From: Tenacibaculum dicentrarchi
Lineage (GTDB): Bacteria > Bacteroidota > Bacteroidia > Flavobacteriales > Flavobacteriaceae
Reading direction: 5' to 3'
NCBI RefSeq assembly: GCF_900239345.1
Contig: NZ_OESZ01000001.1
Location: forward strand, 186,001 to 250,000
Length of the DNA: 64,000 nucleotides
The position numbers were made by a program, and so were the translations under genes. Within the stretch, counting starts at the first letter, position 1. The number at the start of each line of letters is the position of its first letter. The notes beneath the pieces were generated by a model. The model saw nothing but the letters and a program-made list of their open reading frames with translations, was not told the DNA's origin and made no database searches. Below, piece by piece: positions 1-64,000 of this stretch.

Positions 1-3000
1 AAACGAAATTGTGGTTACAGGTATTACTGTTACCGATAAAAGGTTATTTACAGGAGCTTCAACTTCTTTAAAGGCTGCGGATATCAAATTAGACGGTGTT
101 CCTGAAATTAGTAGAGGTCTTGAAGGTAGAGCTGCTGGGGTTACGGTACAGAATGTATCGGGAACTTTTGGTGCTGCTCCAAGAATTAGAGTACGTGGTG
201 CAACATCAATTTATGGAAATTCAAAACCTTTATGGGTAGTTGATGGTATTATTTTAGAAGATGCTATTGACGTTTCTGCTGGAGATTTATCATCAGGAGA
301 TGCAAGTACCTTAATAAGTTCAGCAATTGCAGGTTTAAACTCTGACGATATTGAAAGTTTTGAGGTTTTAAAAGATGGTTCTGCTACTTCAATTTACGGT
401 GCACGTGCTATGGCAGGTGTTATTGTAATTACCACTAAAAAAGGTAAAGCAGGTGTTAGTAATGTTAATTATACAAACTCAACTACCTTTAGAATGAGAC
501 CTAGTTATAATGATTTTAACATCATGAATTCACAAGAACAGATGTCTGTTTATGAAGAAATGCGTGCTGGTGGATGGTTAAATTATAGTAAGGTTGCAAA
601 TGCTAGAGAAAGCGGTGTATATGGTGAAATGTATCAATTATACGATAAATTAGATGCTAACGGAAATTTTATCGTTCGAAATACAGCACAATCTAGAGCA
701 GCTTTTTTAAGAAAAGCAGAACTTAGAAACACCGACTGGTTTAAAGAATTATTTAATATTAATGCTTTACAAAGTCATGCAGTAAATGTATCTTCAGGTA
801 CCGATAGAGCTACTTATTATGCTTCATTAAGTGCTATGGTAGATCCAGGATGGACAAAAGCTAGTAGCGTTAACAGATATACGGCTAATTTTAAATCAAT
901 CTTTAAAATTTCTGATAAATTAACTTTAAGTAGTATTAGTAACGGTTCTTTTAGAAAACAAAAAGCACCAGGAACTTTATCGCAAGATACTGATTTGGTA
1001 ACAGGTACCGTAAAAAGAGATTTTGATATAAATCCTTTTTCTTACGCCCTTAATACTTCTAGAGTTTTAGACCCAACTAAAAATTATACTAGAAATTACA
1101 CTGATTTTAATATTTCTAAAGAATTAGAAGAAAATTATATTGATATTAATGTAGTTGACTTAAAATTTCAAAGTGAATTAAAATACAAAGTAAACTCTAA
1201 GATAAACCTTAGTGCATTAGGAGCTTTAAAATACCAAACCTCATCTTTAGAGCATAATACTACTGAGTTTTCTAATCAGGCAAATGCTTTTAGAGCCGAT
1301 TATAATGAAATTATTAGAAATGCCAACCCATTTTTATATACCGATCCTGACAATCAATACGCTACACCTATTAGTGTTTTACCAGAAGGAGGAATTTTTA
1401 GAAAAACTACACATAGTATGTTAGGCTATGATTTTAGAGGAACTTTTTCATATAAAGATGTTATTAACGATGACCATACGGTAAACTTTTACGCAGGGGC
1501 TGAGGCTAATTCTGCAGATAGAAAGAAAACCAATTTTACAGGATGGGGACTACAATACTCTTTAGGAGAAGTGCCTTTTTATGGCTATGAATTATTCAAA
1601 AAAAGTATTGAAGAAAACACCCTTTACTACGGTTTAAAAAATACAAAATACAGAAACTTAGCCTTTTTTGGAAACACTACATATTCTTGGAAAAGACGTT
1701 ATACTCTTAATGGTACTTTCCGTTATGAAGGATCAAATAAATTAGGAAAATCGAAAGCATCTAGATGGTTACCTACTTGGAATGTATCTGGTGCTTGGAA
1801 TGTACATGAAGAAGATTTCTTTCATCATTTAGCCCCTTTAGAAAGCCTTACTTTTAGAGCTTCATACAGTTTAACTGCCGATAGAGGTCCTGAAAACGTT
1901 TCAAACTCATTAGTTGATATTAGAAGTAAAAACCCTTGGAGACCCTCTGCAGGAAGTAAAGAAAGTGCTTTATACGTAAAAGGATTAGAAAATAGCGAAT
2001 TAACTTACGAAAAGAAACATGAATTAAATCTTGGTTTTGATACCAGTCTTTTTGACGGTCGTTTAGCTGTTGGTGCAGATTGGTACCAAAGAAATAACTT
2101 TGATCTTATTGGCCCTACAAATACTCAAGGTATTGGTGGTGAAATTACAAAATATGGTAATATTGCTGAAATGAAATCAAGTGGTTTAGAATTATCAATT
2201 TCTGGAACTCCTATTAAAACAGAAGATTTTTCTTGGCAAACAAGTTTTGTATATTCTAAAACAAAAAATGAAGTTACAAAATTAGATTCACAACAAAGAG
2301 TTATCGATTTAGTAACAGGATATGGTTTTGCTAAACAAGGATACCCTGTAAAAGCTATTTTTTCAATTCCTTTTGCTGGTTTAAACGAAGAAGGTTTACC
2401 TACTTTTCAAGATCAAGAAGGTAATGTATCTATTGGAGAAGTATATTTTCAAGAAAGAGACAAATTAGACTTTTTAAAATATTCAGGTTCTGCTGACCCA
2501 ACAGATGTTGGTAGTTTTGGAAACATTTTTAAATACAAAAATTTACGTTTAAACATCTTTACAACTTACTCATTTGGTAATGTAATCCGTTTAAATCCTG
2601 TTTTTAGTTCAAGATATTCTGATTTATCAGCCTTACCAAAAGAATTTGAAAACAGATGGATATTACCTGGAGATGAAAATTTCACAAACGTACCTGTAAT
2701 TGCTAGTACAAGACAAGAAAACAGAGTTGGTGAATATGATTTAAGAACTGCTTATAATGCGTATAATTATTCTGATGCTCGAATTGCAAAAGGAGATTTT
2801 GTACGTTTAAAAGAAGTTTCATTAGCTTTCCAATTTCCTAAAGAATATGTAACTAAAATAAATGTTAAAAGTTTGTCTTTAAAATTACAAGCAACTAACT
2901 TATTTTTATTGTATTCTGATGATAAATTAAACGGACAAGACCCTGAATTTTTTAACTCTGGTGGAGTTGCAACTCCTTTAGCGAAGCAATTTACATTTAC

Positions 3001-3019
3001 ATTGAAATTAGGATTATAA
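1..3019 (+). CDS. SusC/RagA-family TonB-dependent outer-membrane transporter (5' end outside window)
   Basis: This is the C-terminal ~1000 residues of a SusC-type porin that imports a ligand across the outer membrane with TonB energy. The reading frame is open from base 2 and begins with NEIVVTG, the motif that usually follows the N-terminal carboxypeptidase-like domain, so that domain and the signal peptide lie off the left edge. Next come the plug (GRAAGVTV, IRVRGATSI, LKDGSATSIYGARAMAGVI) and a long barrel that ends in an aromatic/leucine strand, FTFTLKLGL. The SusD partner follows after 16 bp, and two further lipoproteins follow that, so this is the first visible gene of a nutrient-uptake operon. 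The substrate cannot be read from the sequence. The GTG at position 11 is an internal valine codon, not the start. Confidence 0.95.
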   Translation, partial: NEIVVTGITVTDKRLFTGASTSLKAADIKLDGVPEISRGLEGRAAGVTVQNVSGTFGAAPRIRVRGATSIYGNSKPLWVVDGIILEDAIDVSAGDLSSGDASTLISSAIAGLNSDDIESFEVLKDGSATSIYGARAMAGVIVITTKKGKAGVSNVNYTNSTTFRMRPSYNDFNIMNSQEQMSVYEEMRAGGWLNYSKVANARESGVYGEMYQLYDKLDANGNFIVRNTAQSRAAFLRKAELRNTDWFKELFNINALQSHAVNVSSGTDRATYYASLSAMVDPGWTKASSVNRYTANFKSIFKISDKLTLSSISNGSFRKQKAPGTLSQDTDLVTGTVKRDFDINPFSYALNTSRVLDPTKNYTRNYTDFNISKELEENYIDINVVDLKFQSELKYKVNSKINLSALGALKYQTSSLEHNTTEFSNQANAFRADYNEIIRNANPFLYTDPDNQYATPISVLPEGGIFRKTTHSMLGYDFRGTFSYKDVINDDHTVNFYAGAEANSADRKKTNFTGWGLQYSLGEVPFYGYELFKKSIEENTLYYGLKNTKYRNLAFFGNTTYSWKRRYTLNGTFRYEGSNKLGKSKASRWLPTWNVSGAWNVHEEDFFHHLAPLESLTFRASYSLTADRGPENVSNSLVDIRSKNPWRPSAGSKESALYVKGLENSELTYEKKHELNLGFDTSLFDGRLAVGADWYQRNNFDLIGPTNTQGIGGEITKYGNIAEMKSSGLELSISGTPIKTEDFSWQTSFVYSKTKNEVTKLDSQQRVIDLVTGYGFAKQGYPVKAIFSIPFAGLNEEGLPTFQDQEGNVSIGEVYFQERDKLDFLKYSGSADPTDVGSFGNIFKYKNLRLNIFTTYSFGNVIRLNPVFSSRYSDLSALPKEFENRWILPGDENFTNVPVIASTRQENRVGEYDLRTAYNAYNYSDARIAKGDFVRLKEVSLAFQFPKEYVTKINVKSLSLKLQATNLFLLYSDDKLNGQDPEFFNSGGVATPLAKQFTFTLKLGL

Positions 3020-3035
3020 TTTTTAAAATTAAAAA

Positions 3036-4595
3036 ATGAAAAATAATATAAATAAATTACTGGCAATCGCTCTTTTGTCTTTCATTGCAATTTCTTGTGG
3101 TGACTTTTTAGACGAATTACCTGATAACAGAACAGAAGTAGACAACAACAATAAGATTAGGAAAATATTAGTTTCAGCATACCCTAGCACTAGTTATGGT
3201 ATGTTAGCTGAACTATCTTCTGATAATATTGACGATTACGGTTTAGACAACCCAAATACCGACCGATTTTTAGAACAAGCATCGTACTGGAAAGAAATCA
3301 CTGAAACCGATAATGACGGGCCTGCTTCACTTTGGGGAAGCTGTTATAATGCCATTGCAAATGCAAACCAAGCACTAGCTTCAATTGAAAATAGCAGCAA
3401 CCCTGCTTCATTAGCTGCTGAAAAAGGAGAAGCTTTGATTGCCAGAGCTTATAGCCATTTTATATTGGTTAATATGTTTAGTAAACACTACAGCGCTAAA
3501 AGTAGCAATACTGATTTAGGGATTCCTTATTTAGAAGCTCCTGAAACAACACTTAACCCTAAATATAAAAGAGGTACCGTAAAAGAAGTGTATCAAAAAA
3601 TCAATAAAGATATTGAAGAAGGATTGCCACTTATTAGCGATAATATTTACACCGTACCTAAATATCACTTTAATGTAAAAGCATCTTATGCCTTTGCAGC
3701 ACGTTTTAACTTATACTACGAAAACTGGGCAAAAGCAAAAAAATATGCTTCTGTTGTAGTAACAGCAAACCCTTCTGGTGTATTAAGAGATTGGAAAGCG
3801 TTAAATGAAATTGTTAAAGAACAAGACCCTGTAGCTAAAGCATATTATGAAGCACCTAGTACTTTATTTACCCAAGCATATACATCTAGTGCAGGATATC
3901 ATTTTGGTCGTTCTTTTAGAGGTTCACGTTTCAACCACACGAGTGCTATTGCTAATAGAGAATCATTAAGCGTTGCTTTACCATGGGCTAATAATGCGAG
4001 TTTATTTCCTCACTACAGACCTTTTGTGTATGAAACAACTAATTTAGATAAAACGTTGTTTATGAAATTACCATCTTTATTTGAAACTACAGATGCTGTT
4101 GCACAAACGGGTTATTCAAAAACTATTAGAACACCATTTACTACCGATGAGACTTTGTTAGTAAGAGCGGAAGCAAACGTAATGTTAAAGCAATACGATG
4201 CTGCCCTAGCAGATTTAAATTCATTTACTATGAATTATAATCAAAAACAACCAACAACTACTATTGACCAAGTAAACACTTTTTACAATGCTGTTCCTTA
4301 TTCAACAGAAGCTACCGCTACACAAAAGAAAAAATTAACCGCTTCTTTTACAGTAACAGCTGGTACACAAGAAAACATGTTACATTATACACTTCAATTA
4401 AGAAGAATATTAACAATGCACGATGGTTTAAGATGGTTTGATAATAAACGATACGGAATTGTTGTACCAAGATACCTAAATGGTAAAAGCGGAGCAATTA
4501 GTGTTGCCGATGTTTTAACAGCAAACGACAACCGTAAAGCATTACAATTACCTAAAGATGTTATTACCGCAGGTTTAACCCCTAACCCTAGATAA
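3036..4595 (+). CDS. SusD/RagB-family nutrient-binding outer-membrane lipoprotein
   Basis: Surface lipoprotein that acts as the lid and ligand-binding partner of the SusC porin encoded just upstream. The 519-residue product starts with a lipoprotein signal whose lipobox places the lipidated cysteine at residue 21 (AISC), followed by the SusD-like GDFLDELPDNRTEVD segment. An alpha-helical TPR-type region follows (EKGEALIARAYSHFILVNMF, then YKRGTVKEVYQKINKDIEEGLPLI). The C-terminal part carries the typical SusD stretch in which columns read LLVRAEANVMLKQYDAAL and LQLRRILTMHDGLRWFDNKR. Length and order are normal for the family. It is co-transcribed with the metallohydrolase gene 19 bp downstream. 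No glycoside hydrolase is nearby, so a polysaccharide substrate is not supported. Confidence 0.95.
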   Translation: MKNNINKLLAIALLSFIAISCGDFLDELPDNRTEVDNNNKIRKILVSAYPSTSYGMLAELSSDNIDDYGLDNPNTDRFLEQASYWKEITETDNDGPASLWGSCYNAIANANQALASIENSSNPASLAAEKGEALIARAYSHFILVNMFSKHYSAKSSNTDLGIPYLEAPETTLNPKYKRGTVKEVYQKINKDIEEGLPLISDNIYTVPKYHFNVKASYAFAARFNLYYENWAKAKKYASVVVTANPSGVLRDWKALNEIVKEQDPVAKAYYEAPSTLFTQAYTSSAGYHFGRSFRGSRFNHTSAIANRESLSVALPWANNASLFPHYRPFVYETTNLDKTLFMKLPSLFETTDAVAQTGYSKTIRTPFTTDETLLVRAEANVMLKQYDAALADLNSFTMNYNQKQPTTTIDQVNTFYNAVPYSTEATATQKKKLTASFTVTAGTQENMLHYTLQLRRILTMHDGLRWFDNKRYGIVVPRYLNGKSGAISVADVLTANDNRKALQLPKDVITAGLTPNPR

Positions 4596-4614
4596 AACTA
4601 AAATTACTACAATT

Positions 4615-5490
4615 ATGAAAAATATAAAATATATAGTTTTAGCTCTAGCCATTACATTTAGTGGTTGCGAAGAAACTAATTTACCAAACACAAACAGAAG
4701 TGCCATTAACACTGATTTTGGGCATCAAAATGACTTTGACAAGTTTTTAAAGAAAGAATTTGTAACGCCTTATAATATTGAAATTTTATATAAATTACCA
4801 GATATTCAAACTGATTTTAATTACACATTAGTTCCTTCTGAATATGAAAAATCAATAAAATTAGCCAATCTAATTAAGTATTTGTGTTTAGACGCTTATA
4901 ATGCAATAGCACCTGCTAGCTTTTTAAAAGAAACCTTTCCTAAGCAATTAGTTTTTGTAGGGTCGCCAGGATATAATAGCAATGGAACTATTTTATTAGG
5001 AACAGCAGAAGGAGGACTTAAAGTATCGCTTTATAACATCAATAACTTAGATGTTACGAATGTTGAAGAATTAAACAGTTCTTATTTTAATACTATTCAC
5101 CATGAATTTGGGCATGTTTTACACCAAAAGAAACCTTTTTCTACTGATTTTAATCAAATTGTTGGTGCAGGATATATTGGCGATGAATGGAGTAAAAAAT
5201 GGAAAGCTGGCGAATCTTTAAAAGCAGGTTTTATTAGCGATTATTCTAGTAACCAAGTAAGTGATGATTTTGTTGAATTAATTTCTCATTATGTATTATA
5301 TTCTAATGAAAAATGGAATGCTACTCTTGTGAAAGCAGGTGATGATGGTGCTTTAAAAATTAATGCTAAAATGGCAATAATTAAAAGCTATTTAATAAAT
5401 AATTGGGAAATAGATATTGATGAGCTACGTACTGAAATACAAAAAAGGTACAACAATTTAAGTTCACAAGATTTAGATAAAATAAACTAG
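4615..5490 (+). CDS. SusCD-associated zinc metallohydrolase lipoprotein
   Basis: Putative outer-membrane zinc hydrolase, 291 residues, with a lipobox cysteine at residue 18 (FSGC). The active-site motif is HEFGH at about residues 163-167, with a further His at 170, within a segment reading TIHHEFGHVLH. This matches the family of SusC/SusD-linked lipoproteins described as substrate import-associated zinc metallohydrolases. A likely role is trimming the ligand, possibly a peptide, before or during SusCD import; that role is inference. The gene sits 19 bp after susD and 5 bp before the DUF4302 gene, so all four probably form one transcript. A downstream acidic region (DDFVELISHYVL) may supply the third zinc ligand. 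Confidence 0.88.
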   Translation: MKNIKYIVLALAITFSGCEETNLPNTNRSAINTDFGHQNDFDKFLKKEFVTPYNIEILYKLPDIQTDFNYTLVPSEYEKSIKLANLIKYLCLDAYNAIAPASFLKETFPKQLVFVGSPGYNSNGTILLGTAEGGLKVSLYNINNLDVTNVEELNSSYFNTIHHEFGHVLHQKKPFSTDFNQIVGAGYIGDEWSKKWKAGESLKAGFISDYSSNQVSDDFVELISHYVLYSNEKWNATLVKAGDDGALKINAKMAIIKSYLINNWEIDIDELRTEIQKRYNNLSSQDLDKIN

Positions 5491-5495
5491 AAAAA

Positions 5496-6737
5496 ATGAA
5501 AAAAACAATAAATAAATTCCTAGTATTTTTGCTATTCGTAGGGGTTACAATATCTTGTAACAACAATACCGAAGAAGCAATTTTTAACGAACCGACTTCT
5601 GTTAGAATTCAAAAATCAATTTCTGAATATAGAGATTTATTAACTTCATCTGAAAATGGATGGATTATTGAATATTACCCTGATGAAAAGCAAAACATCG
5701 GTGGTTTTAACTATGCTGTAAAATTCAATAAAGATTTAACCACAGAGGTTGTACATGAAAGTGCCTTTGCAACAAAAGCATCAAATATGTTTGATGTAAT
5801 TGCAAACGCAGGTCCCTTATTAACCTTTAATACCTACACTTGGCTAACGCACTTTTATGCAAACCCAAATAGTAACGATTCTGATGGAGCTGGTGGTGAT
5901 TACGAGTTTGCATTAACTTCTAAAACAGCAGATGTTATTACCTTAACAGGAGCACAGTCGCGTAATAAAATGCGAATGTTTAAACTTAACGAAGCACCTG
6001 AAGTATATTTAGCGAAAGTAAACGGAGTTAGTAGTTTTATTTCTATTGTTTTTGGTGCTGCCATCAATGGTAAAGTTACAGAAATTAGCTTAACGAACCG
6101 TCATATTACTTTTCCTACATCAAAAGAAAATAAAGAAGATGAACAAGCTATTGATATGGCATATCATTTTACACCTACAGGAATTAAATTATATGAAGCA
6201 ATTACTGTTGATGGTAATCAAGTAAGTGAATTTACTTTAAATAAAGCCTTAAATCAATTAACATCTCTTGATGGTAAGGTTGTTATTGACTTAGCTAAAA
6301 GCCCATTTAATATAAACCAAGACTGGAGTATTGATACCACAAACCCTTCAGACACTTCTGATGAGTTTTTTAATAAATATGTTGAAATCTACAAAGCCAA
6401 TGGTGCCGCTTATGGTGAAGAACTACAGCGCTCAATTTTATTTGGAAATACAACGACAAAAGAAACTTCGCCTGGTATTCTTTTTAAATCGAAAGATTCA
6501 GCTAAAAGAACATGGGTTACACAGCAAAAATTAGATTTTTCACTTATTAATAATGATAGTGAATTAACCATCTCTAAAGGAGCTCAAGGTTTAAACTGGT
6601 CTTATTACACACATTTAGATCCTTTAGTTGATTATATTATTAAAGGAGCTCCATATACAATAGATCAAATTACCCCAAAACAAGTTAAATTAACAAGTAC
6701 TGCCGATGCAAATGCTTGGTTTGTTTTAAAATTATAA
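5496..6737 (+). CDS. DUF4302 domain lipoprotein
   Basis: A 413-residue lipoprotein with a lipobox cysteine at residue 21 (VTISC). The early segment, with RIQKSISEYRDLLTSSENGW followed by IIEYYPDE, is the typical opening of DUF4302 proteins, which occur beside SusC/SusD pairs in Bacteroidota. The rest looks like beta-rich material and has no catalytic motif that I can recognise. It is the last gene of the operon, starting 5 bp after the metallohydrolase and ending about 20 bp before a strong terminator. A ligand-binding or surface-exposed accessory role is likely from context only. Confidence 0.85.
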   Translation: MKKTINKFLVFLLFVGVTISCNNNTEEAIFNEPTSVRIQKSISEYRDLLTSSENGWIIEYYPDEKQNIGGFNYAVKFNKDLTTEVVHESAFATKASNMFDVIANAGPLLTFNTYTWLTHFYANPNSNDSDGAGGDYEFALTSKTADVITLTGAQSRNKMRMFKLNEAPEVYLAKVNGVSSFISIVFGAAINGKVTEISLTNRHITFPTSKENKEDEQAIDMAYHFTPTGIKLYEAITVDGNQVSEFTLNKALNQLTSLDGKVVIDLAKSPFNINQDWSIDTTNPSDTSDEFFNKYVEIYKANGAAYGEELQRSILFGNTTTKETSPGILFKSKDSAKRTWVTQQKLDFSLINNDSELTISKGAQGLNWSYYTHLDPLVDYIIKGAPYTIDQITPKQVKLTSTADANAWFVLKL

Positions 6738-6754
6738 TTTATTACAACAATAAA

Positions 6755-6791
6755 AAAAGCCCTAATAGTTTTTTAAATTATTAGGGCTTTT
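6755..6791 (+). terminator. Rho-independent terminator after the SusCD operon
   Basis: Perfect 12-bp inverted repeat (AAAAGCCCTAAT and its complement) around a 13-base loop, followed by a T-rich tail. It separates the SusCD operon from the HU promoter. Confidence 0.9.
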
Positions 6792-6822
6792 ATTTTTAAA
6801 AAATTTTATTCTTGTTAACTTT

Positions 6823-6851
6823 TTGGAATAAATATAATTATCTTATATTTG
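6823..6851 (+). promoter_or_regulatory. Bacteroidota-type promoter of the HU gene
   Basis: A TTTTGG segment around 6821-6826 supplies the -33 TTG, and TATATTTG at 6844-6851 fits the -7 consensus TAnnTTTG at a normal distance. Transcription would start near 6856, giving a leader of about 35 bases before the ATG at 6891. Confidence 0.65.
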
Positions 6852-6890
6852 CATCCTCATTTTTAAGAATAAACCCAAAATATATATAGG

Positions 6891-7181
6891 ATGACAAAGG
6901 CAGATATCGTATCTAAAATTTCAGATAAGAGCGGAATTGAAAAAGCAGATGTATTAGCAACTGTGGAAGCGTTTATGGACGAGGTAAAAGATGCACTAGA
7001 AGGCGGAGATAATGTATATTTAAGAGGTTTTGGTAGTTTTATTATCAAAACAAGAGCAGAAAAAACTGGTAGAAATATTTCTAAAAATACAACTATTAAA
7101 ATACCTGCACACAACATCCCAGCTTTTAAACCATCAAAAGTGTTTACAGAGGGTGTTAAAACTAAAGTATCTGTAAAATAA
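6891..7181 (+). CDS. HU/IHF-family histone-like DNA-binding protein
   Basis: A 96-residue nucleoid protein of the HU/IHF family that bends and compacts DNA as a dimer. The N-terminal helical half (MTKADIVSKIS, then KADVLATVEAFMDEVKDAL) leads to the beta-arm signature NVYLRGFGSFI, and the arm tip carries the intercalating-proline region around KIPAHNIPAFKPS. The length is normal for HU. A TAnnTTTG promoter and a terminator of the previous operon lie directly upstream, and the small basic protein gene starts 54 bp downstream, so the two are probably co-transcribed. HU and IHF subunits are not separable by eye here, so I leave the symbol open. Confidence 0.95.
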   Translation: MTKADIVSKISDKSGIEKADVLATVEAFMDEVKDALEGGDNVYLRGFGSFIIKTRAEKTGRNISKNTTIKIPAHNIPAFKPSKVFTEGVKTKVSVK

Positions 7182-7235
7182 TAAAGTATTAACCAAAAAT
7201 CTTTACTTCTGAAGATTTTATAAAACATTTTAATT

Positions 7236-7325
7236 ATGCCAAGCGGTAAAAAAAGAAAGAGAGCAAAAATCTCGACACACAAAAGAAAGAAAAGAGCAAG
7301 AGCAAATCGCCATAAGAAAAAGTAA
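7236..7325 (+). CDS. 29-residue highly basic protein, AURKAIP1/COX24 (bS22/mS38)-like, probable small ribosomal protein
   Basis: A 29-codon gene between HU and RNase G. The product starts MPSGKKRKRAK and is more than half Lys/Arg/His, with a THKRKKRARANRHKKK tail. The spacing of basic residues resembles the short domain shared by mitochondrial mS38 (AURKAIP1/Cox24) and mycobacterial bS22, and near-identical peptides are, to my knowledge, widespread in Bacteroidota. Binding to rRNA is therefore likely but inferred. The stop codon lies inside the ascending arm of a perfect terminator hairpin, which marks the end of the HU transcript and supports this as a real last gene. It is easily missed because of its size. 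Confidence 0.8.
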   Translation: MPSGKKRKRAKISTHKRKKRARANRHKKK

Positions 7326-7343
7326 GCTAACGCTTACTTTTTC
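7316..7343 (+). terminator. Terminator overlapping the stop codon of the 29-residue gene
   Basis: Perfect 12-bp stem (GAAAAAGTAAGC pairing with GCTTACTTTTTC) with a 4-base loop. The TAA stop at 7323-7325 is part of the left arm, so translation and termination may influence each other. Confidence 0.8.
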
Positions 7344-7481
7344 ATTGCTTTTAAGAGTATTTGAAAAAAGTTCATTGACATTAAGGTTTTAACACCTTGA
7401 AACGGTATAAAAATTATACCTGTTTACAAATTTTAATCTGTCTTCGTAATAATTTTACGTAGGCACAAAACTATATTCAGA

Positions 7482-9017
7482 ATGAAAACAGAATTAATAA
7501 TTCGCTCAAATTCTTCTGATATTGATTTCGCCTTACTAAGAGATGGTAGGTTAATTGAACTAAACAAAGAAACAAGCGATAATAAATTTGCTGTTGGTGA
7601 CATTTTCCTTGCCAAAATAGGAAAAGTTTTAACAGGATTAAATGCCGCTTTTGTAAATGTTGGATATCCTAAAGATGGTTTTTTACACTATCATGATTTA
7701 GGACCACAAGTACAATCTTTAAATAGTTTTATTAAAAAGGTAAGCATAGGTAATTATAAAGATTTTACTTTACAAAATTTTCGTGCTGAAAACGACATCA
7801 ATAAAGACGGAAGTATTCATGATGTACTTAAGTCAGGTCAAAATTTATTAGTACAAATTGTAAAAGAACCCATTTCTACCAAAGGACCGCGCATTAGCTC
7901 GGAACTATCAATAGCTGGTAGATATTTAGTTTTAGTTCCTTTTTCTAACAGAGTATCTGTATCTCAAAAAATAGCAGATCCAAAGGAAAAAGAACGTTTG
8001 AAAAAATTAGCAAAAAGCATCAAACCTAAAGGGTTTGGGCTTATTTTACGTACTGTTGCACAAGATAAAAAAGTAGCAGAACTAGATAAAGATTTACAAA
8101 ATTCACTTGAGCGTTGGGAAAAAATGTGTAACAGCATTGCAAATCAAAATACTCCAACCAAAATATTAAGTGAGTTGAATAGAGCATCTTCTATTTTAAG
8201 AGATGTGATGAACGATTCTTTTACAAGTATTGTTACCAACGATGAAACTTTAATGGTTGAAATTAAAGAATATTTACAAGAAATTTATCCTGAAAAGGAA
8301 AATATTGTAAAACTTCATAAATCTGATACTCCTATTTTTGAAAAATATGGTATTGAGCGTCAGATAAAAACATCGTTTGGTAAAACAGTTTCTATGAGCA
8401 AAGGTGCGTATTTAGTTATTGAACACACCGAAGCTTTACATGTTATTGATGTAAACAGTGGTAATCGCTCTAATAAAGCGTTAAGCCAAGAAGAAACTGC
8501 TTTAGAAGTTAATTTAATTTCTGCTACTGAAATAGCACGTCAGTTACAACTACGTGATATGGGAGGTATTATAGTAGTTGACTTTATTGATATGAAGACA
8601 ACTGAAAATAGACAGAAATTATATCAACATTTAAAAGACGCAATGTCTTTAGACCGTACAAAACACAAAATATTACCTCCGAGTAAATTTGGATTAGTAC
8701 AAATTACAAGACAACGCGTACGACCTGAATTAGCTATAAAAACACGAGAGTCTAATCCTAATAAAAATGGAGAAGTTGAAGCTCCTATTGTATTAATTGA
8801 TAAAATAGAAGCTGAATTAGAGCGCTTACTTAATAGTGGCAAAAATTATAAAGAAATTACATTAAATGTACATCCTTTTATAGCCGCTTATTTAACTAAA
8901 GGACTTATTTCTATTCGTTTAAAATGGATTTTACAACACAAAAAGTGGATTAAAATATTACCAAGAGATGCATACCAATACTTACAATACAAGTTTTTTT
9001 TGAAAAAAAATAAATAG
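7482..9017 (+). CDS. rng: Ribonuclease E/G family endoribonuclease (RNase G type)
   Basis: Cytoplasmic single-strand endoribonuclease for rRNA 5' maturation and mRNA turnover. The 511-residue protein has an N-terminal S1-type RNA-binding region (about residues 35-125, with GDIFLAKIGKVLTGLNAAFV) and the catalytic domain with the metal-binding aspartates in VIDVNSGN (about residue 322) and VVDFIDM (about 366). It lacks the long C-terminal scaffold of RNase E. I see no CPxC zinc-link motif where RNase E proteins carry it; that position reads GEVEAPIVLIDKIE instead. The gene follows the HU/basic-protein transcript but is separated from it by a strong terminator, so it needs its own promoter in 7344-7481. 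Confidence 0.93.
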   Translation: MKTELIIRSNSSDIDFALLRDGRLIELNKETSDNKFAVGDIFLAKIGKVLTGLNAAFVNVGYPKDGFLHYHDLGPQVQSLNSFIKKVSIGNYKDFTLQNFRAENDINKDGSIHDVLKSGQNLLVQIVKEPISTKGPRISSELSIAGRYLVLVPFSNRVSVSQKIADPKEKERLKKLAKSIKPKGFGLILRTVAQDKKVAELDKDLQNSLERWEKMCNSIANQNTPTKILSELNRASSILRDVMNDSFTSIVTNDETLMVEIKEYLQEIYPEKENIVKLHKSDTPIFEKYGIERQIKTSFGKTVSMSKGAYLVIEHTEALHVIDVNSGNRSNKALSQEETALEVNLISATEIARQLQLRDMGGIIVVDFIDMKTTENRQKLYQHLKDAMSLDRTKHKILPPSKFGLVQITRQRVRPELAIKTRESNPNKNGEVEAPIVLIDKIEAELERLLNSGKNYKEITLNVHPFIAAYLTKGLISIRLKWILQHKKWIKILPRDAYQYLQYKFFLKKNK

Positions 9018-9040
9018 GTAAGGCTATCTTAATTATCATA

Positions 9041-9068
9041 AAAACCCCATTTACTAAAATGGGGTTTT
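9041..9068. terminator. Bidirectional terminator between rng and the patatin gene
   Basis: Perfect 11-bp stem (AAAACCCCATT and complement) with a 6-base loop and A/T runs on both sides, placed between two convergent genes. Confidence 0.88.
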
Positions 9069-9076
9069 TTTTATGC

Positions 9077-11263
9077 CTAAAACCAAAACCCTAAATTAAA
9101 TAACCAATGTTTTTCACTATGGTCTGGCGACCAAGTATATTTCAATTCAACAGGACCTAAAAAGGTTTCCATACTATACCCTAATGCATATCCCGATTTG
9201 GTGTTATTAAAAAAGTTACCACCCAAAAGAATATCTTCCTCTACACGTGCATAATTAGCAATAAATGTTGCATAATGATTTTCTGCAATTTTATATCTAA
9301 AATTAAATTCTGACTTTAAAAAAGACTGATTACTTAAAGCTCCTGAGGTATATCCATATAAAGGCTTAAAATTATTGATATAATTTTTATTGTATCCTCC
9401 CAAACGATAATCAAGCATTTGAGAAGTTTTTTTACCTAAAGTATAACCTATATCTGAAGTATATTGAAAAGTAAAATTATTTAATAAGGTCGTGGCAAAA
9501 CCAAACGTGGCATTTGCTTGTGAAAATTGATGGAACAAATCACTATCTAATGGTAAATTATTTAACTTTTTGTTTCTATCAGACCAAACAAACCATTTAA
9601 AACCAAAATCAGCATAAAAACCTTCCGAAGGAAACATAACTTTATTATACGTATCTAATTTTAAAAAACCGTATGCACTTACATAATTACTTTTATCAAA
9701 AAATAATTTCTTTCCTTTTCTTAAAATATTTCCTGACGAAGCTTGTAACCATTTATGCTGAATTCCTGTACCAAAAGCGAATTTCTTATTAAAAGTAGTT
9801 TTTAAATAAAAAGCATGTGTAAAATCATTATATTTTATATTTATTAAACTATTATCAAATAAAAATTCATCTTTAAAGGAATTATACCGCGATGAAATAC
9901 CATAACTTGGCTTTATTCCGTTATCAATATAATATTCAAAATTATAACGAATTCGGTCACCAATAGCAATATCAAAAGATAACTCATCATTTTGTTTTAG
10001 TAAATTTTTATAGTTATAATTTAATAATACTGCCGATTTATATAAAACATCATAATGTAAACCTAATCGCAAATAAGATTTAATAGGCTCTTCTTTAACA
10101 GTTAACATTATTTTTTTACCTGAAAAAGATTTACTTAAATGATAATCTATTCTTCTAAAATTATTTGTAGCTATTAAACTATTTATTTTTCTTGATATTC
10201 CCTGATAAGAAATACTATCGCCTTCTGATAATTGAAGTTTTCCTAAAATATAACTATTTGTATAATTTTTATTTCCTTTGATAATAATTCTATCGACTAA
10301 AAACTTTTCTTTATTAAATTTTCTAACAGTAGATTTTCTTTTAATAGGCTGTAATTTAGCAATGCTATCAAAAACAGGTTTAAAGGGTTTAACTGTTTTT
10401 TTACCTTCTTCTAGAATTTCAGCAATTTTATCAAAAGAAATTACATTGTAATCGGTTAAATTTGGCTGTAAATAAACATCTAGCAACGCTACTTGTTGGT
10501 CTGATTTTTCATACATCTGAAAATTAATAATTTGCATTAATAAAGAAGCTGCTGATGATAACTCTCCTTTTTCTAACAATTTCCCTTGTACGCTAACGCC
10601 AATAATAAAATCGACTTTTTCTTTCATAATATCAACAGGAAAATTATTGACTACCCCACCATCAATCATTAATTTCCCGTCAATTTCTACAGGGTTTAAT
10701 AATGATGGAAATGCACCACTAGCCCTTAAAGCCAAAGGTAAAGAACCTTTTTTTAAAACTTCCTGACTACCTGTTTCAATATTTGTGGCAATACAGTAAA
10801 AAGGAATTGGAAGCTCTGAAAAATTTTTAATATTATCAACAGGAGCTAGTAATTCTGTTAAAAAATTTAAAACATTTTGTCCTTTTGATAATCCTAAAGG
10901 AAGTCCTATTGTTTTATTTTTAATAGGCAAAGTAATGGCATATTTTTCATTATGTTCTTTATTAAAAAAAGGTTTTTCTCCTCTAGGAACCTCATCTCTT
11001 ATCATTGTCATGAAATCGGTTGTTAGTACAATTTCTTTAATTTGATCGGCGGTATATCCTGTAGCATATAAGCCTCCAATAATAGCTCCCATACTTGTTC
11101 CACCAATATAATCAATTTGAACACCCGATTTTTCCAATTCTTTTAAAACCGCAATATGAGCAAGTCCTTTAGCCCCACCACCACTTAAAACCAAACCTAT
11201 TTTTGGTTGTTTTTGAGCCAGTATTATTACTGGAAAAAACAATAATATTAGTAACTTCTTCAT
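9077..11263 (-). CDS. Patatin-like phospholipase with C-terminal Omp85-type barrel
   Basis: A 728-residue outer-membrane protein with a signal peptide ending about residue 16. The patatin domain has the oxyanion loop SGGGAKG (about 27-33), the nucleophile elbow GTSMG with Ser57, and the Asp of the dyad in MIDGGVVNNFP near residue 200. After about residue 310 come a POTRA-like segment (VDRIIIKGNKNYTNSYILGK) and a beta-barrel ending in the aromatic pattern WLFNLGFWF. This order is that of PlpD-like type Vd autotransporters and of many Bacteroidota patatins. Lipid hydrolysis at the cell surface or periplasm is likely; whether the passenger is exported is unknown. It lies 53 bp downstream of uvrC on the same strand. 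Confidence 0.92.
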   Translation of the reverse strand: MKKLLILLFFPVIILAQKQPKIGLVLSGGGAKGLAHIAVLKELEKSGVQIDYIGGTSMGAIIGGLYATGYTADQIKEIVLTTDFMTMIRDEVPRGEKPFFNKEHNEKYAITLPIKNKTIGLPLGLSKGQNVLNFLTELLAPVDNIKNFSELPIPFYCIATNIETGSQEVLKKGSLPLALRASGAFPSLLNPVEIDGKLMIDGGVVNNFPVDIMKEKVDFIIGVSVQGKLLEKGELSSAASLLMQIINFQMYEKSDQQVALLDVYLQPNLTDYNVISFDKIAEILEEGKKTVKPFKPVFDSIAKLQPIKRKSTVRKFNKEKFLVDRIIIKGNKNYTNSYILGKLQLSEGDSISYQGISRKINSLIATNNFRRIDYHLSKSFSGKKIMLTVKEEPIKSYLRLGLHYDVLYKSAVLLNYNYKNLLKQNDELSFDIAIGDRIRYNFEYYIDNGIKPSYGISSRYNSFKDEFLFDNSLINIKYNDFTHAFYLKTTFNKKFAFGTGIQHKWLQASSGNILRKGKKLFFDKSNYVSAYGFLKLDTYNKVMFPSEGFYADFGFKWFVWSDRNKKLNNLPLDSDLFHQFSQANATFGFATTLLNNFTFQYTSDIGYTLGKKTSQMLDYRLGGYNKNYINNFKPLYGYTSGALSNQSFLKSEFNFRYKIAENHYATFIANYARVEEDILLGGNFFNNTKSGYALGYSMETFLGPVELKYTWSPDHSEKHWLFNLGFWF

Positions 11264-11316
11264 CTTTTTACTTTTTATTTTTCTGCTGATTTTAGTATCA
11301 ATTTTTAAGCCATTTT

Positions 11317-13113
11317 TTAAAGTTCTTTCTTTTGATAAAATTGCGCTACCTTCTTTGCTTTTGACACTCCTATTGTTGCTTCTAAAGCGTCTAATGTTGC
11401 TTCTTTTATTCTTTTTACAGATTTAAATTTACGTAATAAAGTAGCAATAGTTTGTTCACCGATACCTGCTATTTCTTCTAATTCTGATTTTATAGCCGTT
11501 TTACTTCTTTTATTTCGATGAAAAATAATTCCGAAACGGTGGGCTTCATTTCGTAAAAATTGAATTATTTTTAAACTTTCCGATTTTTTATCTAAATACA
11601 ACGGAACAGAATCTCCTGGATAATAAATTTCTTCCAATCGTTTTGCAATACCAATAATGGCTATTTTTCCTCGTAAATTTAAAGCATCTAAACTTTTTAA
11701 GGCCGATGATAATTGTCCTTTTCCTCCATCAATAATAATAAGTTGTGGCAAAGGCTCATTTTCGGCTAACAAACGTTTGTATCTTCTAAAAACAACCTCT
11801 TCCATTGATGCAAAATCATCAGGACCTTCAACAGTTTTAATATTGTAATGTCGATACTCTTTTTTACTAGGTTTTCCATCTTTAAAAACCACACAAGCCG
11901 CAACAGGATGCGTTCCTTGAATATTTGAATTATCGAAACATTCAATATGTCGAGGTTCATTTTGCAAGCGTAAATCTCTTTGCATTTGCCTCATAATTCT
12001 ATTTATATGACGCTCAGGATTTACTATTTTTAATTGTTTTAATTGTTCAATTCGATAATATTTTGCATTTCTTTCTGATAAATCTACGACTCTTTTTTTA
12101 TCGCCTAATTTTGGAACTGTCACTTTTATTTGTTCGCCTAAATCAACTTTAAAAGGCACATAAACTTCTCTCGATAAAGAATTAAATCTGTTGCGAGTTT
12201 CAATAATAAACAACTCTAATAATTGTTTATCAGTTTCGTCTAATTTCTTTTTTATTTCGGTAGTGTACGATTGTACAATTGCCCCATTCATCACTTTAAA
12301 GAAATTTGCATAACCGTAAGTTTCATCAGAAATAATTGAAAATACATCCACATTATTAATAGACGGATTTACAATAGTCGATTTTGCTTGATAATTTTGT
12401 AGCAACGCTAATTTATCTTTGATTTTCTGAGCTTCTTCAAATTTCATTTCCGAAGCAAAACCAAGCATTAAGCTTTGTAATTTATCTAAAATTTCTTTAA
12501 AATTTCCTTTTAAAATATTTCGAATTGCTCTAATTTCTTGCTGATAATCTTCCTCTTTCTGATATCCTTCACAAGCACCTTTGCAATTTTTTAAATGATA
12601 TTCTAAGCATACTTTATATTTATAAGATGCTATTTTTTGCTCGCTTAAATCATAAGTGCAAGTTCGCAGCGGATACAATTCTTTTATCAAACTTAAAAGC
12701 GACTGCACCATTTTAATATTAGTATAAGGACCAAAATATTCCGAGCCATCTTTTAGAACTCTTCGAGTAGAAAATACTCGTGGAAATCGCTCTTTTTTAA
12801 TACAAATCCACGGATACGATTTGTCATCCTTTAGTAAAATATTATAGCGAGGTTGATATTTTTTTATCAGATTATTTTCTAATAATAAAGCATCGGTTTC
12901 CGTATTAACTACAATATGTTCAATGCGAGCAATCTTTTTCACTAAAATTCTCGTTTTACCATTTTCATGCGTTTTCGTAAAATAAGAAGTAACTCGCTTC
13001 TTTAAATTTTTTGCTTTTCCGACATAAATAATCACTTCGTCGTTATCAAAATATTGATAAACTCCTGACGAAGTGGGCAATGTTTTTAATTGAAGTTCTA
13101 ATGAAGTTGGCAT
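11317..13113 (-). CDS. uvrC: UvrABC excinuclease subunit C
   Basis: Nuclease subunit of nucleotide excision repair that makes the 3' and 5' cuts around a lesion in the UvrB-DNA complex. The protein begins with the GIY-YIG domain (SSGVYQYF, then IIYVGKAKNLKKRV), followed by a small Cys-containing region (ACEGY), the UVR UvrB-binding motif around EMKFEEAQKIKDKLALL, the RNase H-like endonuclease domain (HIECFDNSNIQGTHPVA, LIIIDGGKGQL), and a C-terminal tandem helix-hairpin-helix (ELEEIAGIGEQTIATLL). I chose the ATG at 13113 (598 residues). A longer frame would need a TTG at 13128 and would add five unconserved residues. It is divergent from the MutS-like gene. Confidence 0.96.
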   Translation of the reverse strand: MPTSLELQLKTLPTSSGVYQYFDNDEVIIYVGKAKNLKKRVTSYFTKTHENGKTRILVKKIARIEHIVVNTETDALLLENNLIKKYQPRYNILLKDDKSYPWICIKKERFPRVFSTRRVLKDGSEYFGPYTNIKMVQSLLSLIKELYPLRTCTYDLSEQKIASYKYKVCLEYHLKNCKGACEGYQKEEDYQQEIRAIRNILKGNFKEILDKLQSLMLGFASEMKFEEAQKIKDKLALLQNYQAKSTIVNPSINNVDVFSIISDETYGYANFFKVMNGAIVQSYTTEIKKKLDETDKQLLELFIIETRNRFNSLSREVYVPFKVDLGEQIKVTVPKLGDKKRVVDLSERNAKYYRIEQLKQLKIVNPERHINRIMRQMQRDLRLQNEPRHIECFDNSNIQGTHPVAACVVFKDGKPSKKEYRHYNIKTVEGPDDFASMEEVVFRRYKRLLAENEPLPQLIIIDGGKGQLSSALKSLDALNLRGKIAIIGIAKRLEEIYYPGDSVPLYLDKKSESLKIIQFLRNEAHRFGIIFHRNKRSKTAIKSELEEIAGIGEQTIATLLRKFKSVKRIKEATLDALEATIGVSKAKKVAQFYQKKEL

Positions 13114-13200
13114 ACAACGAAAATACAATTTTATAAAGATATGTAAGTTGCTATATGTACATTTACCTCAATATTTATCTACACCATTATTTTCAAGAAA

Positions 13201-14982
13201 ATGCAAAAACCAATTCAATTTTATAAAGAAGAAATAAACAGCTTAAACACCACGTTAATTACGCTAAAAAAACAATTATTAACCACACGTATTTTACGGC
13301 TTTTGGCTTTTTTAACGATTGCCTTATCAGCATACGTAGGCTTTACAAAAGATAATTTGTTTTTTACACTAACAGGTTTAGCAATTATTACCTTCGGAAT
13401 TTTAATTACAAAACACCTAAAATTAAAACAGCAAAAAAGTCTTGCAGAGGCAAAATTAAACATCAATAAAACTGAAATAGAAGTATTAAAAGGAAACTAT
13501 TCAAATTTAGATAGCGGAGAAGAATTTACCAATCCTGAGCATTATTTTAGTAACGATATTGATTTATTTGGAATCGGTTCTTTTTTTCAATATATAAATC
13601 GAACAGCAACAAATGAAGGTCGAAAATTATTAGCAACTATTTTAACAAGTAACACTATAAACGATATTAATGAACGTCAAAAAGTAACGCAAGAACTAGC
13701 TTTAAAAACAATTTGGCGACAACATTTTACGGCGATTGCTAGTTTAATAAATACCAAAACAGCCATTCCTAGTATTGTAAACTGGATAACTTCATATCAA
13801 CAAAAGATTCCTTCTTTTTTGATGTTATTTTCGTATGCTTTTTCAGGGGTATCATTAATATTAATTGGATTATTAAGTTTTAGTATTATTCCTTTTTCAA
13901 TCCTTTTAATTTGGTTTTTAATTGGATTGTTTATTACCGCTTTCTATTTTAAAAATATTCAAGAATTAGCTACAGAAACAGAAAGAGCCAAAGAAACTTT
14001 TAATCAATATCACCAATTATTAGCACAGATAGAAAATGAAACTTTTACAAATTCAATTTTAAAAGATAAACAACAAAAAATTCAACAAGAAAGTGAAAAG
14101 GGAAATAAAAAAGCATCAGATATTTTTAAAGAATTTTCTAAAAAATTAGATGCCTTTGACCAACGTGGTAATTTGATGATTGCACTATTTGGAAATGGGC
14201 TTTTTTTGTTAGATATCCGCAATACTATTAAAATAGAAAAATGGATTACTTCTTATAAAACAACCGTTGCGCAATGGTTTGATGTCGTTTCTTTTTTTGA
14301 TGCACAAAACTCCTTAGCCAATTTTGTTTTTAATAAACCTGAATATATTTTTCCTAATATCAGTAATGAAAAAGCGGTTTTAAACGCCGTAAATTTAGGG
14401 CATCCTTTATTAAACCCTTCTAAAAGAATTGACAACGATTTTATTATTGATACCGAAAATTTCTTTATTGTTACAGGTGCAAATATGGCAGGGAAAAGTA
14501 CGTTTTTAAGATCAATTTCTTTGGCAATTGTAATGTCGAACACTGGTTTGCCGATTTGTGCCGAAAAAGCAAGCTATAATCCTATAAAATTAATTACCAG
14601 TATGCGAACTTCCGATTCATTAAGCGAAGATGAATCGTATTTTTATGCCGAATTAAAACGTTTGAAATTTATCGTAAACGAAATTAAAACTGATAATTAT
14701 TTTATCATTTTAGATGAAATTTTAAAAGGAACAAATAGCCAAGATAAAGCCATTGGTTCTAAAAAATTCGTTGAAAAATTAAACAACTCAAAATCTACAG
14801 GAATTATTGCAACCCACGATGTAAGTTTGTGTGATTTATCAAACGAATACACTACTATTAAAAACTATTATTTTGATGCCGAAATTATAAGTAATGAGTT
14901 AAATTTTGACTATAAAATGAAAAATGGCGTATGTCAAAATATGAACGCTTCTTTTTTGTTGAAGAAAATGGAAATTGTGTAA
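13201..14982 (+). CDS. Membrane-anchored MutS-family ATPase
   Basis: A 593-residue protein with a C-terminal MutS-type ATPase: Walker A GANMAGKST near residue 425, SEDESYFYAEL, and Walker B IILDEILKGTNSQDK near 500. Two hydrophobic regions (about residues 30-68 and 200-245) each look like a pair of transmembrane helices, and I see no mismatch-recognition domain I and no Smr domain. It is therefore neither MutS nor MutS2. Related membrane-associated MutS-like proteins are common in Bacteroidota and are usually annotated simply as MutS-related. A role in DNA metabolism at the membrane is suggested by the ATPase family only. It is divergent from uvrC by 87 bp. Confidence 0.85.
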   Translation: MQKPIQFYKEEINSLNTTLITLKKQLLTTRILRLLAFLTIALSAYVGFTKDNLFFTLTGLAIITFGILITKHLKLKQQKSLAEAKLNINKTEIEVLKGNYSNLDSGEEFTNPEHYFSNDIDLFGIGSFFQYINRTATNEGRKLLATILTSNTINDINERQKVTQELALKTIWRQHFTAIASLINTKTAIPSIVNWITSYQQKIPSFLMLFSYAFSGVSLILIGLLSFSIIPFSILLIWFLIGLFITAFYFKNIQELATETERAKETFNQYHQLLAQIENETFTNSILKDKQQKIQQESEKGNKKASDIFKEFSKKLDAFDQRGNLMIALFGNGLFLLDIRNTIKIEKWITSYKTTVAQWFDVVSFFDAQNSLANFVFNKPEYIFPNISNEKAVLNAVNLGHPLLNPSKRIDNDFIIDTENFFIVTGANMAGKSTFLRSISLAIVMSNTGLPICAEKASYNPIKLITSMRTSDSLSEDESYFYAELKRLKFIVNEIKTDNYFIILDEILKGTNSQDKAIGSKKFVEKLNNSKSTGIIATHDVSLCDLSNEYTTIKNYYFDAEIISNELNFDYKMKNGVCQNMNASFLLKKMEIV

Positions 14983-15050
14983 GTTTTTTTGCAAAAAACA
15001 TTACTATAAAACTATGATAAAAGACAGGAAATAACTGCTTTATTAATACG

Positions 15051-15058
15051 TATATTTG
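15051..15058 (+). promoter_or_regulatory. -7 element of moaA promoter, near-leaderless transcript
   Basis: TATATTTG matches TAnnTTTG exactly and lies only four bases before the moaA ATG at 15063. The predicted start site falls on or next to that ATG, so the mRNA would have almost no leader. No clear -33 TTG is visible. Confidence 0.5.
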
Positions 15059-15062
15059 TACT

Positions 15063-16055
15063 ATGCACAAACTTATTGATAATTTCGGCAGGCAAATCAG
15101 CTATATTCGACTTGCCGTAACCGATCGCTGTAATCTTCGTTGCCAATATTGTATGCCCGCCCACGGAATTGATATTGTTCCTAGAAAAGAGCTGTTAACC
15201 TACAAAGAAATGTACCGAATTATTCGAGTACTTACCGAACTCGGCGTTAACAAAGTTCGCTTAACGGGGGGCGAACCCTTTGCTCGTAAAGATTTTATGA
15301 GCTTCCTTGAAATGCTATCTTATAACGATTTATTAGACGAAATAAATATTACCACAAACGGCGTATTGGTTGCCCAACATATTGCAACCTTAGAAAAACT
15401 TAAAAAAGTAAAAACTATCAATTTAAGTATTGATAGTTTACATGCCGATAAATTTGCGAAAATTACACGTCGTAATACTTTTAATCAGGTATATAAAACC
15501 TTAGAATTACTAGAAAAAAGTAGCCTTCATTTAAAGTTGAATATCGTTGTACAATCGGGGTTTAACACCAATGAAATTACTGATTTTGTTGGTTTAACTA
15601 AAGATAAAAATATGGCTGTTCGGTTTATTGAAGAAATGCCTTTTAACGGAAAAGGACAGCGAAATATTCAAGAAAACTGGAATTATAACAAAATTATAAA
15701 GGAGATAAAATCAGTATATACGGTAAAGAATATCATCTCTGAAAAATCATCTACTTCTCGTAATTTTTCTATCAAAAATCATCAAGGAACTGTAGGGATT
15801 ATTCCTGCATTTACCCGTACTATTTGCAACGATTGCAACCGCATAAGAATTACATCAACAGGAACTTTTAAAAATTGTTTGTTTGATGATGGTGTTTTTA
15901 ACTTGCGTGATTTCATCCGAAATGGTGCTTCTAATGACGATTTAAAAGAACTTTTTTTATCATTGATAAAAGAAAAACCCGAAAATGGTTTTATTGCCGA
16001 GGCAAATAGAAAACAAGGAAATGTAAGTGAGAGTATGAGTACAATCGGTGGGTAA
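15063..16055 (+). CDS. moaA: GTP 3',8-cyclase, molybdenum cofactor synthesis
   Basis: Radical-SAM enzyme that, with MoaC, turns GTP into cyclic pyranopterin monophosphate, the first step of molybdenum cofactor synthesis. The 330-residue protein has the N-terminal SAM cluster CxxxCxxC (Cys 23, 27, 30 in TDRCNLRCQYCMP), the GGEPF motif, and the C-terminal second 4Fe-4S cluster (CNDC followed by a Cys 13 residues later, near residues 256-275). It ends in the double glycine required for activity (STIGG). It heads the moaA-moeA-moaC-mobA group; moeA starts 28 bp downstream. Confidence 0.97.
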   Translation: MHKLIDNFGRQISYIRLAVTDRCNLRCQYCMPAHGIDIVPRKELLTYKEMYRIIRVLTELGVNKVRLTGGEPFARKDFMSFLEMLSYNDLLDEINITTNGVLVAQHIATLEKLKKVKTINLSIDSLHADKFAKITRRNTFNQVYKTLELLEKSSLHLKLNIVVQSGFNTNEITDFVGLTKDKNMAVRFIEEMPFNGKGQRNIQENWNYNKIIKEIKSVYTVKNIISEKSSTSRNFSIKNHQGTVGIIPAFTRTICNDCNRIRITSTGTFKNCLFDDGVFNLRDFIRNGASNDDLKELFLSLIKEKPENGFIAEANRKQGNVSESMSTIGG

Positions 16056-16083
16056 TATTTTATAAAAAAGTATCAGTAAACAT

Positions 16084-17328
16084 ATGATTTCAGTAAAAAA
16101 AGCAAAAGAGATAATCCTAGAAAACACCCAAGATTTTGGAACAGAAAACATTCCATTTATAGAATCTGTTGGGCGGATTTTAAAAGAAGATATTGTTGCC
16201 GATAGAGACTTCCCTCCTTTTAATCGTGTTGCCATGGACGGAATTGCAATAAATTATATTCATTTTAAAAATGGAGAACGCACTTTTAAAATTGAAGGAA
16301 TTCAACCTGCAGGAAGTGCGCAATTAACGTTGCAAAATTCAGCAAACTGCATTGAAGTAATGACAGGCGCAGTATTGCCAAAAAATTGCGATACGGTAAT
16401 CAGATATGAAGATGTTCTTCTCGAAAATGGAATTGCAACAATTACTATTGATACAATTAATACACATCAGAATGTACATCCCAAAGGAAAAGACAACGTA
16501 CAAAACGATGTTTTAATCCATAAAAACACCCTTATTTCAGCGGCAGAAATTGGCGTGATTGCTACGGTTGGTAAATCAGTTATAAAAGTAGCAAAACAGC
16601 CTAAAGTAATGATTATTTCTACAGGTGATGAATTAGTTGATGTGCATGAAAATCCGCTAGAGTATCAAATAAGAAGATCGAATGTTTACACCTTGGTTTC
16701 TTTATTAAAAGAGTTAGATATCCCTTCAGAAACCGCACATATTACTGATAACAAAACTATTTTAAAACAAAAAATAAGCGGTTATTTACAACAATACGAT
16801 GTATTATTATTTAGTGGCGCAGTTAGCAAAGGAAAGTTTGATTTTTTACCCGAAGTTTTAACCGAATTAGGCGTTGATAAATTGTTTCATAAGGTAGCCC
16901 AACGCCCAGGAAAACCTTTCTGGTTCGGCATAACAGATACTTTAAATAGTAGTGAACAGGGTGTTTATCAACCTAGTCAATCTGATAATAATACTATTGT
17001 TTTTGCTTTTCCTGGAAATCCAATTGCCACTTTTGTAAATTGCTTGGCGTATTTTTATGATTGGTATTACAAATCAGTAGGTATAAAATATCTAAAAGAA
17101 ACAGCTATTATTAATGAAAATGTTATTTTTAAACCTAATTTAACCTACTTTTTACAAGTTAAATTAATTTCTGAAAACGGACAATTAATAGCCATTCCAA
17201 TTAAAGGAAATGGCTCAGCCGATTTAGCAAGCCTTGTAAATGCTGATGGTTTTATTGAAATTCCAAAAACAGAAAATACCGAGTTTAAAAAAGGAACTAT
17301 GTTTCCTGTAATTAGATATAAAAAATGA
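16084..17328 (+). CDS. moeA: Molybdopterin molybdenumtransferase
   Basis: Inserts molybdenum into adenylylated molybdopterin, the last common step of cofactor synthesis. The 414-residue protein shows the MoeA features in order: DRDFPPFNRVAMDG near residue 40, EVMTGAVLPKNCDTVI near 95, the MPT-binding core with ISTGDELV near 180 and SGAVSKGKFDFL near 250, and FAFPGNPIATFV near 305, then the C-terminal domain IV. The length is normal. Two tandem copies of a ~120-bp repeat begin directly after its stop codon and separate it from moaC, so the operon has been interrupted at this point. Confidence 0.96.
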   Translation: MISVKKAKEIILENTQDFGTENIPFIESVGRILKEDIVADRDFPPFNRVAMDGIAINYIHFKNGERTFKIEGIQPAGSAQLTLQNSANCIEVMTGAVLPKNCDTVIRYEDVLLENGIATITIDTINTHQNVHPKGKDNVQNDVLIHKNTLISAAEIGVIATVGKSVIKVAKQPKVMIISTGDELVDVHENPLEYQIRRSNVYTLVSLLKELDIPSETAHITDNKTILKQKISGYLQQYDVLLFSGAVSKGKFDFLPEVLTELGVDKLFHKVAQRPGKPFWFGITDTLNSSEQGVYQPSQSDNNTIVFAFPGNPIATFVNCLAYFYDWYYKSVGIKYLKETAIINENVIFKPNLTYFLQVKLISENGQLIAIPIKGNGSADLASLVNADGFIEIPKTENTEFKKGTMFPVIRYKK

Positions 17329-17330
17329 GT

Positions 17331-17453
17331 AACATCTCGATACAAATTTGATTTTCCTATCGGACATCAAATTCACTCGATGTGACATATGCTGTCAGTT
17401 CGAGTGATTTTATTGAAATGTTAATGGAAATAAAATTGTATCGAGAACTTTTA
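17331..17453 (+). repeat. REP-like palindromic repeat, copy 1
   Basis: Begins 2 bp after the moeA stop. The element is an imperfect palindrome: its ends CTCGATACAA and TTGTATCGAG pair, and the centre has nested arms CACTCGA/TCGAGTG and TGACA/TGTCA. It is repeated 135 bp further on with a single base difference (G at 17406, A at 17541). Confidence 0.9.
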
Positions 17454-17465
17454 TATATTTGAAAT

Positions 17466-17588
17466 AACATCTCGATACAAATTTGATTTTCCTATCGGAC
17501 ATCAAATTCACTCGATGTGACATATGCTGTCAGTTCGAGTAATTTTATTGAAATGTTAATGGAAATAAAATTGTATCGAGAACTTTTA
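17466..17588 (+). repeat. REP-like palindromic repeat, copy 2
   Basis: Second copy of the element at 17331, identical over about 120 bp except at 17541. It ends 11 bp before the GIY-YIG start codon, so it probably supplies that gene's leader. Confidence 0.9.
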
Positions 17589-17599
17589 ACGAATCAAAA

Positions 17600-17890
17600 A
17601 TGAAAATTTATTACGTTTACATATTAAAATGTTCTGATAACTCTTATTATACAGGGGTTACTTCTAACCTTCAAGAAAGGTTAATCGAACATAAAAATGG
17701 AAAACATAAAAATAGTTATACTTTTAAACGAAGACCTTTAAATTTAGTTTTTTATTCTGAATTTGCAAATATAGAATTAGCAATAGAAAAGGAAAAACAA
17801 TTAAAAAAATGGTCAAAAGTTAAAAAAGAGGCTTTAATAAACGATAAATTTGAAAAACTCCCAAATTTAGCGATGAAAAAATTCAAATAA
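17600..17890 (+). CDS. Small GIY-YIG nuclease-family protein
   Basis: A 96-residue, single-domain GIY-YIG protein of the UPF0213/YhbQ-like size class: YYVYILKCSDNSYYTGVT, then the conserved Arg/His region NLQERLIEHKNG, and the KEKQLKKWSKVKKEALI helix. It has none of the UVR, RNase H or HhH domains of UvrC, so it is not an excinuclease subunit. Identical palindromic repeats lie immediately upstream (two copies) and at its stop codon (a half copy), a position in the middle of the molybdenum-cofactor genes. This arrangement suggests that gene and repeats travel together. Its DNA target is unknown; cutting of the flanking palindromes is an attractive but untested idea. Confidence 0.88.
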   Translation: MKIYYVYILKCSDNSYYTGVTSNLQERLIEHKNGKHKNSYTFKRRPLNLVFYSEFANIELAIEKEKQLKKWSKVKKEALINDKFEKLPNLAMKKFK

Positions 17891-17972
17891 CATCTCGATA
17901 CAAATTTGATTTTCCTATCGGACATCAAATTCACTCGATGTGACAAAATACAATATCAGTTCGAGTGATTTA
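17889..17972 (+). repeat. REP-like repeat, copy 3 (partial)
   Basis: The first ~60 bp match copies 1 and 2 exactly, from the stop codon of the GIY-YIG gene. The match degenerates after GTGACA and resumes for CAGTTCGAGTGATTT, then stops; the right third of the element is missing. moaC begins 19 bp later. Confidence 0.85.
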
Positions 17973-17990
17973 AATATAAAAAATAAAAAA

Positions 17991-18467
17991 ATGAGCAATT
18001 TCACCCATATAAATGAGCAGAATCAACCGAAAATGGTCAATGTTTCTGATAAAAAAATTACCAAACGAACCGCTATTGCAAAAGCAACCATGTTTTTGGG
18101 TTCTCAAATTATTTCTCATTTTAAAAATGATGATTTAATTACCAAAAAAGGTCCTGTTTTTCAAACTGCTATTATTGCAGGTATTCAGGCTGTAAAAAAA
18201 ACATCTGAAATTATTCCAATGTGTCATCCTTTATTAATTAACGGCGTAGATATTGACATCAATATTGTTGGCAACGAATATTTAGAGGTTTTTTGTAAAG
18301 TTACTATCGAAGGAAAAACTGGCGTAGAAATGGAGGCTTTAACAGGTGCATCGGCAACTTGTTTGACCATTTATGATATGTGTAAGGCAATCAATCAAAA
18401 AATGATTATTAAAGAAATTATTTTAGTAGAAAAAACAGGAGGGAAATCTGATATTAAAACAGCTTAA
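17991..18467 (+). CDS. moaC: Cyclic pyranopterin monophosphate synthase
   Basis: Partner of MoaA; rearranges the cyclic GTP intermediate into cyclic pyranopterin monophosphate. The 158-residue product carries the MoaC hallmarks: VNVSDKKITKRTAIAKA near the start, IPMCHPLLI with the catalytic-site Cys-His, and the GVEMEALTGASATCLTIYDM stretch with KTGGKS near the end. I start it at the ATG at 17991. An in-frame ATG at 17940 would add 17 residues translated from the repeat and is therefore unlikely. mobA starts 2 bp after the stop, indicating translational coupling. Confidence 0.95.
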   Translation: MSNFTHINEQNQPKMVNVSDKKITKRTAIAKATMFLGSQIISHFKNDDLITKKGPVFQTAIIAGIQAVKKTSEIIPMCHPLLINGVDIDINIVGNEYLEVFCKVTIEGKTGVEMEALTGASATCLTIYDMCKAINQKMIIKEIILVEKTGGKSDIKTA

Positions 18468-18469
18468 AA

Positions 18470-19579
18470 ATGGATAAAAAACATCAAAAACACGCAAAAA
18501 TCACTAAAAAACAAAACGATACTTACGCTACGAATGAAGTCGCTATTTTAGGAACAAATTGTGGTATAATTGCTGATTTAGTTAAAGATGTTTCTGCAAA
18601 ATTATCTGATTATAATTTAGGTTATTTTGATGCTTCTCATGCTAAAAATATTGCTAAAAATAACTTTACCGAATACACTTTTCATCAGCAAGGTAATTTA
18701 CAAATTAACACGATAAGTTCAGTTAATAAATTTGAACAACGCTTGCAGTTTATAAATCATGATTTGGTGTTTATTAACGGAAATCATTATCAAGGAGCTA
18801 AGCAAATTTTAATTTTAGATGCCGAAAAACAAGCGTCTATTGAAAAAAGGTTAGACCAAATAAACAACATTCAATTTATTATAAAACGTACTTCGGATGT
18901 TCCTTATTTTGAATGTTTATTAGAAAAATTTCCACAGATAAAAAACATAACTTGTTATCAAATTGATGAAATTGACAAAATTACACATCATATTGATAAT
19001 TTAATCAAAGAACATATTGCACCTGTAAAAGGCTTGGTATTAATTGGAGGAAAAAGTACCCGTATGGGAACGGATAAATCGGTGTTGGAATATTACGGGA
19101 AACCGCAAAAAGAACATGCTAAAGAATTGTTAGAAAGTACTCTTTTAGAAACTTTTTATTCGGTACAAACTTCTTCGGAAAAAGCTTCTTCGGATGAAAT
19201 TCAGGATACTTTTTTAAATTTAGGACCTTTTGGAGGCGTTTGTTCTGCTTTTCAGAAAGACCCTAATTCAGCTTGGTTGGTGCTTGCTACGGATGTTCCT
19301 TTTGTTGATAAAAACCTACTGAAATTATTATTAGAAAAAAGAAATCCTAGTAAAATAGCCACTGCTATTAAAGGAAAAAATAGTGAATTTCCTGAGCCTT
19401 TAATTACTATTTATGAACCAAAAGCATATACTAAATTATTGCAATATATAGCCCAAGGATATTCATGCCCTCGAAAAATGTTAATTAATTCTGATATTGA
19501 AATTATAGAGGTTGATGATCATTTGATTCGAAATATTAACACGCCTGAAGAATTTGAAATGGCTAAAAAAATGCTTTAA
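18470..19579 (+). CDS. Molybdenum cofactor nucleotidyltransferase (MobA-like) with degenerate MobB-like N-terminal domain
   Basis: A 369-residue protein in which the second half is a MobA-type nucleotidyltransferase: LIGGKSTRMGTDKS near residues 192-205 is the nucleotide-binding motif, followed by LGPFGGVCSAF, LVLATDVPF (metal-binding Asp) and RNINTPEEF at the C terminus. The first ~185 residues look like a MobB-type domain, opening with EVAILGTNCGIIADLV in the place of the P-loop, but the GxxxxGKS motif is absent. It probably attaches GMP or CMP to molybdopterin, so the cofactor made here would be a dinucleotide. Immediately downstream lies an unrelated ~95-bp repeat. Confidence 0.82.
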   Translation: MDKKHQKHAKITKKQNDTYATNEVAILGTNCGIIADLVKDVSAKLSDYNLGYFDASHAKNIAKNNFTEYTFHQQGNLQINTISSVNKFEQRLQFINHDLVFINGNHYQGAKQILILDAEKQASIEKRLDQINNIQFIIKRTSDVPYFECLLEKFPQIKNITCYQIDEIDKITHHIDNLIKEHIAPVKGLVLIGGKSTRMGTDKSVLEYYGKPQKEHAKELLESTLLETFYSVQTSSEKASSDEIQDTFLNLGPFGGVCSAFQKDPNSAWLVLATDVPFVDKNLLKLLLEKRNPSKIATAIKGKNSEFPEPLITIYEPKAYTKLLQYIAQGYSCPRKMLINSDIEIIEVDDHLIRNINTPEEFEMAKKML

Positions 19580-19594
19580 ATTAAGCAAAATGCC

Positions 19595-19690
19595 TAGCCC
19601 CGATTGAAGCATTTGTTTGAGCTCTTTTTTGTTTTTTTCAAACAAAAAAAGCGAGTGCGCAAAGCGGGAAATTGCTTCTAATAAAAATTT
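19595..19690 (+). repeat. Flavobacterial intergenic repeat, copy A (partner at 58041-58126)
   Basis: Starts TAGCCCCGATTGAAGC and ends AGCGGGAAATTGCTTCT, with a hairpin-forming centre (TTTGTTTG/CAAACAAA). Almost the same sequence occurs at 58041-58126 in inverted orientation. It lies between convergent mobA and rimBK. Confidence 0.85.
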
Positions 19691-19699
19691 TATAACTAA

Positions 19700-19730
19700 A
19701 AACAGCCCATTTTAATAAGATGGGCTGTTT
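19700..19730. terminator. Bidirectional terminator between mobA and rimBK
   Basis: Perfect 11-bp stem (AAACAGCCCAT and complement) with a 9-base loop, in a convergent gap, A/T-rich on both sides. Confidence 0.85.
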
Positions 19731-19770
19731 GCTTTTAATTCGTATGTTTTTTAGCTTTTAATATGCCTCT

Positions 19771-21141
19771 TTAATTCTTGAATTTTAGCTTTTTTTCAAT
19801 AGCTTCAATCATAATATTAGCGATGTCTAACCCTGTTGCAGCCTCAATACCTTCTAATCCTGGTGATGAATTTACCTCTAATAATAAAGGTCCTTTGTTA
19901 GAGCGTATAATATCGACTCCTGCCACAGGAAGGTCTAAAACTTTTGCCGCTTTAATGGCTAATTTTCGTTCTTCGGAAGTAATTTTAACTTTAGATGCCG
20001 ATCCTCCTTGATGGATATTTGCTCTAAACTCCCCTTTTTCAGCTTGTCGTTGCATAGATGCTACCACTTTTCCGTTTACTACAAAACAACGTAAATCTTG
20101 TCCGTTGGCTTCTTTGATAAATTCTTGAACAAGAATATTGGTTTTAACACTTTTAAAAGCGTTAATTACACTTTCTGCAGCTTTGGTGGTTTCTGCTAAG
20201 ACAACGCCTTTTCCTTGGGTACTTTCCAATAATTTAATGATTAATGGCGCTCCGTTTACCATTTTTATCAAGTCTTTAGTGTCTAAAGGTGAATTTGCAA
20301 AACCTGTAATAGGAACTTGGATATCGTTTTTAGCAAATAATTGGGTGGCTAATAATTTATCTCTTGACTGATTAATTGCATCGGCTGAGTTTAAACAATA
20401 GGTTCCCATAGCATCAAATTGACGAATTAATGCACAGGCATAAAAAGTTACCGATGGTTTAATTCGAGGAATAATAGCATCAAAAGCATCAATTACATTT
20501 CCGCCTCTATAACGTATTTGAGGCTCTTTAGCATCAAATTTCATATAAGCTTGTTGCACGTTTAAAAAAACCATTTCATGCCCTCTTGCACGCCCTGCTT
20601 CCATAATTCGTTTGTTACTAAACAAACCTGAATTACTGGCTAACAAGGCTATTTTTAAACCTGTTTTTTCTTTTCTAAAAGATGCGTATTTTTCATCAAT
20701 ATCCTGTTCATTAAAAGCAGGAAGTAAATAACTTTGTGATGCGTTTACTAAATATCCGTTTGACAATGCTTCACGTCCTAATAGCATTCTAAATTCCATC
20801 GAGTCTCGATTTGCTAAAGTTAGTTCAATATCAAAAGTAGCTTGACCTAAAGTTACAGAAGCTTTTATAACAAGACGTTCTTCAGATATTCCTGTAGAAC
20901 TTTTAATAGAACGTTTTGCATACACTTTTGATTCACAAGTAATACTGATACTTCTATTTTCTTGTAATGGATTTACCTCAAAACGAACCCATTCTTCAGT
21001 TCCTTTAAAAAAAGAAGTTATATTATTTGCTTGAATTGAAGAGGTTTTAGCTCCTGAATCTACTCGTGCTTTTATAGCAGGAATACCGAAATTATTAAAC
21101 GAACACCACTCTTCGCTTCCTATGATTTTTAAATTGTTCAA
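19771..21141 (-). CDS. RimB-like protease/RimK-like ATP-grasp ligase fusion
   Basis: A 456-residue two-domain protein. Residues ~1-140 form a retropepsin-like domain of the RimB/ATP-dependent zinc protease family ([14 protein letters not shown] with the DSG motif; later [10 protein letters not shown]). Residues ~155-456 form a RimK-type ATP-grasp ligase: [59 protein letters not shown], and the metal-binding [17 protein letters not shown]. RimK adds glutamates to the C terminus of ribosomal protein S6 and RimB-type proteins are encoded beside it in proteobacteria; here both are in one chain. The target in this organism is inferred, not shown. Confidence 0.9.
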
Positions 21142-21348
21142 TGTGATTTGTTATTTATATAAATTTATTATTTACCTATATCAATAATAATCATTCTTTA
21201 AATAAAAAACTACTGTTTTTTTAAAAAAAACAATTAATTATTTTAGAATCTATATATCATCTTTTACTATTTCTATTATTCTTACCTCTTAAAAAAATAA
21301 CATAAGACAATTCAAATAAATTAACATTTAAAAAACTTGTAAAAAAAG

Positions 21349-21410
21349 ACTATTGTTCTATAATTGAATACTATTGTTCAATTTAATATTCTTTTTAAAC
21401 GGTAAATTTG
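21349..21410 (+). promoter_or_regulatory. Promoter region of the Roadblock-like gene cluster with a paired direct repeat
   Basis: TAAATTTG at 21403-21410 fits the -7 consensus. Upstream, ACTATTGTTC occurs twice (21349-21358 and 21370-21379), exactly 21 bp apart, or two helical turns. The -7 element lies 24 bp before the TTG start at 21434 and supports that start. The repeat may be an activator or repressor site. Confidence 0.45.
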
Positions 21411-21433
21411 ACTTGTATATTAAATCATAAAAA

Positions 21434-21766
21434 TTGGATTTAAAAGAACTTTTAAAAAGAACAAAATCAAAAGCTGTTTTCCTTTTAAAGGAAGAAAAAG
21501 GAGAAGCTCAGTTAATTGATTTTTATCCTAAAGAAAATAATTTAGGTGATTTACAAGATAAAATGATTGTATTTCAAACTCTTATTTTTAATATGAGTAA
21601 TCATTTTTTTAATACATTTTTTAATACTGCTTTAAAACAAATCAGGCTAAAATCTGATAATGAAAACATACTCATAATTAAACATAACGGCTATATACTC
21701 TTTTTTTTATCAGATAAAAAAATAAATACAGGATTACTAGAAATTACTTTAAAAAAAGAATTTTAA
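21434..21766 (+). CDS. Small protein of possible Roadblock/LC7 type
   Basis: A 110-residue protein starting at a TTG (MDLKELLKRT); no ATG is available before residue 43. The fold pattern of helix, strands, central helix (MIVFQTLIFNMSNHFFN) and two terminal strands (ENILIIKHNGYILFFLS, NTGLLEITLKK) resembles Roadblock/LC7 domains, which pair with small GTPases or with each other. There is no signal peptide. It is the first of three short genes on one transcript. I have no specific function to propose. Confidence 0.6.
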   Translation: MDLKELLKRTKSKAVFLLKEEKGEAQLIDFYPKENNLGDLQDKMIVFQTLIFNMSNHFFNTFFNTALKQIRLKSDNENILIIKHNGYILFFLSDKKINTGLLEITLKKEF

Positions 21767-21805
21767 ATTTTATACTAGAAAATAAACCACACAAAAAACA
21801 AAAAA

Positions 21806-22180
21806 ATGCAAGAAATTTTAGATCAATTAGTTAAAAATGTAAGAGAAGATATTCCAGGATATGTTGCTATTAGTGTTGCTGAAATGGCTTCAGGTGAATC
21901 GCTTCATTCACATTCTTCTAAGCCAGATTTTGACCCTGCCTTAGCTTGTGCTTATAATGTTGAAATAGTAAACTCTAAGCGTAAAGCAATGAAAACAATA
22001 GGTTTAGACGAAAAAATAAAAGATATTTATTTTAACTTAGAAAATGAAATACATATTATTAATTTATCGCCAAGTGGTGAATATTTTATTTATTTAGCTG
22101 TTGATTCTAAAAAAGCAAACTTAGCTCTTACCAGAACATTATTAAATAGACATAAAAAAGAATTAGACAATGAATTATAA
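21806..22180 (+). CDS. Roadblock/LC7-like small protein
   Basis: A 124-residue cytoplasmic protein. The opening helix MQEILDQLVKNVREDIPGYV, the following strands (VAISVAEMASGESL), the central helical region and the terminal pattern IHIINLSPSGEYFIYLAVD then KANLALTRTLLNRH fit a Roadblock/LC7-type fold. Its 3' end overlaps the next gene by 11 bp, so the pair is translationally coupled. No small GTPase gene of the MglA type is in the window, so a partner is not evident. Confidence 0.65.
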   Translation: MQEILDQLVKNVREDIPGYVAISVAEMASGESLHSHSSKPDFDPALACAYNVEIVNSKRKAMKTIGLDEKIKDIYFNLENEIHIINLSPSGEYFIYLAVDSKKANLALTRTLLNRHKKELDNEL

Positions 22181-22418
22181 TAAAATTGATTTAAATAATT
22201 ATAATTTAGATAGTGATTTTGTGTCATATATAGAATCATTTCAAAGTATATATGAGCATAAAATATTGAATATAAGTCCTAGCACAAATAGAACTTTACA
22301 TACTAAAGAAAATACTCCTATCACTGATAAAAAAGATATAAAGAAAATATTAGAAGACTTTTTTTTTACTCCGAGATATAATAATGTATTAGATGTTTTA
22401 AAATTTGGAAACAATTAA
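22170..22418 (+). CDS. Unknown 82-residue protein, coupled to the Roadblock-like gene
   Basis: Overlaps the previous gene by 11 bp in another frame. The product is rich in Asn, Asp, Lys and Ile (MNYNKIDLNNYNLDSD at the start, KKDIKKILEDFF in the middle) and has no signal peptide or membrane segment. I do not recognise the family. A terminator follows 22 bp after the stop, which supports a real last gene of the cluster. Confidence 0.6.
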   Translation: MNYNKIDLNNYNLDSDFVSYIESFQSIYEHKILNISPSTNRTLHTKENTPITDKKDIKKILEDFFFTPRYNNVLDVLKFGNN

Positions 22419-22440
22419 ATTATAAAAATTTACTTAAAAA

Positions 22441-22474
22441 AGTCGGAGACCCTATTTTTATAAGGCTTCCGATT
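22441..22474 (+). terminator. Terminator after the Roadblock-like cluster
   Basis: Stem of AGTCGGAGACC against GGCTTCCGATT with G-U pairs and one mismatch region, 12-base loop, T-rich tail. Confidence 0.7.
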
Positions 22475-22551
22475 TTATTTTTAAATATATTGTTTGTCTT
22501 TTTATTTCTTCAATCATATTTTTTGTATATTGATTTTCAAATGTTTAAAAC

Positions 22552-23655
22552 ATGACACCTGAAAAATTATTAGCTATTTTACGACTACAAAACACAAAAA
22601 GTATAGGCGATATTTTAGCTAAAAAATTAATCACTACCACAGGTAATGTTGAACAAATATTTAGAGAAAAAACAAGTACTCTACAAAAAATAAACGGAAT
22701 AGGTAATCATATTATTCAACAGCTATTAAATACTGAAAATATAAAAAAAGCAACCGAAGAATTTGAATATATCAAAAAAAATAACATTCAATATGCTTAT
22801 TTTTTAGATACTGATTATCCTCAAAATTTAAAAAACTGTATTGACTCCCCTATCCTATTTTTTAAAGATGGAAACATCAATTTAAATAATCAAAAAATAA
22901 TATCAATCGTTGGAACTCGAAAAATTACTACTTATGGTCGTGATTTTTGCCAAGAACTTATTACCGATTTAGCAAAATATAATCCCATAATTGTAAGTGG
23001 TTTCGCTTACGGGGTAGATATTTGTGCACATAAATTGGCTATCAAAAATAATTTACAAACTATTGGAGTTTTAGCACATGGTTTAGAAATTATCTACCCT
23101 CAAACACATAAAAAATATTATTCTGAAGTTGTAAAAAATGGCGGATTTATTACTGATTTTTGGCACAAAGAACAACCATTACGAGAAAATTTTTTAAAAA
23201 GAAATAGAATTGTTGCTGGTATATCAAAAGCTACTATTGTTATAGAATCGGCAGAAAAAGGAGGCTCATTAGTTACTGCAGATATTGCAAATTCCTATAA
23301 TAGAGATGTATTTGCTGTACCAGGAAGAATTTCTGACACTTACAGTAAAGGTTGTAATAATCTTATCAAAAATAACCAAGCACATTTATTAAATACTGCT
23401 GATGATATTATAAAAATGCTTAATTGGGATATTTCTAAATCAAAAAATACAACAACAATACAAAATGAATTATTTGTAACACTAAATAATAGTGAACAAA
23501 AAATTTACGATTTTTTAACTCAAAATGGCAAACAATTATTTGATGTAATTGCTTATAAATGTGAAATTCCTGTTTATAAATTATCTTCTATATTACTAGA
23601 AATGGAGCTTAAAGGAGTTATAAAACCTTTACCTGGAAAACTCTTTGAGGTTTAG
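22552..23655 (+). CDS. dprA: DNA-processing protein DprA
   Basis: A 367-residue DprA/Smf protein that binds incoming single-stranded DNA and loads RecA during natural transformation. An N-terminal helix-hairpin-helix/SAM-like region (LQKINGIGNHIIQQLL) precedes the Rossmann-like DprA core: ISIVGTRKITTYGRDF, VSGFAYGVDICAHKLAI, TIGVLAHGLEIIYP, and the ssDNA-binding FLKRNRIVAGIS with ESAEKGGSLVTADIA and VFAVPGRI. The C-terminal winged-helix domain (EQKIYDFL to GVIKPLPGK) is present. Other competence genes are not in the window, though recA is 33 kb away. Confidence 0.95.
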   Translation: MTPEKLLAILRLQNTKSIGDILAKKLITTTGNVEQIFREKTSTLQKINGIGNHIIQQLLNTENIKKATEEFEYIKKNNIQYAYFLDTDYPQNLKNCIDSPILFFKDGNINLNNQKIISIVGTRKITTYGRDFCQELITDLAKYNPIIVSGFAYGVDICAHKLAIKNNLQTIGVLAHGLEIIYPQTHKKYYSEVVKNGGFITDFWHKEQPLRENFLKRNRIVAGISKATIVIESAEKGGSLVTADIANSYNRDVFAVPGRISDTYSKGCNNLIKNNQAHLLNTADDIIKMLNWDISKSKNTTTIQNELFVTLNNSEQKIYDFLTQNGKQLFDVIAYKCEIPVYKLSSILLEMELKGVIKPLPGKLFEV

Positions 23656-23663
23656 TATCTTTG
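23656..23663 (+). promoter_or_regulatory. Possible -7 element before the 361-residue gene
   Basis: TATCTTTG fits TAnnTTTG and overlaps the very end of dprA, 4 bases ahead of the next ATG at 23668. As at moaA, transcription would begin almost at the start codon. No convincing -33 element. Confidence 0.4.
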
Positions 23664-23667
23664 AGTT

Positions 23668-24753
23668 ATGGTACAAGAAAAATTAATATCTCAAAAAAAA
23701 CCTGCATATCCTGTTAATAAAAAACTCGGGATTTATTTAAAAAAATATAATAGAACCATTCAAATCCCTATTTTTTATGATGATTTGTTACGCTATCAAG
23801 GTGCTATAACTGTTTATGATAAAAAAGATAATGATACCTTATGGGTACGTGTTTTTTATAATGAATTTGAGCAAGAAGAAATAAATTTAAGTTTAAAAAA
23901 AATCTATAATATTTTACATTCTAACGGTTCAGATGCTAGTATTAAACACTTAAATATTGATGCTATCGACTTTTGTACCTTCGGAAATTCACAGCCTTTT
24001 AGAGTAAAAGTTCGTAATATTTTAAATGATAATTACACCTATTTTTATGTTAAAAAAACAGATGCTTCTCGTATTTATGGGCTAGAATTAGAAGATATTT
24101 TATCGCCTTATAACTTAAACTTTTTAGTGTATAAAGACACCTTAATTGAAGAACATATTTCAGGAATTCCTGGCGATGTTTTTATCAAAGATTATTTAGA
24201 CGATTGCCTAGAAATTGAAAAAGCTCAAATAGCCAAAGAGTTTGTAAAGTTTAACGAACGTTGTATGATTCGTTTGTTAGGCGATATGCGCTCGTATAAT
24301 TACGTAGTTGTGCCTACCCACGATTTTGAAAATGTGGTGTATAAAATTAGACCTATCGATTTTGACCAACAATGTTATGAGGGGAAATTTAAGGTATATT
24401 ATCCGCAGTTTTTTAAAGAAAATTTAAAAATGGTGCAGTTAGTAGCAAAAAAATTAACATCCGATTCTATTGAGCAATATCAGTTAGAAGAACGCTCTAT
24501 TGTTGCAAAACGAATTTTAGGATATCGTTCTCGTTTAAGTAGATTGCTTAGTGCTATGAAATCAGATACCATTTCTATCCCTAAAAATATAGAAAAATTA
24601 AAAACCGAAATTTTTGATTTTACTGGTGATATAAATTTTAGAGATAGTGATGGTATGGGACAAATATTAGAAAATGCGCTAACATTTGTACTTAGAAATT
24701 ATGAAGATGTAACGCTTAAAAGTATCATTGAACAACAGCAAAAACCATATTAA
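23668..24753 (+). CDS. Conserved protein of unknown function, 361 residues
   Basis: I do not recognise a named family. The protein is soluble and has no signal peptide. A middle segment, YVVVPTHDFENVVYKIRPID followed by FDQ, and a preceding KEFVKFNERCMIRLLGDMRSYN, look faintly like the catalytic-loop and metal-binding region of kinase-like folds, but this is only a visual impression. The C-terminal third is helical (RRLLS-type region around SRLSRLLSAMKSD). The gene starts 12 bp after dprA and its end overlaps the convergent transporter gene by 4 bp. Confidence 0.75.
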   Translation: MVQEKLISQKKPAYPVNKKLGIYLKKYNRTIQIPIFYDDLLRYQGAITVYDKKDNDTLWVRVFYNEFEQEEINLSLKKIYNILHSNGSDASIKHLNIDAIDFCTFGNSQPFRVKVRNILNDNYTYFYVKKTDASRIYGLELEDILSPYNLNFLVYKDTLIEEHISGIPGDVFIKDYLDDCLEIEKAQIAKEFVKFNERCMIRLLGDMRSYNYVVVPTHDFENVVYKIRPIDFDQQCYEGKFKVYYPQFFKENLKMVQLVAKKLTSDSIEQYQLEERSIVAKRILGYRSRLSRLLSAMKSDTISIPKNIEKLKTEIFDFTGDINFRDSDGMGQILENALTFVLRNYEDVTLKSIIEQQQKPY

Positions 24754-25607
24754 TTTTTACTTCGGATACTTTCAATAACTACCGTTGCTAATATTAATGA
24801 ACCTCCTATAAAAGTATTCCATGTTGGTATTTCATTTAAAAAGATAAATGCCAAAATAATTCCAAAAATAGGTTGTACACTACTAATAATACTAGATGTT
24901 GAAACTGTAAAAAACTGTAAAGAATGTACCATTAAACTATGCCCTATTGCCGTGGTTAAAAGTGCCAATAATAACACATATGGATATTGATTTGTAAAAC
25001 CTGAAACATCCATAAAAAACAATACTGGTAACAAACAAATAGTAATAATTAAGGTTTGATAAAACATCAACATTGTTCCGTTATATTGAACTACATATTG
25101 TTTTAACATCAAAATTCTTATAGCATAAAATAATGCCGAAAGTAACCCAAATAAAATTCCTTGTACATTAGAGCTTTCTAAATTAAATTCGGGCGATAAA
25201 ATATAAAGTCCTAACAATACCATACATCCTAAAACAATGTAAATTGGGTTAAATTTGACCTTTAAAAATAAGGGTTCTAAAAAAGCAATCATTACAGGAA
25301 AGGTGTATAATGACAACATTCCTATGGCAACATTCGATAATTTTAAGGCATAGAAATAAGTAATCCAATGAGCAGCCATAAAAATTCCGCCAATAATAAA
25401 TGGAAATATATGTTTACTTGATTTTATGATTAAATCAATTTTTTTAAACTTACAAAAAGCAAATAAAATTAACATTGCAAAAACCGAACGAAACCAAATA
25501 ATTACTTCCGAAGGCATTGCTATATATCTTCCTAAAACACCTGAAGTACTTATAAATAAAGTTGCTAATAATAAACCAGCTAAATTTTTAGTATGATTAT
25601 TTTCCAT
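24750..25607 (-). CDS. EamA/DMT-family transporter
   Basis: A 285-residue integral membrane protein with ten hydrophobic segments arranged as two EamA repeats (first repeat opens with LAGLLLATLFISTSGVLGRY, second with GILFGLLSALFYAIRILMLK). Members export metabolites or amino acids; the substrate cannot be predicted here. It starts 7 bp after the mfd stop codon and is probably co-transcribed with mfd. Its 3' end overlaps the opposing unknown gene by 4 bp, leaving no room for a terminator. Confidence 0.9.
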   Translation of the reverse strand: MENNHTKNLAGLLLATLFISTSGVLGRYIAMPSEVIIWFRSVFAMLILFAFCKFKKIDLIIKSSKHIFPFIIGGIFMAAHWITYFYALKLSNVAIGMLSLYTFPVMIAFLEPLFLKVKFNPIYIVLGCMVLLGLYILSPEFNLESSNVQGILFGLLSALFYAIRILMLKQYVVQYNGTMLMFYQTLIITICLLPVLFFMDVSGFTNQYPYVLLLALLTTAIGHSLMVHSLQFFTVSTSSIISSVQPIFGIILAFIFLNEIPTWNTFIGGSLILATVVIESIRSKN

Positions 25608-25614
25608 TATTTGA

Positions 25615-28600
25615 TTATATTTTTTGTAACAAATTTAAGGCTGTTTGTACTGAATCTATTCGAATAAAAGTAACTAATAATCGTTTTCCATTTTTAGTAT
25701 CTTTCTCTTTCATTACACAACTTTTCGGATTTTGTTGTACATATTGTAACATCTTTGTAAACGCTTCGGTTTCATAAAATGAACTTTGCTGATCAGATAC
25801 AAAATATCCTACTAAACGTTTTTGCTTTAGAATAATTTTTTCAAGTCCTAGCTCTTTCGCTAACCATTTTATGCGAACACTGTCTAATAAATCTTGTACT
25901 TCTGGTGGATATTCGCCAAACCTATCAACAATTTCGCTTTCAAATGTTAATAACTCTTCTTCTTTTGTTAATTTCCCTAAATCATTATATAAACTTAATC
26001 TTTCGGTTACTGAATTTACATAAGCATCAGGAATAAGAATTTCAAATCCTGTTTCAATTTGTACATCTTTTACATATTCTTTTGGTGTTTTTTCATCCGT
26101 AGCATATAATTCTTTAAACTCATTTTCTTTCAGTTCTTCAATAGCTTCTTGTAATATTTTCTGATAGGTTTCAAATCCAATATCATTAATAAATCCACTT
26201 TGTTCACCTCCTAATAAATCTCCAGCTCCACGAATTTCTAAATCTTTCATGGCGATATTTAAACCGCTTCCTAATTCTGAAAACAACTCTAAAGCCTCGA
26301 TACGTTTCCTCGCATCAGTAGTCATCATATGATAAGCTGGCGTAATAAAATAACAGAATGCTTTTTTATTCGACCTACCTACACGACCACGCATTTGGTG
26401 TAAATCTGACAACCCGAAGTTATTCGCATTGTTGATAAAAATAGTATTGGCATTTGGCACGTCCAATCCGCTTTCAATAATGGTGGTTGATACCAATACA
26501 TCAAACTCATTATTCATAAAACCGAGCATCAATTCTTCTAACTTTTTACCTTCCATTTGTCCATGTCCGATACCGATTTTAGCACTGGGAACTAAACGTT
26601 GTAATAAACCTGCTACTTCCTTAATATTTTCGATTCTATTATGGATAAAAAACACTTGTCCTCCACGAGAAATTTCATAAGAAATTGCATCTCGAATAGT
26701 TTCTTCGCTAAAGCGGATGACATTGGTTTCAATAGGATGACGATTTGGTGGTGCTGTTTTTATTACTGATAAATCTCTGGCCGCCATCAAACTAAATTGT
26801 AAAGTTCTTGGTATTGGCGTAGCTGTTAAAGTAAGCGTATCCACATTTTCTTTGATGGTTTTTAGCTTGTCTTTTACGGCAACTCCAAACTTTTGTTCTT
26901 CATCAATAACTAACAATCCTAAATTTTTAAATTGCAGTTTTTTATTAGTTAATTGATGCGTTCCGATTACAATATCTACACTTCCATTTGCAACTCCTTC
27001 TAAAACAGTATTTCGTTGTTTTACCGTTCTAAAACGATTTAAATAATCAACCGTAACAGGAAAATCTTTTAAACGCTCGGTAAAAGTTTTAAAATGCTGA
27101 AAAGCTAAAATGGTTGTAGGCACTAAAACAGCTACTTGTTTTCCGTTATCCACGGCTTTAAAAGCAGCACGAATTGCTACTTCTGTTTTACCAAAACCAA
27201 CATCACCACAAACCAATCTATCCATGGGTTGCGGTTTTTCCATATCATTTTTCACATCTTGAGTTGATGTAAATTGATCAGGCGTATCTTCATAAATAAA
27301 ACTTGCTTCCAACTCATGTTGCATATGCGTATCAGGAGCAAAAGCGTAGCCTTTTTGTAATTTTCTTTTAGCGTATAATTGAATTAAATTAAACGCAGTA
27401 TGTTTAACTCGAGCCTTTGTTTTTTGCTTTACTTTCTTCCAAGCACCCGAACCTAATTTATATATTTTAGGTGGTTTTCCGTCTTTTCCGTTAAACCTTG
27501 AAATTTTATGCAACGAATGAATACTTACATATAAAATATCTCTATCGCCATAAATTAATTTAATTGCTTCTTGTTTTTTTCCTTCTACATCTATTTTTTG
27601 AAGTCCTCCAAATTTTCCAATTCCATGGTCGATATGCGTTACATAATCGCCAATTTCTAGTTTGGTAAGTTCTTGTATGCTTATAGATTGTTTTTTTTCG
27701 TATCCATTTTTTAATCGAAATTTATAATAACGCTCAAATATTTGATGATCAGTATAGCAAACAATTTTATTTTGATTATCAACAAATCCCTGATACAAAG
27801 GAAAAACAATGGTTTCATACGATACTTCGGCATCATTATCATCAAAAATATCATGAAAACGTTGTGCCTGTTTATCGTTAGAACAAAAAATATAATTAGT
27901 AAATCCTTTTGCTGAAAATTCATTAAAATTCTGAATTAACAAATCGAATTTTTTATTAAAAGAAGGTTGAGCAGTTGTATCAAAAGTAATATTTGTTACA
28001 TTTTTGATACTAGATTTACTCATATTTACCGTAGTAAATTGTTGTAATTCTTGTTGAATTAAAGCTCCATTACAAAATAACTCAGATGGTTTTGAGCGTT
28101 TTATTTCTTTTGATAATTCATCAAATGAATCAGTTGCTTTTTTAAAAAACGTATCTAAATTTGTTGTGATTATCGGTATATCTTTTACAAAAATTGCTGT
28201 TTTAGCCGATATATATTTTAAAAAACTTTCTCTATTTTCTTGTAGCCCTTTATTTTCAACATTGGGCATTATACTTATTTTTTGATGTTTTTCTTTTGAT
28301 AATTGCGTTTCTACATCAAAAGTTCGGATGCTTTCTACTTCATCGCCAAAAAATTCCATTCGATAAGGTTCATCATTCGAAAATGAAAACACATCAATAA
28401 TTCCGCCACGTACTGAAAAATCACCAGGTTCAGTAACAAAATCTACTCTATTAAACTGATATTCAAACAATACTTCATTTACAAAATCGGGAGATACATT
28501 TTCTCCAACTGTAATTTTCAAAGTGTTTTTATCGAGTTCTTTTTTGGTGACCACTTTTTCAAACAACGCTGTTGGATATGTTACAATAACAGCGGGTTTT

Positions 28601-28947
28601 CTTCTCGAATTAATCCGATTTAAAACCTCTGAACGCAATAAAACATTGGCATTATCAGTTTCATCAATCTGATAAGGTCGGTGATACGAACCTGGATAAA
28701 ACAACACATTTTTATCCCCTAATAATTGCTCTAAATCGTTTAAATAATAAGCTGCTTCTTCCTTATCATTAAAAATTAATAAATAGGGTTTGTCTGCTTT
28801 TTTAAAAGTTTCAGAAATAACAAAAGACAACGAAGAACCAACCAAATTCGATATTTGAAAGTGGTTTTGTTCTTGTTGAAGCTCTTTAACAATCTGTTTG
28901 ATAGTATCAGATTGTTGATAATGGTTTACAATCAATTGTTTGCTCAA
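25615..28947 (-). CDS. mfd: Transcription-repair coupling factor
   Basis: A 1110-residue SF2 translocase that removes RNA polymerase stalled at lesions and recruits UvrA. In order: UvrB-like N-terminal domains (VTYPTALFEKVV, then GDFSVRGGIIDVFSF), the CarD-like RNA polymerase interaction domain (IGDYVTHIDHGIGKFGGLQ, ILYVSIHSLHKISRF), the helicase core with Walker A CGDVGFGKTEVAIRAAF, the DEEQKFG box, TLTATPIPRTL, and the second RecA lobe (TTIIESGLDVPNANT, MRGRVGRSNKKAF), then the TRCF C-terminal domain. Length is normal. It is read in the same direction as sbcDC and the ABC-3C genes upstream, but has its own promoter. Confidence 0.97.
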   Translation of the reverse strand: MSKQLIVNHYQQSDTIKQIVKELQQEQNHFQISNLVGSSLSFVISETFKKADKPYLLIFNDKEEAAYYLNDLEQLLGDKNVLFYPGSYHRPYQIDETDNANVLLRSEVLNRINSRRKPAVIVTYPTALFEKVVTKKELDKNTLKITVGENVSPDFVNEVLFEYQFNRVDFVTEPGDFSVRGGIIDVFSFSNDEPYRMEFFGDEVESIRTFDVETQLSKEKHQKISIMPNVENKGLQENRESFLKYISAKTAIFVKDIPIITTNLDTFFKKATDSFDELSKEIKRSKPSELFCNGALIQQELQQFTTVNMSKSSIKNVTNITFDTTAQPSFNKKFDLLIQNFNEFSAKGFTNYIFCSNDKQAQRFHDIFDDNDAEVSYETIVFPLYQGFVDNQNKIVCYTDHQIFERYYKFRLKNGYEKKQSISIQELTKLEIGDYVTHIDHGIGKFGGLQKIDVEGKKQEAIKLIYGDRDILYVSIHSLHKISRFNGKDGKPPKIYKLGSGAWKKVKQKTKARVKHTAFNLIQLYAKRKLQKGYAFAPDTHMQHELEASFIYEDTPDQFTSTQDVKNDMEKPQPMDRLVCGDVGFGKTEVAIRAAFKAVDNGKQVAVLVPTTILAFQHFKTFTERLKDFPVTVDYLNRFRTVKQRNTVLEGVANGSVDIVIGTHQLTNKKLQFKNLGLLVIDEEQKFGVAVKDKLKTIKENVDTLTLTATPIPRTLQFSLMAARDLSVIKTAPPNRHPIETNVIRFSEETIRDAISYEISRGGQVFFIHNRIENIKEVAGLLQRLVPSAKIGIGHGQMEGKKLEELMLGFMNNEFDVLVSTTIIESGLDVPNANTIFINNANNFGLSDLHQMRGRVGRSNKKAFCYFITPAYHMMTTDARKRIEALELFSELGSGLNIAMKDLEIRGAGDLLGGEQSGFINDIGFETYQKILQEAIEELKENEFKELYATDEKTPKEYVKDVQIETGFEILIPDAYVNSVTERLSLYNDLGKLTKEEELLTFESEIVDRFGEYPPEVQDLLDSVRIKWLAKELGLEKIILKQKRLVGYFVSDQQSSFYETEAFTKMLQYVQQNPKSCVMKEKDTKNGKRLLVTFIRIDSVQTALNLLQKI

Positions 28948-28964
28948 CGTACAAGTATTTTATA

Positions 28965-28972
28965 CAAATATA
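28965..28972 (-). promoter_or_regulatory. -7 element of mfd promoter
   Basis: On the minus strand this reads TATATTTG, the consensus form, 17 bp before the mfd ATG. It shows that mfd is transcribed separately from the ABC-3C genes. Confidence 0.55.
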
Positions 28973-29027
28973 CGTGGTTTATTTTTTGGGTGGGATTGTC
29001 AGGTTTTAGTATGAATATGTGTTTTTA

Positions 29028-30878
29028 TTAAATCATATTTAAAGGAATTAATGCATTTCCATTTCTAAATTCACTATCAACAAGATGAATATTTTTCATA
29101 TCCTTAAACAAATTCTGAGAAATATGTTCAAAAACAATCATTTGGAACTCACCTTCATTTTTTTTTCGTTCTTCAATAAATTTATCTAATAATTTAAAAG
29201 CCTGTGTTATTTTATAATCATCACTATTATCCTCATCTAATTTCCTAAAACCATCATCACCATAATAAGGTCTACTTGGTTGGTCAATAATAATAAAAGG
29301 AGCTACATAAGGTGAATCATTTTTATATATTATTTCTTGCATTGCTAATGAAAAAAAGAGATGCAAGAACATATGATTAGAACTACTCCCTACATTTTCA
29401 TAAAATGTTTCTTTTGGTTTTCTTAAAAGTAAAGATTTATTTTTATAATCAAATTCTGGTAAAAAACTCTTATAATTTCCCATTGCTTTCTCAACAGTAA
29501 TCATATATTCTCGAATAATTTCTTCGATTAATTTAATTGTTAATTCTCTTTTTTCTTCTGTATCAGAAATAAAAAGAGAATTTAGTTCTTTTTCATACTT
29601 TTCTATTTCTTTTTGGACAGAAGTAGAAGGAGAAGAGTCTGATTTTGTATATAGATTTAGTTTAGTTTTTACTTCTCCAATAAATATGTATTTATTTTTA
29701 TCATTTTTAAAATTTTTATTTTCTCTTGGTAAAGATTCTAACTTTAACTCTATAGAAGTTAATTTAATGGTTAATTCTGAAATTTCATCCAATACCTGTT
29801 TATCAATTGGCGTTTTAGCTTTTCTTGCTTCTTTGATTTGATTTAACTCAATTGATAATTGTGAAATTAGACTTTTAAAATTTTCTGTTTTAATTATTTG
29901 ATTTGCTTCTTTCTCTATAAAGTTTATAGGTTTTAAACTATCTTCAATATCTGTTATATTTTTTTTAAAATTAGAATATTCATTTATAAAATCTCTTAAA
30001 TTTTTTATTTTTCTTTTAATAATATTTCTTTCTTTTTCTAACTTTCCTCTTTCAATACCTACTCCTGTTTCAATTACAGCACCTTTTACAATATCATTTA
30101 ATTCACTTATAGCATCCTTTTCAACTGTATCAGGATTTATTAAAGAAAACTCTTTCGCTTTTTTAACTAATGCTTTTTGTTCACGTTGAAAATATTCTGA
30201 TTTTTTAGATATCTCTGATTCTTTACGTTTTAATTTTATTAGTTTCTTTTCTAATTCTATTTTCTTCTCTTTTTTTAATATATTTTCTACTTTTTCTATT
30301 CCCGTTGCAATATCAAAAATTCTAGGTAATGCATCTCTATAACGTGGTTCGTTTTGCTTATCAAAAAAAATACCTTGAGAATTTGTTATAAGGTCTTGAG
30401 AAATAGTATTAAACATTAAAAAATATCGTAATGAAATTTTAGAGCCTACTCTAATATTTTTACTACCATATCCTATGGGAAATGAAACTGATTTATCTAT
30501 ACTAAATTCTGTTTCAATTAATGATTTTATATTTGTTTCCGTGTTATTTGATTCAGGTATTTTCTTAGGGATTTCACCTATTGAAGAAAAATAATATTCA
30601 TTAGAAGTTTTACCTTTAAATAATCCTTTTCTTCCAATAGTATATTTTTTATCATTTATATTTATCCTTAAACCATACCAAGAAACATTTTCATTAATAA
30701 TACTTTCTGAAATTTTAGATTTACTAGCAAAATAACAATAATCTATTATTTCTAAAATAGCTGTTTTTCCTGTATTACTATCTCCAGTAATTACATTTAC
30801 TTTATTTGGTTTAAATTCTAACTCTCTTTTTTTTCCATTCTTAAGCCAAAGAATTAATTTTTCAACATTATATTTCAT
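29028..30878 (-). CDS. ABC-3C system ATPase, DUF3732 family
   Basis: A 616-residue SMC/Rad50-like ABC ATPase and the third gene of a three-component ABC (ABC-3C) conflict system. Walker A is GDSNTGKT at residues 32-39; a long coiled coil occupies about residues 195-400; the signature region reads NHMFLHLFFSLAMQE; and Walker B is FIIIDQPSRPYYGDD near residue 530, with the DQPS form typical of DUF3732 in place of the usual DE. It overlaps the middle-component gene by 4 bp (ATGA). In the published ABC-3C scheme the ATPase senses invading nucleoprotein and controls the effector encoded with it; that role is inferred here. The coding sequence is very rich in Ile, Lys and Asn. Confidence 0.9.
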   Translation of the reverse strand: MKYNVEKLILWLKNGKKRELEFKPNKVNVITGDSNTGKTAILEIIDYCYFASKSKISESIINENVSWYGLRININDKKYTIGRKGLFKGKTSNEYYFSSIGEIPKKIPESNNTETNIKSLIETEFSIDKSVSFPIGYGSKNIRVGSKISLRYFLMFNTISQDLITNSQGIFFDKQNEPRYRDALPRIFDIATGIEKVENILKKEKKIELEKKLIKLKRKESEISKKSEYFQREQKALVKKAKEFSLINPDTVEKDAISELNDIVKGAVIETGVGIERGKLEKERNIIKRKIKNLRDFINEYSNFKKNITDIEDSLKPINFIEKEANQIIKTENFKSLISQLSIELNQIKEARKAKTPIDKQVLDEISELTIKLTSIELKLESLPRENKNFKNDKNKYIFIGEVKTKLNLYTKSDSSPSTSVQKEIEKYEKELNSLFISDTEEKRELTIKLIEEIIREYMITVEKAMGNYKSFLPEFDYKNKSLLLRKPKETFYENVGSSSNHMFLHLFFSLAMQEIIYKNDSPYVAPFIIIDQPSRPYYGDDGFRKLDEDNSDDYKITQAFKLLDKFIEERKKNEGEFQMIVFEHISQNLFKDMKNIHLVDSEFRNGNALIPLNMI

Positions 30879-31318
30879 AATTCTATCCTAAGATTTAAGT
30901 ATAATTTTTCTGTATTTTCTTTTAGTAAATTTGAAACATTTTGAGAGGCTATATTTATTTTTTCGGCTCTTTTCCCCATTCCTTTTACATAATCAAATGA
31001 TTGATTTTTTATTAATTCACCATTTACTATTAATATTTGATTAGTTTCAATTAAGAACTGAATTGCATTTATTGAGTTAATCAAAGAATCATAATATCTT
31101 TTATTAAAATTTGAAAATAAAGCGATTTTTTCGGATATTAATTTTTCAATACTTTTTATTTCTGTTGTTTTTCTTGACAAATGAATAGTTAAATCTTTAC
31201 TTGCAAACAAAGGCATAATAAGTAATACTTTTGATAACGATAACTTTTCTGATAATGATAAAACAGATTTTATTGCTATAACTGTAATTCCAATATTATT
31301 ATAATTTTCTAAATTCAT
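30875..31318 (-). CDS. ABC-3C system middle component
   Basis: A 147-residue helical protein between effector and ATPase genes, overlapping each by 4 bp. It has the size and form of the 'middle components' of ABC-3C systems: a helical opening (NIGITVIAIKSVL), a hydrophobic winged-helix-like centre (KVLLIMPLFAS, then SINAIQFLIETNQILIVNGELI), and a terminal helix (KGMGKRAEKINIASQNVSNLL). No enzymatic motif is visible. It probably bridges ATPase and effector. The assignment rests mainly on its position with a DUF3732 protein and on these features, not on a close match that I can name. Confidence 0.8.
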   Translation of the reverse strand: MNLENYNNIGITVIAIKSVLSLSEKLSLSKVLLIMPLFASKDLTIHLSRKTTEIKSIEKLISEKIALFSNFNKRYYDSLINSINAIQFLIETNQILIVNGELIKNQSFDYVKGMGKRAEKINIASQNVSNLLKENTEKLYLNLRIEL

Positions 31319-32514
31319 TTTTTATATTTTATCCAATCTTTTTTCCATCCAATATTGGGAATATCTGATAAATAATAAAACTCTCCATTACTTAAACTAA
31401 TATCTAATATTTCTCCAGCAATACTTAGTTTTATTTCTCTTAAATCATCAATTAAATCGAGGCTATTAAAGTTTGTTCTTCTTGTTAATCTCTTAAATTT
31501 ATTTTGCCATTGAAGTATAGCATCATCTCTATAATTTTTTATTTCATCTTTTGTTATTAATCCTTCTATATGCCACCTAGTTAAATTAGATTCTAATTTC
31601 ATTTTAAACCCTGTAAATCTAGCCATTGATTCCACATCATCAATTTCAATATCATTTATCTCCAAAAGTTGTTTAATAAATATTTGCTCTTCAAATTTAT
31701 CTGGTAAGTTAATATTTAAAGGTTTTATTTGTAATGAATCATCTCTAGTAACATTGAAGTATTTTATGTATTTTTTTTGAAAATCGTCAAAACTAATTTG
31801 AATTTTATAGCCACTCTTAATTGCAATAAAATTATCTTCTTTTATTCTTGAATCAATTTTTGCGAAAACATCATCAATTTGATTTTTAGGAATCATTTTT
31901 GCTTCAATTGCGTCTTTACAATTTTGAAGTATTTTATCTTCACCTAGTTCAAAAGAAATTTTCAAGATATATTGATGAAGAACATTATTATTTAAAGATA
32001 AAAGTTCAGTTATATAATTTTGAATTATTTCATCCTTTGATTTTTCTTTAAATTTTAAGATATTTCTAATAAATTTATCAATAGAAATACTATTATTTTT
32101 TAGTTTTTCTATATTATCAATAATTTGATTTGTAGAACTTAAATTTTTATTACTCCACATCACAAAATATGATTTCTCAATAAACTTTAATTGTAATTTT
32201 ATTTCTTTTCGATTATCATTTTTATCACTTATTACTTTTGCCCAATTATATAGTGTTTTCCATAAGTCAATATCAGAAGCAGTCATGTTTTTTATATCTC
32301 CTTCCTTATTTTTTTGTATAGAATGTTTTACTTGATAAAAGATATTTATGTCATTTTTTAACTCAGTATGTACATCGTCTTTTACTTCTAACCCAACAGA
32401 TTCGCCTTTATTTAAGGTTAATAATTTCCATAAAAAAAAATAATATTGAAAATCAAATCCAATTGATTTTGTTTCCGCTCCTGTTTTTTCAATATGTGTT
32501 TTATTATTAGACAT
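31315..32514 (-). CDS. ABC-3C system effector: Cap4-like nuclease domain plus ABC-3C C-terminal domain
   Basis: A 399-residue protein, first gene of the three-gene set. The N-terminal ~120 residues look like a DUF4297/Cap4-type PD-(D/E)xK endonuclease: GFDFQYYFF at 19-27, GLEVKDDVHTE with Glu43 and Asp46/47, then FYQVKHS with Gln61-Val-Lys63, and ASDIDLWKTLYNWAKV. The C-terminal ~145 residues match the ABC-3C effector tail: EEQIFIKQLLEI, an ESNLTRWHIEGLI stretch, and the ending FYYLSDIPNIGWKKDW. It is a likely DNA-cutting effector released on infection; this is inference from family. I start at the ATG at 32514; a GTG at 32523 is less likely. Confidence 0.85.
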   Translation of the reverse strand: MSNNKTHIEKTGAETKSIGFDFQYYFFLWKLLTLNKGESVGLEVKDDVHTELKNDINIFYQVKHSIQKNKEGDIKNMTASDIDLWKTLYNWAKVISDKNDNRKEIKLQLKFIEKSYFVMWSNKNLSSTNQIIDNIEKLKNNSISIDKFIRNILKFKEKSKDEIIQNYITELLSLNNNVLHQYILKISFELGEDKILQNCKDAIEAKMIPKNQIDDVFAKIDSRIKEDNFIAIKSGYKIQISFDDFQKKYIKYFNVTRDDSLQIKPLNINLPDKFEEQIFIKQLLEINDIEIDDVESMARFTGFKMKLESNLTRWHIEGLITKDEIKNYRDDAILQWQNKFKRLTRRTNFNSLDLIDDLREIKLSIAGEILDISLSNGEFYYLSDIPNIGWKKDWIKYKK

Positions 32515-32687
32515 AAAATTCACTAATTTTAAATAAAAAAATATTTACTAAAAAAATCAAAGTCTTTAAAAACTTCCCATATTTCCACCATTAAACAATG
32601 GAAAACACATAAGAAACAGAGAACTCATCCTTTTTCAATTTTTCACCTATAAAACTACACAATTATTTAATAAAACCACCAACCACA

Positions 32688-35600
32688 TTACACAACATCT
32701 AAAACACTAACTCCATTACTTTTTTTGGTGATTTGTATTTGTGTCGGAATACGTTCTTTCAGGTTTTCAACATGCGATATAATACCAATCATTTTTCCTT
32801 GTGCTTGTAAAGTTTCTAAGGTTGAAATTACCGTTTCAAGCGTGTTGCTGTCTAAAGTTCCAAAACCTTCATCAATAAAAAGCGAATCAATTTTTACATT
32901 TTTACTCGCCAAATCCGATAATCCTAACGCCAACGCCAAACTAATAATAAACTTTTCGCCACCACTCGAAGTATCCACCAAACGAGATTGGTCAGTTTGA
33001 TAATGGTCTATTAAATTAAAATTAAGCTCTTCTTTTGGCTTGTATAAATCCTCCATTTTCAAGGAATAACGCTTGTTCAATTTGTACAAATGCACATTGG
33101 CGAGGTCTAATAAATGCTTTAAAGTTAAACGTTGCACATATACATTAAACGCATCTTTCGAGTTCCCGATAATTTTAAATAACTCTTTCCAAACGTTACA
33201 AATTTTAGTTTGTGCATCAATTTTTTGATACACTTCTTTATTCCTATCTTCTATTTCTTTATCTTTTCTAAAAGCTTCTGATATTTCCCCTTTTTCCGTT
33301 AAATATGCTTTGTTTTTTTCTTGAAAATCGGCTAATTTTAGTTTGCTATCTTCCTCTGAAATTTCAAAGTTTTTAAGGTTATTTAAAGATTCTTTTGCTT
33401 TTATATTCTCTTCTTTTAGTGTTTTTAATTCAACTTGTTTTTTGTTGATTTCTTCTTTATTTCGAATATATTTTTCTTTAGTTTCTTTTGATAGCAAAGC
33501 GTTTTCAATTGCTTCTTTCGATTCAAAACCACTATTTTGTAGTTGATTCTTAAAATCAATTTCTAAGCTTTTTATTTCTTCGGATAAAACGTTAAACTCT
33601 TGATTATTTTTAACTTTTAACGCTTCTTTTGCTGATTTAACATCTGATAATTTTTGACTATTTTTTTTACTTGCTTCTAGTTTTTCAAAAATATCTTTAC
33701 GTGCTAATTGTAAATTTTCACGTTTATTTTCCACGGTAATTTCAGATGGTAAAATACTATTTCGTTGCTCTTTTAAAAACTTCGTATTATTTTCAGATGC
33801 TGACTTTTTTTGAAGAAATTCATTTTGCGTTTTCGTGTAATTTTCTACTTGTTTTTTAGTATTTTCTAAATCAAGATTATTTACTTTTTCTTCGGATTTT
33901 AAAGCTTCTAAATTTTGTTGTGTTTTTGAATATTCAGTAACAGATTTTTCAATATTTTTGATAAACAAATCCGACTGATTTATAGCTGGAAATTCATACT
34001 TAAATTCGGCTAAATTCGTTTTTAAAATACTTTCTAATTTGTTGCAAGTAATCCTTAAATCATTCGTTATTTTTTCTTTGGATGTTATTTCTTCAGTTAC
34101 ATTTTTGTTCTTTTCTGTGAGTGTGGCAACTTCAGTTTTAAGTGTATTTATTTCGTTTTTTTTCGAATCAATTATTTTAGATAAGCTATCTTTCTTTTTT
34201 TGTAATTCTTCTGCTAATTTTAAATTTTGAGTAAGTACTTTTATTTTTTCTGATATTGATTTTAACACTGAATTAATTTCAGAAATATTTGTTAAATCAC
34301 AATTAATATTTAAAGTTTTGGCTTTTAATTTCAATTTTTTTACATCCTCTAAAATTGAAATTATTTGAGTTTCTAAAGCTTTAATATTTGTATTTAATTG
34401 TGTTTCGTTTATATTTAAAGCTACTTTTGATTCTTCTAATTTTTTTAAAATATTACTTCTATCTGCAACTATTTTTTCAGATTCTGAAACGCCAACAACT
34501 TCTAAATTTTCTGCAAACGGATGTTCTTTTGAACCACATAAACCACAAGGTTCGCCTTTTTTTAATTTTTTACGGTCGGCCTCGTAATTAGCAATACTTT
34601 TTTCTAAATTAAGAATTTTCTCAGCATCTTTAACTGATATTTCTTGTTTTGAAATATCAATTTTAAGACTTTCAATTTTTTCTTTACAATTGATTAATTC
34701 AGTTGATAAATTTGCTTTTTGAGTTGTTTTTTCAATTTGTTCTTTCTCATTTTTTGCAATTTCTTCTGATAAATTTTTAAATTCTTTCCAATTATTTTCT
34801 GATGTAGAAAGTATATTTTGATTTGCTAATAAATCAGCAATTTTATTTTTTGATAATTTCGAGTTTACATCTAAAATTTCTTTTTCAAACTTTTCAATTT
34901 CGGAAGTTTTTTCAGTTAAAAAAAGCTGTTTTTCTTTTAAAAAAGTCGTTAATTTTGATATTTCTTCATTTTTTTTAGCAATAAAATCAGCATTTTCTTT
35001 TAAAATATTTTTATGTGATTTTAAAGTAATTAAATCTGAATTCCAACTAGAAATATGATTTTTAACTTCTAATAAAAATTTATTTTGATGTAATTTATTT
35101 TCATCAATTTTAATATTTCCTTTTATTTTATCTAAATCTGATTGTAGCTTATTTTTTTTATTTTCAAACTTTGTAATTTCTTCTTTTAACTCATTTAATT
35201 TTTCAGATGATTGAAAAGTAATATCAATTTCATTTTTTAACTGAGCATCTAGCTTCGTAATTTCATCAAATTTCGGCAACCAAACTTTAAATTCTTTATC
35301 TGTATATTCTAAAACTGTTGTTTCGTTTTTAACTTGATTTTTGAAGTTTTCAATTTTAGGCGTAAGCTTTATTAATTCATCTTCTAATATTTTCTTTTGA
35401 TGTGTTTTATCAAGAATATTTTTCTCATTTCTTTTAATATTCTGAAGTACATCTACAAAAGATGATGCTTTTTCATCTAAAGATAATAGCTCTAATTCTT
35501 TTTTAGAATTATCAACAAAAAGAGTAAATTCTTGATTATTTTTTTCTAATTCAACATCTTTTTGAAGTAATTTTTGATAATTTATATACCAATTAATTAC

Positions 35601-36341
35601 AGCTGTAATTTTTGTTGTTTCTTGTTCATTTTTAGCAATACCAGTTATTAAAACTGTTGATTTTTCTGATAATGCTTCTTTTTGTTCTTTCGATAAAATA
35701 TCATCAGCATTAATTTTAGCTTGAATTTCTTTTAGTTTCTTTTCTTCGCTCGATTTTCTATTTAAAATTTCTTCGCCAATTTTTTTATAGATTTGTTCGC
35801 CTGTAATTTGCTCTAATAATTTTCCTTTTTCAGCTCCTCCAGCTGATAAAAAAGATGCAAATTTACCTTGTGCCAACATTACAGAACGTAAAAATTGGTC
35901 GTAATTTAATTGGGTTACTTTTTCAATTTCTTCAATATATTTTCTTTTTTGAGTCGCTATTATTTTCTCAGTAGATAAGTTTTTTAAACTAACTGTTTCA
36001 ATAGGATTTTTTAAACGAACTCCTGCTTTATTTGCTAATCGTATGCCCCAATATCCTTCATAAATAAAATTATTATTTTCGAAAATAACACTACTAAAAG
36101 CATCATTTGCACCATGACTAACCACATCAATTAAAGTTCCTTTTGTACCTTTAAAACGAGGAATATTATGATACAAAGCAATTGTAATCGCATCTAAAAT
36201 AGTGGTTTTTCCTGCTCCTGTAACTCCTGTTATAGCGTATAAACCAACGTCTTTAAATTGCTGATTTTCAAAATCGATAACAATTGGCGTTTCTGATTTT
36301 AAGGAGTTTATATTTTGTAATGTTATCTTTAAAATTTTCAT
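32688..36341 (-). CDS. sbcC: Exonuclease SbcCD large subunit (Rad50-like)
   Basis: A 1217-residue SMC-like ATPase that works with SbcD to open hairpins and protein-blocked DNA ends. Walker A GVTGAGKTT is near residue 40; two long coiled-coil arms flank a zinc hook CGLC near residue 600; the signature SSGGEKFIISLALALGLS and Walker B LFIDEGFGTLD are near the C terminus. The coiled coils are extremely Lys/Glu/Asn-rich. It lies 31 bp after sbcD on the same strand. The ABC-3C genes start 173 bp further down, also on this strand, with a small CCATT/AATGG hairpin in the gap. Confidence 0.97.
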   Translation of the reverse strand: MKILKITLQNINSLKSETPIVIDFENQQFKDVGLYAITGVTGAGKTTILDAITIALYHNIPRFKGTKGTLIDVVSHGANDAFSSVIFENNNFIYEGYWGIRLANKAGVRLKNPIETVSLKNLSTEKIIATQKRKYIEEIEKVTQLNYDQFLRSVMLAQGKFASFLSAGGAEKGKLLEQITGEQIYKKIGEEILNRKSSEEKKLKEIQAKINADDILSKEQKEALSEKSTVLITGIAKNEQETTKITAVINWYINYQKLLQKDVELEKNNQEFTLFVDNSKKELELLSLDEKASSFVDVLQNIKRNEKNILDKTHQKKILEDELIKLTPKIENFKNQVKNETTVLEYTDKEFKVWLPKFDEITKLDAQLKNEIDITFQSSEKLNELKEEITKFENKKNKLQSDLDKIKGNIKIDENKLHQNKFLLEVKNHISSWNSDLITLKSHKNILKENADFIAKKNEEISKLTTFLKEKQLFLTEKTSEIEKFEKEILDVNSKLSKNKIADLLANQNILSTSENNWKEFKNLSEEIAKNEKEQIEKTTQKANLSTELINCKEKIESLKIDISKQEISVKDAEKILNLEKSIANYEADRKKLKKGEPCGLCGSKEHPFAENLEVVGVSESEKIVADRSNILKKLEESKVALNINETQLNTNIKALETQIISILEDVKKLKLKAKTLNINCDLTNISEINSVLKSISEKIKVLTQNLKLAEELQKKKDSLSKIIDSKKNEINTLKTEVATLTEKNKNVTEEITSKEKITNDLRITCNKLESILKTNLAEFKYEFPAINQSDLFIKNIEKSVTEYSKTQQNLEALKSEEKVNNLDLENTKKQVENYTKTQNEFLQKKSASENNTKFLKEQRNSILPSEITVENKRENLQLARKDIFEKLEASKKNSQKLSDVKSAKEALKVKNNQEFNVLSEEIKSLEIDFKNQLQNSGFESKEAIENALLSKETKEKYIRNKEEINKKQVELKTLKEENIKAKESLNNLKNFEISEEDSKLKLADFQEKNKAYLTEKGEISEAFRKDKEIEDRNKEVYQKIDAQTKICNVWKELFKIIGNSKDAFNVYVQRLTLKHLLDLANVHLYKLNKRYSLKMEDLYKPKEELNFNLIDHYQTDQSRLVDTSSGGEKFIISLALALGLSDLASKNVKIDSLFIDEGFGTLDSNTLETVISTLETLQAQGKMIGIISHVENLKERIPTQIQITKKSNGVSVLDVV

Positions 36342-36372
36342 AACAAATTTTTATTGATTTTTTCTTGAATTA

Positions 36373-37575
36373 TTATTGTTTTTTAACTGCTTGTAAAACT
36401 TCATTAAAAGCATCCCAAACTTGCTGATTTTCTTCTAAATCAAAATCCATTTCTTCGCACTTTAATTTAAAAACTTCGGTAGGAACTAATTCTTTTATAG
36501 AGGTTGCATCTGCTAATAACTCTTCAATTCCTTTAATTTTTCGTTGATTTTTTAAGGTGATTTTTAATATTTCAAAATCGTATGATTCGGAAGCTATTTT
36601 TAATTCATCAGTTTGTATGGTATTATCTTCATCTAAAACAATCTCTATCCAAGGTTTTAATTGATACGAATTGGAAATGATACTCGAAAATTTAGCTATA
36701 CAATCTTCCATACTTCCTTTTAGTTTGTAAAATTCTCTAAAATTAGGAATGATAACATCTTCAATATTGGTGATTTTATTTGCTGAAACTTCTAAAACAA
36801 TAATTTTTTTATCATAATTAATTTCACTAAAACTTAAAATATTTGGAGAACCTGAATATCTAATTTTATCATTTTCGCCAACTATTTGCGGTCTGTGTAA
36901 ATGTCCTAAAGCTACATAATCAAAATACGTTGGAAAATCTTGTGCGCCGATATGTCCTAAAGTTCCTACATAAATATTTTGTTCGCTGTCAGAAACCGAA
37001 CCGCCCGTAGCAAATAAATGCCCCATAGCGATAACAGGTGCATTAGTTGTATTTATTTTTTCACATTCAATAGCTATTTCTTGATAATGATTGATTAAAG
37101 CTTTTTTATATTTATCGGTTAAATCATCAAACGATTCACCAGCTACGGCACGCCTAATATCGCCATCACGTAAATACGGAACAGCTCCAATAATTACTTT
37201 TTCATTATTTATATTTATTTCAAAAACTTCATCGGCACTATTTTCGGTGGCTTTACCAACTACTTTTATCGATAAGGCATTTAATAATTCTTTAGGAGCG
37301 TTTAAAGTTCCTGGTGAATCATGATTTCCGCCTGTAATAATGATATTTTTACAGGAAGTTTTTTGAAGTTTTACCAAAAAATTGTAATACATCGCTAAAC
37401 TTTGATTTGAGGGCGAACCGGTATCAAAAACATCTCCTGAAATTAAAAGCAAATCTATTTTTTCATCAATAATATAATTTTCTATCCAATTTAAAAATAA
37501 TGTTTGCTCTGCTAATTGCGATTGTTCGTGTAATCGATGTCCTAAATGCCAATCGGCAGTATGAAGTATTTTCAT
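36373..37575 (-). CDS. sbcD: Exonuclease SbcCD nuclease subunit (Mre11-like)
   Basis: A 400-residue calcineurin-like metallophosphoesterase that forms the nuclease of the SbcCD complex. Metal-binding motifs occur in order: HTADWHLGHRL (residues ~5-15), LLISGDVFDTGSPSN near 45, IITGGNHDSPGT near 80, AMGHLFATGG near 185, and ALGHLHRPQ near 225. A C-terminal capping domain and an SbcC-interacting tail follow. It is the first gene of the sbcD-sbcC unit. The DNA palindromes in this genome, including those in the moa cluster, are potential substrates. Confidence 0.97.
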   Translation of the reverse strand: MKILHTADWHLGHRLHEQSQLAEQTLFLNWIENYIIDEKIDLLLISGDVFDTGSPSNQSLAMYYNFLVKLQKTSCKNIIITGGNHDSPGTLNAPKELLNALSIKVVGKATENSADEVFEININNEKVIIGAVPYLRDGDIRRAVAGESFDDLTDKYKKALINHYQEIAIECEKINTTNAPVIAMGHLFATGGSVSDSEQNIYVGTLGHIGAQDFPTYFDYVALGHLHRPQIVGENDKIRYSGSPNILSFSEINYDKKIIVLEVSANKITNIEDVIIPNFREFYKLKGSMEDCIAKFSSIISNSYQLKPWIEIVLDEDNTIQTDELKIASESYDFEILKITLKNQRKIKGIEELLADATSIKELVPTEVFKLKCEEMDFDLEENQQVWDAFNEVLQAVKKQ

Positions 37576-37829
37576 TTTATTGATGTTTAACGATTATATT
37601 TTATATCTTGTCAATAGGTAAAAATACGTTACTTTATAATTTATCTGAAAAAATAAAAGTAGATATCAGTTATATCTTAATGTTTTATCAAAAAAAGATT
37701 ATTTCACAAAAAATAACAGAAAAATATTCGTATATTTCTTGAGTTTCATAAATTGTTTTTCGTGACTTTTTTTTCATCTTTGTATCCTAAATAATGAATA
37801 CTTAATTTTAATTATTAAAAAATAAAAAA

Positions 37830-38264
37830 ATGTCAATATCAGATTTATATTCTACAGGAAAACACAAACAAGAAATAGGACACTTTGCAAGTGTTGTAAA
37901 AATTGCAAAAACTGATGGCACTATTTCAGAAAAAGAACAACAATTATTAGAAAGAGTTGCAAAAAAATTAAACATTGACCAAACAGAATATACGGCAGTT
38001 TTAAAAAGTCCTGAAAAATATCCTGTAAACCCTCCTGTGAGTTATGACGAGCGTATTGAGCGTTTATATCGTTTAACAAAAATGGTTTTTGCTGATGAGC
38101 ATGTAGATAAAAAAGAAGTAACTCTTATGCAAAAGATTGCTGTTGCCTTACAATTTCCTACCGATAACGTAGAAAAGGTTTGTGATGAAGCAATTCATTT
38201 AATAAATAATGATAATGATTTAGAAGATTTTACAACTGCTATTAAAAAAGTAAATACTATTTAA
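37830..38264 (+). CDS. TerB-like domain protein
   Basis: A 144-residue helical, acidic protein with two EF-hand-like TerB segments: ASVVKIAKTDGTISEKEQQL near residue 20, and LTKMVFADEHVDKKEVTLMQ near 85. TerB domains are named after tellurite resistance, but stand-alone copies occur in many genomes without the ter operon, and no ter neighbour is present here, so a tellurite role is not supported. The 254-bp gap before it holds no other gene that I can see. Confidence 0.85.
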   Translation: MSISDLYSTGKHKQEIGHFASVVKIAKTDGTISEKEQQLLERVAKKLNIDQTEYTAVLKSPEKYPVNPPVSYDERIERLYRLTKMVFADEHVDKKEVTLMQKIAVALQFPTDNVEKVCDEAIHLINNDNDLEDFTTAIKKVNTI

Positions 38265-38308
38265 ATGATATTATAATTAATAATTTTTTCAAAACAACCC
38301 CTCTTTAA

Positions 38309-38902
38309 ATGATAAATAAAGTTATACTTACTGTACTCCTTGGTTTTTCAATCAATTTATGTTCACAAAATTTAAATGATTCATGGCAAATAGGTATTGG
38401 TATGGGTATTACACATTTTAATGAATCGAATGCCGCTTTTATTGGTGATACCAATATGTTTCAAGTACCAGTACTTAATTTAACCGTGCCAATTAGTAAA
38501 CGTTTATCAGTTAATGGAGCGATGTCAGTAAATACGATTGACAATGTGGGTTTTATGGAAAATGAAGTTCGTTATTTTTCTATGGATGCTTCATTACGTT
38601 ATAATTTTAATGCAATTTTCGATAAATTTAGCCCCTATATTTTTACAGGTGGAAGTATTGTTGACTCTGAATTAAAAGCAACTCCTACCTTAAATATTGG
38701 AGCGGGTGGTATTTATTGGTTTACCGACAGAATTGGTTTAAATCCGCAACTATATTACAAGCATTCTTTTGATAGTTATCAAAGTATGCGTTCGCATATT
38801 CAAACTACTTTATCGGTTGTGTTTAACCTTAATTGGAACGCTAATAACCGTAATCGTAATGGGTCACAATCAAGACCTGATTGTTATTATAATAAATATT
38901 AA
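38309..38902 (+). CDS. Predicted small outer-membrane beta-barrel protein
   Basis: A 197-residue exported protein with a signal peptide of about 20 residues (MINKVILTVLLGFSINLCSQ). The mature part alternates polar and aromatic residues in strands such as WQIGIGMGITHF, RYFSMDASLRYNF, TLNIGAGGIYWF and NPQLYYKHSF, as in 8-stranded OmpA/OmpX-like barrels, and ends in a polar NRNRNGSQSRPD tail. No ligand can be named. A strong terminator follows 18 bp later. Confidence 0.75.
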   Translation: MINKVILTVLLGFSINLCSQNLNDSWQIGIGMGITHFNESNAAFIGDTNMFQVPVLNLTVPISKRLSVNGAMSVNTIDNVGFMENEVRYFSMDASLRYNFNAIFDKFSPYIFTGGSIVDSELKATPTLNIGAGGIYWFTDRIGLNPQLYYKHSFDSYQSMRSHIQTTLSVVFNLNWNANNRNRNGSQSRPDCYYNKY

Positions 38903-38920
38903 TAACTATTTTTATACTAA

Positions 38921-38948
38921 AAAACGCCACTTTATAAAGTGGCGTTTT
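38921..38948. terminator. Bidirectional terminator between the barrel gene and gltX
   Basis: Perfect 13-bp arms (AAAACGCCACTTT and complement) around a very short centre, with A and T runs on both sides; the genes converge here. Confidence 0.9.
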
Positions 38949-38963
38949 ATATTTATTATCTTA

Positions 38964-40481
38964 TTATGATAACTTTTCGATGGCATTTTTAATTCTTGCA
39001 ATCGTATTTTCTTTTCCAATCATTGTCATGATATCAAATAAATCAGGACCTGCTAATTTACCTACTAAACTTAAACGAAGCGGTTGCATTACTTTACCAA
39101 AACCAATTTCTTTTGATGTTATCCATCCTTTAATTTCGGTTTGAGCATTTTCTATTGTAAAATCTTCAATATTAGAAATTACCGTAATTAACTCTTGCAT
39201 TAATTCGCCAGTAGTTTCTTTCCATTGTTTTTTGGCTGCTTTTTCATCATATTCTGATGGATTTTCAAAGAAAAAACTTGATAATTCCCAAAAATCAGCA
39301 ACAAACGTAGCACGCTCTTTTATTAATGATACTATTTTTTGAGTGAAATTTTCATCCGCAGTAATTCCTTTTTCTTCAAGAATAGGAATATATAAAGCGG
39401 TTAATTCTTCATTTGATTTTGTCTGTAAATATTGCTGATTAAACCACTTTGTTTTGTCTGGACTAAATTTAGCACCAGATTTACTAACTCTACTTAAATC
39501 GAAAGCTTCAACTAATTCTTCTAATGAAAAAATTTCTTGCTCTGTACCAGGATTCCATCCTAATAAAGCAAGCATATTTATAAAAGCATCGTTAAAATAA
39601 CCATCCTCTTTATATCCTCTTGAAACATCGCCTGTTTGCTCATTTGTATATTCTAATGGAAATACAGGAAAACCTAATTTATCGCCATCACGTTTGCTTA
39701 ATTTTCCTTTTCCTACGGGTTTTAAGATTAGCGGTAAATGTGCAAATTTTGGAGCTTTCCAATCAAAAGCACGATATAATAAAATATGTAATGCCATTGA
39801 TGGTAACCATTCTTCACCACGAATAACGTGCGAAATTTCCATTAAATGGTCATCAACAATATTTGCTAAATGATACGTTGGCATTCCGTCCGATTTAAAC
39901 AAAACTTTATCATCTAAAACATTGGTATCAATTTTAATTTTTCCACGGATTTCATCTTCTAAAATCAAGGTTTCATCTTGTGGCGTTTTAAAACGAATTA
40001 CATATTTATCTCCAGCCTTTAATTTAGCTTCAACTTCTTCGGATGAAAGACGTAAAGAACTATTTAATTTCTCTCGATTATGCCAATTATAAGTAAACGT
40101 TTTTCCGTTTTCTTCATGGTTTTTACGATGTGCATCTAATTCTTCAGCGGTATCGAAAGCATAATAAGCCCAACCATTTTTTAATAAAATATCGGCATAT
40201 TCTTTATACAATTCTTTACGTTCTGACTGACGATAAGGCCCGAATTTTTCATTATTATTTGGTCCTTCATCAAAAGGAATATTACACCATTTTAAGGCAT
40301 CAACTATATATTGTTCGGCATTTTTAACATAACGAGTTTGGTCGGTATCTTCGATACGTAACACAAAAGTTCCGTTATATTTTTTAGCGAATAAATAGTT
40401 GAATAAAGCAGTTCTTACACCACCAATATGTAAAGGTCCTGTTGGGCTAGGAGCAAAGCGTACTCTTACGTTATCAGTCAT
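38964..40481 (-). CDS. gltX: Glutamate--tRNA ligase
   Basis: Class I aminoacyl-tRNA synthetase, 505 residues, that charges tRNA-Glu. The HIGH motif reads FAPSPTGPLHIGG at residues ~8-20, and the KMSKS motif reads KLSKRDG near 260. The anticodon-binding region follows at the C terminus. I start at the ATG at 40481; the longer frame with a GTG at 40502 overlaps the -7 promoter element, so it cannot be translated from that transcript. It is read toward the barrel protein gene, with a shared terminator between. Confidence 0.97.
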   Translation of the reverse strand: MTDNVRVRFAPSPTGPLHIGGVRTALFNYLFAKKYNGTFVLRIEDTDQTRYVKNAEQYIVDALKWCNIPFDEGPNNNEKFGPYRQSERKELYKEYADILLKNGWAYYAFDTAEELDAHRKNHEENGKTFTYNWHNREKLNSSLRLSSEEVEAKLKAGDKYVIRFKTPQDETLILEDEIRGKIKIDTNVLDDKVLFKSDGMPTYHLANIVDDHLMEISHVIRGEEWLPSMALHILLYRAFDWKAPKFAHLPLILKPVGKGKLSKRDGDKLGFPVFPLEYTNEQTGDVSRGYKEDGYFNDAFINMLALLGWNPGTEQEIFSLEELVEAFDLSRVSKSGAKFSPDKTKWFNQQYLQTKSNEELTALYIPILEEKGITADENFTQKIVSLIKERATFVADFWELSSFFFENPSEYDEKAAKKQWKETTGELMQELITVISNIEDFTIENAQTEIKGWITSKEIGFGKVMQPLRLSLVGKLAGPDLFDIMTMIGKENTIARIKNAIEKLS

Positions 40482-40501
40482 TTTTTGTTGATTTAAAGCC
40501 A

Positions 40502-40509
40502 CAAATATA
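40502..40509 (-). promoter_or_regulatory. -7 element of gltX promoter
   Basis: Reads TATATTTG on the minus strand, 20 bp before the ATG at 40481. It overlaps the alternative GTG start and so decides the start codon. Confidence 0.6.
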
Positions 40510-40613
40510 GTTGATAATCTAATTTTACTGTAAAATATTATATCTTTAATTAAAAATCACGTGTTATTATTATCTGTAAACACGTTTAAAAAATAGTACT
40601 TTTATAAACTGAT

Positions 40614-43600
40614 ATGGAGAACTTTAATAACATCGAACAGAAATTACAGCAATTTAGTAGAAAATTCTACACAAATAAATTGATAAAAGGAAGTATTTTA
40701 TTTATTTCCTTAGGATTAATATATTTATTTTTCACCTTATTTATAGAGTATTTTCTATGGCTAAAACCCACCGCTAGAACGCTACTATTTTGGATATTTA
40801 TTATTGTTGAATTATTTTTATTTGTCAGATTTATCTGTTTTCCGATTTTTAAAATCATCGGTTTACAACAAGGAATTTCTTTTGAAGAAGCATCAAAAAT
40901 AATAGGAAATCATTTTCCTGAAGTACAAGATAAACTTTTAAATCTGCTTCAATTAAAACAAAACAACACTAAATCTGATTTATTAATAGCAAGTATTAAT
41001 CAGAAATCAGAAGAAATACAACCAATTTCTTTTAACAAAGCAATCGATTTTAAAAGTAATATTCGCTATTTAAAATATGCGTTAATTCCGTTAATTATTT
41101 GGGGATTATTTTTTTTGACAGGTACTTCTAGGCAATTATCTGAAAGTTTTAATCGAGTTGTAAATCATTCGGTTGCTTATAAAGCTCCTGCCCCTTTTTA
41201 CTTTAATATCACGGCAAAAAACTTGACTGTTATAAAAGGAAAAGATATTACTGTGTATGTACAAACAACAGGAAAATCTATTCCTGAACAAACAAAAATT
41301 CATTTTAATAAGCAACAATATTTCTTCAAAAATGAAGGAAATGGTTTGTTTTCTTACACTTTTACACAAGTACAAAAGCCTGTTGATTTTTATGCAAGTG
41401 CCAATGGTATTACTTCCGATTTATTTAAAATAGCCGTAATAAATACGCCTTCGATTCAAAATATTTCATTGCATTTAACGTATCCGAACTATATCAAAAA
41501 GAAAAATGAAATCATTAAAAACACTGGAAATATAATTGTTCCACAAGGAACAATTGTAAAATGGGATGTTAAAACTTCTGAAACTGATAGTGTTCATTTA
41601 CTTTCAAATAACAAACGATTTCCTTTTTTAAAGGATAAAAAAAATAAATTTCAATTTAAAAAACAGGTAAAAAAAGCACTCAATTATAAAATTACAACCA
41701 CTAATAAAAATTTAAAAGAGTACGAAAAATTACAGTTTTCGATTGGAGTTATTAAAGATGAACATCCGACAATTAATGTAAAATCTAATATTGATAGTAT
41801 TTCACGTGGAAATGCGCAGTTTGTAGGGCAAATTTCTGATGATTATGGTTTCAAAAAATTAGAATTGGTTTATTATGATAAAAATAATAATCAACAAAAT
41901 AAGCAATTCAAAAAAATTAAGCTGACTAAAAACACCTTGCAAACTTTCTTTTTTGAATTTCCTGATAACTTGAATTTCCAAAAAGGAATTAACTACGAAA
42001 TGTATTTTCAAGTATTTGATAATGATATTATCAACGGAAATAAAAAAACTAAAAGTCAGAAATTTTCTTATCGACAAAAAACAAAAAATCAAATTGATAC
42101 AGAAATTTTACAAGAACAACGTAATCATATTCAAAATTTAGAAAACTCTTTAAGTAAACAAAAACAAGAGAAAAAATCGTTAGAAAAAATTCAGTTTGAG
42201 CTTCAAAATAAAAAAAATGTAAATTGGAATAATCAGAAAAAAATTCAAAATTTAATTAAGCGTCAAAATCAATATAAAAAAATGATGCAACGGCAAACCG
42301 ATAATTTGAAGAAAAATTTTTCAGAGAAAAAAGAAAAAAAGGAAGCCTTGCAAGAAAAAAAAGAAGAACTAAAAAAACGCATTGAAGAGCTTAAAAAATT
42401 AGATAAACAACAAAAATTATTAGACGAACTTAAAAAGTTAACGGAAAAATTAAATAGAGAAGATTTAATAAAAAAAACCAAAGAATTAGCCGAACAAAAC
42501 AAACAGCAAGAAAAAAGTTTAGAGCGTATTTTAGAAATGACAAAGCGTTATTATATTGAACAAAAAATGCAAAAACTTGCTGATAATTTAAAAGATTTAT
42601 CAAAAAAACAAAAAGATTTAAGTAAAAAAGAATCGCCTAAAGATGCTAATAAAAAAGCTTCCGAAGAAAAAATAAAAGAAGAACAACAAAAAATAAACAA
42701 GGATTTTCAGAAAGTTAAAAAAGAGCTAAACGAACTTAAAAAAGATAATGAAAAATTAAAAGCTCCGATGGAAATTCCGAAAATGGAAGATTTAGCAAAA
42801 AAAACGCAAGAAAAATTAAACAAAGCCGAAGAAAATTTAGAAAATAAAAAAGAAAACGAAGCTAAAAAAAATCAGAAAAAAGCTTCTGAAAAAATGGATG
42901 AAATGGCACAAAAAATGCAAAAATCAATGCAAGAAATGAGTGCAGAATCGGAAGAAGAAAACATGGAAGGTTTGCGTCAGGTTTTAGAAAATTTAATTAT
43001 TTTTTCTTTCAATCAAGAAGATTTAATGAATGTTTTTTCAGAAAGTAATTCTTCGCATCCTAACTTCGGAAAAAACTTGCAAAAGCAATTTCAACTTAAA
43101 ACTTATTTTGAACATATTGATGATAGTTTATTTGTTTTATCAATTAAAAATCCTAAAATATCTTCAAAAATTCAAGACGAACTTTCTTTGGCTCATTATA
43201 ATTTAGATGAATCTTTAGAAAATTTTGCCGATAATAAATTTCAGAATGGAATTTCGAATCAGCGTTATATAATGACCGCCACAAATACTTTAGCCGATAT
43301 GTTAAGTAACACGCTTGATGCCATGAAAAACCCAAAATCTGGTAACGGGAAAGGAAAAGGAAAGGGAAAAGGGAAATCTTTTAGCTTGCCCGACATCATT
43401 AAAAAGCAAAGCGAATTAATCAAAAAAATGAAAGACGGAATGAAAAAGAAAAAAGGTGGAAAACCTAAAGATGGCAAAGGAGGCAAAAAGAAAGGAAACA
43501 AATCAGGAGAAAAAGAAGGTGGAAATAAAAAAGGTAGCGGAGAAAGTGAAAAATTAAATGGAGAATTATATCAAATTTATAAAGAACAATCGCAATTAAG

Positions 43601-43982
43601 ACAGCAATTAGAAGAGGCGCTTCAACAAAATAAAAATGGAAAAGGCGGAAATGGGAATGCTAAAAAAGTGGTGAAAAAAATGGAACAGTTAGAAAACGAC
43701 ATTTTAGAAAAAGGTTTTACCCAACAAAGCATTAACAGAATGCAAGAATTAAATTATCAATTGCTGAAATTAAAAAAAGCTACTTTTGAACAAAATAAAG
43801 ATAAACAACGGAAATCTGATGCTAATTTAAAAGAGTTTAACAATAAAAATGCTAAAGAATTAAAGTTTAAAAAGTTGTTTTATAACCAAACAGAAATATT
43901 AAATAGACAATCATTACCTTTGCAACCTGATTATAAAAAGAAGGTTCAAGAGTATTTTAGCCTTCCTAAAAGCAACAAATAA
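40614..43982 (+). CDS. DUF4175-family membrane-anchored coiled-coil protein
   Basis: A 1122-residue protein of the DUF4175 type. Two N-terminal transmembrane helices (about residues 23-45 and 55-80) and a third near 150-168 are followed by an extracytoplasmic-type beta region (~190-480) and then a long Lys/Glu/Gln coiled coil (~490-800). Residues ~905-1005 are low-complexity Gly/Lys (GKGKGKGKGKSFSLPD, later GKGGKKKGNKSG). The C terminus is helical. Function is unknown. In other Bacteroidota, DUF4175 genes lie near cell-envelope or aerotolerance-type operons; here it directly precedes ybeY by 35 bp. The Lys-rich part is likely to bind an acidic surface or nucleic acid, which is speculation. 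Confidence 0.85.
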   Translation: MENFNNIEQKLQQFSRKFYTNKLIKGSILFISLGLIYLFFTLFIEYFLWLKPTARTLLFWIFIIVELFLFVRFICFPIFKIIGLQQGISFEEASKIIGNHFPEVQDKLLNLLQLKQNNTKSDLLIASINQKSEEIQPISFNKAIDFKSNIRYLKYALIPLIIWGLFFLTGTSRQLSESFNRVVNHSVAYKAPAPFYFNITAKNLTVIKGKDITVYVQTTGKSIPEQTKIHFNKQQYFFKNEGNGLFSYTFTQVQKPVDFYASANGITSDLFKIAVINTPSIQNISLHLTYPNYIKKKNEIIKNTGNIIVPQGTIVKWDVKTSETDSVHLLSNNKRFPFLKDKKNKFQFKKQVKKALNYKITTTNKNLKEYEKLQFSIGVIKDEHPTINVKSNIDSISRGNAQFVGQISDDYGFKKLELVYYDKNNNQQNKQFKKIKLTKNTLQTFFFEFPDNLNFQKGINYEMYFQVFDNDIINGNKKTKSQKFSYRQKTKNQIDTEILQEQRNHIQNLENSLSKQKQEKKSLEKIQFELQNKKNVNWNNQKKIQNLIKRQNQYKKMMQRQTDNLKKNFSEKKEKKEALQEKKEELKKRIEELKKLDKQQKLLDELKKLTEKLNREDLIKKTKELAEQNKQQEKSLERILEMTKRYYIEQKMQKLADNLKDLSKKQKDLSKKESPKDANKKASEEKIKEEQQKINKDFQKVKKELNELKKDNEKLKAPMEIPKMEDLAKKTQEKLNKAEENLENKKENEAKKNQKKASEKMDEMAQKMQKSMQEMSAESEEENMEGLRQVLENLIIFSFNQEDLMNVFSESNSSHPNFGKNLQKQFQLKTYFEHIDDSLFVLSIKNPKISSKIQDELSLAHYNLDESLENFADNKFQNGISNQRYIMTATNTLADMLSNTLDAMKNPKSGNGKGKGKGKGKSFSLPDIIKKQSELIKKMKDGMKKKKGGKPKDGKGGKKKGNKSGEKEGGNKKGSGESEKLNGELYQIYKEQSQLRQQLEEALQQNKNGKGGNGNAKKVVKKMEQLENDILEKGFTQQSINRMQELNYQLLKLKKATFEQNKDKQRKSDANLKEFNNKNAKELKFKKLFYNQTEILNRQSLPLQPDYKKKVQEYFSLPKSNK

Positions 43983-44017
43983 TACTTAAAAATATTATTT
44001 TAAACAACTAAAATAAC

Positions 44018-44434
44018 ATGATTGAATTTAATTACGAAACCGATTTTCAACTAAAAAATGAAGAAAAAACGGCACAATGGGTTTTAAATTGTATCGAAAA
44101 AGAAGGTTTTGAATTAGGAGAGATAAACTATGTTTTTTGTGATGACAACTATTTACATAAAATGAATGTGGAGTTTTTACAACATGATACCTTAACAGAT
44201 ATTATCAGTTTCGATTATACCTTAGGGAAATTAGTTGGTGGAGATATTTTTATTTCGATTGAAAGAGTAAAAGAAAATGCAAAAGAGTTTGATGTATTAT
44301 TTGAAAACGAATTGCACCGAGTTATTATTCATGGCGTATTACACTACATGAAATACAAAGATAAAACGGATGCCGAAAAACAAATAATGCGTACTAAAGA
44401 AAATGATTCTTTAAAACTTTTAAATTTAAACTAA
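44018..44434 (+). CDS. ybeY: rRNA maturation endoribonuclease YbeY
   Basis: A 138-residue metal-dependent endoribonuclease that matures the 3' end of 16S rRNA and takes part in ribosome quality control. The core motif is HGVLHYMKYKDKT near residues 108-120. The first two His of the H-x3-H-x5-H zinc triad are visible; the position of the third reads Lys (YKDK). LTDIISFDYT near residue 57 is the conserved DVLSF-like segment. The gene is 35 bp downstream of the DUF4175 gene and 29 bp upstream of mnmG. Confidence 0.92.
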   Translation: MIEFNYETDFQLKNEEKTAQWVLNCIEKEGFELGEINYVFCDDNYLHKMNVEFLQHDTLTDIISFDYTLGKLVGGDIFISIERVKENAKEFDVLFENELHRVIIHGVLHYMKYKDKTDAEKQIMRTKENDSLKLLNLN

Positions 44435-44438
44435 AATC

Positions 44439-44452
44439 GTTCCTAATGGAAC
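44439..44452 (+). promoter_or_regulatory. Small hairpin between ybeY and mnmG
   Basis: GTTCC-TAAT-GGAAC stem-loop with no T run, 11 bp before the mnmG ATG. It resembles the stem of the terminator after mnmG; it may affect mnmG translation. Confidence 0.35.
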
Positions 44453-44463
44453 AGCTTTAAAAA

Positions 44464-46341
44464 ATGAGTTTATTTAATACAACATACGATGTAATTGTAG
44501 TAGGTGGAGGACATGCTGGTAGTGAAGCTGCCGCAGCAAGTGCAAACATGGGAGCGCACACATTATTAATTACAATGAATCTTCAAAATATTGCTCAAAT
44601 GAGCTGTAACCCAGCAATGGGTGGTATTGCGAAAGGACAAATAGTAAGAGAAATTGATGCATTAGGTGGTTACAGTGGAATTGTAACCGACAAAACGGCT
44701 ATTCAATTTAAGATGCTTAACAAATCGAAAGGACCTGCAATGTGGAGTCCTAGAGCGCAATCTGACAGAATGCAATTTGCAGAATGTTGGAGAAATATGC
44801 TTGAAAAAACCGATAATTTAGATTTTTATCAAGATGCCGTAAACGGATTAATTTTTGATGAAAATAAAATTGTTGGCGTAAAAACAGCCTTAGGTTTAGA
44901 AATAAAAGCCAAAACAGTAATTATTACTGCAGGTACTTTTTTAAATGGATTAATCCATATTGGTGAAAAAACCTTTGGTGGTGGTAGAGCTGGTGAAGGT
45001 GCTTCAACTGGTATTACTGAAGATTTAGTTGAAAAAGGTTTTGAAGCTGGAAGGATGAAAACAGGAACTCCGCCAAGAGTTGATGCAAGGTCTTTAGATT
45101 TTTCTAAAATGACTGAACAACCTGGTGATGAAAATCCTGAAAAATTTTCTTACTTACCAATTACTGAAAAATTAACCACACAGCGTTCTTGTTATTTAAC
45201 ATATACAAATCAAAAAGTACACGATATTCTTCGTGAAGGTTTTGACCGTTCGCCAATGTTTAATGGTAGAATTAAATCGACAGGACCAAGATATTGCCCA
45301 TCAGTAGAAGATAAAATTGACCGTTTTGCTGATAAAGAACGTCATCAAGTTTTTGTAGAACCTGAAGGATGGAATACCGTAGAAATTTATGTAAACGGAT
45401 TTTCTACCTCATTACCTGAAGATGTTCAAGACAAAGCAATTAGACATATTGCAGGTTTTGAAAATGTAAAATTCTTACGTTTTGGATATGCTATTGAATA
45501 TGATTTCTTTCAGCCAACACAATTAAAACATAATTTAGAAACTAAGTTAATTGAAAATTTATTTTTCGCAGGACAAATTAACGGAACTACTGGTTACGAA
45601 GAAGCAGCTGCACAAGGTTTAATGGCAGGTGTAAATGCGGCTTTAAAAACTCAAAATAAAGAACCTTTTATCTTAAAAAGAAGTGAGGCTTATATTGGAG
45701 TTTTAATTGATGATTTAATTACAAAAGGAACAGAAGAACCTTACAGAATGTTTACTTCTCGTGCTGAATATAGAACTTTATTAAGACAAGATAATGCTGA
45801 TTTACGTTTAACAGAACTAGCTTATAATCTTGGTTTAGCATCTAAAGAAAGATTAGATAGAGTAATAAATAAGAGAACTAAAACAGCCGCTCTTGTTAAA
45901 TTTGTAGAAAATTTAAGTGTTAAACAACAAGAAGTAAATCCTATTTTAGAAAGCAAAGGACTTAGTTTAATTAATCAATCTGTAAAATTATTTAAAATTG
46001 CTACTAGGCCACAATTAACATTTAATGATTTTAGAGTTATTGAAAAACTAGAAAATTATCTTCAAGAAAATGAAATGGATCAAGAAATAATTGAACAAGT
46101 TGAAATTCACTTGAAATATTCTGGTTATATTGAAAAGGAAAAAAATAATGCCGACAAATTAAACCGATTAGAAAACGTTAAAATTCCTGCTAAATTCGAT
46201 TTTAATAAAGTTCATTCATTATCACATGAAGCTAGAGAGAAATTAAATAAAATTCAGCCAACTTCAATATCACAAGCTAGTAGAATAAGTGGTGTATCAC
46301 CAAGTGATATTTCTGTTTTATTAGTTTACATGGGAAGATAA
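44464..46341 (+). CDS. mnmG: tRNA uridine-5-carboxymethylaminomethyl synthesis enzyme, FAD subunit
   Basis: FAD-dependent subunit of the MnmEG complex that modifies the wobble uridine (U34) of several tRNAs. The 625-residue protein has the dinucleotide-binding VVVGGGHAGSEAA near residue 10, the MnmG signatures GRAGEGAS, LKTGTPPRVD-like MKTGTPPRVDARS near 200, and GPRYCPSVEDKI near 275, plus NGTTGYEEAAAQGL near 375 and the C-terminal helical MnmE/tRNA-binding domain. Length and order are normal. A strong terminator lies 20 bp past the stop. Confidence 0.97.
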   Translation: MSLFNTTYDVIVVGGGHAGSEAAAASANMGAHTLLITMNLQNIAQMSCNPAMGGIAKGQIVREIDALGGYSGIVTDKTAIQFKMLNKSKGPAMWSPRAQSDRMQFAECWRNMLEKTDNLDFYQDAVNGLIFDENKIVGVKTALGLEIKAKTVIITAGTFLNGLIHIGEKTFGGGRAGEGASTGITEDLVEKGFEAGRMKTGTPPRVDARSLDFSKMTEQPGDENPEKFSYLPITEKLTTQRSCYLTYTNQKVHDILREGFDRSPMFNGRIKSTGPRYCPSVEDKIDRFADKERHQVFVEPEGWNTVEIYVNGFSTSLPEDVQDKAIRHIAGFENVKFLRFGYAIEYDFFQPTQLKHNLETKLIENLFFAGQINGTTGYEEAAAQGLMAGVNAALKTQNKEPFILKRSEAYIGVLIDDLITKGTEEPYRMFTSRAEYRTLLRQDNADLRLTELAYNLGLASKERLDRVINKRTKTAALVKFVENLSVKQQEVNPILESKGLSLINQSVKLFKIATRPQLTFNDFRVIEKLENYLQENEMDQEIIEQVEIHLKYSGYIEKEKNNADKLNRLENVKIPAKFDFNKVHSLSHEAREKLNKIQPTSISQASRISGVSPSDISVLLVYMGR

Positions 46342-46360
46342 TAATTAAAAAAAATGATAA

Positions 46361-46387
46361 AAAAACGTTCCTTATGGAGCGTTTTTT
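46361..46387 (+). terminator. Terminator after mnmG
   Basis: AAAAACGTTCC pairs with GGAGCGTTTTT (one G-U pair) across a TTAT loop and runs into a long T tract. Confidence 0.88.
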
Positions 46388-46451
46388 TTTACGTATTATT
46401 GCAATAATAAAGCATCAATATTCAGCTTAGAACATCATAAAAAATAAAAAA

Positions 46452-47309
46452 TTGGAAACAACAAAAGAGCTTTACAAAAATCTTACACCATTACTAAATT
46501 GTATAGATCATACGGTTTCTGATGAAAGTTACGAAGTAATGTATAACAAGAAATATGATATGCTTGTTACTTCACCTGTTCCTCAAAATTTAGAAAACTA
46601 CTATGTAAGTGATGCTTATATTTCACATACTGATAGTAAAAAAACGCTGTTTGATAAAGTATATCAACTAGTAAAAAATCATACTTTAAAACAAAAATTA
46701 AAATTGATAAATTCTTTTAAATCCGAAGAAAAAACAATTTTAGATGTAGGTGCTGGTACTGGTGATTTTTTAAAAGTTTGTAAAGAAAATAATTGGAAAG
46801 TATCAGGAGTTGAACCATCAGAAAAAGCTAGAAACTTTGCTTCAAAAAAAAATATTGAACTTCAAGAAGATATTTCAAACTATAAAGGAGAACAATTTGA
46901 TGTTATTTCTCTTTGGCATGTTTTAGAGCATGTTCCTAATTTAATTGAATATACAAATCAATTAAAAAAATTATTAAAACCAAATGGTGTTTTAATTATT
47001 GCAGTGCCAAATTATAAAAGTTACGATGCTAAAAAGTATAAAGAATTTTGGGCGGCTTATGATGTTCCAAGACATTTATGGCATTTTTCTAAAACAGCGA
47101 TAAAAAAAATATTTGCAACTACTAATATGAAAGTTGTAAAAATACTTCCAATGAAATTTGATGCTTTTTATGTTTCTTTATTATCAGAAAAATATAAAAA
47201 TAATACATCAAAACCAATTAGTGCTTTTTTTACAGGATTAACATCAAATATAAAAGCAAATAAAAATGGAGAGTACTCTTCTTTAATTTATTTGATAAAA
47301 AACAATTAA
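46452..47309 (+). CDS. Class I SAM-dependent methyltransferase
   Basis: A 285-residue Methyltransf_23-type enzyme. SAM-binding motif I is ILDVGAGTGDFL near residue 97; the following acidic turn is VEPSEKA; motif IV reads FDVISLWHVLEHVPN near 153; and LKPNGVLIIAVPN is near 180. The N-terminal CIDHTVSDESYEV and KKYDMLVTSPVPQN are typical of flavobacterial relatives annotated only as methyltransferases. The start is a TTG at 46452, because the conserved N-terminal segment begins before the first in-frame ATG. The substrate is unknown; similar enzymes act in envelope sugar or quinone-type pathways. Confidence 0.88.
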   Translation: METTKELYKNLTPLLNCIDHTVSDESYEVMYNKKYDMLVTSPVPQNLENYYVSDAYISHTDSKKTLFDKVYQLVKNHTLKQKLKLINSFKSEEKTILDVGAGTGDFLKVCKENNWKVSGVEPSEKARNFASKKNIELQEDISNYKGEQFDVISLWHVLEHVPNLIEYTNQLKKLLKPNGVLIIAVPNYKSYDAKKYKEFWAAYDVPRHLWHFSKTAIKKIFATTNMKVVKILPMKFDAFYVSLLSEKYKNNTSKPISAFFTGLTSNIKANKNGEYSSLIYLIKNN

Positions 47310-47374
47310 AATCATTTTAAATATGTTTTTATGTATTTAAAATAAATAAACATATGATTTATATTGTTAAATAT

Positions 47375-47411
47375 AAAAAACCTCTTAAATAATTGTTTTA
47401 AGAGGTTTTTT
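47375..47411. terminator. Bidirectional terminator between methyltransferase and DoxX genes
   Basis: Perfect 15-bp arms (AAAAAACCTCTTAAA and complement) with a 7-base loop in a convergent gap. Confidence 0.9.
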
Positions 47412-47451
47412 GTATAATTAAAAATTATTACTATTTTTTTTATTATAAATT

Positions 47452-47850
47452 TTAATTATTTAATAAGTGCATTCCTAAAACTGTTACAATAAAATAAACT
47501 GCTAACGACATTGCTCCTGGATAATCTTTAGCTAGTCTTTGACCTATCAAAAGAAAAATTAAACAGAGTGCTGAAATTTGAACTCCTAATAATGCTAAAT
47601 TAGCATCATTCATTGTTATCAAATTAAAAATTCCGATAAACATAAAAGCTCCAGCAATTAATTCCATCACTAAAATTACCATCAATAAAAGTGGTACTGA
47701 GTTTTTTAATGGCGAACCTTTAAAATGTTCTTTGATAAAAGCAACATTTCCACTCCAATCAGAAACCTTATCAATACCCGATTGTAAAAAAGTAACAATT
47801 AAAAAAAGTAAAATTAAAATTACTGTTCCATGTTGTTGAATAACTTCCAT
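47452..47850 (-). CDS. DoxX-like four-helix membrane protein
   Basis: A 132-residue inner-membrane protein with four predicted helices (ILILLFLIVTFLQSGIDK, VPLLLMVILVMELIAGAFMF, LALLGVQISALCLIFLLIG, AMSLAVYFIVTVLGMHLL). The FLQSGIDKV segment is typical of DoxX/SURF4-like proteins. DoxX proteins are linked to thiosulfate oxidation or redox homeostasis in some species; nothing nearby supports a specific role here. Confidence 0.8.
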   Translation of the reverse strand: MEVIQQHGTVILILLFLIVTFLQSGIDKVSDWSGNVAFIKEHFKGSPLKNSVPLLLMVILVMELIAGAFMFIGIFNLITMNDANLALLGVQISALCLIFLLIGQRLAKDYPGAMSLAVYFIVTVLGMHLLNN

Positions 47851-47980
47851 ATAATTGATTTTTAAATTATTTTTAAATAAAAAATTAGTAACAAAACTAA
47901 AGAAAAACCTTCTATAAATATCTATTATAAATAGTATCTTTAACCAATACTTAAAATTACTAACTAAAAAAATTAAAACT

Positions 47981-48907
47981 ATGTCTGTTTATTTATATCC
48001 AATTATATTCTTTGGATTAATTATTTTATTAAAATCTTTTTTTACCGTCAAACAACAAACAGCTGCTGTTATTGAACGTTTTGGTAAATTTCACAGTATT
48101 CGTCAATCAGGATTACATTTAAAAATTCCATTAGTTGATAATATTGCAGGAAAATTAAGTTTAAAAATTCAACAATTAGATGTAATTATTGAAACTAAAA
48201 CATTAGATAATGTTTTTGTAAAACTAAAAGTATCGGTTCAATATAAAGTTATAAAAGAAAAAGTATATGATTCATTTTATAAATTAGATTATCCTCACGA
48301 TCAAATAACTTCTTATGTATTTGATGTAGTTCGTGCCGAAGTTCCTAAAATGATTTTAGATGATGTTTTCTTAAAAAAAGATGATATAGCCATTGCTGTA
48401 AAATCAGAATTAAATGAAGCAATGATGACTTACGGATACGATATTATTAAAACATTAGTTACTGATATTGACCCTGATGCACAAGTAAAAGAAGCAATGA
48501 ACCGTATTAATGCTGCTGATAGAGAAAAAACTGCGGCTCAATATGAAGGTGATGCACAACGTATTTTAATTGTTGAAAGAGCTAAAGCAGAAGCAGAAAG
48601 TAAACGTTTACAAGGTAAAGGTATTGCTGATCAGCGTAGAGAAATTGCACGTGGTTTAGAAGAATCTGTCGAAGTTTTAAATAGAGCAGGAATTAACTCA
48701 CAAGAAGCATCGGCATTAATTGTAATTACACAACATTACGATACCTTACAATCTATTGGTGCTGATACAAATAGTAACTTAATTTTACTACCAAATAACC
48801 CAAATGCAGCAAGTTCTATGTTAAATGATATGGTAGCTAGTTTTGCAGCTACAAATCAAATAGGCGAAAGTATGAAGGAAAGTAAGAACCTTAAAAAAGA
48901 CGCATAA
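47981..48907 (+). CDS. SPFH-domain (stomatin/QmcA-like) membrane protein
   Basis: A 308-residue protein with one N-terminal membrane helix ([16 protein letters not shown]) and an SPFH/band-7 domain ([47 protein letters not shown]). An Ala/Glu-rich coiled coil follows ([20 protein letters not shown]). Such proteins form large membrane-attached rings that organise lipid microdomains and can shield proteases such as FtsH. The next gene, a YbjQ-family protein, starts only 4 bp after the stop, so the two are co-translated. Confidence 0.93.
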
Positions 48908-48911
48908 TATT

Positions 48912-49229
48912 ATGATTATAACTACAACACCTAACATCGAAAATAAGCCAGCTAAAGAGTATTTAGGAATTGTTACTGGTGAAACAATTATTGGAGCAAA
49001 TTTTATTAAAGATTTTTTTGCAGGAATTAGAGATATTGTTGGAGGACGTTCTAGTTCATATGAAAAAGTATTGCGAGAAGCAAAAGATACATCTTTACAA
49101 GAAATGCAAGAAAGAGCTAAATCTTTAGGTGCAGACGCTATTGTTGGTGTCGATTTAGATTATGAAACCGTAGGACCAAATGGCGGAATGCTAATGGTAA
49201 CAGCCTCAGGAACGGCAATTAAATTTTAA
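48912..49229 (+). CDS. YbjQ-family (UPF0145) protein
   Basis: A 105-residue YbjQ-family protein: [20 protein letters not shown], the central [16 protein letters not shown], and the C-terminal [16 protein letters not shown] with a terminal strand. YbjQ proteins form beta-rich pentameric rings and are called heavy-metal-binding, though the function is not settled. Coupling to an SPFH gene by a 4-bp gap suggests that it acts at the membrane with that protein. A terminator follows 31 bp later. Confidence 0.92.
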
Positions 49230-49260
49230 AAATCACTTTATATATTAATTCTATAAATGA

Positions 49261-49290
49261 AAAAAACCGAAGTAGATACTTCGGTTTTTT
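49261..49290. terminator. Bidirectional terminator between ybjQ-like and tatA genes
   Basis: Perfect 14-bp arms (AAAAAACCGAAGTA and complement) with a 2-base centre; genes converge here. Confidence 0.9.
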
Positions 49291-49306
49291 TATCTAAAAT
49301 AATTAT

Positions 49307-49522
49307 TTATTTTTTTTCTTCAGAAGACTTTTTAATTTCTTCACTTTTTTCAGCTAATTCTTCTTCCGATTTAGTTGCATCTTTAAATTCTTTGATTCCT
49401 GTACCTAAACCTTTCATTAATTCTGGAATTTTTTTACCTCCAAACATTAACAATGCTAATCCAACTACCAAAGCTATTTGCATTGGTCCAATCATTCCTA
49501 AAAATATACTAAGTGAAATCAT
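49307..49522 (-). CDS. tatA: Sec-independent (Tat) translocase TatA/TatE-family subunit
   Basis: A 71-residue protein with an N-terminal membrane helix (IGPMQIALVVGLALLMFGGK), the FGGKKIPELMKGLGTGIKEFK hinge-amphipathic helix of TatA, and a Glu/Lys-rich tail. TatA assembles the pore for export of folded proteins with twin-arginine signals. tatC is not in the window. An own -7 element lies 20 bp upstream, within the 32 bp that separate it from the GIN-domain gene. Confidence 0.93.
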   Translation of the reverse strand: MISLSIFLGMIGPMQIALVVGLALLMFGGKKIPELMKGLGTGIKEFKDATKSEEELAEKSEEIKKSSEEKK

Positions 49523-49541
49523 TTTATTAAATTTTACATTA

Positions 49542-49549
49542 CAAAGATA
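49542..49549 (-). promoter_or_regulatory. -7 element of tatA promoter
   Basis: Reads TATCTTTG on the minus strand (TAnnTTTG form), 20 bp before the tatA ATG. Confidence 0.5.
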
Positions 49550-49554
49550 CTAAA

Positions 49555-50235
49555 TTAAACTCGCTGTTCAATTACTCCACCGATTACTTTTTTTTGTTTC
49601 AAAATTTCTGGAGTTCCTTTATAAAAAATAGAACCACCAAAAGAAACTTTAGCATCTAATGTTTCACCAGCATTTACTTCAACTTTAGCTCCTGAACCTG
49701 CTCGAACATAATTTAAGTCGGTTACCGTTAAATTATACCCATGATACATACCTCCTAAATTAGCCGTTACATTTTGGTTTTTAGTTAATCCTGAAAGTTT
49801 TATAACAGCTCCCGATGAACTTTTAACCGTTAAATGTTTCACTTTAACAACCATATTAATAAAAGCACCTTCTTGTGCTTTTATTTCAATTGCTGGCTGT
49901 TCCATTATTTTTGCGGTAATTATTGCACCTTCATTTGCGTCAATTACACCTAAATTTGATTGATAATAAAGCGTTACTTTAACTGTACCATCGGCAGTTG
50001 TTTCAGGAAATTTTAACGATAATTTTAACGTATTATTTTTACTTTTAACTGTTACCTTATCTGCTTTTTCTCCTGTAACAACCACTTTATTTTCTGTTGA
50101 TTTTACTAAAAGTACATCAATACCGTTAAATACTTTTACCTCTGTAAATTCACCTATTTTTTTTGTAATCGTTGTTTGAGCAGCTGCTAAAAACGACATC
50201 AAAATCAAACTTAAAAACATTATTTTTTTAATCAT
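49555..50235 (-). CDS. Exported head-GIN-domain (DUF2807) protein
   Basis: A 226-residue secreted protein with a signal peptide (MIKKIMFLSLILMSFLAAAQ). It has the DUF2807 pattern of parallel-beta-type repeats: EFTEVKVFNGIDVLL, then VVKVKHLTVKSSSGAVIKLSG and RAGSGAKVEVNAG near the C terminus, and the final SFGGSIFYKGTPEI. The family occurs widely in Bacteroidota and its biochemical role is not known. It lies 87 bp downstream of rnr on the same strand, with a long inverted repeat between. Confidence 0.88.
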   Translation of the reverse strand: MIKKIMFLSLILMSFLAAAQTTITKKIGEFTEVKVFNGIDVLLVKSTENKVVVTGEKADKVTVKSKNNTLKLSLKFPETTADGTVKVTLYYQSNLGVIDANEGAIITAKIMEQPAIEIKAQEGAFINMVVKVKHLTVKSSSGAVIKLSGLTKNQNVTANLGGMYHGYNLTVTDLNYVRAGSGAKVEVNAGETLDAKVSFGGSIFYKGTPEILKQKKVIGGVIEQRV

Positions 50236-50272
50236 AATTATTGTTAGTTACTTGATACATCCAATAATTGTA

Positions 50273-50312
50273 CCAATACAATAAAGACAAAAACTGTTTT
50301 TTATTGTATTGG
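50273..50312. repeat. Perfect 13-bp inverted repeat between rnr and the GIN-domain gene
   Basis: CCAATACAATAAA and its exact complement are separated by 14 bases. Neither strand shows a run of T after the stem, so it is not a classical terminator. It may be an operator or a mRNA processing hairpin for the GIN-domain gene. Confidence 0.6.
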
Positions 50313-50322
50313 CATCTATAAA

Positions 50323-52539
50323 TTAATGTGATACTAAATGAAAATCTAAATGTTTACGTTCTAAATCTGTATTTTTTACCTTTACAACAACTTTATCTCC
50401 TAATTGAATTATGTTATTAGATGACTGTCCTACAATGGCATATTGTTTTTCATCAAAAGTATAATAATCATCTTTTATATCTCTAATTCTAACCATTCCT
50501 TCGCACTTATTTGCTGTGATTTCTACGTAAATTCCCCATTCTGTAACTCCTGAAATAACACCTTCAAATTCTTCATCTTGATGATCTTTCATGTACTTTA
50601 TTTGCATATATTTTATGCTAGAACGCTCTGCTTTTGCAGCTAATTCTTCCATTTGTGAAGAATGCTTACATTTTACTTCATATTCATCAGCTTTTGGCGA
50701 AGTTCCTCCATCTAAATAATGTTGTAATAAACGGTGTGTCATCACATCAGGATAACGACGAATTGGCGATGTAAAATGCGAATAATAATCAAAAGCCAAA
50801 CCATAATGTCCAATATTTTGAGTTGTATAAGCAGCTTTACTCATCGAACGAATTGCTAAAGTTTCTACCATATTGGCTTCTCCTTTACCCTGAACATCAT
50901 TTAATAATTTATTTAAAGATTGTGATGTTTTTTCTTTAGTTTCGGTATCTATTTTATAACCAAACTTATTAATAATGTTCTGTAAAGAAGCTAATTTATC
51001 AATATTTGGTTCATCATGTGTACGATATATAAAAGTATCTTTTGTTTCTTTTCCTTTAGAAAAACCAATAAATTCGGCTACTTTTCTGTTTGCTAATAAC
51101 ATAAATTCTTCAATAAGTTTATTAGCATCTTTCGATTCTTTAAAGAAAACTCCCACAGGATTTGCTTTTTCATCTAAATCAAACTTTACTTCTACTCTAT
51201 CAAATGAAATTGCGCCTGCTTTCATACGTTTTTTACGTAATTTTTTGGCTAATTCATCTAGTTTTAAAGTAGCTTCAACTATTTCTGGAGCTACTTGATA
51301 ACTTTTATCAATAATTGAAATATCTACAGGCATTTCGTAGGCTTCAATATTTTCTGATAATTTACAGTTTTCTATAATTGATTGTGCTTCTTCGTAAGCA
51401 AAACGCTGGTCGGAATATGTTACTGTTCTACCAAACCATTTGTTAATAATTTGAGCTTTTTCATTCATTTCAAAAACTGCTGAAAAAGTTAATTTTTCTT
51501 CATGCGGACGTAAAGAACAAACTCCGTTACTTAACATTTCTGGTAACATTGGCACTACTCTATCTACTAAATAAACTGATGTTGCTCTATCATAAGCTTC
51601 ATCATCTAAAATAGTTTTTGGTTGTAAATAATGCGAAACATCGGCAATATGAACTCCTATTTCATAATTTCCGTTTTCTAATTTTGTAAATGATAATGCA
51701 TCATCAAAATCTTTAGCATCTTTTGGGTCAATGGTAAAGGTTAAATCTTTACGCATATCTCTTCTTTTTGAAATTTCGTTTTCAGTAATTTCAATAGGTA
51801 AATTTTCGGCTTCTTTTTCTACTTCTTCAGGAAATTCATAAGGCAAACCATATTCTAATAAAATAGAATGTATTTCGGTTTCATGTTCGCCTGGTTTACC
51901 TAAAACTTGTGTAATTTTTCCAAACGGATTTTTAGAATTTTGTGGCCAATCAGTCATTTTTACAACAACTTTTTCACCGTCTTGTGCTCCGTTTAATTTA
52001 TTTTGAGAGATAAATAAATCCACAGGCATTTTTTGATTATCAGGAATTACAAATCCAAAATTTTTGTTCATTTGTAAAATACCTACAAATTCTGTTTTTT
52101 TACGTTCAATTATTTCAACAACTTCAGCTTCTAATTTAGAAGACCTTCTTTTATTATAAACAAAAACTTTAACAGTATCTTGATGTAATCCTTTTCCTAA
52201 ATTTATTGCAGGAATAAAAATATCATTTTCAAAATCATCAGACATAAAATATGCATTTCCTGTTGATGTTACATCTAAAGTTCCAATATGATATTTTCGG
52301 TCGTTATTTATTTGATATTTACCTCTATCAACTTCTTTAATTTTTTTTGTTTCGTGTAATTCTACTAATTTTTTAAGTACTTGGCTTTTTCCATCACCAT
52401 CAGAAATACCAATTTTACTGGCAATCTGTTTGTAATTATATGTTTTTGAAGTGTCTTCTTTTAATATTTTGAAAATCTTTAAAGTTAAGTCTTTAATTAC
52501 TTTTCCCTTTTTTTTATATATTTTTTTCTTTCTAGTCAT
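50323..52539 (-). CDS. rnr: Ribonuclease R
   Basis: A 738-residue 3'-5' exoribonuclease that degrades structured RNA. An N-terminal winged-helix region (TYNKYQIASKIG-like TYNYKQIASKIG) precedes cold-shock OB folds (HIGTLDVTSTGNAYF, FVGILQMNKNFGFVIPD), the RNB catalytic domain with DPKDAKDFDDALSF near residue 275, and a C-terminal S1 domain (EFEGVISGVTEWGIYVEI). The Lys-rich tail of E. coli RNase R is absent; the basic stretch is at the N terminus. It is divergent from rpiB across an unusually long, A/T-rich gap. Confidence 0.96.
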   Translation of the reverse strand: MTRKKKIYKKKGKVIKDLTLKIFKILKEDTSKTYNYKQIASKIGISDGDGKSQVLKKLVELHETKKIKEVDRGKYQINNDRKYHIGTLDVTSTGNAYFMSDDFENDIFIPAINLGKGLHQDTVKVFVYNKRRSSKLEAEVVEIIERKKTEFVGILQMNKNFGFVIPDNQKMPVDLFISQNKLNGAQDGEKVVVKMTDWPQNSKNPFGKITQVLGKPGEHETEIHSILLEYGLPYEFPEEVEKEAENLPIEITENEISKRRDMRKDLTFTIDPKDAKDFDDALSFTKLENGNYEIGVHIADVSHYLQPKTILDDEAYDRATSVYLVDRVVPMLPEMLSNGVCSLRPHEEKLTFSAVFEMNEKAQIINKWFGRTVTYSDQRFAYEEAQSIIENCKLSENIEAYEMPVDISIIDKSYQVAPEIVEATLKLDELAKKLRKKRMKAGAISFDRVEVKFDLDEKANPVGVFFKESKDANKLIEEFMLLANRKVAEFIGFSKGKETKDTFIYRTHDEPNIDKLASLQNIINKFGYKIDTETKEKTSQSLNKLLNDVQGKGEANMVETLAIRSMSKAAYTTQNIGHYGLAFDYYSHFTSPIRRYPDVMTHRLLQHYLDGGTSPKADEYEVKCKHSSQMEELAAKAERSSIKYMQIKYMKDHQDEEFEGVISGVTEWGIYVEITANKCEGMVRIRDIKDDYYTFDEKQYAIVGQSSNNIIQLGDKVVVKVKNTDLERKHLDFHLVSH

Positions 52540-53429
52540 TAATCTTTCGTCTTATTGTTAATTATCACCAAAATACGAATAAATAAACTGTGTATTTTAT
52601 TAAATAACTGTTATCAATTTATTGTTTTGGACTAATTTTTACATTATTTATGATATAATCATATTTTTTAAACTCAATAAAAAATTGAGCAATTTTTATA
52701 CCATAAAAATAGTTAGTTGTTTTGCTTTTCTAGGTCTTACTAGAATTTTCTTACTTAGTAAAAAATATAGCAATTAAATTGCTGTTAATTGAGAAGTAAC
52801 TACACAGTGTTGTAACGCAAATATATATAAATATAGTAACAATCTTAAATTGATTTTAACCAAATTGATTAATAAGAAATAAAAACAATTCATATTCTTT
52901 AATAAGGTTATTAACATTTATTATATTATATATATTTTCTCTTTTAATAAAAAAAAAAAAATAGTTGTTATTATAGTGTGTTAATAAGTAGAATAAGTAT
53001 TTGCTATTATTTTTGTAAATATGACTTATTAAATAATATTAACAGGTTATAATGTATTTAAAAGTTTTTAAATGAGTGCTTTAATAAAGTTATTAACAAT
53101 TGTTGTTAACCGTTAATAACAATTAATTATTAATAACTTTATTAAGTTTCATTGTTAATAAGAGGTTAATTTTATGTTGATAAATGTTTATTAGAATCTG
53201 ATAAAAAAAGTTGTGTATATTAAATATACTTTTGTATCGTAAAAATATTTTAGATAAACAAAAAAAGTTTTAAAAAGATACTCTTACTTATTAACATTCA
53301 GCTGGTATTTATAAATATTTGATTTTTAGACCCTTATCTGTTTTTATTAAAAAAGCATTGTTAATTACTGTTGATAACCCTGAATTACTGTATTTTTGTT
53401 ACACACAACTAAATTAAAATCAACAAATT
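52540..53429. other. 890-bp A/T-rich intergenic region with clustered TGTTRATAA boxes, candidate oriC
   Basis: No gene is visible. Seven exact 9-mers of the form TGTTRATAA or its complement occur within 470 bp: TTATTAACA at 52908, 53090 and 53288; TGTTAATAA at 52979 and 53153; TGTTGATAA at 53175 and 53369. The DnaA box consensus TGTGGATAA differs at one (TGTTGATAA) or two (TGTTAATAA) positions. There is a run of 13 A at 52949-52961 and a long, nearly pure A/T tract around it that could unwind. The flanking genes rnr and rpiB both point away. These are the features expected of a replication origin, but the assignment is an inference. Some boxes may instead bind a regulator of rpiB. Confidence 0.45.
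53371..53398 (+). promoter_or_regulatory. rpiB promoter overlapping a TGTTGATAA box
   Basis: TTG at 53371-53373 and TATTTTTG at 53391-53398 form a -33/-7 pair with normal spacing, 31 bp before the rpiB ATG. The last TGTTGATAA box (53369-53377) covers the -33 element, so a protein bound there would be expected to affect rpiB transcription. Confidence 0.55.
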
Positions 53430-53867
53430 ATGACAATAGCCATTGGAAATGACCATGCTGGTACTGAGTATAAATTTGAAATTATAAAATTTTTAGAAAA
53501 ACAAGGACACAAGGTTATTAATTTTGGAACAAATGATAGTAATAGTATGGATTACCCAGATGCTATTCACCCAACAGCTGAAGCCGTAGAAACTAAGCAG
53601 GCTGAAATGGGAATTATTTTATGCGGAAGTGGTAATGGTGCACAAATGACTGCTAATAAACATCAAGGAGTACGTGCTGCTTTATGTTGGAATAATGAAT
53701 TAGTAGCATTAACTCGTCAACATAATAATGCCAATATTTTAACTATTCCTGCTCGTTTTGTATCATTACAACAAGCTTTAGGTTTTGTAACTATATTTTT
53801 AAATACTGAATTTGAAGGAGGAAGACACGCAAACAGAGTTAATAAAATAGCTTGCGATTGTCTATAA
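53430..53867 (+). CDS. rpiB: Ribose-5-phosphate isomerase B
   Basis: A 145-residue LacAB/RpiB-family isomerase interconverting ribulose 5-phosphate and ribose 5-phosphate in the pentose phosphate pathway. Signatures: IAIGNDHAGTEYKFEI at the start, DYPDAIHPTAEAV near residue 45, and IILCGSGNGAQMTANKH (active-site Cys) near 65. The C-terminal end HANRVNKIACDCL is typical. It is the first gene to the right of the candidate origin. Confidence 0.95.
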   Translation: MTIAIGNDHAGTEYKFEIIKFLEKQGHKVINFGTNDSNSMDYPDAIHPTAEAVETKQAEMGIILCGSGNGAQMTANKHQGVRAALCWNNELVALTRQHNNANILTIPARFVSLQQALGFVTIFLNTEFEGGRHANRVNKIACDCL

Positions 53868-53900
53868 TAGTTTATAATCATTATAAATTAATTTTTTTAA

Positions 53901-54341
53901 ATGAACTTTTTAATCAAAAAATTTACAGAATTAACAATATCAGAACTCTATCAAATATTACAATTACGTTCTGAAATTTTTGTTGTTGAACAAAACTGTG
54001 TATATCAAGATCTTGATAATAAAGACCAACACGCCTTACATGTTTTAGGAATAAAGAAGGATAAAATTATAGCTTATACACGTTTATTTAATAGCGGTGA
54101 ATACTTTGAAACTCCAAGTATTGGTAGGGTACTTGTTAAAAAAAATGAACGTAAACATGGTTACGGTCATTTTTTAATAGAAGCCTCTAAACAAGCGGTT
54201 TACGATAATTATAATTCGAATAAGATTACTATATCAGCTCAAAAATATTTAATAAAATTTTATAAATCTCATGGATTTATAAAAGAAGGAAAAGAGTATT
54301 TAGAAGATGGAATACCACATGTTAAAATGAAAATAGCGTAA
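53901..54341 (+). CDS. GNAT-family acetyltransferase, ElaA-like
   Basis: A 146-residue acetyltransferase of the ElaA type: ELYQILQLRSEIFVVEQNCVY near the start, DLDNKDQHALHVLG, and the acetyl-CoA motif IGRVLVKKNERKHGYGHFLI near residue 75-95. The substrate is not known. It is 33 bp downstream of rpiB and may be co-transcribed with it. Confidence 0.9.
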   Translation: MNFLIKKFTELTISELYQILQLRSEIFVVEQNCVYQDLDNKDQHALHVLGIKKDKIIAYTRLFNSGEYFETPSIGRVLVKKNERKHGYGHFLIEASKQAVYDNYNSNKITISAQKYLIKFYKSHGFIKEGKEYLEDGIPHVKMKIA

Positions 54342-54352
54342 AAAACATATTT

Positions 54353-54399
54353 ATTTCCTGCCGTTTTTAGATGAAAAATTATTTAAAATAGCAGGAAAT
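54353..54399. terminator. Possible terminator between GNAT and N-acetylglucosamine kinase genes
   Basis: ATTTCCTGC pairs with GCAGGAAAT across a 29-base A/T loop, followed by TATTTTTA. The loop is long, so this is less certain than the others. Confidence 0.45.
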
Positions 54400-54404
54400 T
54401 ATTT

Positions 54405-55253
54405 TTAAAACTCTTGATGATATTCGATTAAATTATTAATAGGTTTTTCTATAATATTTGTAATTTCAATATTGTTTTTACTTGCTACATCTTGTAGTAT
54501 ATCTTTAAAATAAAAAGCTATAGAACCTATAAAATAAACGGGTGTTTTTTTATTCTTATTGTATGCTAAAACATGAAAATTAAAGAATTTTTTAAAACCT
54601 TTTTTTACTAATTTTTTTATGTAAGGAGTATCTTTATAAAGGAACATAAATTTAGCAAATGAGGCTAAATATCTATTTTGATTTTCGTTTTGATATAAGT
54701 TTTGTTTTATAAAATCAGGATTCAAATTAAATTCTTTTTCAAAATTATCGGCTATTTCAGTAGGCATTTTTTTGTAGAAAAAATCTCTTAGTAATTTTTT
54801 TCCAAAATAATTTCCACTTGCTTCATCCATAATTGAATAACCTAACGAAGGTGAAATATATTTAAGATTTTTTCCATTAAAATAGCAACTATTTGAGCCT
54901 GTTCCTAAAATACAAACAATGGCTTTTTTATTTTTTGCCGATGCATATACTGCACCTAAAATATCTTCTTTAACAACAATATTTGTGGTTGCTGAAAAAA
55001 AATTATTTAAAACTTCATTTAAAATACTTTTAGCAGTTTCTGTACCACAACCAGCGCCATAAAAATAAATTTTTTTGATAGATTTTCGATATTCTTTTAA
55101 ATCGGTACAGTTTTCAATAATTGTTAATAACTTTTTTTTAGAAATAACATTTGGGTTTAATCCTAATGTTTGTGTACTAAAAACTTCTTTTTTACTCTCA
55201 TTTAAAGCAATCCAATCTACTTTTGTAGAGCCACCATCTGCAATTAATATCAT
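54405..55253 (-). CDS. N-acetylglucosamine kinase-like BadF/BadG-family ATPase
   Basis: A 282-residue sugar kinase of the BadF/BadG/BcrA superfamily. The phosphate-1 motif is LIADGGSTKVDWIA near residue 3, the phosphate-2 region is AIVCILGTGSNSCYF near 105, and the following GYSIMDEASGNYFGKKLLRD is typical of N-acetylglucosamine kinases. It probably phosphorylates an amino sugar recovered from the cell wall or chitin, which is inference. It is the last gene of a four-gene set reading from the aldose epimerase. Confidence 0.88.
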   Translation of the reverse strand: MILIADGGSTKVDWIALNESKKEVFSTQTLGLNPNVISKKKLLTIIENCTDLKEYRKSIKKIYFYGAGCGTETAKSILNEVLNNFFSATTNIVVKEDILGAVYASAKNKKAIVCILGTGSNSCYFNGKNLKYISPSLGYSIMDEASGNYFGKKLLRDFFYKKMPTEIADNFEKEFNLNPDFIKQNLYQNENQNRYLASFAKFMFLYKDTPYIKKLVKKGFKKFFNFHVLAYNKNKKTPVYFIGSIAFYFKDILQDVASKNNIEITNIIEKPINNLIEYHQEF

Positions 55254-55280
55254 TGTGTTTAAAATTTTTGAATAAAAAAA

Positions 55281-55424
55281 TTATTCTTTTCTACCGTTTT
55301 TAAATTCCTTTTTATCATCAGTTTTCTTTGTCATTTTATAAATTAAAAAGCCAAAACCGACTAAAAAATGTAGTATAATAATACTAGCTATTATGTAAAT
55401 AAAAGTATTTGAATTATCTCTCAT
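55281..55424 (-). CDS. Small single-helix membrane protein, 47 residues
   Basis: A 47-codon gene (MRDNSNTFIYIIASIIILHF at the start) with one membrane helix at about residues 9-29 and a charged tail (KMTKKTDDKKEFKNGRKE). It fills the gap between the N-acetylglucosamine kinase gene (27 bp) and rluE (43 bp) on the same strand. No family is known to me, but a membrane helix with a basic, hydrophilic tail is good evidence that it is expressed. Confidence 0.65.
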   Translation of the reverse strand: MRDNSNTFIYIIASIIILHFLVGFGFLIYKMTKKTDDKKEFKNGRKE

Positions 55425-55467
55425 ATTGTAAATTTACATAAAATAAAGTAATAATAGTCATATCAAT

Positions 55468-56034
55468 TTATACTAAAGTATCTGTTTCTTTTACTTCACC
55501 AGATTTCATATTATTTAAATGAATATCACCAATACGAACTCTAATTAAACGCAAAGTAGGAAAACCAACAGCGGCGGTCATTTTACGAACTTGCCTAAAT
55601 TTTCCTTCTGAAATAACAATACTAACCCAGCTTGTAGGACCATGACGTTCGTCTCTAATTTTTTGAGACCTATTAGGAAAATTAGGCGTATCTATTATAG
55701 ATGCTTTTCCGGGTAGCGTGATGTATTTTTTACCATCGAAACCAATTTCTACACCTTTTTTTAATTTTTCAATAGCATCATTAGTTATAAGTCCGTCAAC
55801 TTGTACATAATATTCTTTTTCTACTTTTTTACTACGTACTGCAGCACTTACTTTTCCATCCGTAGTTAAAAATAAAAGTCCTTCGGATGCAAAATCTAAA
55901 CGTCCGATTGCCATTGTTTTTTCAGGGAAATCAAACAATTCGCCTAACATTTTTTTCTTTCTTTTAGTTTCATTTGTAATGAATTGAGAAAGATAACCAT
56001 AAGGTTTATGAATAATAAAATGACGGTGTTCCAT
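55468..56034 (-). CDS. 23S/16S rRNA pseudouridine synthase of the RsuA/RluB/RluE/RluF family
   Basis: A 188-residue pseudouridine synthase lacking an S4 domain, the short form like RluE. The catalytic Asp is in GRLDFASEGLLFLT near residue 45; the opening HFIIHKPYGYLSQF is the conserved KPxG segment; and FRQVRKMTAAVGFPTLRLIR is near the end. The likely target is 23S rRNA (RluE-type), but the exact position cannot be read from the sequence. It starts 7 bp after the epimerase gene. Confidence 0.9.
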   Translation of the reverse strand: MEHRHFIIHKPYGYLSQFITNETKRKKKMLGELFDFPEKTMAIGRLDFASEGLLFLTTDGKVSAAVRSKKVEKEYYVQVDGLITNDAIEKLKKGVEIGFDGKKYITLPGKASIIDTPNFPNRSQKIRDERHGPTSWVSIVISEGKFRQVRKMTAAVGFPTLRLIRVRIGDIHLNNMKSGEVKETDTLV

Positions 56035-56041
56035 ATTAAAT

Positions 56042-56833
56042 TTATAAGGTACTAATTGTTACTGAAAATAAGTCTTTACCTGTACTTATTCTGCTATTTT
56101 TTATTGAGTTTTCAGAATCTTTTTCTAAAGGATATTGGGTAATAGGTTCAATACAAACCATATTTTTAACAGGAGTCCATAACATAAAATTATCAAAATT
56201 TTTGGTGCTAATTTTTATACTACTCCCCTCTTTTTTTATCAAATTAATTTCATTTGTATTTAAAACTTTATAAGCTGCCGAACCTACATTTAAAATTTCC
56301 GATAAGCTAATTTCTATATCTTTTGTTTTTATAATTTCAGTACCAAAACCAGATAATTTAAAACTAGGGTGATAGCCAAACATATAAGGCATTTTTTTAT
56401 CATTAATAATTTCAAAATCTATTTTTATAGCTGATTTTTCAAGCGAAATAATTTTTCTAAAAACAAAATCATATGTCCAAAATAAATTTTCTTGTGTCGA
56501 TTTTTCTGGAAATTTAGAATTTTTTACAAGTGTACTTTTTACATATTTTTTTTCAAAAATAGCAGAAGTTTTATCACTAAAAATCAGTTTATACTCAAGT
56601 TCTCTTAATAAACCATGTTGGTCTTGTTTAGCAACTCCGTTAGGTGTATCAACAGAAAAATTATTTAATTTTGTAGGTCCAATAATAGGAAACATCTCTA
56701 TATCAGAAGCATTCCAACCAGGTGAATCTTTCGAATGTATTAGTTCTTCATCATTAATTATAAAACTAATTAGTTCACCTTTACATATACTTGCAGAACT
56801 TTGACTGTTTTTTAAAAGAATAGTAGTATTCAT
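56042..56833 (-). CDS. Aldose 1-epimerase-like protein (galactose mutarotase fold)
   Basis: A 263-residue beta-sandwich protein of the aldose epimerase family. KGELISFIINDEELIHSKDS, MFPIIGPTKL, QHGLLRELEY and PYMFGYHPSFKLSG match the family's substrate-pocket region, and MLWTPVKNMVCIEPITQYP contains the conserved Glu. I start at the ATG at 56833. A frame from 56908 would add 25 hydrophobic residues not usual in this family; translation of those residues is not excluded. It is the first gene of the epimerase-rluE-small protein-kinase set and may act on hexose phosphates. Confidence 0.85.
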   Translation of the reverse strand: MNTTILLKNSQSSASICKGELISFIINDEELIHSKDSPGWNASDIEMFPIIGPTKLNNFSVDTPNGVAKQDQHGLLRELEYKLIFSDKTSAIFEKKYVKSTLVKNSKFPEKSTQENLFWTYDFVFRKIISLEKSAIKIDFEIINDKKMPYMFGYHPSFKLSGFGTEIIKTKDIEISLSEILNVGSAAYKVLNTNEINLIKKEGSSIKISTKNFDNFMLWTPVKNMVCIEPITQYPLEKDSENSIKNSRISTGKDLFSVTISTL

Positions 56834-56947
56834 TTTTATTGAAATTAAGAAAAACAATATTACAAAATGTAGCATGAAAAAGATGGTAAAATAAAAGTAG
56901 TTTTTCATAACTTAGCCACTCTTATTATAATAAAAATAGCACGATTT

Positions 56948-57973
56948 ATGGCAGCAGATAAAGAAAATAAAAATAAGGACAAAGAAAAAGAAGCAAAATT
57001 AAAAGCTCTTCAACTTACTTTAGATAAGTTAGATAAAACTTATGGAAAAGGGTCGGTAATGAAATTAGGTGATACTAAGGTAGAAGAAATGGAAGTAATT
57101 TCATCAGGTTCTTTAGGATTAGATTTAGCTTTAGGCGTTGGTGGATATCCTCGTGGAAGAGTTATTGAAATTTATGGACCAGAATCATCAGGTAAAACAA
57201 CCTTAACATTACATGCAATTGCTGAGGCTCAAAAAGCTGGTGGTATTGCCGCTTTTATTGATGCTGAACATGCTTTTGACCGTTTTTATGCTGAAAATTT
57301 AGGTATTGATACTGATAATTTAATTATTTCTCAGCCAGACCATGGTGAGCAAGCATTAGAAATTGCTGATAATTTAATTCGTTCTGGTGCGGTAGATATT
57401 GTAGTGGTAGATTCTGTTGCGGCGTTAACTCCTAAATCAGAAATTGAAGGTGAAATGGGAGATTCTAAAATGGGATTACACGCCCGTTTAATGTCTCAGG
57501 CATTACGTAAATTAACAGGTACAATTAGTAAAACGAAATGTACGGTTATTTTTATCAATCAGTTACGTGAAAAAATTGGTGTGATGTTCGGAAACCCTGA
57601 AACAACAACTGGAGGTAATGCCTTAAAATTTTATGCTTCTGTTCGTTTAGATATTCGTCGTAGAACACAAATTAAAGATGGCGATAAAGTTATTGGAAAC
57701 AGTACGAAAGTGAAAATTGTAAAAAATAAAGTAGCACCACCATTTCAAATTGCAGAATTTGATATTATGTATGGTAAAGGAGTTTCTAAAGTTGGTGAAA
57801 TTTTAGATATTGGTGTTGAATACGGAATTATCAAAAAAAGCGGTTCATGGTTTAGTTATGGAGAAACTAAATTAGGACAAGGTAGAGATGCTGTAAAAGG
57901 TTTAATTAAAGATAATCCAGAATTAGCAGAAGAATTAGAAGCTAAAATAAAAGATGCTATTGAAAATAAATAA
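56948..57973 (+). CDS. recA: Recombinase RecA
   Basis: A 341-residue RecA. An unusually basic/charged N terminus ([20 protein letters not shown]) precedes the core: Walker [11 protein letters not shown] near residue 76, the [20 protein letters not shown] segment with Walker B and loop L1, [14 protein letters not shown] and [18 protein letters not shown] (loop L2), and an acidic-to-basic C-terminal domain. Its promoter is not obvious; no LexA box is apparent in the short gap to the epimerase gene. A terminator lies 23 bp past the stop. Confidence 0.98.
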
Positions 57974-57995
57974 TACTCTTTTATTATATTAAAAT

Positions 57996-58030
57996 AAAAA
58001 CCTGTTGTAATATTTTTGCAACAGGTTTTT
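57996..58030 (+). terminator. Terminator after recA
   Basis: Perfect 12-bp stem (AAAAACCTGTTG and complement), 11-base loop, long T tail. Confidence 0.9.
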
Positions 58031-58040
58031 ATTTTTTTTT

Positions 58041-58126
58041 AGAAGCAATTTCCCGCTTTCTGCACTCGCTTTTTTTTGAAGAAAAAATCAAAAAAGAGCT
58101 CAAACAAATGCTTCAATCGGGGCTAA
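58041..58126 (-). repeat. Flavobacterial intergenic repeat, copy B (inverted relative to copy A)
   Basis: Reads TAGCCCCGATTGAAGC on the minus strand and matches 19595-19690 closely in its outer parts; the copies differ mainly in the centre. It lies between recA and dut, as copy A lies between mobA and rimBK: both in convergent gaps beside a terminator. Confidence 0.85.
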
Positions 58127-58141
58127 AAATTTGAACACTAA

Positions 58142-58573
58142 TTAAACACCAGTACTACCAAAACCACCAGTACCACGTTCAGTTTCATTTAAAGCACTAA
58201 CTTCTTGCCAGTTTACACGTTCGTGTTTTGCAATAATTAATTGTGCAATACGTTCACCATCATTTACAGTAAAATCTTGGTTTGATAAATTGACTAAAAT
58301 AACGCCAATTTCTCCTCGATAATCCGCATCAATAGTACCTGGAGAATTTAATACTGTTACTCCATTTTTAGCTGCTAATCCGCTTCTTGGGCGTACTTGT
58401 GCTTCAAAACCGATAGGCAATGCAATAAATAACCCTGTTTTTATAATTGCTCTTTCTAAAGGTTTTAAAGTAATAGGCTTTTCAATATTTGCACGTAAAT
58501 CCATTCCTGCAGCACCTTGGCTTTCGTAAGCAGGTGTTTGATGTTTCGATTTATTTATTAGTTGTACGTTCAT
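58142..58573 (-). CDS. dut: dUTP diphosphatase
   Basis: A 143-residue trimeric dUTPase that lowers dUTP and makes dUMP. All five motifs are visible: AGMDLRA near residue 22, [11 protein letters not shown] near 62, [13 protein letters not shown] near 79, ERIAQLI near 105, and the C-terminal [11 protein letters not shown] that closes over the active site. It is read toward recA, with the repeat between them. Confidence 0.96.
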
Positions 58574-58599
58574 GTTTTTTATAAAAAGTTTTCAAAATT

Positions 58600-58607
58600 C
58601 AAATATA
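58600..58607 (-). promoter_or_regulatory. -7 element of dut promoter
   Basis: TATATTTG on the minus strand, 26 bp before the dut ATG; the divergent gpsA gene starts 67 bp beyond. Confidence 0.5.
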
Positions 58608-58674
58608 ATAATACTCATAACTTTTACTAGAAGGATATAGATTTATTAATTTAGCCCATTAATCAAACTATATT

Positions 58675-59670
58675 ATGAATAAGCAAACTAAAATAGCTGT
58701 TTTAGGTGGTGGAAGTTGGGCTACAGCCATTGTAAAAATGTTATCTGAAAATTTAGAAAATATCGGATGGTACATGCGTAGTATATATGCTATTGAGCAT
58801 ATAAAAAGAAACAAACACAATCCTAATTATTTAAGCTCCGCAGAATTTAATACCAAGCAGTTAGATTTGTCTGATGATATGAATTATATCGTTGAAAATT
58901 ATGATATCTTAATTTTTGCAATTCCTTCTGCATTTTTAAAAACAGCATTAGATAAATTATCAATTTCACTAAAAGATAAAATAATTTTTTCAGCTATTAA
59001 AGGTATTGTACCCGAAACAGGTTTAATTGTAGGTGAACATTTTCATGAAAATTATAATATCCCTTATCAAAATATAGGAGTTCTTACAGGTCCTTGTCAT
59101 GCAGAAGAAGTTGCTATGGAGCGCCTATCATACTTAACAATTGCTTGTCAAGATGAAAAAAAAGCAGAGTATTTAAGCCAATTTATTGCGAGTCGTTATA
59201 TCAAAATAAAAATTTCTGATGATATTATTGGTACAGAATACGCCGCAATGTTAAAAAATATTTATGCCATCGCAGCAGGTATTGCACATGGTTTAGGATA
59301 TGGAGATAATTTTCAGGCAGTATTAATGAGTAATGCCATTCGTGAAATGAAACGATTTATCGAAAAGGTTGATAAAATGAATCGAAATATTAATGATTCG
59401 GCTTATTTAGGTGATTTATTAGTTACAGGGTATTCGGTTTTTAGTAGAAATAGATTATTTGGAAATATGATTGGTAAAGGCTATACTGTAAAATCGGCAA
59501 TGTTAGAAATGAGTATGGTTGCCGAAGGATATTATGCTACAAAAAGTGCCTACGAAATAAATCAAAAAATTGATGCTAATACACCTATTATACAAGCAGT
59601 ATATAATGTGTTATATGGTAAAAAAGAAGCGAAAGATGAATTTTTGAAGTTAACAAATAGATTAGATTAG
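58675..59670 (+). CDS. gpsA: NAD(P)-dependent glycerol-3-phosphate dehydrogenase
   Basis: A 331-residue enzyme that reduces dihydroxyacetone phosphate to sn-glycerol 3-phosphate for phospholipid synthesis. The dinucleotide motif is VLGGGSWATAIVKML at residues ~9-23, the substrate region GPCHAEEVA is near 145, the catalytic Lys is in AAMLKNIYAIAAGIAHGLGYGDN near 195, and LGDLLVTGYSVFSRNR is near 245. The GxGxWGT form of other GpsA proteins is slightly altered (GGGSWAT), as in flavobacterial relatives. Confidence 0.94.
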   Translation: MNKQTKIAVLGGGSWATAIVKMLSENLENIGWYMRSIYAIEHIKRNKHNPNYLSSAEFNTKQLDLSDDMNYIVENYDILIFAIPSAFLKTALDKLSISLKDKIIFSAIKGIVPETGLIVGEHFHENYNIPYQNIGVLTGPCHAEEVAMERLSYLTIACQDEKKAEYLSQFIASRYIKIKISDDIIGTEYAAMLKNIYAIAAGIAHGLGYGDNFQAVLMSNAIREMKRFIEKVDKMNRNINDSAYLGDLLVTGYSVFSRNRLFGNMIGKGYTVKSAMLEMSMVAEGYYATKSAYEINQKIDANTPIIQAVYNVLYGKKEAKDEFLKLTNRLD

Positions 59671-59887
59671 TTGTTTGCATTTAATAAAATAACCTTTCTT
59701 AAAGAAAATTCATCAATCACTATTACCTTTATTTAGGTGATAAAAAAGCCTTGTAAAGATAAGAAACAAACATAACTTAAAAATCTGATTTACATTTATT
59801 TTGTATTAAAAATAAACAATTTAAATGTTTTAGAAAAATTTTACTATTGGTTGTATTTTAAGTATTTTCGTTTAAAATTAAACAACA

Positions 59888-60547
59888 ATGAAAACAATTC
59901 AAGAAGCTGTTGAAATTACTATAAGAAAAACACCTTTTATAGAAGAGGCTTTAAATGAAAAATTGATAAATGTATCTTCTTTAGCTAGAGTAATATTACC
60001 AGAAGTATCTAAATTACTTAAAAAAGATGTAAAAGTAGGTGCTGTTATGATGGCTATAAATAGATTATCGCCAGCAAATGAATTAAGAGTACGTAAAAAT
60101 ATTAAAAAATTAGCACTTAATTTAGGAGATGTTATTGTTCGGTCAGATTTGTGTGACTTTACCTTTAAAAATACATCTTCTTTATTAAAAGAAATAGCTA
60201 AAATATTAAGTAAATCGGCTGATAGTAACGACTATTTTTTAACAGTTTCACAAGGTATCTTTGAAACAAATATTGTTACTAGTAAAAATTTACGAGCTTA
60301 TGTTGAAGAAATTTTTAAACGAGAAACGTTAATTAATAACGTAAATGATTTAGCTTCTATTACCATTAAATTACCTAAAAATAATTTAGAACAATCAGGT
60401 ATTTATTATTTTATTTTAAAGCAATTTGCTTGGGCAAATATAGCAGTACAAGAAATAATTTCAACTACACATGAAATGACTATTGTGGTAAAAGAAGAAG
60501 ATGTTAATGAAACATTTGCTATTTTAATGGATTTAAAATTAAATTAA
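59888..60547 (+). CDS. ACT-domain-like protein, not an aspartate kinase
   Basis: A 219-residue cytoplasmic protein. The first ~70 residues (EAVEITIRKTPFIEEALNEK, NVSSLARVILPEVSKLL, GAVMMAINRL) look like a winged-helix or helical regulatory domain, and the last ~70 (ASITIKLPKNNLEQSGIYYF, IAVQEIISTTHEMTIVVKEE, DVNETFAILMDL) match the ACT-like fold of aspartokinases. The kinase domain is absent although such proteins are sometimes labelled aspartate kinase. A role as amino-acid-sensing regulator is possible. It has its own promoter-like TTG/TATTTTCG region near 59860 and is 12 bp upstream of the MFS gene, with which it is probably co-transcribed. Confidence 0.7.
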   Translation: MKTIQEAVEITIRKTPFIEEALNEKLINVSSLARVILPEVSKLLKKDVKVGAVMMAINRLSPANELRVRKNIKKLALNLGDVIVRSDLCDFTFKNTSSLLKEIAKILSKSADSNDYFLTVSQGIFETNIVTSKNLRAYVEEIFKRETLINNVNDLASITIKLPKNNLEQSGIYYFILKQFAWANIAVQEIISTTHEMTIVVKEEDVNETFAILMDLKLN

Positions 60548-60559
60548 AAATATCAAAAA

Positions 60560-61840
60560 ATGTCAAAATATCAGCAAAAAAATGATCCGTATGCTTCTTT
60601 AAGAATTAAGGAATTTAATTTATTTCTTTTAGTACGTTTTGCTTTAGTTTTTGGCTGGTCGATGCAATTTATAATCATAGAATGGCAGGTTTATAGCATT
60701 ACTAAAAACCCATTATCATTAGGGATTATTGGTTTAATGGAAGTAATCCCTGCAGTTTCTATGGCGTTATTTGCAGGGCATATTGTCGATCAAAAAGAAA
60801 AAAAAAACTTACTAGCACTTTGTATCGGTATTTTTTCATTGATAAGTTTGGGCTTGTTTTTTTTAACACTTCCTAGTTTTGTAGCGGGTTGGCAACAAAA
60901 TACTGTTTTATATGCAATTTACGGCTTGGTATTTTTTGGAGGACTTTTACGTTCTTTTTTCGGTCCTACAATCTTTTCGTTAATCGGTTTAATTGTGCCT
61001 AAAAAATTATATCCAAACGCAGCCACTTGGAGCAGTTCTACATGGCAAATGGCATCAGTTTTAGGGCCTGCTTTTGCTGGGTTTACTATTTCATGGATAG
61101 GCGTTCATTGGTCGCTTTGCATTGTTTTCAGCTTGGTGTTATTTTCATTTCTGATGGTCTTTTTTATCGATAAAAAACCTATTTTAAACCCTAAAATAGG
61201 CGAACCAATCTTAAAAAGTTTACAAGAAGGAATTCATTTCGTCTTTAAAACAAAAGCCATTTTAGGAGCCATTACCTTAGATATGATTTCGGTATTATTT
61301 GGCGGTGCGGTGGCATTATTACCTATTTATGCACAAGATATTTTAAAAGTAGGACCAGAAGGTTTTGGCGCATTGCGAGCCGCACCAGCAATTGGCGCTT
61401 TTTTAACCATGTTGGTAACCGCTTATATTCCGATAAGTAAAAATGCAGGGCTAAAACTATTAGCCGCAATTTTTGGTTTTGGAATTTGTATTATTATCTT
61501 CGGATTGTCTTCTATTTTCTGGATATCTATTGTAGCATTATTTTTCAGTGGTATTACCGATGGAGTTTCCATGGTTATCCGTCAAACCATTTTACAGCTA
61601 AAAACACCCGATAATATGCGTGGTCGAGTTGCTTCGGTTAATTCTATGTTTGTAGGCTCTTCCAACGAATTAGGTGCTTTTGAAAGTGGTGTAACCGCAA
61701 AATTAATGGGTACAGTAACTGCTGTTGTTTTTGGTGGAACAATGACATTAATAACGGTTATTACTACAGGGGTTTTAAATCCTACATTGCGAAAATTAGA
61801 TTTAAGTGAAGATTTAGATTCACACGAAAAAATGGAGTAA
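60560..61840 (+). CDS. Major facilitator superfamily transporter
   Basis: A 426-residue inner-membrane transporter with 12 hydrophobic segments of the EntS/MFS_3 type: an N-terminal FNLFLLVRFALVFGWSMQF, MALFAGHIVDQKEKKN between helices 2 and 3, FFGPTIFSLIGLIVP, LGPAFAGFTISWIGVHWSL, and later RTILQLKTPDNMRGRVASVNSM, a typical signature of this group. Substrates of relatives include siderophores and drugs; nothing here fixes the choice. It starts 12 bp after the ACT-domain gene. The MITE-like element begins 6 bp after the stop. Confidence 0.92.
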   Translation: MSKYQQKNDPYASLRIKEFNLFLLVRFALVFGWSMQFIIIEWQVYSITKNPLSLGIIGLMEVIPAVSMALFAGHIVDQKEKKNLLALCIGIFSLISLGLFFLTLPSFVAGWQQNTVLYAIYGLVFFGGLLRSFFGPTIFSLIGLIVPKKLYPNAATWSSSTWQMASVLGPAFAGFTISWIGVHWSLCIVFSLVLFSFLMVFFIDKKPILNPKIGEPILKSLQEGIHFVFKTKAILGAITLDMISVLFGGAVALLPIYAQDILKVGPEGFGALRAAPAIGAFLTMLVTAYIPISKNAGLKLLAAIFGFGICIIIFGLSSIFWISIVALFFSGITDGVSMVIRQTILQLKTPDNMRGRVASVNSMFVGSSNELGAFESGVTAKLMGTVTAVVFGGTMTLITVITTGVLNPTLRKLDLSEDLDSHEKME

Positions 61841-61846
61841 TTGTAA

Positions 61847-62119
61847 GAGCCTATTTGAAAATTAAATAAACTGTTAGTTCTAGTGATTTTTTTATTTCAA
61901 AAAAATTGTATCGAGAACTCCCACATAAAATAATTCAATTTTTCGATACAATTTTAATTTATTTTAGTCATTAAAAGCACTCGAATTGACAAAAATTATC
62001 AAAAAAAAGCTAAAAAACAGGGCAAATCAGGATTAGAAACTGAACTAAAATCCCTTTGACGGCTTCGATTTCTTATTTTGATGTTATAAAACTTTTTTAG
62101 ATGAAATTTAAACAGGCTC
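61847..62119. mobile_element. 273-bp MITE-like element with TAA target duplication
   Basis: The ends GAGCCTATTTGAA and the complement of TTTAAACAGGCTC match at 11 of 13 positions as terminal inverted repeats, and TAA occurs directly outside each end (61844-61846, 62120-62122). GAGCCT ends with a TAA duplication resemble IS5-family elements of Bacteroidota. No transposase frame is present, so it must have depended on a transposase elsewhere. Inside, two arms (61871-61919 and 61940-61991) resemble the right half of the moa-cluster repeat in opposite orientations (TTGTATCGAGAAC and its complement). Confidence 0.7.
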
Positions 62120-62290
62120 TAAGAAAAAATAAATTTAATAGGCTTTATTACATATTTAAAACCTCTTCACTCTTTTTTCAAAAATATCTTTTAAATTCAT
62201 TTCAAAATATTATTTAGGATATATTTTTTTTCTCTAAATTTTACATTTTTTAATATACATTTTATTTTTAAATGTTAAAGATAAGTTAAC

Positions 62291-62314
62291 AAAAATAGGG
62301 TTAACCCTATTTTT
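62291..62314. promoter_or_regulatory. 24-bp perfect palindrome upstream of the LRR gene
   Basis: AAAAATAGGGTT is followed directly by its complement AACCCTATTTTT. The palindrome lies about 20 bp before the -33 element; GGTATTG is repeated twice just after it. It is a candidate operator for a dimeric regulator of the secreted LRR protein. Confidence 0.5.
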
Positions 62315-62332
62315 AATTAGGGGTATTGGGTA

Positions 62333-62363
62333 TTGTACAGGTAAATAACATCTCTTAGATTTG
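62333..62363 (+). promoter_or_regulatory. Promoter of the LRR gene
   Basis: TTG at 62333-62335 and TAGATTTG at 62356-62363 fit the -33/-7 pair with normal spacing. The start would be near 62368, giving a leader of about 130 bases before the ATG at 62498. Confidence 0.5.
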
Positions 62364-62497
62364 TAAAATTATTACTAACTATAAGTAGTTAATTTGTTGA
62401 TTTTTATTTGTTTATATGTTTTTTTAAAAATAAATGATAAATCATTAAATTAATAATATTATTAGCCGTAATAATATTAACCAAAAATAAAAAATAT

Positions 62498-64000
62498 ATG
62501 AAAAAACTATTATTCTTAACCTTATTAATAGGTTACTATGCTATTGGAAATACACAAAATATTAATTTTCCTGACTCCAATTTTAAAAATGCACTTTTGA
62601 GTCATAGCCCTTTAGTAGATACAGATAGCAATGGTGAAATAAGTGTTCAAGAGGCAGAAAATTCAAAATATTTAAGATTAACGAATAAAGGTATAAGTGA
62701 TTTAAGTGGAATAGAAAATTTCTCAAATTTAGAAGGTTTAACAGTAAATAAAAATCAATTAATATCTATAGACCTTACAAAGAATACTAAGTTAAAATTA
62801 ATTAATTTAAGTGATAATAAAATAAGTAATATTAATATAACTAATAATTTAGATTTAAAATCTTTTAGTATTCGGAATAATAAATTAACTGATATAAATA
62901 TAGCTACAAATTTAAACTTAACATCATTAGATGTTTTTAATAATAATATACAAAGTATTGATATTTCTAAAAATGTATTATTAACAAATTTAAATGTAGC
63001 ATCTAATTTTAGTTTAGGGCAATTAAACATTACTAAAAATGTATTATTAAAACATTTATATGCTTTTAATAATGGGTTAACTGAAATTGATATTTCTAAT
63101 AATACTAATTTAGTAACTCTTAATGTTATGCAAAATAATTTATTAAATTTAGATGTTTCAAAAAATGTGTTATTGACATCAATATCTGTAAATAACAATA
63201 AATTGACAGATATAAATCTTTCTAATAACTCTAAATTGGGTTGGTTACGTATTCAATATAATAAATTAAATACCTTAAATGTAAGACCTTGTTCACTTAT
63301 TTTTTTAAATTTTGAGGGTAATTCTAATTTAACAAGTGTTTCTATGACTGGGCAATCAATAGGATATACAACATCAATTTCAGGTGAAGAAAAATTAAAT
63401 GTAAATTTAAAAAATTGTCCTAAATTAGAATTTATTTGTGCTGAACAGGAATATTTAAATGATATTTTTACTCTATTAGAAGAAGCTAATCAAACAAGTT
63501 GTATGCTTTCTAATGATTGTGATGTACCTCATAATCGTATTAAAGGTACTATTACTTATGATGTAAATGGCGATGGTTGTGATAGTGCTGATGTTCCTTT
63601 TACAGGAGGTTTAAGAGTTTCTGCAATTTCATTGACAAATGGTCAATCTACTGTGGCATATCCAAATCAAGAAGGAAAATACGCACTGCATATATCAGAT
63701 GGTACCTATTTTATAGCTCCTGCCCTACAGAATTTAAATTATTTTACATTTTCAACACCAGTTACTCCTACACCAATAAATATTCCTGTACAGTTAAATA
63801 CATTAATAACAGATTATTGTGTAAAATCAGTTGGTAACTTTAATGATTTAGAAGTAAGTATTGTTCCTTTAACTAGAGCAAGACCAGGTTTTAATGCAAC
63901 TTATAAACTTACCTATAAAAATATAGGAACAACGACACAATCTGGTACGGTTACTTTAAATTATCAAGAAAATGTGCTAAACTATGTTAGTTCAATACCT
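62498..64000 (+). CDS. Secreted leucine-rich-repeat protein (3' end outside window)
   Basis: An open frame of 501 codons from an ATG with a signal peptide (MKKLLFLTLLIGYYAIGNTQ) to the window edge. The segment with VDTDSNGEISVQEAE resembles a short EF-hand-like lead-in, and residues ~65-290 form about ten irregular leucine-rich repeats (LINLSDNKISNINITNN, LTSLDVFNNNIQSIDISKN). After a Cys-containing junction (SCMLSNDCDVPHNRIKGTI), a beta-sandwich domain begins (YDVNGDGCDSADVPFTGG). Such proteins in Flavobacteriia usually continue with DUF7619-like and type IX sorting domains, which would be off the edge. It is probably surface-attached or secreted; adhesion is likely but not shown. Confidence 0.85.
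   Translation, partial: MKKLLFLTLLIGYYAIGNTQNINFPDSNFKNALLSHSPLVDTDSNGEISVQEAENSKYLRLTNKGISDLSGIENFSNLEGLTVNKNQLISIDLTKNTKLKLINLSDNKISNINITNNLDLKSFSIRNNKLTDINIATNLNLTSLDVFNNNIQSIDISKNVLLTNLNVASNFSLGQLNITKNVLLKHLYAFNNGLTEIDISNNTNLVTLNVMQNNLLNLDVSKNVLLTSISVNNNKLTDINLSNNSKLGWLRIQYNKLNTLNVRPCSLIFLNFEGNSNLTSVSMTGQSIGYTTSISGEEKLNVNLKNCPKLEFICAEQEYLNDIFTLLEEANQTSCMLSNDCDVPHNRIKGTITYDVNGDGCDSADVPFTGGLRVSAISLTNGQSTVAYPNQEGKYALHISDGTYFIAPALQNLNYFTFSTPVTPTPINIPVQLNTLITDYCVKSVGNFNDLEVSIVPLTRARPGFNATYKLTYKNIGTTTQSGTVTLNYQENVLNYVSSIP

Follow-up and report, generated by a model that had tools for sequence, protein, structure and literature searches.

The DNA analysed here, referred to throughout as the window, is a 64-kb stretch of the genome of Tenacibaculum dicentrarchi (C15:186001-250000 of an assembly of 2.8 Mb in 47 contigs). 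Within it, an 890-bp gap separates rnr from rpiB, which corresponds to C15:238,540-239,429 in the contig's own coordinates, and the identities of both flanking genes were confirmed by Pfam. The principal features of the locus are given below, where row counts refer to an alignment of 67 related loci plus the window (68 rows); loci L097, L098, L099 and L107 were left out of this alignment, their gaps holding other large ORFs.

52540..53429, unstranded: whole rnr-rpiB intergenic region, proposed oriC (boxes, flanks, skew, A+T content)
50323..52539, minus strand: rnr (RNase R), left flank (Pfam)
53430..53867, plus strand: rpiB, right flank (Pfam)
52908..52916, minus strand: putative core DnaA box, 513 bp from the rpiB start; exact in 53/68 rows, at most one mismatch in 68/68
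52979..52987, plus strand: putative box, perfect in the window, L033, L037 and L101
53090..53098, minus strand: putative core DnaA box, 331 bp from the rpiB start; exact in 52/68 rows, at most one mismatch in 66/68
53153..53161, plus strand: putative box, perfect in the window, L042, L108 and L109
53175..53183, plus strand: putative core DnaA box, 246 bp from the rpiB start; exact in 54/68 rows, at most one mismatch in 65/68
53288..53296, minus strand: putative box, weak (TGTTAAGAA) in 52/68 rows; perfect only in the window, L033 and L037
53369..53377, plus strand: putative core DnaA box, 52 bp from the rpiB start; exact in 53/68 rows, at most one mismatch in 60/68
52908..52975, unstranded: probable DNA unwinding element, an A/T tract with a 13-A run (from calculated stability)
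53371..53398, plus strand: TTG-N17-TATTTTTG before rpiB, a match to the Bacteroidota-type promoter consensus

Most of what a sequence-only reading of this DNA had claimed for the gap was confirmed. The two flanking genes are indeed divergent, with rnr starting at 52539 on the minus strand and rpiB at 53430 on the plus strand, and the seven boxes listed, which are exact matches to TGTTRATAA/TTATYAACA, are all present within 470 bp, as had been reported. Dinucleotide shuffling of the gap (20,000 shuffles) yielded a mean of 0.22 boxes and a maximum of 4, hence the cluster exceeds chance. The A+T content of the gap, put at close to 80%, is 81% as opposed to 72% for the window, and the longest A run is 13, as stated. 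The assertion that this is the longest gap in the window was incorrect, since it ranks second to one of 914 bp at 61841-62754, irrespective of whether ORFs of at least 60, 80 or 100 aa are considered. No GATC was seen in the gap, and an Rfam search of positions 52000-54000 returned no matches.

Next, the conservation of the locus was examined in related flavobacteria, a comparison that the same reading had put forward as a check, and box clusters were found to recur at the rnr-rpiB gap. Of 253 related rnr loci, the 80 with the best scores were kept for this purpose; in the six best named loci, which include T. finnmarkense, T. ovolyticum, T. piscium, T. soleae and Tenacibaculum sp. AHE14PA, Rnr is 91-94% identical to that of the window. 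An rpiB gene was found in 71 of the 80 best named loci, always divergent from rnr and with a gap between the two. Seven of the nine named loci lacking rpiB end within 1.7 kb upstream of rnr, and in L051 and L110 the gene is absent despite 6 kb of sequence upstream of rnr. Boxes at approximately 52, 246, 331 and 513 bp from the rpiB start are present in most Tenacibaculum and Polaribacter loci, and these four core positions hold near-constant spacing and orientation among the relatives. The box at 53153 reads TGTTAACAA, TGTAAAGAA, TGTAAACAA or TGTAAATAA in the ten near relatives displayed, and at 52979 the remaining near relatives displayed have TGTTAATAT or TGTTAATAG. A further block, strongly conserved and not a DnaA box, lies at window 53232-53242 and has the consensus TTGTATTGTAA. 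Additionally, an ORF of at least 224 aa is located inside the gap in 54 of the 71 named loci and is absent in 17, the window's three near relatives being among the latter.

The survey was extended to 29 other genera of Flavobacteriaceae, with one locus per genus (the best 29 new loci from a search of 60 genomes). Upstream of rpiB, TTATNAACA occurred 75 times in these loci versus 8 times for the reversed motif, with shuffling predicting a mean of 6.6 and a maximum of 15 (300 runs). At least two copies were present in 22 of the 29 loci and none in four, and a divergent rnr was visible within the short locus in 21 of the 29. The spacing seen in Tenacibaculum is mostly not kept in these genera. 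In loci from other families, exact TGTTRATAA was not seen within the locus in four of six cases, suggesting that the box rule may end at the level of the family. A search across the family for the exact box-pair pattern matched 22 of 299 genomes, with rnr and/or rpiB present in six of the 22 loci; since the reversed control matched in seven genomes, the pattern is a weak indicator when used alone. Groups of at least three boxes per 500 bp were also sought in 113 sampled stretches (2.24 Mb, window excluded), a sampling that took in part of each genome and could have missed other clusters. Such groups were present at the rnr-rpiB gap in all four sampled complete genomes. Only two were encountered outside it, both in Tenacibaculum sp. 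AHE14PA (G039) and both inside long ORFs, namely at L175:14807 (a 1417-aa ORF, approximately 9 kb from the skew switch described below) and at L180:13544 (a 1410-aa ORF).

The identity of the box itself was then considered. In the 71 loci, the 700 bp adjoining rpiB are enriched 16- to 42-fold in TTATNNACA with NN being CA, TA, AA or GA, relative to the remaining sequence of those loci, whereas the CC variant is only 1.7-fold enriched (two places near rpiB and 20 in the rest). On this basis the box of the lineage is TTATNAACA and not TTATCCACA; no copy of the canonical TTATCCACA is present in the gap. Across the whole genome there are 14 occurrences of TTATCCACA versus 76 reversed-control matches, and 379 of TGTTRATAA versus 267 reversed. 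The apparent depletion of TTATCCACA was dropped after a Markov estimate on 496 kb of the organism's own sequence (5 seen against 2.2 expected), and the apparent excess of TGTTRATAA likewise vanished against Markov estimates (28 against 33.6 and 38 against 36.2 expected).

Strand-composition skew was analysed at the third codon positions of ORFs, with gene strand fitted separately, using 374 ORFs from 20 sampled stretches plus the window for the organism's own contig and 20-27 stretches for each of four complete relatives. The best step in the own contig falls at C15:240,476, with an approximate 95% set of 236,665-242,968 that contains the gap. In G016 the best step is at 129,184 (set 121,714-134,747) and the gap at 131,100, and in G002, where the gap was put among the candidates, the best step is the gap itself at 3,572,300, with a wide set of 3,571,544-3,681,057. 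A skew minimum at this place, which the sequence-only reading had proposed as a check and which is observed here as a negative-to-positive switch, is borne out in these three genomes, but not in the remaining two: the best step in G020 is at 827,749 (825,152-853,719), 35 kb from the gap at 862,800, and that in G039 is at 2,265,984 (2,263,919-2,269,365), 52 kb from the gap at 2,318,300. Placing the origin at the gap worsens the fit by dSS/s2 of 10.3 and 61.2, respectively. These misfits are real, and we can only guess that local rearrangement near the origin is their cause. If replication is taken to run from the gap to the fitted terminus, the G039 chromosome divides into arms of approximately 0.8 and 2.0 Mb; the unequal arms and the offset switch possibly reflect a recent inversion or an assembly fault. 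A local skew term pooled over the 71 named loci has the correct sign and is small (coefficient 0.02, F about 10).

A clear dnaA-linked origin with canonical boxes would have told against the gap, and none was found. The organism's own dnaA is located on a different contig, C14, and is not adjacent to the gap; in the complete same-genus relatives compared, dnaA lies approximately 0.8-1.7 Mb from rpiB. The 18 kb around the own dnaA contains two TGTTRATAA sites some 5.4 kb apart, with no box cluster and no TTATCCACA. Fitting dnaA as the origin is worse than the best fit by dSS/s2 of 81 (G020), 239 (G039), 120 (G016) and 179 (G002), and the dnaA locus was accordingly rejected, with skew far worse in all four complete genomes and no cluster in the region read.

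The wider neighbourhood of the gap, on the rnr side, contains three further features.

44464..46341, plus strand: mnmG/gidA, 6 kb from the gap
44438..44453, unstranded: putative decayed parS; T. soleae has an aligned, intact palindrome upstream of mnmG, from which three central bases differ here
41798..41813, unstranded: weaker parS-like site with CACGTG retained, inside a 1122-aa ORF (40614-43982)

The mnmG gene is a classical origin-region marker, and has been used as such in other studies also (PMC12843772, PMC8994065, in the accessible portions of each). A search of 10 genomes for parS with at most two mismatches gave 21 matches versus 16 for the reversed control, so that the number alone is uninformative. 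The CACGTG core is kept in eight of the 21, and all eight lie on the rnr side, at approximately 11-26 kb from the start of rpiB, and are spread over six of the 10 genomes; no such core-bearing site was found in the other four, which include the genome of the window. Relaxed CACGTG matches in the sampled stretches include a near site at 13 kb in G016 and another at 8 kb in G039, as well as three that are distant from the gap (G020, two; G039, one).

Collectively, these data support the original proposal of a chromosomal replication origin at this locus, through skew, conserved box clusters and the absence of a dnaA-linked origin, and we consider it highly probable (approximately 0.93) that the rnr-rpiB gap is the chromosomal oriC of this Tenacibaculum, situated far from dnaA. 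DnaA, expressed from its gene elsewhere in the genome, would bind the four strong boxes (TTATNAACA) at their near-constant spacing together with further weaker boxes between them, and the bound protein would form an oligomer able to melt the A/T tract at about 52908-52975, next to the outermost box. The melted tract would then permit helicase loading, with forks departing both ways, past rnr and past rpiB. As regards the melting site, only two positions in the 64-kb window are less stable by calculation than the 30-bp stretch starting at 52908, and for 60- and 100-bp windows 16 and 13 positions, respectively, have lower calculated stability. A DnaA-trio scan gave a single short match and no convincing set of trios.

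The boxes could feasibly constitute a cluster for titration or reactivation of DnaA, with the origin itself at another nearby locus. The datA and DARS loci of E. coli are clusters of this type, which bind DnaA without being origins, and the displacement of the skew switch by 35-52 kb in two relatives would be in keeping with such an arrangement. However, the switch falls at the gap in the own contig, in G016 and, with its wide set, in G002; the three-box group nearest to the G039 switch (at about 2,274,808) sits within the 1417-aa ORF; and no four-box cluster was present away from the gap in the 2.24 Mb sampled. This explanation is accordingly regarded as improbable. Less likely still, the boxes might be transcription-factor operators serving the divergent rnr and rpiB promoters, given that the rpiB-proximal box (53369..53377) overlaps the TTG, or upstream element, of the promoter-like match before rpiB. 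Against this, the conserved boxes extend more than 500 bp from rpiB, the ORF present in 54 of the 71 gaps in most cases lies between the cluster and rnr, and a regulator would not set a genome-scale skew switch at this position. A chance pile-up of A/T-rich motifs, which the base composition of the gap might invite, can be dismissed, as none of the 20,000 shuffles reached seven boxes and the spacing is kept across genera. If the gap is the origin, the overlap of box and promoter implies that initiation may interfere with rpiB transcription.

The replication origins of E. coli and B. subtilis are DnaA-dependent, with clustered 9-bp boxes, and in E. coli mnmG is near oriC. The gap resembles both in having 9-bp boxes clustered in both orientations, an adjoining A/T-rich tract and a skew switch, and resembles E. 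coli in the proximity of mnmG. It differs in its box, TTATNAACA rather than TTATCCACA, in the large distance to dnaA, and in the lack of GATC. To our knowledge, experimentally mapped origins are scarce in Bacteroidota, and a literature search combining rnr or RNase R with rpiB and oriC found no origin described at rnr-rpiB, albeit DoriC may list one. The origin predicted with Ori-Finder in Elizabethkingia meningoseptica, according to the accessible text, is likewise far from dnaA, contains A/T-rich elements and carries three boxes that match TTATCCACA with at most one mismatch; it differs in that the canonical motif was assumed (PMC8994065). In Algorimicrobium, also of the Flavobacteriaceae, Ori-Finder 2022 placed the origin at mnmG, with a check by GC skew, as far as the available part of that report goes (PMC12843772); in the window mnmG is a short distance from the gap. 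Ori-Finder 2022 uses TTATCCACA and dnaA by default, both changeable by lineage, and the accessible part of its description notes that DnaA boxes are frequently species-specific and that proximity of oriC to dnaA is not universal. A dnaA-unlinked oriC is therefore a known kind of object, and the view that the present one is an ordinary example in a well-defined place is well supported. A gap defined by two genes, together with the lineage box TTATNAACA, provides a ready place to search for oriC across the Flavobacteriaceae, with uses in setting genome starts, estimating growth rate from metagenome coverage and building replicating vectors.

The sequence of DnaA itself may bear on the altered box. 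In domain IV, the four solved chains that were aligned (1j1v, 8btg, 3pvp and 2hcb, which we take to be DnaA of E. coli, B. subtilis, M. tuberculosis and Aquifex) read DHTT, whereas the own DnaA reads DHAT, the variable residue presumably being E. coli T435. Among 16 relative loci, 15 share DHAT with the own DnaA (L113 and L114 have identical coordinates and were taken as one genome), the sixteenth being unmatched by the search expression. A connection between this substitution and the altered box is offered only as a suggestion.

Differences were also apparent in the segregation system. No ParB was found in the genome of the window, nor in three further, distinct ones (two of T. finnmarkense and one of T. 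piscium), the set comprising G000, G018/G341, G008/G342 and G344, where slash pairs share coordinates and were counted once. ParB is present in the four other close genomes searched and in seven further relatives. The best ParA matches of the four genomes are 43-45% identical to the query, versus 91-95% in three ParB-bearing relatives, and the four form one clade (support 100/100) in a 23-row rnr tree in which the parB state is known for eight rows. The parS site that T. soleae retains in intact form upstream of mnmG carries one central change in T. piscium as against three in the window, and in T. finnmarkense (L284) no intact-core match was seen over the 20 kb adjoining the gap. It appears, therefore, that this four-genome Tenacibaculum clade, the window included, is without chromosomal parAB and that its parS has decayed. 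At 52979, 53153 and 53288 the window has perfect boxes where sister species have weak ones; both T. finnmarkense genomes have perfect boxes at 52979 and 53288, and in T. piscium none of the three is perfect, its exact boxes, seven in all, being elsewhere. Weak origin boxes have become consensus boxes in the window and in T. finnmarkense. Loss of ParABS could conceivably be linked causally to this strengthening, with initiation timing changed as regulated weak sites became constitutive strong ones, although we consider this doubtful; only one clade is involved, and the association may be coincidence. The clade represents a natural test of the mutual dependence of segregation and initiation. The gene between the origin and rnr is absent from the clade also, but is missing from 14 other named loci, including the ParB-bearing L048, so that its loss is not special to the clade. 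In L036, the one locus in which this gene was tested, it encodes a diacylglycerol-kinase/YegS-like protein (L036:4974-5933).
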